DNA of 42,329 nt from Methanosuratincolales archaeon (lineage in GTDB: Archaea; Thermoproteota; Methanomethylicia; Methanomethylicales; Methanomethylicaceae). The notes beneath the pieces are model-generated. The model was given only the letters and a program-made list of their open reading frames with translations, was not told the DNA's origin and ran no database searches. The DNA lies in NCBI GenBank assembly GCA_014361445.1, contig JACIVQ010000009.1, forward strand, positions 1-42,329, read 5' to 3'. Below, piece after piece: positions 1-42,329 of this stretch; position 1 is the first letter of the stretch; each line of letters starts with the position of its first letter. The position numbers were made by a program, and so were the translations under genes.

Positions 1-485
1 TCAACTGTTTTGAGGCTTGTATTGGAATCGCTGTTTATTACAGATAACATGAAGCGCCCAAGCTCAACCGCAAGACTTTCTGGAGGTTTATTGGTATCTA
101 ACCCCAACCGTCCAGCAAAGTCTTTGAGTTTTGCAACGTCAGATATCTTGAAAGGAGTTTTACCCTCTCCAGTCGCGACCAAAGTTTTCGCCACCTCGCG
201 CGCGTGATAAGTGTAGGTTGATAGACCCATTGCGTTTCTGAGCAGCATGTACCTCATTGCCATTCCGTCCCCATCCATGCCGCAGGCTCCTCTCTCAAGT
301 TTCCCAGGGATTATTCTGCAGGGACCGTTACTGCAGAATTGGCAACTGAGGCCTTTAGCACAGAAAGACTTACACCTTATCTGCTCCTGGGCAGCCCACC
401 TATCCCATAGGTTAGTCATACCGTCTTCCTTCAGCTTCCTATACATCTCCCTAATGGACTCATGTGCGCTTATTTCTAAAGACAA
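1..485 (-). CDS. cooS: Ni-containing carbon monoxide dehydrogenase catalytic subunit (CooS), N-terminal part; 3' end outside window
   Basis: Manual minus-strand translation from TTG at 485 (GAGGGG ribosome-binding site just upstream): LSLEISAHESIREMYRKLKEDGMTNLWDRWAAQEQIRCKSFCAKGLSCQFCSNGPCRIIPGKLERGACGMDGDGMAMRYMLLRNAMGLSTYTYHAREVAKTL..., open to the window edge. The Cys pattern (CxxxC..C..C....C...GACGxDGD) matches the B/D-cluster region of CooS. Confidence 0.88.
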   Translation of the reverse strand, partial: MSLEISAHESIREMYRKLKEDGMTNLWDRWAAQEQIRCKSFCAKGLSCQFCSNGPCRIIPGKLERGACGMDGDGMAMRYMLLRNAMGLSTYTYHAREVAKTLVATGEGKTPFKISDVAKLKDFAGRLGLDTNKPPESLAVELGRFMLSVINSDSNTSLKTV

Positions 486-620
486 AACAAACCCCTCATA
501 TGTGATGGCACATGATCACTTAAAAATTTTCTCAAATATTTTATTACATTTTATAACGGTTTATTAACTTTATAAATCTTGGTTAAGGAATATACTTATA
601 ATAAAAATGGTACCGAGGTT

Positions 621-1154
621 ATGACCATGAAAAAATCAGCATTTTTTGGTATATGTGCGATAGTTGTACTCTACGGGAGCATTTTTCTTTCGATTTCCAG
701 AGCACCATGGTTTAGCTGGACTGAGAACGCCCTCAGTGACCTAGGAAATTTAAAGTATGAGACTGCCCCTATTTTCAATGTAGGACTTCTGGTAGCAGGG
801 CTTTTGTTGTTATTATACTCTTCCATTGCTCTAAGAGATCATTCTCCCAAAACGGCTTACTTCTTGGCCTTTACGGGATTTGCCATGCAACTAGTTGGTT
901 TGCTTTGTGAAAACTATGGGCGATTGCACTTCTATGTCTCTGTTATGCTCTTTGTCTCTCTGCCCTTCGCAGCTGTATCGTATTTTTTGGAGAGAAAATG
1001 TTACTTGACTTGGCTGGTCTTTGCAGCCGTTCCAGTTTGGGTATTGCAATTTCAAGGGAAATTGTTCATAGGGGTTGCAATTCCAGAGATTTTCTCGTCC
1101 TTTGTGATGCTGCCTTGGCTCGCAAGAACACTTATTACGGTATGGAAGGAATAA
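621..1154 (+). CDS. Multi-pass membrane protein, DUF998-like
   Basis: ORF with several hydrophobic helices; PWFSWTENALSDLG motif typical of DUF998. GAGG upstream of ATG 621 suggests a start later than the listed 579. Confidence 0.7.
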   Translation: MTMKKSAFFGICAIVVLYGSIFLSISRAPWFSWTENALSDLGNLKYETAPIFNVGLLVAGLLLLLYSSIALRDHSPKTAYFLAFTGFAMQLVGLLCENYGRLHFYVSVMLFVSLPFAAVSYFLERKCYLTWLVFAAVPVWVLQFQGKLFIGVAIPEIFSSFVMLPWLARTLITVWKE

Positions 1155-1178
1155 TCCATTGTTTTTGTGGTGGTACAA

Positions 1179-1487
1179 ATGAGCGAAAAAGCAAAAATCA
1201 AAGAATTGGTCGACTATCACCCCGGTGCTGTCGTCAGTAAGACTTTGATAGAGAAAGAGGCTGGCAGCATCACAGTCTTCGCCTTCGATCAGGGTCAAGG
1301 TTTGAGCGAGCACACTGCCCCTTATGATGCGTTACTTCACATTTTGGATGGAGAGGCTGTGGTGAATATATCTGGCAAGAGCTATGAGCTTACTGAGGGG
1401 GAGTACATTATCCTACCTGCCAACAAGCCCCACTCTCTAAGGGCTTTAAGCAAATTCAAGATGTTGTTGGTGATGATAAAGTCATAA
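1179..1487 (+). CDS. Cupin-domain protein
   Basis: Small beta-barrel ORF: HTAPYDALLHILDGEAVVNISGKSYELTEGEYIILPANKPHSLRA. Confidence 0.8.
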   Translation: MSEKAKIKELVDYHPGAVVSKTLIEKEAGSITVFAFDQGQGLSEHTAPYDALLHILDGEAVVNISGKSYELTEGEYIILPANKPHSLRALSKFKMLLVMIKS

Positions 1488-1553
1488 TTCGTCAGTGAGT
1501 TACCAACCATCAAGAGGGCGTAAATTCTCCGCTACGCGATTTTACAGTTGGGC

Positions 1554-4500
1554 TCACTTATTTGCACATATTCTGCACAACTTCTTCTTGAAGAGTCCGA
1601 AACGCCTCAACTCAACCATGCAGTTGGGGCATACCTCGCGCCTACACTCCGAACATGGACTTATGTGTGCTGCACAAAGGGTGGCGCCGCATAGGGAGCA
1701 CGCCAATTTATCAGATTTACAGAGAATTTTTCCACAGACAGCGCACTTGGATTGTGGCTCCATTATGCAAAAGACTTTTGCACATGCGGAGCATTGCCAA
1801 GAATGCGACTTGCACACATTGCCCCCACACTCAGAGCATCTCACTATACACTCTTCGCAGAACACCTTCCCGCATACCTTACACTTGACCTGCTCTAATA
1901 CGCAAAGCTCCTTTCCACAGCCTGAGCACCTTTTCATATGGGCATTATAATGATCGGCGCAGTATAAGTTCTTGCAGACCTTACATTCTTTGATGTGATC
2001 CTTGCAATATGTTTTGTCAACACATTCGTTGCACCTGTATACGCAGTCAGCACAGAGCTTACTTCCACAGGAGCTGCAGATGTGCGGCTTTTCATCAATG
2101 CAGTAAAACTTTCCACAGTTCGGGCACGACCAGACATGATCCGAACATACCCCCCTCTCGCAGAGGGCGCAAACTTTCAGATGGGGCGGGCAGTACATCT
2201 CTCCGCATTTGAAGCAGATCAAAGGTCCATCAAGGGAGTCTATAGTCGTGCCACACTCGGCACAGCTGCCAAATACCCCTCTGCCATTTACAGCGTTCCA
2301 CTCAAACCTGAAGTCTTTGCTAATCCCTTCAAAGTAAAACCGGTATAGCGCCTCGATCGTCGGGACCCAGACCACTTGCATTACCTCAACCTCCACTTCA
2401 TCGTGTTTGGGTTGAAATACTATTGTATGCAGAGGCGCCTCCATCAGGGATTCGACCTCGGCTTGCACTTTAGAGATCTCCTCACGCATCTGTCTCTCCA
2501 GGAGGTTGCCTTCCTTCCTGAGGTTGTTGATCTTCGAGCTCAACTCCATAATCCTCTTCTCGAGTCTAGTCAACCTCACTTCTCTGGTCTGGATCTGTTC
2601 AGATAGCTTAAGCAATGACCTTCCTTCTCTCTCGGCTTTAATTCGCTCCTTGTTAAGAGAACGGAGCTCGTCCTTTATACCCACGACTAGTTTCTCAAGA
2701 CTCTCATACTCTTCCTTGGCAGAGTTTATGGACGACTCAACTTCCCTTATCTTAGACGAATAAGAGGACTTTATCTCCGCTGCCTTGTTGTTCTTGATTT
2801 CATCAATTTTTGTCTTCAGTCTCTTTTTGTACTCCTCGAGCGACTCTCCTGGTCTTGAATACTCGCCCAATTCTTTGTGGTAATAGATGTTCTGCGTGAG
2901 CTTCGATATAGCATAGGTCTTTAGCAGACCCTTAAGTCCTTCAATGCTGGAACTTTCAAAGAGCGCCGAGGTTGGCAATTCGTGCCGCCCCTCCCTCGAA
3001 GGGGATGGCGAAGCCCCTACTTGGACGACCTCATTTGCCGTGAGACGATATGCGGATTCGTGCCTCCAGTCTACAACGGATATGGAGGAATCTGCTGGAA
3101 CGAGTCGCCGCAAACGCTCCTTAAATTCGAGGGAGGGTATCCTCCTAATGGAGTTAACTGTAACCTCTGCAAACAGAGCGGGCATGTAGCGGAGGTCGGA
3201 TTTTATGACTTCAGCATGATCTAGTGTTTTGTTCTCTTTGAGCGCCTCCAAAAAGCTCTTTTCGTCTACCCTTACTGGCATGTATGTGGCGGGGAGGGAG
3301 GGAGGCAAAGAGGGGGGTAATCCTGGGGCACCCCGCATCTTGATAAGACGATCCTTGAGCGCAGCCATTCTCTTTTTCATCCTCTCCCTTTCTTCCGGGG
3401 AGACAAAATCCAAGGGGTTGAATCCAGGAGCGCCATGCCTTGTCTCTCTGCATCTTACCTTCACGTGGAGGGGGACCCTCTCCACCACATCTCCCGTGAT
3501 TATGGCATCGCCAGGCTCAAGCCAGTTTATCTCGTATGCCCATTCGTTGCTCAACCCCCCGCTCTCCAAAGCTATTCTAACATCGTTTGGATCCGTCAGC
3601 TGGTGAATTACCCATGTAGCGGAGAGGCTCCTCACAGTCATATCCAGCAACTGGGGGCGTTGAGTCAGGACGATCAGATTTGCGCCAAACTTTCTGCCCT
3701 CTTGGGCAAACCTTTTGACCATGTCAAGTGTTTCCTTGACCAAAGGATCCTTCTGCCTGGTTCTGCCAGCAAATAGGTGTGCCTCGTCCAAAACAAGATA
3801 GAATGGAGGGATCTGCATCACCATTATAGCCTCAAGTAACTTGTTTAGCAGTCTTCCCACTATGGAATATTGGTCATTCGCAGGTAGACCCCTTAGGTTT
3901 ACAATCGTGCATTGCATCTGGGAGACGAGGTCTTCGGGCTTTGCGTTCTCGATAGCTGAAATGTCGATGTCGGCCCCTGGGTTGAATACCATATCAGCAA
4001 ATTCTATTATCTGCTCGGAATAGGACTTCGGCTCAACCTTAAATTCTTGCGAAGGGGACTCGGATGGTACCTTTAAGCTGGAATACTCTCCGTGGGCATC
4101 GATGATGACAAGGGGGACTCCCTTCTTGATGAGCTCTTCTGCCATGACTCCCATGGTGTAGGACTTGCCAGCGCCAGGCTTACCGACTATAAACACCCGG
4201 GTGAGCTTTTTTACAGGTAGCCAGACCATGATGTCCCTTGCCTTCAACTTTCCAATGTACAATCCTTCAACATCCGAGGTCACAAGCCCTAGGCCCTTCC
4301 TGATGGTCTCGTCAGATGCCATGTAAACTTCTGACTCTGGTGGGAAAGGGGTCTTGGGCGAGGGACCCACAACAACGCAGCTACCTATCAGTTTATTTCC
4401 ACTTCTCTTCAATTCTTTTATCATGAGCAAAAAAGACCTACCCTCATGAAATACCTCTACGTAGTCATTCCTTCCAAACTTCTCGTTTGTTATAACCATT

Positions 4501-4562
4501 GAGAATGAGTCTGTGCTCGTGATGCCCTCGATCTTACCCACCACAACTGGACTAGAGATCAA
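1554..4562 (-). CDS. HerA/DUF87-family ATPase with central coiled coil and C-terminal tandem Cys-rich (zinc-binding) array
   Basis: Walker A VGKPGAGKSYTMGVMAEEL, Walker B FYLVLDEAHLF, HAS-barrel-like N-terminus, long K/E-rich coiled coil, then about 18 CxxC motifs in the last ~250 aa. Confidence 0.85.
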   Translation of the reverse strand: MISSPVVVGKIEGITSTDSFSMVITNEKFGRNDYVEVFHEGRSFLLMIKELKRSGNKLIGSCVVVGPSPKTPFPPESEVYMASDETIRKGLGLVTSDVEGLYIGKLKARDIMVWLPVKKLTRVFIVGKPGAGKSYTMGVMAEELIKKGVPLVIIDAHGEYSSLKVPSESPSQEFKVEPKSYSEQIIEFADMVFNPGADIDISAIENAKPEDLVSQMQCTIVNLRGLPANDQYSIVGRLLNKLLEAIMVMQIPPFYLVLDEAHLFAGRTRQKDPLVKETLDMVKRFAQEGRKFGANLIVLTQRPQLLDMTVRSLSATWVIHQLTDPNDVRIALESGGLSNEWAYEINWLEPGDAIITGDVVERVPLHVKVRCRETRHGAPGFNPLDFVSPEERERMKKRMAALKDRLIKMRGAPGLPPSLPPSLPATYMPVRVDEKSFLEALKENKTLDHAEVIKSDLRYMPALFAEVTVNSIRRIPSLEFKERLRRLVPADSSISVVDWRHESAYRLTANEVVQVGASPSPSREGRHELPTSALFESSSIEGLKGLLKTYAISKLTQNIYYHKELGEYSRPGESLEEYKKRLKTKIDEIKNNKAAEIKSSYSSKIREVESSINSAKEEYESLEKLVVGIKDELRSLNKERIKAEREGRSLLKLSEQIQTREVRLTRLEKRIMELSSKINNLRKEGNLLERQMREEISKVQAEVESLMEAPLHTIVFQPKHDEVEVEVMQVVWVPTIEALYRFYFEGISKDFRFEWNAVNGRGVFGSCAECGTTIDSLDGPLICFKCGEMYCPPHLKVCALCERGVCSDHVWSCPNCGKFYCIDEKPHICSSCGSKLCADCVYRCNECVDKTYCKDHIKECKVCKNLYCADHYNAHMKRCSGCGKELCVLEQVKCKVCGKVFCEECIVRCSECGGNVCKSHSWQCSACAKVFCIMEPQSKCAVCGKILCKSDKLACSLCGATLCAAHISPCSECRREVCPNCMVELRRFGLFKKKLCRICANK

Positions 4563-4755
4563 TTCAAAGTCCCCCTTAAGAGTATGGAAGGATGGCTTAA
4601 AAAATGTTCGGAGGCATAATCCTTCAAAAAAACGATTTGCGTCTATCTAAGTAAAATATACGAACTGATTTTATGAAATTGTGTGAACAACTAGTATACC
4701 ATAGGACGAAAAAATTTATATAAGGTTCGAAAACTAATATTGGCGGTGCGATTCA

Positions 4756-6141
4756 ATGAGGAAGGTTATGATACTTGATACAACGCTCCGTGAGGGCGAG
4801 CAGACGCCTGGCGTCTCCTTCACTGTGGAAGAAAAATTACAAATAGCCAGGGGCCTCGACGAAGCAGGGGTCGACATGATAGAGGCAGGTCACCCAGCAG
4901 TTTCAAGGGACGTGGCCGAGGCTGTCAAGAAGATAGCCTCTGAGAAGCTCTCTGCAGAGATCTTGGCTCATAGCAGGGCAATTATCTCTGATGTGGATGC
5001 GGCTTTAAATTGTGATGTGCAGAGGGTAGCCATATTCCTGGGTGTGACTGACGCAAAACTGAGATCTATGAAAATGACAAAAGAAGAGGCGATCAGAACC
5101 GCCGTCTCATGCATAGAGTACGCCAAGGCACACGGACTGAAGGTCAGGTTCACTGCCGAGGACGCGACGAGGGCAGAATATGACTACGTTGTGAAGATAT
5201 GCAGAGCGGCAGTGGAGGCGGGGGCCGACAGAATAAGCATACCAGATACAGTGGGATCTATGACTCCCCGCAGAATAATGGATCTCTTCGCGAAGCTCTC
5301 GAAGGACATAAATGCAGAGTTGGATGCCCACTGCCACAATGATCTGGGGATGGCTGTTGCCAATGCTTTGGCAGCAGTAGAGGGAGGTGCCACCGCGGTG
5401 CATACGACCGTGAACGGGCTCGGGGAGAGGGCAGGTATAACCGCACTTGAGCCTTTCGCGGTGGCTCTGAAAGTCCTTTATGACGTAGATACCGTCGAGC
5501 TTGACAAACTCCCGGAGCTATCGGCAATAGTTGAAAAGTTCAGCGGCATACCTATCGCGCCCACTCAACCCATAGTCGGCGAGAACGCCTTTTCACACAA
5601 AGGGGGGGTCCACGCGGCGGCTGTGATCTTCGATCCCAAGACCTACGAGGCTTTCCCACCGGGGCTTGTGGGAAGGCAGAGGGAGATCGTGATCAGCAAA
5701 TATGCTGGGAGAGTGGCTGTGGAGGACAGACTTAAGAGGCTGGGTGTGGCGTTGAGCGAAGAGGAGCTCATGAAAGTGTTGTCTGCAATCAAGGAAAGAC
5801 CAGAGATAAGAAGTTACAGGGACGTTGATCTCCTGGAGCTGGCAGAAAGGGCGACAGGAAGACGACTTGAAATTCAGGTTCCAAAAAAGATAGAGGCGAT
5901 CGTGATGGTCAAATGCGAGTCTAATGTCTACACCACCTCAGTGGCGAGGAGGATCCTCTGGATTAAAGGGGTAGAGCGGGTGCTCGAGGTGAGCGGGGAC
6001 TTTGACATTGAAGTCTTAATAAACGTAGACTCAATAACACAAATGAACGAGGTTCTGGAGAACATCAGGCTGATCAAGGGCGTCACAGGAACCAACACTA
6101 GAGTCGTCCTTAAAAAGTTCAATTCCCTCTCGACAAATTAA
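4756..6141 (+). CDS. Homocitrate synthase / 2-isopropylmalate synthase family enzyme with C-terminal Lrp/AsnC-like (RAM) domain
   Basis: [52 protein letters not shown]-terminal ~75 aa [45 protein letters not shown] resembles an Lrp-type sensor domain. Confidence 0.88.
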
Positions 6142-6204
6142 TCATGCCAGCATCAGCACCTTCAGCGAAGAGGATAATAGCCTAAAAACATAACTCATTT
6201 TGAG

Positions 6205-6765
6205 ATGATCTTGATGATGTCCAGGGAGGAGGCATTAAGTCTAATAAAAGAACATGTATCAAAGGAAAACAACATAAAGCACATGATAGCTGTGGGCGGG
6301 ATTATGAAGGAGCTTGCAACGAAGTTGAGAGAAGATGCGGTAGAATGGGAGCTCGTCGGACTTCTTCATGACATAGATTTTGAGAAGTGTAAAGGAATGG
6401 AAGACCACACATTGGTGGCTAAAGAGATCCTTAAAGGAAAAATCAGTGACCATTTGATAGAGGTGATAATGGCACATAACTTTGAAAACACAAAGGTTCC
6501 TCTGGACAACAGAATGAAAAAAGGACTTATAGCCAGTGATGCCCTTTCGGGCTTGATAGTTGCCACAGCTCTAGTGATGCCTTCAAAAAAGATAGCCGAG
6601 ATAAGGAAGGAGACTTTAATCAAAAAATTCAAGAGTAAGGATTTTGCGAGAGGAGCAAGTAGAGAAAGGATCGCACTCTGTGCAGATCTCGGACTTTCCT
6701 TGGAGGAGTTCATGGAAATTGGTTTGGAAGGAATGAAAAAAGTCGCGATCGAGCTAGGGTTATAA
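6205..6765 (+). CDS. HD-domain hydrolase
   Basis: ELVGLLHDIDFEKC...HTLVAKEIL...IMAHN pattern of HDIG/HD proteins. Confidence 0.8.
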   Translation: MILMMSREEALSLIKEHVSKENNIKHMIAVGGIMKELATKLREDAVEWELVGLLHDIDFEKCKGMEDHTLVAKEILKGKISDHLIEVIMAHNFENTKVPLDNRMKKGLIASDALSGLIVATALVMPSKKIAEIRKETLIKKFKSKDFARGASRERIALCADLGLSLEEFMEIGLEGMKKVAIELGL

Positions 6766-6784
6766 AATAAAAACTCGAAAAAAT

Positions 6785-7591
6785 TTAGACTAAGGCACCC
6801 TCAGAGGATCTGCTACATTGACACCCGCGTTCTTTAGAGATCTTCGGAATGACCTCTACCAAAAGCCTTCTCACTTTTTCTACATTGGCCTTTAAGGTAG
6901 TAACGACCTCCTCTGCCGTAACAGGTCTCTCAGCCCAGACATCGTAATCCGTAACCGTCGCAAGAGTTGTATAACATATCCCGCTCTCTCTTGCTAAAGA
7001 GACTTCAGGAACCAAGGTCATTCCAATTATGTCTGCGCCCCAGCTACGGAAGAGCCTTGACTCTGCCCTAGTGGAGAACCTTGGACCTTCTATACATATG
7101 TATGTTGCAGGGTGATGGCAGGTCAGACCCAACCCTCTTCCAGTATCAACACAGATTTTGTTGAGCTCTGGACAGAAAGGGTCTGCTAACGAAAAGTGTC
7201 CAACAACGGCGCCGTCGTAAAAAGAGTATGCCCGCCCCTTGGTGAAGTCTATGAACTGATCCGGGATGACAATGTCCCCGGGTCTAATATCCACCCTCAG
7301 GCTGCCCACGGCTGAAGGTGCGAGTATCCTCTTCACGCCCAAGTCTCTCATAGCCCATATGTTCGCACGGTAGTTTATGAGGTGGGGTGGTATTGAATGC
7401 CTCTTTCCATGGCGCGGGAGGAAGGCGACCTTTACTCCCTTGATCTCGCCTATGGTGATTATGTCTGATGGTGGACCGTAGGGGGTATGGATCTTGACCT
7501 CTGTGATGGACTCGAAAACAGCAGGGTCATAAAAACCGCTACCTCCTATGACACCGATCTCGGCGCTACATATTGATGACAAAAAGATCAC
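6785..7591 (-). CDS. mtnP: S-methyl-5'-thioadenosine phosphorylase family protein
   Basis: [73 protein letters not shown]. Confidence 0.9.
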
Positions 7592-7622
7592 CTACTGGAG
7601 CTATGAGAGAAATAGTATAAAA

Positions 7623-8306
7623 CTATTTGGAAGCCCGTCGATACATATTACCTTCTTTAACGAAGAATCCGCTCTCCACCAAGTAAGCCAAAGCCCTCTC
7701 GTAGTACCACCTGTCAAACGTTACACCGAACCATTCCGGGAAACGCCCAGCGAGTGTTTCCAAGTCCCACATTTCTTTTTCTTTCTCTTCGTTTACAATC
7801 CTCTTGAAGAACCCCACGATATCCTCAAGGCGCGTCCATGGATATTGATACCAGATCCACTCCCTGACCTCTTCGGCGTAATAGTCAGGTTTAATCTTAC
7901 TGCTCGTTGAGATCCACTGGAGGGTTGCTACCTTCAGCTCGTCGGGCTTGCACTTGGTCCAAATGTGATCCTTTGCGATTATTATGGATTCTCCTGTGTC
8001 GGCAATGTCGTCCACTATCAGTGCCCTCTTGTGGTTCAAATCGCATTGTAAGGGATACTTCACCCCCGCCTCCTTCGCAACCTGTGCTGCCGAGGGCCAG
8101 TGCGAGACCTGCAAGGAGACTAGCTCGCCCACTATCAGACGGTCACAGATCAGACGGGCCGGAACATACCCTCCTCTGGAGATCGCGATGATTACGTCGG
8201 GCCTCCATCCAGAATTCAGTATTTTGTCGCTGACTATCCTACTCCACAACTCGACTTCTTTCCACGAAACTTTCTTGGTATTGACCTTGGGCAACCCCTT
8301 CACCAA
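7623..8306 (-). CDS. Phosphoribosyltransferase (xanthine-guanine PRTase-like)
   Basis: VIIAISRGGYVPARLICD and PRPP loop ALIVDDIADTGESI; C-terminal extension of ~80 aa. Confidence 0.85.
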   Translation of the reverse strand: MVKGLPKVNTKKVSWKEVELWSRIVSDKILNSGWRPDVIIAISRGGYVPARLICDRLIVGELVSLQVSHWPSAAQVAKEAGVKYPLQCDLNHKRALIVDDIADTGESIIIAKDHIWTKCKPDELKVATLQWISTSSKIKPDYYAEEVREWIWYQYPWTRLEDIVGFFKRIVNEEKEKEMWDLETLAGRFPEWFGVTFDRWYYERALAYLVESGFFVKEGNMYRRASK

Positions 8307-8416
8307 GAGGTCAATATTTATGTCCAGAGTAATAGATTTACCGCATCTGTTTAATGATAACCAGATTATATAAAAGTTTTTATTATCAACATGAAGTTTA
8401 TGATAGGGGGAGAATT

Positions 8417-9694
8417 TTGAAGTACTCAGAATCCGCCATATATCCCGTTGAGCCCAAGGACAGGGTACTCACAGGTGTGGACCTTGCACTGCTTTGGGCA
8501 GGATCGGCCATAGTGGTGGATGTCTGGTATAGCGGAGGATACCTTTATCCAATAGGATGGGTGCCAGGCATACTCTTAATAATCCTTGGATCGTTCATCG
8601 GAAGTGTCATATTTGCAGCGGCTGGCGTAATAGGCTCAGACCTAGGCATACCCTCTATGGTAACCGTGAGGGCCAGCTTCGGTTTAAGGGGCTCATATCT
8701 CATGAGCGTATTAAATTACATCACGCTCATCGGTTGGACTGCTTGGATGCTATTCATAAACGCCTCCGCCGCAGATCAGATTGGGTCGATTCTCTTCAAC
8801 TTCACGGGCTTTCCTTATTGGGTTTTGATAGGTGGTGTGATATGCACAGCACTAGCCATATTTGGGGCAGAGGGCTGGAAGTTATTTAATAGAGCCTCAG
8901 TGACGGCACTGGTGGTGACAACACTTGTCATAAACTATTTTGTGTTTGTAAACTATGGATGGGACTATTTAGCATCTAAGCCGTCATGGGGGATGCCCCC
9001 CGGTGTTGCATTTGATTTGGCTTTGATAATGCCCTTGTCTTGGGCGCCTCTAGCAGCAGACTATATGCGCTTCGCCAGATCCTCAAAGGGCGGGTTTGTG
9101 GGTTCACTCATCGGACAGGGCAGCGTTAATTCGTGGTTTTATATAACAGGGCTTGCATGTGCCCTTGCGTTTGGAATGTACGACCCCACTGTATATGTAA
9201 CACAGGTAGGGGGTTTCACTTTTGGGATCATAGCACTTTTTGTGATCTGGTTTGGGACCATTACAACAACGTTTTTGGACATTTACTCTGCCAACATGTC
9301 CATAATAAACATATTCCCGAAGGTAAAGGAGTGGCAAGGGAGTGTAATAACAGGGGTCGCAGGCATCATAATCGCATTCCTTCCATGGCTTGAGGCGTTT
9401 GTGCAGTTCCTCTACATAATTGGAGCGGTCTTTGTTCCATTATTTGCCATAGTTGTCGTGGATTACTTCCTTCTGAAGAAAAGGAGCTATAGCATCCAAG
9501 ATCTGTATTCGCCGTCGGGACGCTATTGGTTCAGGCATGGGGTGAGTTTGATAGCCATTATCGCATGGATACTCGGGGTCGCGATTTACTACGTTGTGCA
9601 GCAGTCTCTTCCCGACATCGGTGCAACCCTGCCATCTTTCATCGCCACCTCTGTATTATACTATGTGATGAGGGGGAGTTTTGGTGATCTCTAA
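8417..9694 (+). CDS. NCS1-family nucleobase/hydroxymethylpyrimidine permease
   Basis: ~12-TM protein, NCS1 signature region PSMVTVRASFGLRGSYL; next to tenA. Start placed at TTG 8417 after a GGGGGAG RBS because the listed 8354 start lies upstream of a TATA-like box. Confidence 0.83.
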   Translation: MKYSESAIYPVEPKDRVLTGVDLALLWAGSAIVVDVWYSGGYLYPIGWVPGILLIILGSFIGSVIFAAAGVIGSDLGIPSMVTVRASFGLRGSYLMSVLNYITLIGWTAWMLFINASAADQIGSILFNFTGFPYWVLIGGVICTALAIFGAEGWKLFNRASVTALVVTTLVINYFVFVNYGWDYLASKPSWGMPPGVAFDLALIMPLSWAPLAADYMRFARSSKGGFVGSLIGQGSVNSWFYITGLACALAFGMYDPTVYVTQVGGFTFGIIALFVIWFGTITTTFLDIYSANMSIINIFPKVKEWQGSVITGVAGIIIAFLPWLEAFVQFLYIIGAVFVPLFAIVVVDYFLLKKRSYSIQDLYSPSGRYWFRHGVSLIAIIAWILGVAIYYVVQQSLPDIGATLPSFIATSVLYYVMRGSFGDL

Positions 9695-10340
9695 AGTCTT
9701 TAGAGAAAGAGCAGATCACATATGGAAGAGCATAATCGGACACCCATTTCTTGAAGAGCTCAGGAGAGGCACATTGCCCAAGGAGTCCTTCAAGTTCTTT
9801 ATCGCGCAGGATTTCCTTTTTCTGCAGTGTATGATAAAGTGTCTTGGAATCATGGAAGCAAAAGCGACAGACGAGGACTCGAGGAAGCTCATATCTGACA
9901 TGAAGCGTTCGTCGGAGAGTGTGGAGATCGAAGGCCTCAAAAGGTTAGGAGAGAGGCTCGGGGGAATAGATTTCAGTAGAGTTGAGTATGCCCCCACATG
10001 CTATGCTTACACAAGGCATCTTCTATACACAGCTTCTTTGGGATCCTTTGTCGAGTCGGTCTCTGCAATTACGCCATGTTATTGGAGTTACATGGAAATT
10101 GGAGAGGCGCTTAAGGAGTCACCAGATCCACTCTACGATGACTGGATAAAAACATACATCTCCAAAGAATACCAAGATCTGGTCTCAAAGATAATTGAAG
10201 CTCTTGATCGCGCCGCGAGAGGTGCGCCGGAGGAAGCTATTGCCGCCTCCATGAAAGCGTTTTTAATCAGCAGCGAGTACGAGTACATGTTTTGGGACAT
10301 GGCATATAGGAAGGAGAAGTGGGTTCATCCTCTGGACTAA
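9681..10340 (+). CDS. tenA: TenA-family thiaminase II / aminopyrimidine aminohydrolase
   Basis: HPFLEELRRGTLPKESFKFFIAQDFLFL..., YEYMFWDMAYRKEKW C-terminal motif; start overlaps the permease stop. Confidence 0.88.
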   Translation: MVISKVFRERADHIWKSIIGHPFLEELRRGTLPKESFKFFIAQDFLFLQCMIKCLGIMEAKATDEDSRKLISDMKRSSESVEIEGLKRLGERLGGIDFSRVEYAPTCYAYTRHLLYTASLGSFVESVSAITPCYWSYMEIGEALKESPDPLYDDWIKTYISKEYQDLVSKIIEALDRAARGAPEEAIAASMKAFLISSEYEYMFWDMAYRKEKWVHPLD

Positions 10341-10430
10341 TCAGAAATACTAATCAAAGTCTTTTTTTATTGTTTTTTAGACGGCAGATACAAAAAATGA
10401 ATTTAAGTGTGTGTATGATTAGGAGGACAC

Positions 10431-11171
10431 ATGGCTAAGGTCATAGTTGTTAGAGATCTGGTAAAGCAGTATCCAGGCAGAAGGGCCCTGGACGGCATAA
10501 CATTTGAGGTAGAAGAAGGCGAAATCTTCGGTCTAATCGGTCCAAACGGTGCAGGGAAGACCACGACTCTGAGGATACTCGCCACTATCATAAAGCCCAC
10601 TTCGGGGTATGTTGAGATCTGTGGCAAGGATGTCCTCAGGGAAGGCAATGAAGTCCGGAAGATCATAAGCTACCTGCCCGAGGAGGCTGGAGCCTATTCT
10701 AACCTCTCAGGTCTAGAGTACCTCAGGTTTATGGCATCCTTCTATTATGACGATGATGAGAAGATCAAATGTGCCATTGAGGACGCGATTGCGATATCTG
10801 GGCTGGGGGATAGACTAAAGGAGAAGACTTCTAACTACAGTAAAGGAATGAGGCGGCGTCTTCTACTAGCCAGGACTTTGATGGTTAAGCCAAGGCTCGC
10901 GATATTGGACGAACCCACATCTGGGCTCGACGTAACACATGCATACCACTTGAGAAGGGTAATAAAGTCATATTCGAAGGACCATGGCACGACTGTCCTG
11001 ATTTCGAGCCACAACATGCTAGAGGTTGAGTACCTTTGCGATAGGGTAGCACTCATTGATCAAGGCAAGATTATTGAAACAGGCAGCCCAGAGTACCTCA
11101 AGAGTAAATATTCTGCTGTCAATTTGGAAGAAACTTTCATGAAGGTGGTAGGCTTTGCCCAAGGGTCTTAG
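10431..11171 (+). CDS. ABC transporter ATP-binding protein (ABC-2 type export)
   Basis: Walker A GPNGAGKTTTLR, signature YSKGMRRRLLLARTL, Walker B LAILDEPTSGLD. Confidence 0.95.
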   Translation: MAKVIVVRDLVKQYPGRRALDGITFEVEEGEIFGLIGPNGAGKTTTLRILATIIKPTSGYVEICGKDVLREGNEVRKIISYLPEEAGAYSNLSGLEYLRFMASFYYDDDEKIKCAIEDAIAISGLGDRLKEKTSNYSKGMRRRLLLARTLMVKPRLAILDEPTSGLDVTHAYHLRRVIKSYSKDHGTTVLISSHNMLEVEYLCDRVALIDQGKIIETGSPEYLKSKYSAVNLEETFMKVVGFAQGS

Positions 11172-12441
11172 GCTTTTGATAATAAAAGAGGTCAAGGATC
11201 TACTCAGGGACCCGAAGATACTCATCGGAATGATCTTGTTCCCAGCACTCATACTCCCACTAATGGGAGCTGCCATCAACATCTCTACAGGCTCATTAAT
11301 AGAGAAGAGTTCTGGGCCCCTCACAGTCTATGTTCTGGATGAAGACAGAGGTGAGATCGCCAAGAGAATCATAGAGTCCTTACGTGACCAAGGTGTTTTG
11401 GTCAGATTGGTGGATGGACCATACGAGGAGGCCATCAGAGACATAGGTAGCGGAGGGATTTTAGTGATACTCCCGGAAGGTCTGTCGCAAAGAATAGAGT
11501 CGGGGAATAGAGGGGAAGTACTTGTTTATTATGGTTTTAAGGACTTTTCCATACTCGAGTCATTAAATGCCCAGAGGATGACCGGGCTTCTGAACGAGAT
11601 TGAAAGTCGACTAGTAAGGGATCTCATATCTGAGAATATACCAGGTACGGATCCAGACTCTGTTATCAATCCGCTCTCTGTTGATGAAAAATCAGTGATA
11701 AAAGGCGTTGCCCAGCCCATATCACCATACGTTTTAACGAATATTGTAAGGATGCAAGGCTTAATGGGACCATTAGTTATAATGATAGTTCTCATACTCG
11801 CAATGCAGGTTGCCGCAACATCCATTGCGATTGAAAAAGAAGCAAAGACACTTGAGACCCTGTTAACCATACCCGTAAGCAGGCTGAACATCCTGTTCGG
11901 CAAGCTTGTAGGGTCTGTGACGATAGCATTGTTGGCGACTGTGGCCAATGTCTTTGCCTTCACATATTATATAGGTGCTATAACATCACAGGCCACGAGC
12001 TCCATCGGTAATCTGGACCTTGCCAGTATTGGGTTAATACCCCCTCCAGAGGGGTATTTTCTCTTGGGTCTGACGTTATTTGGTGCCTTAGTATCTGCCC
12101 TCGCGTTAGCATTGACGCTTGGAACTCTATCACAGGACGTTAGGGGCGCACAGTCGATAATTGGTGTTGTCATCGTCCCTATATTCCTTCCGACGATTTT
12201 TCTCATGATGGGTGATATGCAAACCTTACCTCTTTCAATTCAGGCTGTACTGTATGCTATACCATTTACCTACCCAGTTCTGGCTTCGCAATCATTGATT
12301 ACTGGAAATTATGGACCGATATTGGCTGGATTGGTATACATGGCATTTTTCACATTATTTACACTTTACGTGGCAGCCAAAGTTTTTACAACAGAAAAGG
12401 TCATGACCGGGAGAATCTCCTTAAAGAGGCGTAAACTTTAG
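11155..12441 (+). CDS. ABC-2 type permease (NatB-like)
   Basis: N-terminal TM, large extracellular loop, C-terminal TM bundle with AIEKEAKTLETLLTIPVSRLNILFGKL; overlaps the ATPase ORF. Confidence 0.9.
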   Translation: MPKGLRLLIIKEVKDLLRDPKILIGMILFPALILPLMGAAINISTGSLIEKSSGPLTVYVLDEDRGEIAKRIIESLRDQGVLVRLVDGPYEEAIRDIGSGGILVILPEGLSQRIESGNRGEVLVYYGFKDFSILESLNAQRMTGLLNEIESRLVRDLISENIPGTDPDSVINPLSVDEKSVIKGVAQPISPYVLTNIVRMQGLMGPLVIMIVLILAMQVAATSIAIEKEAKTLETLLTIPVSRLNILFGKLVGSVTIALLATVANVFAFTYYIGAITSQATSSIGNLDLASIGLIPPPEGYFLLGLTLFGALVSALALALTLGTLSQDVRGAQSIIGVVIVPIFLPTIFLMMGDMQTLPLSIQAVLYAIPFTYPVLASQSLITGNYGPILAGLVYMAFFTLFTLYVAAKVFTTEKVMTGRISLKRRKL

Positions 12442-12540
12442 TGAGCCGGAGTTTACTTGACCCTTTTTTTAACATTCGACATTGAGTCCCAAACCTTCTG
12501 ACTTGTGAAAGTGAGACGGCTTAATCAGAAAACCTCCAAG

Positions 12541-12575
12541 GAGACTCACGGGCTTCAGCTGTAGGTCGTTGACTC
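12541..12575 (+). repeat. Degenerate IS1341-type right-end remnant
   Basis: gagactcacgggcttcagctgtaggtcgttgac resembles the local tnpB right end gaagcccacagccttcaggtgtgggtagctcac. Confidence 0.45.
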
Positions 12576-12806
12576 CTCAACACCTATACTTAAAACTAGG
12601 GGTTATTGTCCAGTTCCTGTCATCCGCCTTATATGGGCTTTAGGGCGCGTGGAGGAAAACCGAAAAATAAATTGGTTTTAAAGCGAGCTCACAGCGATTC
12701 TTCCCGTGGTCAGAAATTAGGAGGCTCAACAAATTAACTTTAATATCCTTTCCATAATAAATTAATTAAAATGTAAAAACATATTCCGCCAAAGGGGGTT
12801 TAATCT

Positions 12807-13163
12807 ATGACGGGGCGCATCATTGTATGCAATGATAAGGATCTAGATGAATTCTTACGATCTCAGGATAAACTCACGATAGTGGAATTCTGGGATCCTT
12901 GGTGTGGTATATGCGCAGAGATGGAGCCTCTCTTCTCGAGGCTCGCAAAAAAGTACGAGGGGAGAGTGATCTTTTCAAAGCTGAATATGAGGGAAAATGA
13001 GGAGAGCCCGAAGAAGTACCAAGTCTACGTAACTCCCACATTCATATTCTTTAGTGGCGGAAGAGAGATCAAGCGTATTGGAGGATTGTTGGGAGCAAAC
13101 GAACTAAAGAAGGCGATAGATGAATGTCTCAACCTTGTGGGCGAGAAGCCCCAAACCATTTAA
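12807..13163 (+). CDS. Thioredoxin-like protein (WCGIC active site)
   Basis: IVEFWDPWCGICAEMEPLFSRLAKKYEG...VYVTPTFIFFSGG with cis-Pro. Confidence 0.9.
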   Translation: MTGRIIVCNDKDLDEFLRSQDKLTIVEFWDPWCGICAEMEPLFSRLAKKYEGRVIFSKLNMRENEESPKKYQVYVTPTFIFFSGGREIKRIGGLLGANELKKAIDECLNLVGEKPQTI

Positions 13164-13293
13164 AGGTCATATATCTGAGACCAAAACGCGTTAATAATCA
13201 ATCCAAGTCACACACGTTAATTCAACAAATCGCGATAAACTGCTATCTATTGATAGCCAAATTTTTATTATACCCTGTGGATCTTGTGGCTAA

Positions 13294-13992
13294 GTGGAGA
13301 AGATGATAAGGGCAGTAGCGACCGATGTGGACGGAACCATAACCAACTACAGAGATGAGCTCTACCTGGAGGCAATTATTGCCATCAGGAAGCTAGAGAG
13401 AGAAGGTATACCCGTCATTCTATGCTCTGGTAACGCCCTTTGCGTGCTCAAGGGCCTCGCAAGGTATATCGGGTGCACTGGACCAACAGTCTCCGAGAAT
13501 GGGGCTGTGGTTGAGTACAAGGCGAATATGAGGATACTTGGAAGGAGGGGCATAGCAAGGCAAGTGGTGGATGAGCTGAAGAGGATTTACGGGCAGAATA
13601 TTGTAGAGTCTTGGTCAAACAGGTTCAGGTTCGTGGACTTGGCTATAAGGCGGACAATAGACATCGGAAAGGTGCAAGAAGTCGTGAGTAAGTTCGAAGG
13701 GGTGAAGGTGATAGACAGTAATTTCGCATACCACATCACCGATCGGAATGTTGACAAGGGGAAGGGGCTCATCCGCGCTCTTAAATTTCTAGGCATAGAA
13801 CCCGAAGAGGTAACAGGAATAGGCGATAGTATAACTGACTTAGAAATGCTCGGCGTTTGTGGTTATAAGGCAGTAGTGGCAAACGCAGACCCGAGACTTA
13901 AGGAGGCTGCTGACTTCGTCTCGGATAAGGAGTTTGGTCTAGGTTTTGCGGACATTGTCGAAAGGTTACTTTCCATGAAGAGGTCAAAATGA
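13294..13992 (+). CDS. Archaeal-type phosphoglycolate phosphatase / HAD Cof-like hydrolase
   Basis: ATDVDGTITNY, ILCSGN, K at DKGKGL, GIGDSITDLEML. Confidence 0.9.
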   Translation: MEKMIRAVATDVDGTITNYRDELYLEAIIAIRKLEREGIPVILCSGNALCVLKGLARYIGCTGPTVSENGAVVEYKANMRILGRRGIARQVVDELKRIYGQNIVESWSNRFRFVDLAIRRTIDIGKVQEVVSKFEGVKVIDSNFAYHITDRNVDKGKGLIRALKFLGIEPEEVTGIGDSITDLEMLGVCGYKAVVANADPRLKEAADFVSDKEFGLGFADIVERLLSMKRSK

Positions 13993-14675
13993 TGGTTGAG
14001 TCCGAGAGAAAGGAGATAATAGAGGTCTTTGACACCATAGCGGAGGAATTCTCTCGGTCTAGAAGAAGAGTTTGGAAAAGCCTGGAGGAGGCCGGACCCT
14101 TCGAAGGAGAAATTATATTAGACTTAGGAGCTGGAAGCGGGAGGAATTCCAAATTCCTTGTGGAAAGAGGGGCGGCTTTCGTCGTCGCAGCAGATATATC
14201 ATCAGAAATGCTGAAGGTCCTGATGTCCAATCTAAAGAGAGACTACTGGAGTTTCGTGGAACCGGTCAGGTGCGATGCCCTCTACCTCCCCTTCTCTCCG
14301 TCAGCCTTCGATAAGGTAATCTTCGTTGCCACCATCCACCATATACCGGGGAACCTTTCCAAGTTGAGGGCTTTGCAAGAAGTAAAAAGGGTCTTGAAAC
14401 GGAACGGTGCTATCTTGATAACTGCGTGGGCACTCATTCAACTCAGGTTTTTGAGGCGCCTGCCAGCCATGATAATGAACTGGCTCAAGGGAAGGGAATT
14501 CGGTGACATATACATCCCTTGGGGAAAGAAAAAGAGGTTCTACCACCTTTTCACGGTCAAGGAGTTAAGATCCCTCGTCAAAGATGCGGGCTTTTGTGTG
14601 GAGAAAGCATATGGGGAGAAGGTTTCATCAAGAATATTTGCTGAGAACTGTGTGGTTTTGGCACGGAAGGTCTGA
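13989..14675 (+). CDS. SAM-dependent methyltransferase, Trm9/ALKBH8-like (putative tRNA wobble-uridine carboxymethyl methyltransferase)
   Basis: ILDLGAGSGRNSKFL SAM motif; IHHI..., GDIYIPWGKKKRFYHLFTVKEL resembles the Trm9 C-terminal WxxxxxRYYHL region; 2 nt before elp3. Confidence 0.75.
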   Translation: MMVESERKEIIEVFDTIAEEFSRSRRRVWKSLEEAGPFEGEIILDLGAGSGRNSKFLVERGAAFVVAADISSEMLKVLMSNLKRDYWSFVEPVRCDALYLPFSPSAFDKVIFVATIHHIPGNLSKLRALQEVKRVLKRNGAILITAWALIQLRFLRRLPAMIMNWLKGREFGDIYIPWGKKKRFYHLFTVKELRSLVKDAGFCVEKAYGEKVSSRIFAENCVVLARKV

Positions 14676-14677
14676 AT

Positions 14678-16303
14678 ATGGCACGACCCTTCACGAGCCA
14701 CTCAAAGGAAGAAAGGGCGGCAAGAAAGATCATAGAAATCTTGAAGAGTAGTATGCCTGACCGCATGGAGCTCAACAAGATCAAGCATAAGGTATCAGAG
14801 GAGGAGGGTTTGGAGAAGGTTCTTAAGGACTATGAGATCTTAAGATACCTAAAAGAGGACGAAATAAAAACTGGAATAGTCAACCTACTTGTCGGGAAAA
14901 AAGTGAGGTCGGCTTCGGGAATATATACGGTCGCCGTCATGACAAAACCATTTAGGTGTCCTAAAGACCGTCCCTGTTTTTATTGCCCGGGCGGGGTGGA
15001 CTATGGCACTCCCCAGAGTTATTTAGGGAAGGAGCCTGCATTGATGAGAGGGATCCAGAGTAACTTCGATCCTTATAGGCAGGTGATGTATAGATTAACC
15101 CAGTATTCCCTGTTAGGTCACAAACCATCTAAGATCCAGCTGATCATAATGGGAGGGACTTTTCCAGCAACAGACCTCGACTACCAGGAGTGGTTCGTGA
15201 CAAGGTGTCTAGAGGCAATGAACGATTACCCCAAATTCAAACCTTACAGATGGAGATACCTCGAGGAGGCACAGTCAAGGAACGAGAGTAGCAGGGTTAG
15301 GTGTATAGGCATAACCATGGAGACGAGGCCCGACTGGGCCAAGGAGCATCATACTGACAGGATGATAAGGCTTGGGGCTACCCTTGTGGAGATAGGCGTT
15401 CAAACCCTCGACGACGAGGTACTTAAGAGGGTAAACCGGGGCTGTACAGTGAAAGATGTGAAAGAGGCGACTAGGATACTAAGGGACAGCGGTCTCAAGG
15501 TAGGATACCACATGATGCCCGGGTTACCGGGCAACAATAGGGATAAGGACTTGGAAGATCTGCGCAGGATCTTCTCCGACGAAGACTTCAGACCAGACTA
15601 TCTGAAGATCTATCCGACCTTGGTGATAGAGGGGACTGAGCTCTACGCGGAGTGGTTGGCTGGTAGGTACAAGGCTTTAAGCAATGATGAGGCGGTCGAC
15701 TTGCTGGTGGAGGCGCACAACAACTTCCCGAAGTGGGTTAGGGTCGCCAGAATTCAGAGGGATGTGCCTGCCCACATAATAAGAGACGGCGTCACAAAGA
15801 GCAACCTCAGGGAGATAGTAGATGGAAGGCTGAAGATGCTGGGGATCAGGTGCAGGTGTATCAGGTGCAGAGAGGTCGGTCTAGCAAGAGTAAGGGGAGA
15901 AGACGTCTCAAACCTTAGGCCCGAAATAAAGATTGAGAAGTATGCGGCGGGCGGGGGCATTGAGCTCTTCATTTCCCTTGAAGACAAGGACTATTTGGTT
16001 GGCTTTCTTAGATTGAGGATACCTTCTGAGAGGGCGCATAGACCAGAGGTCAAAGGAGCCGGGGTTATCAGAGAGCTCCATATATATGGTCCCCAGATCC
16101 CAGTAGGCGAGAAGAGCAAGGAGGCATACCAGCATCAGGGTCTTGGAGCTACCCTTCTGAGCAAGGCTGAGGAGATAGTGAGGGAGCGCTTCGGACTTAA
16201 AAAAATCGTAGTGCTTCCCGGGGTGGGTGTAAGAGGGTATTACAGGAAGAGGGGATACAGGAAGCTTCCATTGTCTCCATACATGATGAAGAGGATCATG
16301 TGA
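14678..16303 (+). CDS. elp3: Archaeal Elp3 (radical SAM + GNAT tRNA uridine-34 carboxymethyl synthase)
   Basis: CPKDRPCFYCPGGVDYGTPQSYLGKEPALMRG, METRPDWAKEHH, and C-terminal GNAT KEAYQHQGLGATLLSKAEEI. Confidence 0.95.
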   Translation: MARPFTSHSKEERAARKIIEILKSSMPDRMELNKIKHKVSEEEGLEKVLKDYEILRYLKEDEIKTGIVNLLVGKKVRSASGIYTVAVMTKPFRCPKDRPCFYCPGGVDYGTPQSYLGKEPALMRGIQSNFDPYRQVMYRLTQYSLLGHKPSKIQLIIMGGTFPATDLDYQEWFVTRCLEAMNDYPKFKPYRWRYLEEAQSRNESSRVRCIGITMETRPDWAKEHHTDRMIRLGATLVEIGVQTLDDEVLKRVNRGCTVKDVKEATRILRDSGLKVGYHMMPGLPGNNRDKDLEDLRRIFSDEDFRPDYLKIYPTLVIEGTELYAEWLAGRYKALSNDEAVDLLVEAHNNFPKWVRVARIQRDVPAHIIRDGVTKSNLREIVDGRLKMLGIRCRCIRCREVGLARVRGEDVSNLRPEIKIEKYAAGGGIELFISLEDKDYLVGFLRLRIPSERAHRPEVKGAGVIRELHIYGPQIPVGEKSKEAYQHQGLGATLLSKAEEIVRERFGLKKIVVLPGVGVRGYYRKRGYRKLPLSPYMMKRIM

Positions 16304-16415
16304 AGCCCTCCCATGACTTAAGTAATGGGCAGCCCACAAATCAAATAGTTTGGCAACATTCCACATCATGTTTTTATACTTTATAGCAGAAGTTAATCGA
16401 TGAAGGTATGTAGAA

Positions 16416-17945
16416 ATGGATACCGAAGATGTGATTGCTGATCTCTCTGCAATAAAATCAGGCTTTATCGCAGATCTAGTCAGTGGAGGAAAGGTTACAG
16501 GAAGGGTGATAATTTCAGAGGGTACTCTGAGTGCAATAAGGAGGGAGTCAGAGAGGGGCGACATTCTCGGACTAGAGGAACTGATAAAGTTGAAGGCTGC
16601 TGCCGATCAAGTGGGCTTGAAGATTGAGATAGAGCGGGAGGAGAGACGAGGCGAGGATATTGAGGAGGCAGTTCTTCGTATGGCATTTAGTGGTAATTAT
16701 ACGTTGGTGACTTCCAACGAGAACTTTGCAAAGATCGCCGAGACCATGGGTCTTCGTGTCATAGCGGGGAGAACCAAGCTCCAGAGACCACCACTCTTCA
16801 GCAAGTACTTCTCTAGGGACGTGATGTCGGTCCACCTGAAGGAGGGCTTGGTTCCCAGAGGTAAGGTTGGCAGACCTGGGAGATGGAAGTTGGAAGACTT
16901 GGGAGGAGAGCCATTGGAAAGGGGCGAGCTGGACAAGATAGTCCAAGACATACTCGAGAGGGCCGAGTCTGGGGAGGGTTTCGTGGAAATAAAGAGGGAG
17001 GGCTCAAACATAGTGATGCTGAAGGACAGCAGAGTAATAATAACATTCCCGCCTTTCTCAGACAAGCTGGAAGTAACCATAACTAGAAAGGTCGCTGAGC
17101 CTGAGATCGAAGACTACAAGCTGTCACAGAGACTCATCAACAGGTTTAAGGAGAGGGCGGAGGGGATCCTGATAGCCGGGGCGCCAGGGATGGGAAAGAC
17201 GACCTTCGCCCAAGCCTTGGCAAAGTTCTACTTGAGAGAGAATAAGATCATAAAGACTATAGAGTCACCAAGAGACCTCCACTTGCCTCCCACAGCTACC
17301 CAGTACTCAAAGACCAAGTCCTCCTCTGAGGAGTTGCATGATGTCCTCCTCCTCAGCAGACCCGACTACACGTTCTTTGACGAAATGAGGGACACTGAGG
17401 ACTTTAAGATATTCACAGACCTAAGGCTTGCAGGGGTCGGAATGGTCGGCGTAATCCATGCTACAACTCCGATAGATGCCATACAGAGGTTTATTGGGAG
17501 GGTCGAGCTCGGAGTTATCCCATCTGTGATAGACACCGTCGTTTTCATAAACAATGGAGAAGTGGAGAAGGTGTACGAGCTCGAGACTCGAGTCAAGATC
17601 CCCCACGGACTTACAGAGTCCGATCTGACTAGGCCTGTGGTGCAGGTCAAAAACTTTGATACTGGCGAGGTCGAGTTCGAGATATATGTCTTCGGGGAGA
17701 GGACATTTGTCGTCCCGCTCAAGGGTAAGGAGAGATCCAAAGACTATGTGACGAACTCCATGATAAACAGGATACTGGGAAAGTACGTTCCACTGGAGGA
17801 TGTTAAAATAGAGTCGTCGGATGGAGAGGTGATTATCGGGGTCCCCTCCCAGCTTATGAACACTGTGGTCAAGAGGGCCAGAAAGAAATTGCTCAAGCTC
17901 GAGGAAAAACTAGGAAAGAGGATCACAATAAAACCCATATTTTGA
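16416..17945 (+). CDS. PIN domain - PilT-like ATPase - KH fusion (PINA family)
   Basis: N-terminal PIN-like region, Walker A IAGAPGMGKTTFAQAL, PDYTFFDEMRDTEDF, C-terminal KH-like segment. Confidence 0.88.
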   Translation: MDTEDVIADLSAIKSGFIADLVSGGKVTGRVIISEGTLSAIRRESERGDILGLEELIKLKAAADQVGLKIEIEREERRGEDIEEAVLRMAFSGNYTLVTSNENFAKIAETMGLRVIAGRTKLQRPPLFSKYFSRDVMSVHLKEGLVPRGKVGRPGRWKLEDLGGEPLERGELDKIVQDILERAESGEGFVEIKREGSNIVMLKDSRVIITFPPFSDKLEVTITRKVAEPEIEDYKLSQRLINRFKERAEGILIAGAPGMGKTTFAQALAKFYLRENKIIKTIESPRDLHLPPTATQYSKTKSSSEELHDVLLLSRPDYTFFDEMRDTEDFKIFTDLRLAGVGMVGVIHATTPIDAIQRFIGRVELGVIPSVIDTVVFINNGEVEKVYELETRVKIPHGLTESDLTRPVVQVKNFDTGEVEFEIYVFGERTFVVPLKGKERSKDYVTNSMINRILGKYVPLEDVKIESSDGEVIIGVPSQLMNTVVKRARKKLLKLEEKLGKRITIKPIF

Positions 17946-18793
17946 TGGTGCCCAGGTTGAGAGAAAGGATTGTGAGAGAATCACTGAGCAAAATATTCTC
18001 CCAAGAGGCGCTCGACAAAGCCATCAGTACAGTTGACATAATCGGAGACTTAGCCGTCATAAAAATACCAAGAGAATGGGAGGAGAAGAGGTTCGAAATA
18101 GGGGAGATCCTCCTGTCCAGCCTCAAAGGAGTTAAAGGAATTTTCAGACAGACGACACCTGCTGACGATGAATACAAGGTACGGGGTTTAGAATGGCTTG
18201 CAGGCAAGAGGGAGACATTGACACTCCACCGTGAGCACGGGTGCTGCTTTAAAGTAGACATCTCAAGCGTCTACTTCTCGCCGAGGCTTTCATTCGAGAG
18301 GTTGAGAATCGCTCGCCTAACCAAAAAGGGTGAGGTCCTCGTGAATATGTTTGCAGGAGTAGGAACTTTCTCCATAATAGCGGTTGTTAAGGGTAATGTT
18401 GAGAAGGCCTATTCAATAGACAAGAACCCATCGGCATTCAAGTTCATGATGGAGAACGTGGTCCTAAACAGGGTTTCGGGGAAGGTCATCCCCATCTTAG
18501 GGGACTCAAAGGACGTCGCTCCCGACCTGGAGGGGGTGGCTGATAGGGTCCTAATGCCCCTTCCTGCACTTGCTCTGGATTACCTGCCCTACGCAGTCTC
18601 ATGTCTGAGGGATGGCGGATGGATTCACATATATCTTCACCAGAAAGGGCGGAGGCGTGATGTCGTGAGATCCGGGGTTGAGATTTTAAAGAAAGTGCTG
18701 AAAGATAGGATGTTATCGGCAAGCGGGAGGGTTGTGAGGAGTGTGGGCAGGGAGACATACCAGATCGTCGTGGATGTGGAGCTGGCGCCCTAG
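17942..18793 (+). CDS. Trm5-family tRNA (guanine-37) methyltransferase
   Basis: FSPRLSFERLRIARLTKKGEVLVNMFAGVGTFSIIAV...SIDKNPSAFKFMMENVVLN...VLMPLPALALDYL, typical Trm5/Taw2 fold. Confidence 0.85.
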   Translation: MMVPRLRERIVRESLSKIFSQEALDKAISTVDIIGDLAVIKIPREWEEKRFEIGEILLSSLKGVKGIFRQTTPADDEYKVRGLEWLAGKRETLTLHREHGCCFKVDISSVYFSPRLSFERLRIARLTKKGEVLVNMFAGVGTFSIIAVVKGNVEKAYSIDKNPSAFKFMMENVVLNRVSGKVIPILGDSKDVAPDLEGVADRVLMPLPALALDYLPYAVSCLRDGGWIHIYLHQKGRRRDVVRSGVEILKKVLKDRMLSASGRVVRSVGRETYQIVVDVELAP

Positions 18794-18831
18794 CCTTTGT
18801 CCTTCTTTGGAATTAAACAGAGGGTTACGAC

Positions 18832-19620
18832 ATGACTGAAGACTTAGACCTTATTCGCCTTGAGGATTGGTTCAGAAGGGTTGGTAGGGCGGTAGTAGCC
18901 TATTCTGGCGGCGTTGACAGCACCCTGGTGGCGTTCACCGCCCACAGAGTCTTGGGAGACCGCTCGCTCGCGGTCACCTTTAGACACAGACTCGTTGAAA
19001 GGGAAGAGGTAGAGGGAGCAATTGATCTCGCAAAAAGGATCGGACTTAATCATTTTGTTATGGATATCACTCTCCCTGAGAGTGTAATGGAGAACCCCCG
19101 TGACAGATGTTATATCTGCAAGAAACACATCATGGGTGTGCTAAAATCATTTGCGAGAGATTCGGGGTATGAGGTGGTGGACGGATCAAACTATGATGAT
19201 TTTCAGGAGGGCAGACCTGGAATCAGAGCTCTGAAGGAGGAGGGAATAAGGAGCCCTCTAGCCGAGCTTGGGATCGGAAAACAGCGGGTCCGAGAAATTT
19301 CGAGGGTTGTGGGACTGGACTATAAAAAGCCGAGTAGACCATGCTTGGCAACAAGGTTCCCGTATGGCTACAGAATAAGACCCGAAGATCTGGATATGGT
19401 TGCATCAGCCGAGAATTTGTTGAGAGAGGAGGGCTTCAGGGTTGTCAGAGTTCGCCATCTTGGTGGCATTGCCAAGATCGAGGTCGGATCAGATGAGATC
19501 ACCAAGCTCCTCCGAGAAGAGGTAAGGAATAGAGTGGCACATGGATTAAAGGCGCTGGGGTACAAGCTCGTGGTCCTTGACCTTGAAGGCTACAGGAGCG
19601 GAAAGATGGACGAGATCTAA
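18832..19620 (+). CDS. larE: LarE-like ATP-dependent sulfur transferase (PP-loop)
   Basis: AYSGGVDSTLVA PP-loop, DRCYICKKHIM, DGSNYDD, RPCLATRFPYG. Confidence 0.9.
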   Translation: MTEDLDLIRLEDWFRRVGRAVVAYSGGVDSTLVAFTAHRVLGDRSLAVTFRHRLVEREEVEGAIDLAKRIGLNHFVMDITLPESVMENPRDRCYICKKHIMGVLKSFARDSGYEVVDGSNYDDFQEGRPGIRALKEEGIRSPLAELGIGKQRVREISRVVGLDYKKPSRPCLATRFPYGYRIRPEDLDMVASAENLLREEGFRVVRVRHLGGIAKIEVGSDEITKLLREEVRNRVAHGLKALGYKLVVLDLEGYRSGKMDEI

Positions 19621-19671
19621 TGTTTTTATGTCCTTGGAAGTTCTTTCATTTTTTAACATTGTGAGCGGGAA

Positions 19672-19696
19672 ATCCCACAGTCTTCAGCCGTGGGAT
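19672..19696 (+). repeat. Subterminal hairpin at the 5' side of the tnpB element
   Basis: ATCCCAC-agtcttcagcc-GTGGGAT, perfect 7-bp stem, loop contains cttcag as in the 3' hairpin. Confidence 0.75.
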
Positions 19697-19729
19697 GATA
19701 GCGAACAGATTTTATATATAAACTTACTT

Positions 19730-19822
19730 ATGAGTATGATGAAGGGAACTATCGCAGTGTCTAAAGAAGTGAAGGATGCCCTCGATAAACTGGAGGCTTA
19801 CCATAGAGATACGAAGAAGTGA
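19730..19822 (+). CDS. 30-aa RHH/antitoxin-like small ORF
   Basis: MSMMKGTIAVSKEVKDALDKLEAYHRDTKK, stop just before tnpB; N-terminal beta strand plus helix as in ribbon-helix-helix proteins. Confidence 0.45.
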   Translation: MSMMKGTIAVSKEVKDALDKLEAYHRDTKK

Positions 19823-19840
19823 TAAAAGGCTGATTAAAAA

Positions 19841-20998
19841 ATGCAAAAAGTCAAGCTGACATACAAGTTCAGGCTCTACCCTAAGCCAGAGCACGAAGAA
19901 AAGCTGCTGGAGACCTTAGAGCTGTGCAGGCAGACCTACAACTATTTCTTGGCTCAATGGAACGGAAAGGAGAATATACCGGGCAGGCTCGAGCTCCAAT
20001 CCCAGCTACCAATGCTGAAGAAGGAGAAGCCCGAACTGAAAAATGTTCACTCTAAGACGCTTCAAATGGTCCTCTATCAATTATACTCAAACTTGAGGAG
20101 TTTATCGCAACTGAAGAAGAAAGGTAAAAAAGTTGGAAGGCTCCGCTTCAAGGGGAAAGGGTGGTACAAAACCTTCATTTACAATCAGAGCGGGTTCAAA
20201 CTTATAAAGACCGGTAAACGGCTCGACGTTCTACACTTATCAAAAATAGGTGAGATTCCTATAAGGGCTCACAGATCCATTGAAGGATCAATAAAGCAGA
20301 TCATAGTAAAGAGGCACAACTCTGGGAAATGGTTCGCCTACATATGTGTAGAGAAAGAGGTTGAGGTAAAAAGGGAAGAGCCTATGAGAGTTGTAGGCAT
20401 AGACGTCGGCTTAAAACACTTTTTAACGGACACTGACAGGAGGCAGATAGAGAACCCGAGGTTCTACGAAAGAACTTTAGAGAGGATAAGGGTTCTACAG
20501 CGTTGTCTTTCAAGGAGGCGCAGAGGCTCAAAGAACTACGAGAAAACAAGGATAAAGCTCGCAAAAGCCTACGAGAGGCTAGTGAGCCAGAGGGACGACT
20601 TCCTCCATAAGCTCTCAAGGTTCTACGTGAAGAATTACGACGTAATTTGCGTGGAGAATTTGCAGATCCAAAATATGGTTAAAAACCACAACTTAGCCCA
20701 GAAAATACTAGACGCCTCTTGGGGTAAGTTCATCCGCCTACTCCACGAGAAGGCTGAGAGAGCCGCTCATGTAGTGGTGGATGTACCCCCAAAAGGCACC
20801 TCAGAAGGGCTTAAATATGAAGATCCACTGAGAGATTTCATATCAGCAAATAGGATAAAGGTGAGGGGATTGGGTAGCCCTGATACGCCTGCCGAGACGG
20901 AACCTCTACGGGAGCTGATAACAGTCCCCGCAAGCTCCATCATTGAAGCAGGAAGCCCACAGCCTTCAGGTGTGGGTAGCTCACATCTTGGCACGTAA
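19841..20998 (+). CDS. tnpB: TnpB-like RNA-guided nuclease-family protein lacking a recognisable zinc ribbon
   Basis: N-terminal YKFRLYPKPEHEEKLLETLELCRQTYN; RuvC D in VVGIDVGLKHFLTD; E in ICVENLQIQNM; RDFISANRI; no CxxC pair between PPKGTS and RDFISANRI. Confidence 0.88.
   Translation: MQKVKLTYKFRLYPKPEHEEKLLETLELCRQTYNYFLAQWNGKENIPGRLELQSQLPMLKKEKPELKNVHSKTLQMVLYQLYSNLRSLSQLKKKGKKVGRLRFKGKGWYKTFIYNQSGFKLIKTGKRLDVLHLSKIGEIPIRAHRSIEGSIKQIIVKRHNSGKWFAYICVEKEVEVKREEPMRVVGIDVGLKHFLTDTDRRQIENPRFYERTLERIRVLQRCLSRRRRGSKNYEKTRIKLAKAYERLVSQRDDFLHKLSRFYVKNYDVICVENLQIQNMVKNHNLAQKILDASWGKFIRLLHEKAERAAHVVVDVPPKGTSEGLKYEDPLRDFISANRIKVRGLGSPDTPAETEPLRELITVPASSIIEAGSPQPSGVGSSHLGT
20954..20980 (+). repeat. 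Right-end hairpin overlapping the tnpB 3' coding end
   Basis: CCCACA-gccttcagg-TGTGGG stem-loop (20956-20976) inside codons for EAGSPQPSGVG. Confidence 0.75.
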
Positions 20999-21017
20999 TC
21001 TAAACAGATAAGAGGTA

Positions 21018-21293
21018 TTGATTATGGAGCTCTCTGCAGTTTTTAATGTTGTCTACTTCTTCTTTGACCTGATCAAATCTTTCATAAGCTTCATAGTGGA
21101 GAACACCATATTGAGAGGGAGACCAGACCTTGCAAATTCCTTCTCTTCCGCGATAACATTGTTGATAACTATTACAGCAATATACATCCTCTTGGTATTT
21201 GTTACGGCAGCCAAGAAGGCAATAGGGATCATCCTCCTAATAGGATGGGCTCTCCTTATCATTAGCCTTATTCTCGCTGGATTCGGGATTTAG
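21018..21293 (+). CDS. Small membrane protein
   Basis: 91 aa, two or three hydrophobic segments, no recognised family. Confidence 0.55.
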   Translation: MIMELSAVFNVVYFFFDLIKSFISFIVENTILRGRPDLANSFSSAITLLITITAIYILLVFVTAAKKAIGIILLIGWALLIISLILAGFGI

Positions 21294-21423
21294 ACCTATT
21301 TGAGTTTGCTTTTTCTCTCTATTTTAATTTGTAAATGTCAACTCAAATTAAGTCTGCTTTTACACACCATCTCTCCTTCCAAGACTCAATCCGTGGCGGC
21401 TTATAGGTTTAATGGCCTAATCT

Positions 21424-24402
21424 TCATGGTAATATGATCTTGCCGGTGAGACATATCCCCGAGGCGTCCAAGCACAGCAGATCAACATAACCGGTGTGGC
21501 TTGGAGTAGAGAACCTCGCGCGCAGCCCTCCTGGAGTACCAGAGATCACCACAGGCGCCCCGTCTATCACTAAGGATTTTGGCAGGGCCTCCATAGGTTT
21601 TCCATCCTCGTAAATAGTGTATTTAAAGACCATCTCATGCACAATCCCTGTGCTCGAAGGTGTCTTTTCCATTGAAATCAAGGCGAACTCCACCTTATAT
21701 GAAATCAGTTCGGTGCTCACCTCATAATACAGCCTGTCGATACGAGGGGAGTAGCTTCTGTTTACAAACAAGTAGTATAGGTTTCCTGGTCGGAAAGTGT
21801 TAGGAAAAGAAAAAGTCGGTGGGTATACAGATACCGTCGAAGAAGTGGGCCAGCTTGTGGCATTTATTGGAATCACAACTCGCCCTTCTGAATCTGCCCA
21901 ATACTCTGCCCCTAAGAACTTGATCCTCCAACCTGGCTTTAAACCTGTGACGTTAATTCCTGAGTACCAGTCGGGTATTCTGTAAAATTCTAGGCGCAGG
22001 TAATCTATCCTGCCCCACTGAGGGTTTGAGTAGAGTGCGTATCCCGCCCTACTGCGGGCGAATGTGTGAAAGGCGATAACCACCATGTCTACCTGGGTGA
22101 AAGCGTCCTTGTAAAGGTTAGATATGTTCACGTTCAGGGAGGGTGCCGTTGACCTTGGAGACTGTGCTATTGGGGTCCAGCTTCCGCCTCTGACCAGATA
22201 CACGATGATCTCGCCCCACCCCTCCAGCAGCTTATCTGCGGTGGCATAATAGGTGAATGACCCGTCTGCCACCGTGGAGACTGTCATGTTTCGGACCGCT
22301 GCGTTTACATCATACCTTAAGTAGTACCATGCCTCCATAGTAGGGAGTTCGCTGCCCGGAGGATAATAGTAGGATAGCCTCTGCTCGTCGAACCTGACAT
22401 ATCCTAAGGAGGAAGAGAGGCTCGGGGGCTGCCCGCCGCTGACTAGGTTGTAAGAGAATGTCCACCCCGCGGTCGTCGAGCACTCGCTCCCAAGCGTCTC
22501 CATCTGAGCATTAATTCCTGTATTTTGCTTTATTAGTGTGCCATCAGACCCATAGACGAGTTTGTCATTCCAATCTAAGCCGCCCGCATAATTTGCAACA
22601 CTCCTCAAGTATGGTCTGCTCACCACCTCCACAGTACCATTGAACGGCTGCTGGATCTCCGACTTTTGTATCTGTATATCATTGCCTGTGCTTACTACAG
22701 TCTTTTTCAAAACACCCCCATCATATACCTTGACGATATCATTGATAGGGACCCCTTTGATGGTGAAGCAACTCTGTTGCTGATTCTGGGTCAATTCGAA
22801 ATAGTTTCCTTCATCATAGTAAGTCAGGGTTGTATTTGGGTTGAATGTTCCTCTCTTCACATAAATGTAGTCGACGAGACCAACTAGTGTACCATTAAAG
22901 GGCTTTGGAGGTCCGGGTATGTCTGTCCTGATATACTCCCACTGCGCTGTCTTGCCATTGTAGCTGTAGTACCTCGTATTGGTCAGCAATATGTGCTGGA
23001 TGGGTGCAGAAGACCCCGCGGTGGTCCAGGTACCGATGTATGCCCCGCTGGACTTTATTGTCCAAGTGGACCCCGTCCTCTGGATCTGGATTACGAGCGA
23101 ACCAGTTCCAGGGAGGGTGTTTGCACCTGTCGACCAAGACGACCCTTGGCTGACGCCGCAGGACCACTGTGGGTTACTGCCCGCCCAAGCGTCACAAACT
23201 CCGGCATACGCCACCACAGACCCAGTGGAGTCCAGAAGTGCCAGATAGATCTCCGCCAGATCTGATGATTGACCAATATAAGACAGCTGTGCCTCTACTC
23301 TCAGATCTCCTACTGGCGATGGGATCCTTAAGCGAGCACCGCTCCAAGAGCCCCAAGTGCTCGGCTTGGCAATAGTCATCAGTCTTCCATCCTTCTCATC
23401 AATGGAGTTCAAGTTTACAGCCTCCCACGGATCAACTATGCCGTCATCAAACTCGTCAGATATTGGCGGTCTGTTTTGAAAGGAGAATGACATTCCTTGA
23501 AGTGGGGAATCTGCCCTCGAGATCTGCCTCCCAGAGGTATCAATTAGAGACCAGTTCCCGCTTGGAAGACCTGAGAATGTGATATCTTCATAATTAGCAT
23601 TTATCATGACCACCTTGTCAATATTTATCCAATACTCGTAGTCTGAGTAAGGCTGGATCGGGTTGTACTCCCAGATGTAAAACTCTATCTCGATCTTGGC
23701 TGGCGACGTGTAGAATGTCCCGCTAATCATTACAGAGGATCCATTATCGTATGAGAAATATGCCCCTGAGGCGTTCTGCCACAGCTTGATGTTAAGGCTA
23801 CTCAGGTAGAGGTTGTCGGCTGTCTTGTTTGCCCCATAAATCCATGCAACGATTCGCCTTATCGGGTTGTTGTAGACGATCTCTGTGGCAAAGATCTTAG
23901 CACCCTTTCCATCATATAAGGATAGGCTGACGTGGAGCTCCGGCGAACCGGCCACCCCGCTGCTCGAGGCTCTGAAAGTGGATATTGGCACATACAGCTC
24001 AAAATATGGGCCAATAGTACCTACCTTTTTCCACATTTTGAAATTATAAACTGATCCGCCTGTGCCGTGGAACCAGTTGTGCCACTGCAAGTACCCTGCA
24101 TCCGTGACCCCACACCAAAGGTAGCCTGACCATGAGGGACACGACCCAGTAAACTCCCATCCGTTATGATCCGCCCATTGATCTGCAGCGGAATACGGTG
24201 GCGAGTCAAACTCTTCGCAAAAAGACGCATAATTGGTGTTGCAAAGGGTCACCTTCAGACCGGAGGGGCCGTCTCCGAGAGAAAGCACGGCATCTTCACC
24301 ACTGAAGTAAGTCACATAGCCCGAAACTAAGACATGGGGAGGATTAGCAATGAGGAAAACTGTAACGGCTGTCAGCATAAAAAGAGATTTGACTCTAACC
24401 AT
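21424..24402 (-). CDS. Large secreted beta-rich protein, putative pilus-associated adhesin
   Basis: Start placed at ATG 24402, overlapping the stop of the upstream gene; signal peptide MVRVKSLFMLTAVTVFLIANPPHVLVSG; ~990 aa rich in G/S/T/Y/W; lectin/LamG-like stretches (FDDGIVDPWEAVN...ARLRIPSPVGDLRVEAQL). Confidence 0.7.
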   Translation of the reverse strand: MVRVKSLFMLTAVTVFLIANPPHVLVSGYVTYFSGEDAVLSLGDGPSGLKVTLCNTNYASFCEEFDSPPYSAADQWADHNGWEFTGSCPSWSGYLWCGVTDAGYLQWHNWFHGTGGSVYNFKMWKKVGTIGPYFELYVPISTFRASSSGVAGSPELHVSLSLYDGKGAKIFATEIVYNNPIRRIVAWIYGANKTADNLYLSSLNIKLWQNASGAYFSYDNGSSVMISGTFYTSPAKIEIEFYIWEYNPIQPYSDYEYWINIDKVVMINANYEDITFSGLPSGNWSLIDTSGRQISRADSPLQGMSFSFQNRPPISDEFDDGIVDPWEAVNLNSIDEKDGRLMTIAKPSTWGSWSGARLRIPSPVGDLRVEAQLSYIGQSSDLAEIYLALLDSTGSVVAYAGVCDAWAGSNPQWSCGVSQGSSWSTGANTLPGTGSLVIQIQRTGSTWTIKSSGAYIGTWTTAGSSAPIQHILLTNTRYYSYNGKTAQWEYIRTDIPGPPKPFNGTLVGLVDYIYVKRGTFNPNTTLTYYDEGNYFELTQNQQQSCFTIKGVPINDIVKVYDGGVLKKTVVSTGNDIQIQKSEIQQPFNGTVEVVSRPYLRSVANYAGGLDWNDKLVYGSDGTLIKQNTGINAQMETLGSECSTTAGWTFSYNLVSGGQPPSLSSSLGYVRFDEQRLSYYYPPGSELPTMEAWYYLRYDVNAAVRNMTVSTVADGSFTYYATADKLLEGWGEIIVYLVRGGSWTPIAQSPRSTAPSLNVNISNLYKDAFTQVDMVVIAFHTFARSRAGYALYSNPQWGRIDYLRLEFYRIPDWYSGINVTGLKPGWRIKFLGAEYWADSEGRVVIPINATSWPTSSTVSVYPPTFSFPNTFRPGNLYYLFVNRSYSPRIDRLYYEVSTELISYKVEFALISMEKTPSSTGIVHEMVFKYTIYEDGKPMEALPKSLVIDGAPVVISGTPGGLRARFSTPSHTGYVDLLCLDASGICLTGKIILP

Positions 24403-25228
24403 AAACGAACACATCTCCACCTTGCACAGTCCCAAAGTACCAGGCGTTGGGGGCGACAATGCTGACCTTACCATTAATCGTGATAGGTGAGACTAAGACT
24501 GTGGTGACACTAGAAGGGAGATCTCTTAGGGCCTCTCCGATGAGAGCCCCGCCCGAATCAAAGATCCTCACCAAACCGAGCTGAGGTACGCCGTAAACCA
24601 AAATATAGGGGAAACTCGGGGGCGGACTCCAGGGCGTGGTCGTGATCGAAGCCCCCTGTAGGGTGTACTTATAACTAATGGACACTGTGCCAGAGTAGCT
24701 CCATGCCTGAGAGTCCTTGGTGTAGACAATTATGTAATACTCGCCCGCCTCTCGGTTGAAGTTTAGCGTTCCCGTTGTGCTCTTTGAGACCACGTTGAGG
24801 TCCTGATCTGCTAGTACAACCTCGCTCTCGGGGGGAAGATTTAGCACTATGATGGCTCCTCCTGTGCCAGAGGATGACTTATAAATCACACCATAGGTGA
24901 AATCACCGAGACTCCGCGGCTCCAGCCTACCGACCCCCGTACCATCAAATGAAGGGATCACAATCCCTGCCTGTGAGAGGTCTGACAACGCCTTAAGCGA
25001 GGCATTAATGTAAACCTCGGCGGCGAGGTCAGGATCTGTACTCCTCGAGGCTGCGGCACCGGCGCCCCTCAATATGGAGCGGTAGACCTCCTCACTCAAG
25101 TCTTGGTTTGGGAATGGCTTGACGTGAACCGGTGTTATGAAGTACATTATCATGAAGAAGTACGAGGTCAATATTAGAAATAAGCTCAGGGCGGTAAATG
25201 TGAGTACAAAGCCCCCACGAGACCTCAA
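24395..25228 (-). CDS. Pilus-operon membrane-anchored protein (minor-pilin-like)
   Basis: MRSRGGFVLTFTALSLFLILTSYFFMIMYF N-terminal TM then beta-rich ectodomain; overlaps both neighbours. Confidence 0.65.
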   Translation of the reverse strand: MRSRGGFVLTFTALSLFLILTSYFFMIMYFITPVHVKPFPNQDLSEEVYRSILRGAGAAASRSTDPDLAAEVYINASLKALSDLSQAGIVIPSFDGTGVGRLEPRSLGDFTYGVIYKSSSGTGGAIIVLNLPPESEVVLADQDLNVVSKSTTGTLNFNREAGEYYIIVYTKDSQAWSYSGTVSISYKYTLQGASITTTPWSPPPSFPYILVYGVPQLGLVRIFDSGGALIGEALRDLPSSVTTVLVSPITINGKVSIVAPNAWYFGTVQGGDVFVYG

Positions 25229-25707
25229 AGCCTCTCAACCTCTATGGAGATCTTCTTTATCTTACCAAACATCCCAACCGAAAAGATCACCCTAGAAAGT
25301 TCTGGGTGGATGGACGTGGGGGTGAAGCAGATTTTGGAACTGTCGTAGATTATCTGTCCACCATAGACCGACTTCACTATGGAGTGGGCATCGTGTATAT
25401 CTGGGATTCCGGTCCCTTCAAAAATCACCGAATCTGAAGTGAAAGTTATATCACCCGAGGGTACGTTGACAATAATTGTCAGAGAGGTCCCGGGATCAGA
25501 GGCAAACAAGTACTCCAAGCAGTCATGGATTGTATTTATAACGCGCATTTTGAGAACAGAATCATCATATCTTACCTTGGAGATCAAGACAAACGAATTA
25601 CTCATGAATATACCAGTTATGGAAAACAATGTCACAGTCAACAAGATCAGCGTGAGGGGCGCGGCTTGGGCCATCCGCCCTTTTGACGCCATCCCACAAC
25701 CTCTCAC
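25225..25707 (-). CDS. Minor-pilin-like protein
   Basis: Single N-terminal hydrophobic helix (APLTLILLTVTLFSITGIF) and small ectodomain; in operon. Confidence 0.6.
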   Translation of the reverse strand: MRGCGMASKGRMAQAAPLTLILLTVTLFSITGIFMSNSFVLISKVRYDDSVLKMRVINTIHDCLEYLFASDPGTSLTIIVNVPSGDITFTSDSVIFEGTGIPDIHDAHSIVKSVYGGQIIYDSSKICFTPTSIHPELSRVIFSVGMFGKIKKISIEVERL

Positions 25708-25714
25708 TTTGCCC

Positions 25715-26116
25715 TCACCTCGTCAAGGTCAAAATAACGATCCTGGGATCAAATTCGCCCTGATAACCGCTCAAGAATATGAGTGCCGAAGAGGTTCTCC
25801 CTGACTTGAACTGATGGTCTACCGACCACAGCGGCTTCCAATCACACGTGTAGACACTTATCCTGAAGCCCAGCCCAGGAGGTAGTACCTGCGCCACTAC
25901 CCTCTCGATCCTGTCGTACTCCTGAGAGAATACCATTGATGAGAGCAACCCTTTTTTCTCCAGACAGAGCAGAAGGTTTGAGGCAAGCTCCCCTAATTCC
26001 TGGGAGCTCCCCGCCACAGCTAACGAACTAACATGCCCCAGTATCACAATTACCGCGGTCATGAGTATTACTATGGCAAATACGCAATCGTAGATCCTTG
26101 CAACCCCATCGTCCAT
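25715..26116 (-). CDS. Minor-pilin-like protein
   Basis: MDDGVARIYDCVFAIVILMTAVIVILGHVSS N-terminal helix; directly abuts the preceding gene. Confidence 0.6.
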   Translation of the reverse strand: MDDGVARIYDCVFAIVILMTAVIVILGHVSSLAVAGSSQELGELASNLLLCLEKKGLLSSMVFSQEYDRIERVVAQVLPPGLGFRISVYTCDWKPLWSVDHQFKSGRTSSALIFLSGYQGEFDPRIVILTLTR

Positions 26117-26542
26117 CTAACTGATCACCACTCTCAGCAGAACAAGGTTGCCATCATCCAAGAGCACTAACCTGTCGTATTCGCAGGTTCCGCCCCCTAG
26201 CAGTGGAGTCCCAGAAGTCCTCATGTCAAGTAAACTCAGCTCACCTGAATCGTTCAGGTACAAGTATGATGCATTGATCCAGATCTTTGTGCCTTGAGGG
26301 GCTCCGTATAACTCTGGACTTGATGAGGGCGTCCAATTTGCCCATTTCTGGTAAGAGTATGAATTTTCCATCACTATGGAGCTGGAGACCATGGATGCTA
26401 TGTTCGTTTTGATTTCTTCGATCTCTCTACTCACTATAGACGAGTATGCTCCGAGCAGTATATACTGCGAGAAGGCAAAGGCGCCTAAAAACAGCATAGT
26501 TGCGATGATGACCTCAACGCTCTGATCCATTACTGCCCCCAA
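26117..26542 (-). CDS. Minor-pilin-like protein
   Basis: MDQSVEVIIATMLFLGAFAFSQYILLGAY N-terminal helix; overlaps the tadC-like gene. Confidence 0.6.
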   Translation of the reverse strand: MGAVMDQSVEVIIATMLFLGAFAFSQYILLGAYSSIVSREIEEIKTNIASMVSSSIVMENSYSYQKWANWTPSSSPELYGAPQGTKIWINASYLYLNDSGELSLLDMRTSGTPLLGGGTCEYDRLVLLDDGNLVLLRVVIS

Positions 26543-28311
26543 AGAGTGAGCGCTCTTATAAAGCCTAGATCTTTAAACAGGAGTATGCCGACCATGGAAA
26601 GAATTGTGCACACGGTGCTGCTCGTCAGTCCATCCACAATAGAACCTCCGTTGCTTACTTTTCCCCCGAGCAAGCCTAGCAAGTAAGAGTTATACACCAC
26701 TGCCGTGTACGCTACCAATATCAACAAATTGAGCTGCTCACCCGATATGAAGGACATCCCCAGCGGCAGGTTAATTGTGGTGACGGCCTCTGCCACCCTT
26801 GTAAATAGCCTGGCAACGATCTCCACTACTATGGAGATGCTGAAGGCTAGCAGTAGTGTATTGACATAGCTCATTACAACGAAGAATCGAGTCTGAGACT
26901 CCATCGACTTGCGCCCCAAGAACATGTTGGCAACGAGCTCGGACAGGAAGTCAAGGCTCTTTGGGTCAGCACCCATTGTCTCCGCCCTATCTAGTAACTC
27001 AAGCGAGACCTTTGCTATCCAGGGCCCCTCAACACATGGGAGTGCCCCGGCTATGGGGCAGCCAACCTTCAGATAGCTTGCCAGCCTGTGAAGGAGCCTG
27101 TCGAAGGACGCGTTGAAAGATCTCCCTTCGCAAAGTTTGATCATGGCTATCCTGGGGGAAACTCCCTTCTTCACCTCTTCAGCAATGGACCGCGTAAAGG
27201 ACGGAAGGGTGGCGATGATCTCTTTTGTCCTTTTCCTCACTGGTGCATAGTGCCTTATTGCTGGCAGAGTGAATGTTACCAGCGAAATCCCGAACGCATA
27301 ATATACAGGCAAAGCTGGACCAAAAACCTTCACCAAAAGTAGGAGAAAGGGTAGTACTGGCAGAAGGAATTTGACCAGAGCTCCATGGTCGACCTCCTCA
27401 GTTAGCTCCTTTGGGGTGTAAGTGTCTATCATCAGACTTAAAAGGACTGCAACTATTGTGGGGAAGACAAAGCAAGCAAAGAATAGTATTGGCATGCCGA
27501 GAATGCCGCTAAACAGCACACCAACAGTTATTGTGCCCATGGGGAGCATTATGAATGCTATGATCTCTGCGGATGTCATCAGGGAGAATTTGTCTGAAAA
27601 GGTCTTCAACCTTCCCTGAAGGAGCGAAAAGAGTTTGAGGAGCTCATACCGCATCACAGACAGGACCTCGCCTCCCTCCCTCTGAGTTGAGATCGAAGTT
27701 ATGTACAGGTCCTTGACCGAGTCCAGGGGGTGATGCTTCCCTTCGAATAATATCGCCTCAAAAGGGTTTAGGGCGTATAACCTTCGAACTTTTTCTATCC
27801 GATACCACTCCTTTTTAAACTGGGGCAAGTTTTTGAGGTCCTTCAGGTGTTCAAAAGCAGAGGTCGCAGGGATTCCAGATGCCGATGCCATTGTAAGATA
27901 TGTTGCAAAGAAGGGGAGTTCCCTCTCGCATGCCTTCTTTCTGTTATAGGTCGCCAATACAGGTCTGAGGAGGAGATCAAGAACCATTGTGGCAGGCAGT
28001 ATGATGACGCCAGCCAAGAGATATATGAACGATCCCGAGGGCAAAAGTGGTCGAAGTAAAAAGAGTACCAAAATCAAGGTTGAGGATATAACCAGCTCCT
28101 TGAGGACCTTCATGGAGTAGTCTATCGGGCTAGTCGACATCCCGCTACTATAAAGTCTAATTGAGATCCTCTCCGCCAGAGCAAGAGTAATCTTGTCGTG
28201 GATGCGGGTATAGAGCTTAGGCTTTGGTGTGGCGTCTGACGAACCACTCGCCCCAGATCCGAGGCACGTATTCTGGTTTTCGGTGGAGGTCCTGTGCTCA
28301 CCGGGCGACAT
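26530..28311 (-). CDS. Type IV pilus/archaellum assembly membrane platform protein (TadC/ArlJ-like), duplicated T2SF domain
   Basis: Two T2SF-like segments (ELPFFATYLTMASASGIPATSAFEHL and TLPSFTRSIAEEVKKGVSPRIAMIKL) separated by TM helices. Confidence 0.85.
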   Translation of the reverse strand: MSPGEHRTSTENQNTCLGSGASGSSDATPKPKLYTRIHDKITLALAERISIRLYSSGMSTSPIDYSMKVLKELVISSTLILVLFLLRPLLPSGSFIYLLAGVIILPATMVLDLLLRPVLATYNRKKACERELPFFATYLTMASASGIPATSAFEHLKDLKNLPQFKKEWYRIEKVRRLYALNPFEAILFEGKHHPLDSVKDLYITSISTQREGGEVLSVMRYELLKLFSLLQGRLKTFSDKFSLMTSAEIIAFIMLPMGTITVGVLFSGILGMPILFFACFVFPTIVAVLLSLMIDTYTPKELTEEVDHGALVKFLLPVLPFLLLLVKVFGPALPVYYAFGISLVTFTLPAIRHYAPVRKRTKEIIATLPSFTRSIAEEVKKGVSPRIAMIKLCEGRSFNASFDRLLHRLASYLKVGCPIAGALPCVEGPWIAKVSLELLDRAETMGADPKSLDFLSELVANMFLGRKSMESQTRFFVVMSYVNTLLLAFSISIVVEIVARLFTRVAEAVTTINLPLGMSFISGEQLNLLILVAYTAVVYNSYLLGLLGGKVSNGGSIVDGLTSSTVCTILSMVGILLFKDLGFIRALTLWGQ

Positions 28312-28378
28312 CCTAATCCCCTTTTAAGCAATTTTCATCCACCGCGAATTCTCATGACACTGACGGTCTCCGTAATCT

Positions 28379-30013
28379 TTACCCCTCCTTAACTTCCACA
28401 TCAGAAGAAACCTTGACTTTTCCCTCGGGGGTGATAACTAGGGAGTCCAAGTCCAACTTGTGATGACAGGATTGGAAGGCCCAGACAACCTTTGTAACTG
28501 TCGCATATTCTCTGAACTCTGGTCTAACCCTTGCAATTTTCTTAAGTTCGGCGAGAAACCTCACCCTCTCCCGATACATCTCTATTAGCCGACTCTTGGA
28601 AATTCCGGTCTCTGAAATTATCCTCTCTGCCCCTTTAGACTCTGAGATTAGTCCCTCACTGAAGGAGAAGGCGTCCTTCTCCGGATCGTAGGCGAATAGC
28701 GGCTTGAGCTCAAAGTCCTCCCTAAGGTCATAGAAATTCATCGCCCTCCTCCTCTGTACAATCTGATCGTCACTGCGGACCGTAGTCTTGCCCACAAAGA
28801 CTATCCCTGCCAGAGATTTCAGCGCCCCTCTCTCGACCAGTATAGGAGGGGAGACCAACCTCTCCAGAGCTGCGTTTGGGCTCTCTGCATGGAGTGACGT
28901 CACTCCTCCGTGCCCAGTCATGATGGCTTGAGCCCATATCCTTCCTTCCTCTCCCCTAACCTCGCCTACTATTATGTAATCCGCAGACATCCTGAGCGCC
29001 TCCTTGATGAGGGCAAACATTCCTATCTCGCCTCTCTCCTCAAGCGTCGCCGACTCCCTCACAACAAGGGATATCCTGTTTGGGTGAACTAGGCGCAGTT
29101 CTGGCGTGTCCTCAATTGTCACGATCACAGATCTTTCAGGTATCATGTTACAAATCGCATTGATCAGGGAGGTCTTCCCGGTCCCCATGGCTCCGCAGAC
29201 AAGGAAAGCCTTCTTGTATTCCAACAAGATCATGAGCCAGGCTGCCATCTCCGGCGGAATAGTGTTCAGCAACATCAATGAGGTTATAGACCATGGCTTC
29301 TCCGGGAACTTTCTTATGATGAAATTGGACCCTGAGGGGGATACCTCCTTTTTGTAGGAGGCAGAGAGGCGGCTACCATCTGGCAATCGGATGCTAACGA
29401 GAGGTCTGTACAAAGATATTGACTTCCCACTCGCGTAAACGAGTTTCTCGATATATCGATCGAGCTCCTCTGGGTAGAAGACTATGTTTGTGGGCATAGT
29501 CCCGTAGTCGGAATGTATGCATGAGACTGGGTTTTTTGACGATGCGACCACAACGTCCTCTACTCTAGCATCTTGGATTAGAGGATCCAGCAGCCCGTAA
29601 CCCAGGATCTCCCTCTTCAGAAAGTAAATGTGACGTCTATCCCGGAGACCTGCCTTTACCAGATATTCATCAAACTTAGTCTCATCAGCAACTACAGATG
29701 AGGGCATGAGGAATAGGAGTTTGGAGGCAAGCTCCCTCAACCTGGACTGCTCTTCTGGTGTCAGGGGCGGGTCGTGAACCAAATACTCATAATCTCTAGT
29801 TATGTAGACTGTGCTCATCCCTACGCTGTAACTCTCTATCACCTTGACACCGCTGAGGTTTACCTGGGAGGTTCTTATGCTCAGCATTGGGAGGTCAAAC
29901 TTCGTCTTCTTGCCCTTCTCCAGCTCCTCGTAAGCCTTCTTCTCCAACTTCTCAACAGGGGCTGACAACAACTCCTCTATCGCTTCAGGTTTGGCTCCCT
30001 TCCTCCACCTCAT
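28379..30013 (-). CDS. Type II/IV secretion ATPase (pilus assembly, GspE/ArlI-like)
   Basis: Walker A LVCGAMGTGKTSLINAI, Asp box IVTIEDTPELRL, SADYIIVGEVRGEEG, TGHGGVTSLHAESPNAALERL. Confidence 0.92.
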   Translation of the reverse strand: MRWRKGAKPEAIEELLSAPVEKLEKKAYEELEKGKKTKFDLPMLSIRTSQVNLSGVKVIESYSVGMSTVYITRDYEYLVHDPPLTPEEQSRLRELASKLLFLMPSSVVADETKFDEYLVKAGLRDRRHIYFLKREILGYGLLDPLIQDARVEDVVVASSKNPVSCIHSDYGTMPTNIVFYPEELDRYIEKLVYASGKSISLYRPLVSIRLPDGSRLSASYKKEVSPSGSNFIIRKFPEKPWSITSLMLLNTIPPEMAAWLMILLEYKKAFLVCGAMGTGKTSLINAICNMIPERSVIVTIEDTPELRLVHPNRISLVVRESATLEERGEIGMFALIKEALRMSADYIIVGEVRGEEGRIWAQAIMTGHGGVTSLHAESPNAALERLVSPPILVERGALKSLAGIVFVGKTTVRSDDQIVQRRRAMNFYDLREDFELKPLFAYDPEKDAFSFSEGLISESKGAERIISETGISKSRLIEMYRERVRFLAELKKIARVRPEFREYATVTKVVWAFQSCHHKLDLDSLVITPEGKVKVSSDVEVKEG

Positions 30014-30035
30014 CTCATCCCTCCAAAAAAGGGGG

Positions 30036-30440
30036 TTATTGGGAGAGAGCGCTGAACTGCAGGGTGCCTTGATCGGTATTGAGGGTCCCCCTTAAAGTCT
30101 GCCCTGGGGAGAAGGGCTGGGAGAACTTTACCTGGAGAGAGACACTCTCCCCAGCCTTTATTGTACTTGGGGTGAAGTTACTGCTAGTCGTAGAGTTGAG
30201 GTTGCAGGAGACCAGGTTTGCGTCCGCCGTTCCTATATTCTTAACAGTCATGTATAGCGTGTCGTTCTGAACAACAGGTGTGCCTATTATTATAAGCGCT
30301 CCCTGCATCGATGCGGCGGATCCTGTAGAAGCCATCCACGTTATCGCCATCCCAGTGACTGCGAGGGCAGCGACCGTTACCAGTATTGTTATAATTGGTG
30401 TGGAGATCTCGCCCCTTCTATCGATATTCTTTCCTCTCAT
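30036..30440 (-). CDS. Major pilin-like protein with class III signal peptide
   Basis: MRGKNIDRRG|EISTPIITILVTVAALAVTGMAITW then CARDB-like beta domain (MTVKNIGTADANLVSCNLNS). Confidence 0.75.
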   Translation of the reverse strand: MRGKNIDRRGEISTPIITILVTVAALAVTGMAITWMASTGSAASMQGALIIIGTPVVQNDTLYMTVKNIGTADANLVSCNLNSTTSSNFTPSTIKAGESVSLQVKFSQPFSPGQTLRGTLNTDQGTLQFSALSQ

Positions 30441-30461
30441 TTTTCCTCGTAGAGATCAGGG

Positions 30462-30471
30462 TTATATAAAT
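30462..30471 (-). promoter_or_regulatory. TATA box of the pilus operon
   Basis: Minus strand TTTATATAA about 26 nt upstream of the pilin ATG at 30440. Confidence 0.6.
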
Positions 30472-30485
30472 TCGGGGTGAAATGG

Positions 30486-31250
30486 TCAGCTCACTGGCTG
30501 GCTGATTCCAATACCCCTGTGAGTGATCCTCACATTCTTGAGTCCGGAAGCCAAAGCAAGGTCGCGGAGCAGAGAGACTGAAGGGTTTCTTATCCTTCTG
30601 AATTCTTCATCGAAGGCATTCTCCGGGACGAACTCAATAAGGTTGAGGCAAGCCTCGCCCTTTGATGCCTTCTCCTCGTACCCCAGTCCCTTCAGTTTTT
30701 CTGAGATAGACTTGACCGTGCTGACACTGTCGTTGTAACCCGGGATAACCACCATCCGGAGCTCCACTTGGGCTTTCGATCTCATTGCGATCTCGATAGA
30801 TCTGATAACTTCCGCTACTGGAGGAGATCTTAGCCTTGTGACCCTTCTGTAACTCTCCTCTCTAAGCTCAGCCTTTATGTCTATGGAGACCAAATCTAGG
30901 AGGGGCATTACCGTAGCAAGCGCCTCTGGCAACGAGCCGTTAGTGTCTATCCCGAACTTCAAACCAATAGACTTAGCGAACCTCCCGATCTCGAGGAGGG
31001 CGTCCAACTGCAGGAGCGGCTCTCCACCTGTGACCTTACAGGCGGTCACTAGCTTGTTCTCTGAGATTGCCTTTTTTACCCTCTCTATATCCGTTAAGTG
31101 CTCCTCCTTACTCTTCTTGAGCCCCCAGTTCTGGCAGTATCCGCAGTCAAAATTGCACCCAGAGAAGAATACCACACACGCAGGCTCTCCCAGGTAATCA
31201 GAGAGGGATAGGGGGACTATCTCCCCCGCATAAACCATCTTTCTTACCAT
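30486..31250 (-). CDS. nrdG: Anaerobic ribonucleotide reductase activating protein (radical SAM)
   Basis: CVVFFSGCNFDCGYCQNWGL, KVTGGEPLLQ, adjacent to nrdD. Confidence 0.9.
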   Translation of the reverse strand: MVRKMVYAGEIVPLSLSDYLGEPACVVFFSGCNFDCGYCQNWGLKKSKEEHLTDIERVKKAISENKLVTACKVTGGEPLLQLDALLEIGRFAKSIGLKFGIDTNGSLPEALATVMPLLDLVSIDIKAELREESYRRVTRLRSPPVAEVIRSIEIAMRSKAQVELRMVVIPGYNDSVSTVKSISEKLKGLGYEEKASKGEACLNLIEFVPENAFDEEFRRIRNPSVSLLRDLALASGLKNVRITHRGIGISQPVS

Positions 31251-31300
31251 TTAATATCCCTGGGGAGAGCCTGTCCTTCATTTGTCATTTACACTATGCA

Positions 31301-33475
31301 CTATGCAGATAGTCTGATCCTATACCTGTCTTTCAACTCTTGCTTCTTCGCAGCATTCCAAGAGGCAATGTCCTGATAGTAACCGGTTATCCTCGAGTAT
31401 ACCCTTATATCCTGACTTCTGCACATTGGGCAGCTTTCGTTGAGCCCGCCACCTACAAACCCGCACGCCCTGCAGACTGTTATATCCTTCGTGTGACTCC
31501 AGTAGCCTATCCACGACTCCAATGCCAGCTTCCTGTTCAACTTCAAAATTGCCTCCGGATCCGGGTTAGCCTCGCCCAGCCAAACATGGAATATGTCCCC
31601 TCCCTTCAATATCGGGAAGAAGCGCTGCTCTATAGCAAGCCGCTCATATAGAGGAACCTTTGCAGAGACGTTGACATGGGCCCCGTTGGTATAGTATATG
31701 GGCACGTCCTTCGTCTCACCATACAGCGACATGGCTCTCTCTAGGTCTCCTTTCACGTACTCCTTGGCATACTTGGGGTAGTGGATCATGTCTGCCACGG
31801 CAAATCGCTGCGCGCAAGACTCTGCCGGAGTCCTGGCTATTGAGAACTTCAACCCGGTCTCTTCTGAGTATGTCTTCCTTATCCTGTCCATCTCAATGAG
31901 GACCTTCAGAGCCAGCTTCTGAGCCGAGGGATCCTCGTGGAGCTCGTAGCCAGTAATATGCTCCACCAGCTCGTTCATCCCCACAAAACCGATGGTATGC
32001 GTCAGATTCTTTATGTCCACCGCCGGAGGCGCACCCTTCGGCCTTTGGGAAGCGAATGGGATCAGACCCCTCTCGAACTGCTGGACCATTATCCTATACT
32101 TGAGCAGGAGGGCATCCCTTGCAATATCCATGGTCTCCTTCAGGATCTCGTACATTCTCCCCTCGTCTCCTCCAGACCTGTAAGCGATCCTTGGCAGGTT
32201 CAGCGTTATGACTTGCATGCCCCCCATTGAGAAATGCGCCCCATCCTCAAAGTTTATCTTCCTTTTGAAGTCCTCTGAGGATCCGTCCTCAGCGAACGCA
32301 TAGGCGCAGCACTGGAAGCATGAGACGCCGTCCTCCCCTCCCCTGTAGGCTGGTACGACGTTGTCGTAGTATGTGGAACCATACTTAGCCGAGAGCTGGG
32401 CTGCCTTCAGCATGACGTCCTCAAATCTGCTGTCTGTCCAGTACCTCCTCCTCTGCACAACCTCTGGCTTGGGGAAGTTGAACATCTTCCCCATGGCATC
32501 TCCCTTCAGGTACTCGTCAAGCAGGGCGTTCGCGAACGCGTGGACTTGGTCCTCTAGGCTTCCGTAGGTGAGATCCCTCCAGACCTTGCCGTGGGAGACC
32601 ACTGGGGCGTCCTGCCATACCTTTGGAACGCCCGCCTCTATCTGTATTGATGAGAATACTGGCTGTCCGCCCCTCGCCACATATAGCTGGGTCATCTCAT
32701 AAAGGAACATCTGCGCGAGCTGGTGGATCTTCTTATCGTCCAAGCCCACGAGGTATGGTGCCATGAAGACCGTGAAGTTAAAGAAGCCCTGTCCGCCCGC
32801 GAAGTTGGTCTGCGCGGCGCCCAAGACCTTCGCGGCATGCAGTATAGCGACCTCGGCATGCTTTGCCGGTCCAGCCACAGAGGTGTGGGTGCCGGTCCCA
32901 TCGGGCATCAAGCCGTAGTAGAAGAAGTACCTGAGGTCGTGGTCCTGGCAGAACGGGCGTGTCCCCCAGTACTCCAGGTCATGTATGTGGATGTCGCCCC
33001 TCAAGTGGGCGTCGGCTATCCTAGGCGGCATCATTAGCAAGTACGACTCCTTGCTGAGAAAGTCCGCCTTCTTCTTGTGGAAGGTCTCCGGGTTGGGTTG
33101 CAGGTTGGCGTTCTCCTTCGCCTCATACCCTTCAGAGTGATCAATTGAGTAAACATCATAAAGTGGCATGCCGACCCTAGTGTAAACATTTCTGTACTTA
33201 TCAAACCCGTGCTCCAGGAGCTTTACGCTCACCAGCTCCCTTATCAGAGGTCCGCTCAAGAAGCGCAGTTTCATGTTCTTTATGTCCTCCTCAACCTCCT
33301 CCGCAATCCTTCTGGCGTCCTCCTCGCTCATAGGTGGGAGGTTGTAGAGGACCTTGACTAGCTGGGTCTCTTTGAGCAGGCTCTTTACTATGCGCTCCTT
33401 ATCGAAGGGCTCTATTACGCCATCGCTCCTTCTAACTGGAGGCGGTAGCCTGCCGTTCAAAATCGCTTCTGTCAT
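31301..33475 (-). CDS. nrdD: Anaerobic (class III) ribonucleoside-triphosphate reductase
   Basis: ATP-cone N-terminus, HIHDLEYWGTRPFCQDHDLRYFF, C-terminal CRACGF...CPMC zinc site and RITGYYQDIASWNAAKKQELKDR glycyl radical region. Confidence 0.95.
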   Translation of the reverse strand: MTEAILNGRLPPPVRRSDGVIEPFDKERIVKSLLKETQLVKVLYNLPPMSEEDARRIAEEVEEDIKNMKLRFLSGPLIRELVSVKLLEHGFDKYRNVYTRVGMPLYDVYSIDHSEGYEAKENANLQPNPETFHKKKADFLSKESYLLMMPPRIADAHLRGDIHIHDLEYWGTRPFCQDHDLRYFFYYGLMPDGTGTHTSVAGPAKHAEVAILHAAKVLGAAQTNFAGGQGFFNFTVFMAPYLVGLDDKKIHQLAQMFLYEMTQLYVARGGQPVFSSIQIEAGVPKVWQDAPVVSHGKVWRDLTYGSLEDQVHAFANALLDEYLKGDAMGKMFNFPKPEVVQRRRYWTDSRFEDVMLKAAQLSAKYGSTYYDNVVPAYRGGEDGVSCFQCCAYAFAEDGSSEDFKRKINFEDGAHFSMGGMQVITLNLPRIAYRSGGDEGRMYEILKETMDIARDALLLKYRIMVQQFERGLIPFASQRPKGAPPAVDIKNLTHTIGFVGMNELVEHITGYELHEDPSAQKLALKVLIEMDRIRKTYSEETGLKFSIARTPAESCAQRFAVADMIHYPKYAKEYVKGDLERAMSLYGETKDVPIYYTNGAHVNVSAKVPLYERLAIEQRFFPILKGGDIFHVWLGEANPDPEAILKLNRKLALESWIGYWSHTKDITVCRACGFVGGGLNESCPMCRSQDIRVYSRITGYYQDIASWNAAKKQELKDRYRIRLSA

Positions 33476-33835
33476 AACAAAACACCAGATTGGGCAAAAT
33501 ACAATTTATCCTCCAGCTTTTTAAAAGTTTTTTGAGTAATTAACTTAAAAAAATTGATAGAATGGGTTACCAACATTGGTATTATTTTATTCGTCTATAT
33601 AAACTATTTTGCACAAGCCCTCCAACATTTTTCATTATAATGGTTAAAATAAAATAGCTTCAGGGAAGTATGCAAATTCAGCTACAACTTTTGGATAACC
33701 CAACAGCAAATCCGCATATCAGTGATCAAAGGATCCCTTTTGAGAATAAATTTTAGCTAAGTTAACCATCCATTGACGTCGCAAGAGCGCTGTAGTCAAT
33801 ACGAGTAAATGAAGAGCTTCAACCGAAATGGAAAT

Positions 33836-34987
33836 TTAGATGCAGTCAAGACCCCGTTCCAGATCCCTTATTATATCCTCGATGTCCTCTAGCCCTACCG
33901 ATATCCTCAGGAGTCCATCCTCTATACCCAACTCCTTTCTCTCTGCAGGGCTTATGTTCTTGTGGGACGATGAAGCTGGATGTGTTATCAGCGTCTCTGC
34001 CCCTCCCAGACTGGGAGCGGTCTTGATCAGCCTGAAAGATCTGAGTAGCTTTTGGGCTTTCTCACCACTCTCCACCTCGAAGGCGACCACGCCGCCGAAA
34101 CCTTTCAAGAACCTACTGGCTACTTCGAAATACTTGTTCGATCTCAGCCCCGGGTAGTGGACCTTCTTCACTTTTTTGTGGCTCTCCAAGTACTCTGCTA
34201 TCTCTTGGGCTCTCCTGTTGTGCTCCTGGACCCTGAGCTTCAGGGTCTTGAGCCCCCTCAAGACCAGGTATGCCGCAAAAGGATCAAGCGAGCCCCCAAG
34301 GTTCCTCCTCCATTCCCATATCTGATCCAGACCAGACCCTGCCAGTATGCCAGCTATCACGTCGTTGTGCCCACCCAGATACTTTGTGGCACTCTCCACC
34401 ACGTAGTCTGCACCAAACTCGAGGGGTCTGAAGTTCACTGGGGTCGCGAAGGTGTTGTCCACAACCATTATCACATTTTTTTCCTTGCAGGTCTTTATGA
34501 GCGAGGGTATGTCGGAGACCTTCAATATTGGGTTTGTTATAGTCTCGACGAAGACCATCTTCGTGTCGCTTCTTATATGATCTTGAACACTTTCATTCAA
34601 CACTGCCTCAACCTTTATCCCAAACTTTTCAAGAGATCTGAAGAGTATCAGGGTCGCCCCGTAGATCTCCTTTGAGGTAAGTATTGTGTCCCCCTTGGAG
34701 AGCGTTCCCATCACCAGCGTGGAGATCGCTGCCATCCCTGAAGAGAAGGCTAGGCAGTCCTCGCCCCCCTCCAGCGCAGCCATCCTCTTCTCCAAAAGAT
34801 TCACTGTTGGGTTATCCTCGCGGGAGTACTTAAGCTCCCTCCCCCTTATCTGCGCACCAAAGGGGTGCTTAAATATGGCTGTCTGGTAAATGGGGGGTAT
34901 GATGTCTATCCCTTCAGAGTTACCTTCATGTATAGCCTTAGTTGCCAGGCCCTTGGCATTCTCCTCTCTCTGCAAGATAGACCCCAA
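33836..34987 (-). CDS. Cys/Met metabolism PLP enzyme (cystathionine gamma-synthase/lyase family)
   Basis: SSGMAAISTLVMGTL, VDNTFATPVNFRPLEFGADYVVESATKYLGGHNDV, SLGGAETLITHPASSSH. Confidence 0.93.
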   Translation of the reverse strand: MGSILQREENAKGLATKAIHEGNSEGIDIIPPIYQTAIFKHPFGAQIRGRELKYSREDNPTVNLLEKRMAALEGGEDCLAFSSGMAAISTLVMGTLSKGDTILTSKEIYGATLILFRSLEKFGIKVEAVLNESVQDHIRSDTKMVFVETITNPILKVSDIPSLIKTCKEKNVIMVVDNTFATPVNFRPLEFGADYVVESATKYLGGHNDVIAGILAGSGLDQIWEWRRNLGGSLDPFAAYLVLRGLKTLKLRVQEHNRRAQEIAEYLESHKKVKKVHYPGLRSNKYFEVASRFLKGFGGVVAFEVESGEKAQKLLRSFRLIKTAPSLGGAETLITHPASSSHKNISPAERKELGIEDGLLRISVGLEDIEDIIRDLERGLDCI

Positions 34988-35134
34988 CTGAATTATGCAT
35001 ATTTTGTATTTTAACTTATCTATATATTACTCACAGTAATAAATACGCCCGGCTTTCCTTCGGCTTCTTGGTGCCCTCCTCCATATGGGGGTACCGCGCA
35101 ATTGAAAAAACGATAATGACTGCTGGTCAGCCCT

Positions 35135-36550
35135 TCACCTTCCTTTTATGTAAAGACCCCTCATCCTCATGGATGGTCCCCCGGTCCAGACGGGAGCCCC
35201 CTGATCTGGCTGCCCCTTGCCGCAGGTCGCCGCCTTGAAGATCAGGTCCTTCCCGACAGCATCAATGCTTGAAAAGATCACCTCAGTGGTTGCCTCTATG
35301 ACTGGGGCGACCACTGGCTGACCTATTTTGCCATTCTCCACCATGTACGCCTCAAAGCCTACATACCTGTTATTCCACCTGATGTCGTCTATGTTCCACT
35401 CCCTGAAGCTCTTGATGTAAATTCCTTGCCTGACATCCTCCAGCAGCTCCTCTAAGGAGTAATCTCCAGGCTCAACGAAGGTGTTCGACATCCTGATTAT
35501 GGGCTCTCTGCTGTACATGGTCGCCCGCGCGGCTCCGTTGCTCTTCACCCCAAACTCTCTTGCGGTCTCCCTGTTGTGGAGGAACTCGTTTATCACGCCC
35601 CCCACTATCAACCTCTTCTTCCTCACCTCGACACCTTCGTCGTCATAGAGGTAGAAGCCGTAGGAGTTTGGCAATGAAGGCAGGTCCGATATGTTGACCG
35701 CGGGGCTACCTATCCTCCTGCCCAGCATGTCCCTCTTCACATACGACTCGCCAGCCTGTGCTCCCTCCCTTCCCATGATCCTGTCCGCCTCCTGGGAATG
35801 CCCACACCCTTCGTGCGCAATTATCCCTGAGACCTCCCCCCCTACCACCACGTCGTACCTTCCTGGCGGGACTGTTCTGCCCTCCATGAGTATCCTAACC
35901 ATCGCCTCTCCCTCCTCCTTGGCGACCTCATTAAGCCTCATGGATCTAACTCTCTCCCAGCCACCGGACTCGCCAAACTGCAGGGACCTCTGGACGGTCC
36001 CCCTACCACCCACAGAAGCCGTTAGTATGAAGTACCCTCCAACCCGCGGGACGATGGAATGTATCCTGGTCCCCTCGCTGTTGAGGTAATCCTTCTCTTC
36101 AAGAGACCCCCCAAAGACGAGCAGCCTGTTGGGGAAACTCGCTCCCTTAACCTCCAGCAGGGAAGAGTCCACTGATCTAAGGACCTCGAGTATGGAGGAA
36201 GCATCTACCTCTATCGGGTTCTCCTTGAACTCCACACCCCACTTTTTATTCACCGTAGGCTCCTCCGACATGCTGGTCCTCGCAGAGTGCCTCGCACAGG
36301 CCTCTGCCATCCTCAGCGCCCTCAGACCTGTGGTCTTAAGAGATTCCCAGTCCAGCATGTTTGTGGACGCAAATGCCAGAGCGCCGCCCTTCAGAACCCT
36401 CACACCAACTCCGTAAACCTCCGAGTACTCTGGGGGCTCTGCCTCGCCATTCTTCAGGAGGGCGCTCACCTCTACATTTCTGTGAAACCTGACCTCGGCA
36501 TAATCTGCACCCTCCTTGGTGAGTAGATCTAGGAGTCGCTCCCCGTCCAT
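35135..36550 (-). CDS. tldD: TldD-family metalloprotease
   Basis: GEVSGIIAHEGCGHSQEADRI metal site; C-terminal VIEATTEVIFSSIDAVGKD. Confidence 0.9.
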   Translation of the reverse strand: MDGERLLDLLTKEGADYAEVRFHRNVEVSALLKNGEAEPPEYSEVYGVGVRVLKGGALAFASTNMLDWESLKTTGLRALRMAEACARHSARTSMSEEPTVNKKWGVEFKENPIEVDASSILEVLRSVDSSLLEVKGASFPNRLLVFGGSLEEKDYLNSEGTRIHSIVPRVGGYFILTASVGGRGTVQRSLQFGESGGWERVRSMRLNEVAKEEGEAMVRILMEGRTVPPGRYDVVVGGEVSGIIAHEGCGHSQEADRIMGREGAQAGESYVKRDMLGRRIGSPAVNISDLPSLPNSYGFYLYDDEGVEVRKKRLIVGGVINEFLHNRETAREFGVKSNGAARATMYSREPIIRMSNTFVEPGDYSLEELLEDVRQGIYIKSFREWNIDDIRWNNRYVGFEAYMVENGKIGQPVVAPVIEATTEVIFSSIDAVGKDLIFKAATCGKGQPDQGAPVWTGGPSMRMRGLYIKGR

Positions 36551-36644
36551 AAGATCACCCCAATTTTTTGAAGTGACTTTATATCCACTGAGCCTTAATA
36601 TAACTTAGCGGAGGATCCTTGGGACTGAAGGGGGTGTCAGATGA

Positions 36645-37049
36645 TTGTTTAGAGAGAACCCTTACACAGACATGTATGAGCTCGTAAAGAATGATCGGGT
36701 AGCCCGCCTCTTCGGCATAACGCTCGAGGGTTATGGGCGAGGCTGGGCAAAGACATCCATGGTCGTCAAGGAAGACGCCCTTAACGCCTATGACGCTACC
36801 CATGGAGCCGCCCTCTACGCCCTCTCTGATGTGGCCTTTGCAGTTGCCTGCAACTCCCATGGCCAGAAGGCGGTCGCGCTGACCGTCACCATACACTACC
36901 GCCGGCCAGTTGTCGTGGGCACGCGCCTATCCGCCGAGGCTCGGGAGGAGAGCAGGGGAAAGACCACTGGTCTATACCGGATAAGGGTGACTGATGAGGA
37001 GGGCAGGCTCGTGGCGGTCGCCGATGGGCTCGCCTACATATCTGGCTAG
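36645..37049 (+). CDS. PaaI-family hotdog thioesterase
   Basis: NAYDATHGAALYALSDVAFAVACNSHG...VALTVTIHYRRPVVVGTRLSAEA. Confidence 0.88.
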   Translation: MFRENPYTDMYELVKNDRVARLFGITLEGYGRGWAKTSMVVKEDALNAYDATHGAALYALSDVAFAVACNSHGQKAVALTVTIHYRRPVVVGTRLSAEAREESRGKTTGLYRIRVTDEEGRLVAVADGLAYISG

Positions 37050-37059
37050 GTGATTCCCC

Positions 37060-37998
37060 ATGCCTTACCCCATCGAGTTAATATCCCCAGAGGAGAAGCG
37101 GAGGCTTTATTCCGAACTGATAAGGCTGCCCCTTTACACGAGAAAGGCGAACATCTACGGGTGCTGCATCAAGTTTCTCACCGACAGCAGGTCATTTGCA
37201 GACATATGGTCCGATAACTTTTACACCGCCGACGAGAATATCCGATCCCACGGGAGGCTTATAGCAGTCCAAGACCCGAGCCAGCCACTGCACATGAAGT
37301 ACGACCCATTGACTAAGACGGGCTTCGCCTTCAATTTCGACTACTACGGGTGGATAAAGAGCATAGCCCTGGCGATAGCGGGTGACATACTCGAAGACGC
37401 GCACGAGATACACTCAGTCCACGGGGCTGTTTTGGACGTTGACGGCGGCGGGGTGGCACTGATAGCACCGAGCGGCGTTGGCAAGACGACCCACAGCTGG
37501 GGCATGCTCAGGAATAACGGCGTGAGGCTCGTTGCAGACGACTGGTTTTTTGTCAGGGTTTATGACAGGAGCGCCCTGGCGTACGGGTCGGAGAAGAACT
37601 GCTACGTTGACGCTGAGCTCGGCAAGATATGGTCAAAGTACAGGGAGGTTTTGGAGAGGGTCGTCATCGACAAGAGGGGGCGCGCCGTTGTAAACGCAAG
37701 GTGGGTCGTCGGGATAGACGGGGTAGTACCCCTCACGAAGATGAAGAAGATCTTCCTCCTGAAGAGGGATAGGAATGATCCAACAATAGTGAGGGAGGCG
37801 AGCGTGGATGAAGCGGTCGAGACGTTGGTAGCCAACAACTTTTACAACCCGCACCAGTTGGTGAGGGATGACCGGAAGATAGCCCTAAGGAAGGACTTTT
37901 TCAGGCGGCTGCTGAACATGGTAGAGATCTACATCGCGAACACATCAGAGCCACCAGCCACAGTTCAGGATGAGATATTCCGCAGGGCAACGTCCTAA
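37060..37998 (+). CDS. HprK-like P-loop protein of unknown function
   Basis: HGAVLDVDGGGVALIAPSGVGKTTHSWGML and RLVADDWFFV match the HPr kinase-type Walker A/B arrangement. Confidence 0.7.
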   Translation: MPYPIELISPEEKRRLYSELIRLPLYTRKANIYGCCIKFLTDSRSFADIWSDNFYTADENIRSHGRLIAVQDPSQPLHMKYDPLTKTGFAFNFDYYGWIKSIALAIAGDILEDAHEIHSVHGAVLDVDGGGVALIAPSGVGKTTHSWGMLRNNGVRLVADDWFFVRVYDRSALAYGSEKNCYVDAELGKIWSKYREVLERVVIDKRGRAVVNARWVVGIDGVVPLTKMKKIFLLKRDRNDPTIVREASVDEAVETLVANNFYNPHQLVRDDRKIALRKDFFRRLLNMVEIYIANTSEPPATVQDEIFRRATS

Positions 37999-38227
37999 AC
38001 TCAAGCCGAATAAATTTTTGAACAATGGTAATCATCACAAAAAGATTCCGAAAAAAATCAACCGCAAAAATGCTGAAGAATGATGATGGATGATTACAAT
38101 GGGATTTGAAGTATAAAAAATTCAATGAAAATCAAATTGGAGCCGATAACCCTAAAATCATAAATTTTAAAACCAAAAGACTAAACCGATAAATATAAGC
38201 CCTGAATATGGGTCGAGATGATGCAAG

Positions 38228-39496
38228 ATGAAGCACCTTCTTTATGTTCTCCTTGACGGTCTCGGCGACCTGCCTGTGAGGTCATTGGGCGGAAAAACCC
38301 CCTTGGAGGCGGCAGACCACCCCAATATGGACTCGCTGGCTAAGAGGGGCGTTTCAGGAATCGTCTACACGGTGGGTAAAGGTATAGCGCCGGAGTCTGA
38401 CGTGGCAGTGGTAAGCATGCTCGGGTACGACCCCGCCAAGTCCTATACAGGGAGGGGGCCAATCGAGGTCTTCGGGTCCGGAATGGTGATGGAAAACGGC
38501 GACCTCGCGGTCAGGTGCAACTTTGCAACTGTTGATGACAACATGAACATCGTAGACAGGCGTGTTGGAAGGTCCCTCTCAACCGGAGAGGCAAGGGTCT
38601 TGGCTGAGACAATAAACCACACCGTCACCCTCGAGTCACACCCTGCCACCTTCGAGTTCAGGAGCACAGTCGGGCACAGGGCAGTACTGCTGATAAAGTC
38701 AGAGGAGGGTCCTCTCTCTGGGAATATAACCAACACCGACCCGGCATACCAGCGAATGGAGGGGTTCGGCATAGCCTCCACAAATTTTGTAAATAAAGTG
38801 ATGAAATGCGAGCCGCTCGACAGCTCAGAAGAGGCAAGGCGCGCAGCGGATCTCTTGGAGGAGTTCACCAAGAAGAGCCACGAGGTCCTCAAAGATCACC
38901 CTGTGAACATTATTAGGCAGAGGGAGGGAAAGCCCCCTGCGAACGTCGTCCTATCGAGGGATGCGGGCTCCAGGCTGCCCGACTTTCAGCATATTAAGGA
39001 TAAGTACGGGAGGGAATTCGCATCCATGGTGGAGATGCCCGTGGAGCGGGGCATAGCGCTCCTTTGCGGGATGGATCTGGTGGAACTCCCACCACCAACC
39101 GGGGACCAGGCTTGGGACTACAAGAAGAGGGCAGAACTTGCCAGCGAGCTCGTGGAAGCCTACGGTGCGGTCTATGTGCACATAAAGGGTCCAGACGAGC
39201 CTGCCCACGATGGAAACTGCGAGGGCAAGAAGAGGGCGATAGAGATGATAGACAAACACTTCTTCGGCAACCTAGACTTGGAGCTCTCCGAGACCGTTGT
39301 GACTGTTACATCAGATCATGCAACTCCGTGCACCTTGAAGGCGCACTCAGGCGACCCGGTCCCGCTCATTGTCTCAGGAGGCAACATAAAAAATGATGGG
39401 ACGGAAACCTTTGGAGAATCGCAATGCGCAAAGGGGTCCCTTGGGGTCATGATCGGTCGAGACGTTCTCACCAGAATATTCTCTCTGATGGGATGA
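38228..39496 (+). CDS. apgM: Cofactor-independent phosphoglycerate mutase, archaeal type
   Basis: LLYVLLDGLGDLPVRSLGGKTPLEAADHPNMDSLAKRG, SMLGYDP, TSDHATPCTLKAHSGDPVPLIV. Confidence 0.95.
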   Translation: MKHLLYVLLDGLGDLPVRSLGGKTPLEAADHPNMDSLAKRGVSGIVYTVGKGIAPESDVAVVSMLGYDPAKSYTGRGPIEVFGSGMVMENGDLAVRCNFATVDDNMNIVDRRVGRSLSTGEARVLAETINHTVTLESHPATFEFRSTVGHRAVLLIKSEEGPLSGNITNTDPAYQRMEGFGIASTNFVNKVMKCEPLDSSEEARRAADLLEEFTKKSHEVLKDHPVNIIRQREGKPPANVVLSRDAGSRLPDFQHIKDKYGREFASMVEMPVERGIALLCGMDLVELPPPTGDQAWDYKKRAELASELVEAYGAVYVHIKGPDEPAHDGNCEGKKRAIEMIDKHFFGNLDLELSETVVTVTSDHATPCTLKAHSGDPVPLIVSGGNIKNDGTETFGESQCAKGSLGVMIGRDVLTRIFSLMG

Positions 39497-39591
39497 GCAT
39501 TGGCATTTAATTGAGATTGAACATTGAGGCTACCGAGTTATTGCCGGTCTAGCCCCTTCGCCTTTAATAAAAAGTTCTCGCCCACGGCAGT

Positions 39592-39793
39592 CTAAAACAC
39601 ACATCTCTGCAGCACATATTCAATGAACTGTGGGTCGATGGAATACATCGAACTCTCACCGTGGGCTATCCCAGACTCAACCCCTGACAAAGCTCTTAAG
39701 CTTCCTAGCTAAGAAAGTGCTGCACATTGTTGGCAACGTTTCACTTACTGCCTGGACGAAATTTGGTCCCTTGACTAAGAGACAGCCGCCCAT
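39592..39793 (-). pseudogene. Frameshifted small gene (about 66 aa if one base is removed)
   Basis: Minus strand MGGCLLVKGPNFVQAVSETLPTMCSTFLARKLKSFVRG(*), then in the next frame VESGIAHGESSMYSIDPQFIEYVLQRCVF*; removing one G in the GGGG run (plus-strand 39681-39684) joins them. Confidence 0.45.
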
Positions 39794-39844
39794 GGAAACC
39801 GTATGAGGTGATTGTCAACGGTCCACTTTTTCAGGTCTACTTTT

Positions 39845-40708
39845 TCAGAGCTCCAGAGCCAGCCCCGCATCCCCATACATGACGGCACCACCGAACCTTT
39901 CCTTCAAGAGGTAGACCGCATCCCTGCCGGTACAGTGACACGGTACCAACATTTTTGGGTTCGTTGCCTTGAGCGCGTCCACGGTCTTCTCCAACTTTTC
40001 TTTGGAAGCGTCGTTTAGATGGAAGCCCCCGATCACGGCGTAGATCTCGTCCCTTCCAAGCATCCTTTTAATATACTCTATTGTATTCACAACCCCTGAA
40101 TGGGCACACCCTGTGACAATAACCGTGCCCTTTCCCTTAACATCAAACGCAACAGCCTGGTCGTCAAGGAAAGGATCAGCCTCTAGCCTCCCGTCCATCT
40201 CTATGTAAAACTCACTCTCTGGCTTCTCGAAGTCATTGCTCCTCTCTATTGTTCCTGTAGTCACCAGCCATTGGTTTATCACCTGAGCCTCTTTTGATAG
40301 TCTAAATACCGCACCTGCGTCCTCCAGATCTGCCCTCGGGAAGGGCATCCCTATCTCCTTGATCTCTCCTCTTATCCTCTTGAACCTCCTGTAGAAAACC
40401 ATCGGGTGCGCGTATATCTCGCACCTGTTCGCCCTCCTTCTCACGAAACTCAGGAGACCGCCAGTGTGGTCGTAGTGCCCGTGGCTGAGAACAACCGAGC
40501 TTATCTCTCCTCTCTTCATTACCCTGAGGTTGTTTATTAGCACCTCTCCCGTCTGACCTGTGTCGAAGAGTACCTCTCCCCTGTCAGAAGTTATCAATAT
40601 TGAGAAGCCATGTTCTCCAAGGACATTTTTAGAGCTGGCAAGCACAGAGTTGTCTGATAATATGTAGAGTTTTGCGAAATTTACCTCTTGGAGGCTAACA
40701 TGTCTCAT
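39845..40708 (-). CDS. Metallo-beta-lactamase fold hydrolase (dihydropterin-ribofuranosylaminobenzene-phosphate synthase-like)
   Basis: LSHGHYDHTGGL, TGCAHSGVVNTIEY, GGFHLNDAS, PCHCTG. Confidence 0.88.
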   Translation of the reverse strand: MRHVSLQEVNFAKLYILSDNSVLASSKNVLGEHGFSILITSDRGEVLFDTGQTGEVLINNLRVMKRGEISSVVLSHGHYDHTGGLLSFVRRRANRCEIYAHPMVFYRRFKRIRGEIKEIGMPFPRADLEDAGAVFRLSKEAQVINQWLVTTGTIERSNDFEKPESEFYIEMDGRLEADPFLDDQAVAFDVKGKGTVIVTGCAHSGVVNTIEYIKRMLGRDEIYAVIGGFHLNDASKEKLEKTVDALKATNPKMLVPCHCTGRDAVYLLKERFGGAVMYGDAGLALEL

Positions 40709-40789
40709 TGAGGTCCATCTCTGATTCTAATATTGGTGAGACGCTATAAATCCTTTGTAACATAAACAGATTCTGGCTGATGATTTAAC

Positions 40790-40807
40790 TTTGAAATCAA
40801 TTTCAAA
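40790..40807. promoter_or_regulatory. Perfect palindromic putative operator TTTGAAAT-CA-ATTTCAAA
   Basis: 8-bp inverted repeat with 2-nt spacer in the divergent intergenic region. Confidence 0.5.
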
Positions 40808-40993
40808 TCATAAAAATTTATTTTTACCATTTAGTGCTGCCCCCTTATGGAGCCCATCAGCCAATCCATTTTCTTGGTCTGGTGATAACTTTTTCTACAA
40901 AATGCAAAACTCTAACTACCCGGGTTGCAGTTTTCATCATCTGAGTCACATGTGCACAATATATTAAATATTTGGACACGCAAAAATGCTGGC

Positions 40994-41620
40994 ATGCAAT
41001 TCGGCGAGATCTTCGGCGTATTTCTGGCTGGAATAGCTTTAGGCTTGTCAATAGCGGCACCACCTGGTCCAGTGAACGCCATGATCGCTGTCCAGTCTAC
41101 CAGGTCCATGCTGAGGGGGTTTCTTGTTGGTCTGGGCGCCATGACCTCAGACGCTACTTTCCTTGTAATAACTTACCACATGCGGCAGCTCTTTATAATC
41201 GAGGGGTCTATCAAAGGGGCTCTATCCTTGGTGAGCTCAGCTCTATTGGCTTACTTGGCGTACCTGACATTCAGGTCTGTCAAGAAGTTGGATGGAACAA
41301 GAGGGCGAGAAGAGAAGGCTACCGCCATACCCTACCTAACAGGCCTCTCCATAGGTCTGACCAACCCCTTCCAGATCGCTTGGTGGATGAGCGTGGGTCT
41401 ATCCCTGATCTCTAGCATAGGCTTGATCATAATACTCGGCTTCTTCAGCGGGATAATCATCTGGATAGTCTCGTTTCCTATGGTGATACATTTTGCTCAG
41501 AGCAGGGTCCCCCAGCTATATAAGATCGTGGGCTACGCCTCGACAGCCCTTTTGATAGCATTCTCTCTGTGGTTCCTCTTTAACGCCCTTCAACTTTTAA
41601 TCTTCTTAATAAAAAAATAA
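40994..41620 (+). CDS. LysE/RhtB-family transporter
   Basis: MQFGEIFGVFLAGIALGLSIAAPPGPVNAM...GLSIGLTNPFQIAWW; start moved to ATG 40994 at the N-terminus of the first TM. Confidence 0.87.
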   Translation: MQFGEIFGVFLAGIALGLSIAAPPGPVNAMIAVQSTRSMLRGFLVGLGAMTSDATFLVITYHMRQLFIIEGSIKGALSLVSSALLAYLAYLTFRSVKKLDGTRGREEKATAIPYLTGLSIGLTNPFQIAWWMSVGLSLISSIGLIIILGFFSGIIIWIVSFPMVIHFAQSRVPQLYKIVGYASTALLIAFSLWFLFNALQLLIFLIKK

Positions 41621-41636
41621 ATATAATTATTAAATA

Positions 41637-42224
41637 ATGAAAATGAATGAAGGAAAAAAGAAGAGAAGGATCATCAGAATGAAGATGAGGAGTGGAAAAG
41701 GGAAAGATAAAGGTTTAGAAGAATTTAAGGTAAAACAGATATACGGACTCGAAGACCTGCTTGAGGAGTTTGAGAAATACTGCTATACCAAGGCCATCGT
41801 CACCATAAGCGGCGGGAATGAGGTCTTCGCATTTGACCTGAGCAGGGTCGGAATTGAAAAAGTCAAGTACGGATACGCGCCTTATCATGAGGCTTTCATT
41901 AAGGCCCGCATCCTCAGAATGCTGAGTGACTACGGATCGGTGGGTATAATCGTGAGGAGCTTTCTGAAAGAAAAGCACGAGGAGACTGGCTATCCTTACA
42001 AGGAGCTGAGAGGATACATTGCCAAGATGGAAGGGGAAAGGATAGTATTCAAGCTGCTCCCAGTTGAGGAACTCTACCGGGCATGTAACACAGATACGAT
42101 GACGGGAAAGGAAATACCTCCCGAGAGGGAGGCGGTCTACTGCGGTCCGGACGGGATAATATCTGAAAGGGCGCGCATAAAATTCATAGAGCCTGGGAGC
42201 AGAGGATTTGAGGTAAAGGATTGA
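41637..42224 (+). CDS. Conserved-looking hypothetical protein
   Basis: 195-aa ORF, basic N-terminus, no recognised family. Confidence 0.6.
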   Translation: MKMNEGKKKRRIIRMKMRSGKGKDKGLEEFKVKQIYGLEDLLEEFEKYCYTKAIVTISGGNEVFAFDLSRVGIEKVKYGYAPYHEAFIKARILRMLSDYGSVGIIVRSFLKEKHEETGYPYKELRGYIAKMEGERIVFKLLPVEELYRACNTDTMTGKEIPPEREAVYCGPDGIISERARIKFIEPGSRGFEVKD

Positions 42225-42329
42225 AACTCCACATCATAACTTTTACTGACATGCTCGCCTGGCTATCTCTATGATCTCCTCACAATCGTTGCATCTTCTC
42301 TTCTACTCCTTTCGTCAAACCCTTATCGT

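Follow-up and report, generated by a model that had tools for sequence, protein, structure and literature searches.

The window analyzed here, the whole 42,329-nucleotide stretch of contig JACIVQ010000009.1 of an uncultured Methanosuratincolales archaeon from the methanogen-lineage family Methanomethyliaceae, contains eight co-directional ORFs running from 30440 to 21424 on the minus strand, to which all gene and domain coordinates below refer. They encode, in order, a probable pilin (Pil), an assembly ATPase, a membrane platform protein, four minor-pilin-like proteins (m1-m4) and a giant secreted protein termed ADH; the ORFs, Pfam domains and spacing agree with the original prediction in gene order and coordinates. 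The pil and ATPase genes are 22 bp apart and the ATPase and platform genes 67 bp apart; the platform gene then overlaps m1 by 13 bp, m1 directly abuts m2 (0 bp), m2 and m3 are separated by 7 bp, and m3 overlaps m4 by 4 bp and m4 the ADH gene by 8 bp. Judged from these gene coordinates the spacing is operonic, and the earlier view that the last six genes overlap or nearly touch holds, with values of -13 to 7 bp from platform to ADH, after the start of ADH is moved. This start is most likely 24402, not 24474, because the orthologues align at that methionine. On sequence evidence the genes of the operon can be taken as real, because all eight are under purifying selection when compared with congeners (dN/dS 0.05-0.26) and, as had been proposed as a check, most genomes of the family carry their orthologues. 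A TATA-like promoter box, TTTATATAAC, was recognized in the sequence just upstream of pil (minus strand, approximately 30470-30461), and a similar box of TTTATATAA/TTTTTATAA type with roughly equal spacing occurs in 10 of 15 aligned loci, the window counted (genera g1, g5, g2 and g3), being less clear at the g6/g7 loci of the same line-up. Rfam detected no RNA in the operon region.

The first gene (30036..30440) encodes the probable major pilin, a 134-aa protein with a class III signal peptide, RRG/EISTPIITILVTVAALA. This motif occurs in all 16 Pil orthologues as against 25 of 530 control ORFs, and among PDB entries the Pil profile finds the pilus chains 8q30 and 6w8u with weak scores (E = 0.0023 and 0.032, respectively); the curated UpsA model matches the protein weakly as well (0.0043). 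The second gene (28379..30013) encodes the 544-aa pilus assembly ATPase with a T2SSE domain (PF00437, 2.6e-30 in Pfam), the nearest solved chains of which are 2oap (6.7e-67) and FlaI 4ii7 (7.3e-55). Long branches meet in the ATPase tree, and we therefore did not use it for deep placement. The third (26530..28311) specifies a 593-aa membrane platform with two T2SSF domains (PF00482, two stretches), the best curated model for which is UpsF (2.7e-37; 128.7 bits, below the cut-off of 400). A search for EppA/PibD elsewhere in the genome had been suggested, and a prepilin peptidase was recovered on another contig of the window assembly (G000:C56) as one ORF matching both PF06847 (2.4e-10) and PF01478 (7.3e-11). 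Four components that characterize an archaeal type IV pilus of the TFF superfamily, namely a T2SSE ATPase, a T2SSF/TadC platform, a class III pilin and a genomic peptidase, are present, and the operon most likely encodes such a pilus, the filament being predicted from the genes. The original prediction also held that this is not a motility operon, and indeed the archaellum lies elsewhere in the genome: three archaellins and another secretion ATPase are found together at G000:C45, which accounts for all three PF01917 matches in the assembly and leaves none in the operon.

The four small proteins that follow share a minor-pilin-like organization, and class III sites are weak in all of the window copies. 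In m1 (26117..26542; 141 aa) the helix comes almost at the N-terminus, after MDQxxE; this N-terminus is conserved in 13 orthologues, and m1-like genes are also found at the G022 and G224 loci. A widespread archaeal T4P component is represented by m2 (25715..26116; 133 aa), which a profile search recovers in 55 of 300 genomes of the phylum and which adjoins a T4P ATPase or platform in nearly all the non-family loci opened. The N-terminal helix region of m3 (25225..25707; 160 aa) aligns to the pilin profile (hhalign P = 8.1e-5), its class III site being clear in some orthologues and degenerate in the window copy. The largest, m4 (24395..25228; 277 aa), is modeled as an N-terminal helix (residues 2-30) with a beta head; a KG/F[AT]-type class III site is seen in most of its orthologues (strict motif in 9 of 13) and is absent from the window copy. 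Residues 207-277 of m4 (24398..24610) are homologous to residues 544-618 of ADH (22549..22773; hhalign E = 1.3e-6, probability 91%), and this common domain suggests that the two proteins co-assemble.

ADH (21424..24402) is a 992-residue adhesin candidate, predicted to be an all-beta protein secreted by the Sec route without a C-terminal membrane anchor. It is found in 18 genomes, all of them Methanomethyliaceae, and is absent from approximately 376 other genomes sampled in the phylum. Searches found no significant relative of ADH in Pfam, NCBIfam or the PDB sequences and, in Pfam and NCBIfam, no enzyme domain; among 14 members examined, DUF2341 (PF10102) was recovered in none at E <= 1 and PilY1-type domains gave no Pfam match, nor any PDB sequence match. 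The alignment of these 14 rows is too divergent for a pattern scan. An N-terminal domain (about residues 37-300; 23503..24294) is present in all orthologues, as seen from the coverage table. Domain 2 (about residues 336-496; 22915..23397) is modeled as a galectin-like beta sandwich, residues 354-495 superposing on the galectin 4agr with Z 10.9 and rmsd 3.4 over 127 aligned positions; confidence in this stretch of the model is low. Domain 4 (about residues 632-808; 21979..22509) resembles the jelly roll of carbohydrate-binding modules, with matches to the CBM-bearing mannanase 1wky (Z 11.0), the hyaluronan-binding module 4d0q (Z 10.8) and the CBM27 1pmh (Z 10.5). The overall pLDDT of the model is low (56), good prediction being confined to residues 632-808 or thereabouts, where it is mostly 65-93, and part of the C-terminus. 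The prediction of a large lectin-like exported protein thus gains support from two putative carbohydrate-binding-type folds, galectin-like and CBM-like, although at the low confidence of this model, and glycan binding may be tentatively predicted; a beta-sandwich fold shared with lectins and CBMs is in itself no demonstration of sugar binding. Phage fibre proteins and reelin, the top Foldseek matches of ADH, were discarded as relatives with an rmsd of 39-72 over the whole chain. A structural comparison had been proposed for the minor proteins too; for m4 it gave only generic Ig-like sandwiches (best Z 6.1, not above background), and no specific fold is assigned to this protein.

Comparison across the genera indicates that ADH keeps its end domains while inner lectin-like modules are lost or replaced. 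The galectin-type domain 2 is common to g1, g5 and g2 (hhalign E = 4.6e-25); its place is taken in g3, g6 and g7 by an unrelated domain, which is internally consistent (6.4e-17) and gives no hhalign match to the galectin type. The CBM-like domain 4 is absent from g2 (coverage about 0.1).

The system extends beyond the window operon, which is about two-thirds of it. Four further conserved genes on another contig of the assembly (G000:C30), here called module C, include one for a secreted protein of approximately 1290 aa with PKD/InlB repeats and two or three for small single-helix proteins. In g1, g3 and g5 the pil-ATPase-platform genes precede m1..ADH; in g6/g7 the order is C, then m1..ADH, then pil-ATPase-platform; and in g2 C and m1..ADH are together, separate from pil-ATPase-platform. 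Every one of the 18 ADH-bearing genomes has C230 and the orthologue of the ATPase, and the orthologous ATPase, ADH, m2 and C230 are jointly absent from G006 (98% complete). A comparison of C1291 with ADH gave no match. The idea of a compact eight-gene machine has to be given up, since this third module with its second giant secreted protein belongs to the system. Nor is the machine of an undescribed kind, as had been thought possible: the ATPase, the platform and m2 occur widely in T4P loci of Thermoproteota, and Makarova, Koonin and Albers (2016, PMC4858521) had earlier put forward adhesins for such loci in archaea. The novelty lies in the adhesin family with its swapped domains, in the modular make-up of the gene set and, in sister genera, in the junction of pilus genes with VirB3/VirB4-like genes; in the literature searched no pilus is described for Methanomethylicota.

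The closest counterparts are the clade 1 archaeal T4P loci with predicted adhesins bearing DUF2341, the domain of the T4P adhesins that those authors proposed (PMC4858521). These loci likewise join an ATPase and a TadC-type platform to pilins, several minor pilins and large proteins that are candidate secreted adhesins. In the window system, by contrast, ADH has neither DUF2341 nor any other significant Pfam match, the prepilin peptidase lies outside the locus, and a single platform gene takes the place of two TadC components. G022, from the sister family, has between its m2- and m3-like genes a 1467-aa protein that starts with a KG-type N-terminus and carries DUF2341 in two stretches (6.2e-14); the notion that m4 and ADH arose by fission of such a protein has only positional support, because m4 shows no significant alignment to it. 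The large proteins of the G024, G029, G224 and G299 T4P loci show no detectable relation to ADH. The prediction had allowed that this might prove to be a standard Aap, Ups or Bas pilus. By the curated models, which covered Ups and Bas, neither of these two identities stood, as scores are far below the cut-offs; toward Aap, the weak match of the Pil profile to chain 8q30 is the one pointer obtained. Ups pili (UpsA/E/F) of Sulfolobales share the pilin-ATPase-platform core, whereas the present system has in addition four minor-pilin-like genes and a pair of giant secreted proteins; the Sulfolobus bindosome (BasA-F) also combines a secretion ATPase and platform with a secreted partner, but BasE reaches 180.1 bits against a cut-off of 1000 and BasF 75.4 against 1300. 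The bacterial priming or tip complex of PilY1 and minor pilins is alike in logic, with several minor pilins and a large unanchored Sec-secreted protein encoded together, but ADH lacks a PilY1-type sequence match and is modeled as beta sandwiches, which makes this a working analogy only.

We favor, with a probability of about 0.62, an archaeal type IV pilus that serves attachment and not motility, with the lectin-like modules of ADH binding glycans. The ATPase and the two-domain platform would build the filament from the class III pilin after trimming by the genome-encoded PibD-type peptidase, and m1-m4 together with the two or three single-helix proteins of module C would join the assembly as minor pilins. 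Minor pilins would hold ADH and the PKD/InlB-repeat protein, both Sec-secreted and unanchored, on the pilus, probably at the tip or the base. For ADH the strongest candidate for this role is m4, because its head and ADH have a common domain. Glycans of other cells or of a surface may then be the ligands of the lectin-like ADH modules, and module exchange would alter what ADH binds.

It is conceivable, if unlikely, that the pilus instead holds cells together for conjugation-like DNA transfer, as Ups pili serve the Ced DNA-exchange system in Sulfolobales (PMC9905601, PMC11868833). In each of the four g6/g7 genomes examined, the pilus genes lead on, in unchanged orientation, to genes for a multi-TM protein, a protein resembling PrgI/VirB3 and a VirB4-like ATPase, an arrangement analogous to Ups with Ced; these genomes also encode an SSB and a VirD4/TraD-like ATPase, which in three of them lies close by. 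This gene run hints at a mating pilus there, and the platform's preference for the UpsF model points the same way, albeit with a score far under the cut-off. In contrast to both g6/g7 and the Ups precedent, neither the window genome nor the other g1-g5 genomes yielded a VirB4-like or VirD4-like homologue at E <= 1e-10; the VirB4 search used a g6 query against a window assembly that is 90% complete, and Ced/Ted ATPases are strongly divergent. The broader proposal that the Methanomethyliaceae pilus as such is the contact half of a DNA-exchange machine, lectin-tipped, with a combined pilus-conjugation operon in g6/g7 and module swapping setting mating specificity, we consider similarly doubtful. 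The g6/g7 junction of T4P and VirB3/VirB4-like genes provides a direct connection, at the level of the genome, of pili with DNA exchange in a group other than Sulfolobales and Thermoproteales.

Large beta or PKD-repeat proteins are common as parts of surface layers, and ADH and the PKD protein might be S-layer-type proteins merely residing in a pilus transcription unit. Certain T4P-linked giant proteins have been called S-layer-like by Makarova et al. (PMC4858521). We regard this as improbable, as neither protein has a membrane anchor, the m1..ADH block remains intact and co-occurs with pilus genes in three arrangements, and the ATPase orthologue, ADH, m2 and C230 are missing together from G006. 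A pseudopilus, with the pilins as a piston that expels ADH and the 1290-aa protein to act outside the cell as enzymes or binding proteins, would suit the T2SS-like ATPase and platform and the Sec-type leaders and missing C-terminal anchors of both giants, but is just as improbable, given that Pfam and NCBIfam reveal no enzyme domain, that m4 and ADH have a common domain, and that Sec substrates can leave a cell lacking an outer membrane with no help from a T2SS piston.

On the attachment pilus reading, this group of methanogen lineage would gain a concrete and testable attachment machine. In the ADH family the scaffold stays constant and putative ligand-binding modules are traded, which may amount to a natural experiment on the specificity of archaeal adhesion.

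The eight-gene set originally predicted on the minus strand was recovered in full, all ORFs as first given except for that of the 992-aa secreted adhesin candidate (ADH), whose start was moved from 24474 after alignment of orthologues. The set encodes a class III-signal pilin (30036-30440), an ATPase (28379-30013), a platform protein (26530-28311), four single-helix minor-pilin-like proteins, m1 to m4 (26117-26542, 25715-26116, 25225-25707 and 24395-25228), and ADH (21424-24402). Neighboring ORFs overlap or lie no more than 67 bp apart throughout, a TATA-like box is situated immediately upstream of the pilin gene, and all eight genes are under purifying selection relative to congeners (dN/dS 0.05-0.26). 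A Pfam scan of the eight products clearly recognized only the ATPase and platform protein. In most orthologues m1 has no leader other than the Met and begins with MDQxxE; once processed, such a protein would carry Glu as its fifth residue, the arrangement found in bacterial type IV pilins. As the window assembly (1.46 Mb in 87 contigs, 89.9% complete) carries its archaellin genes elsewhere, clustered with a secretion ATPase of their own on contig C45, the operon is not the motility organelle, in agreement with the original prediction. Likewise, a prepilin peptidase on contig C56 means that the operon need not encode one.

ADH possesses a Sec-type leader and no C-terminal anchor, and a class III site is absent in 14 of 14 members. 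Its structural model is all-beta, with a low mean pLDDT of 56 and a well-predicted region at residues about 632-808, which matches carbohydrate-binding modules (CBMs; 1wky, Z 11.0; 4d0q, Z 10.8; 1pmh, Z 10.5; rmsd 3.1-3.2). Residues 354-495 resemble galectins in fold (4agr, Z 10.9, rmsd 3.4). The model thus supports the proposed lectin-like nature of the exported protein at the fold level and no further. Both ends of ADH are retained in all orthologues; the galectin-like slot is occupied by an unrelated domain in genera g3, g6 and g7 of the family, and g2 lacks the CBM domain. The head domain of m4 is homologous to ADH residues 544-618, and this shared domain is the best clue that the two may co-assemble.

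Several other genes were noted near these loci. A 91-aa ORF with about three TM segments (21018-21293, plus strand), convergent with ADH and without a family match, is kept at the same site in g1, the window's genus (89-91%), G007 (56%) and G015 (51%). A TnpB/IS605 OrfB-type gene (19841-20998, plus strand; PF01385, 4.1e-25) adjoins the operon end. Judged by eye, a 1002-aa ORF further away (1554-4562, minus strand) appears to be a HerA-type ATPase extended by a long, zinc-finger-like tail rich in cysteines, and an ATPase weakly matching PF00437 (16416-17945, plus strand) looks like a PIN-domain ATPase of the PINA type rather than a pilus ATPase. In G014 a secreted-type PF09826 beta-propeller gene (L088:5985-7787, minus strand; 2.8e-158) is divergent from the pilin gene; similar-sized ORFs occupy this site in other g2, g3 and g5 loci, and the window has no gene of this type at that position.

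Comparison of loci across the family shows that the pilus system extends beyond the window and comprises three modules: A (pilin-ATPase-platform), B (m1-m2-m3-m4-ADH) and C, which encodes a ~276-aa protein, a ~1290-aa protein with two PKD and several InlB-B-repeat stretches, and single-helix proteins of ~230 aa (C230) and ~127 aa (C127). The order is A-B in g1, g5 and g3, with C elsewhere (contig C30 in the window genome); C-B joined in g2, with A separate; and C-B-A as one run in g6/g7, complete in G008, G009 and G012 and interrupted by a contig end in G013, where the pilin gene is also tandemly duplicated (L067:2302-2718 and 2720-3151). Module A adjoins nrdD/nrdG in g2, likewise in the window. 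All 18 ADH-bearing genomes also have the orthologous ATPase and C230; in G006 (98% complete) these, ADH and m2 are jointly missing. G016 has module A alone, and in G005, where a contig end falls within module B, ADH was not found.

In the four genomes of g6/g7, the genes that come after the platform gene, in the same orientation, encode in turn a protein of 554-580 aa, one with 8-11 TM segments, a PrgI/VirB3-like protein and a VirB4-like ATPase (L099/L140 in G008, L098/L139 in G012, L066/L138 in G009, L067/L141 in G013), a junction seen only in these genera. An SSB gene is close by in all four, as is a VirD4/TraD-like ATPase gene in three, lying on another contig in G009. The arrangement is similar to Sulfolobales Ups plus Ced (PMC9905601, PMC11868833), an analogy that suggests a mating role for the g6/g7 pilus. 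This role cannot be extended to the window organism; in g1-g5, the window genome included, no homologue of either ATPase was found at E <= 1e-10.

ADH occurs in 18 family genomes, its named carriers being Ca. Methanomethyliaceae/Methanomethylicota (Verstraetearchaeota) MAGs, and is absent from all ~376 other phylum genomes sampled; C230 is nearly family-specific. m2 is widespread (55/300 phylum genomes) and adjoins type IV pilus ATPase and platform genes in nearly all non-family loci examined, lying on a different contig from them in G022 of the sister family. There, a 1467-aa protein encoded between m2- and m3-like genes (L170:7995-12398) has a KG-type N-terminus and two stretches of DUF2341, a domain class proposed for archaeal type IV pilus adhesins by Makarova et al. 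(PMC4858521), and is possibly a giant modular minor pilin. In another family, ~1040-aa secreted proteins are encoded immediately downstream of the platform gene of a type IV pilus locus (G024 L171:7559-10678; G029 L172:6713-9841); profile comparison found them unrelated to ADH.

Thus, the original observation is confirmed and its interpretation borne out in part. The best reading of the operon is a non-motility archaeal type IV pilus displaying a lectin-like, domain-swapping secreted adhesin, with filament, tip position and ligand putative. The machine core is already known; new are the adhesin family, the set of genes and the rearrangement of its modules. In G224 and G299, from another family, genes in the C127, pilin, ATPase, platform, m1, m2 and m3 positions form a single cluster; therefore, the core represents an old archaeal type IV pilus plan, to which this family has added giant secreted proteins, ADH foremost.
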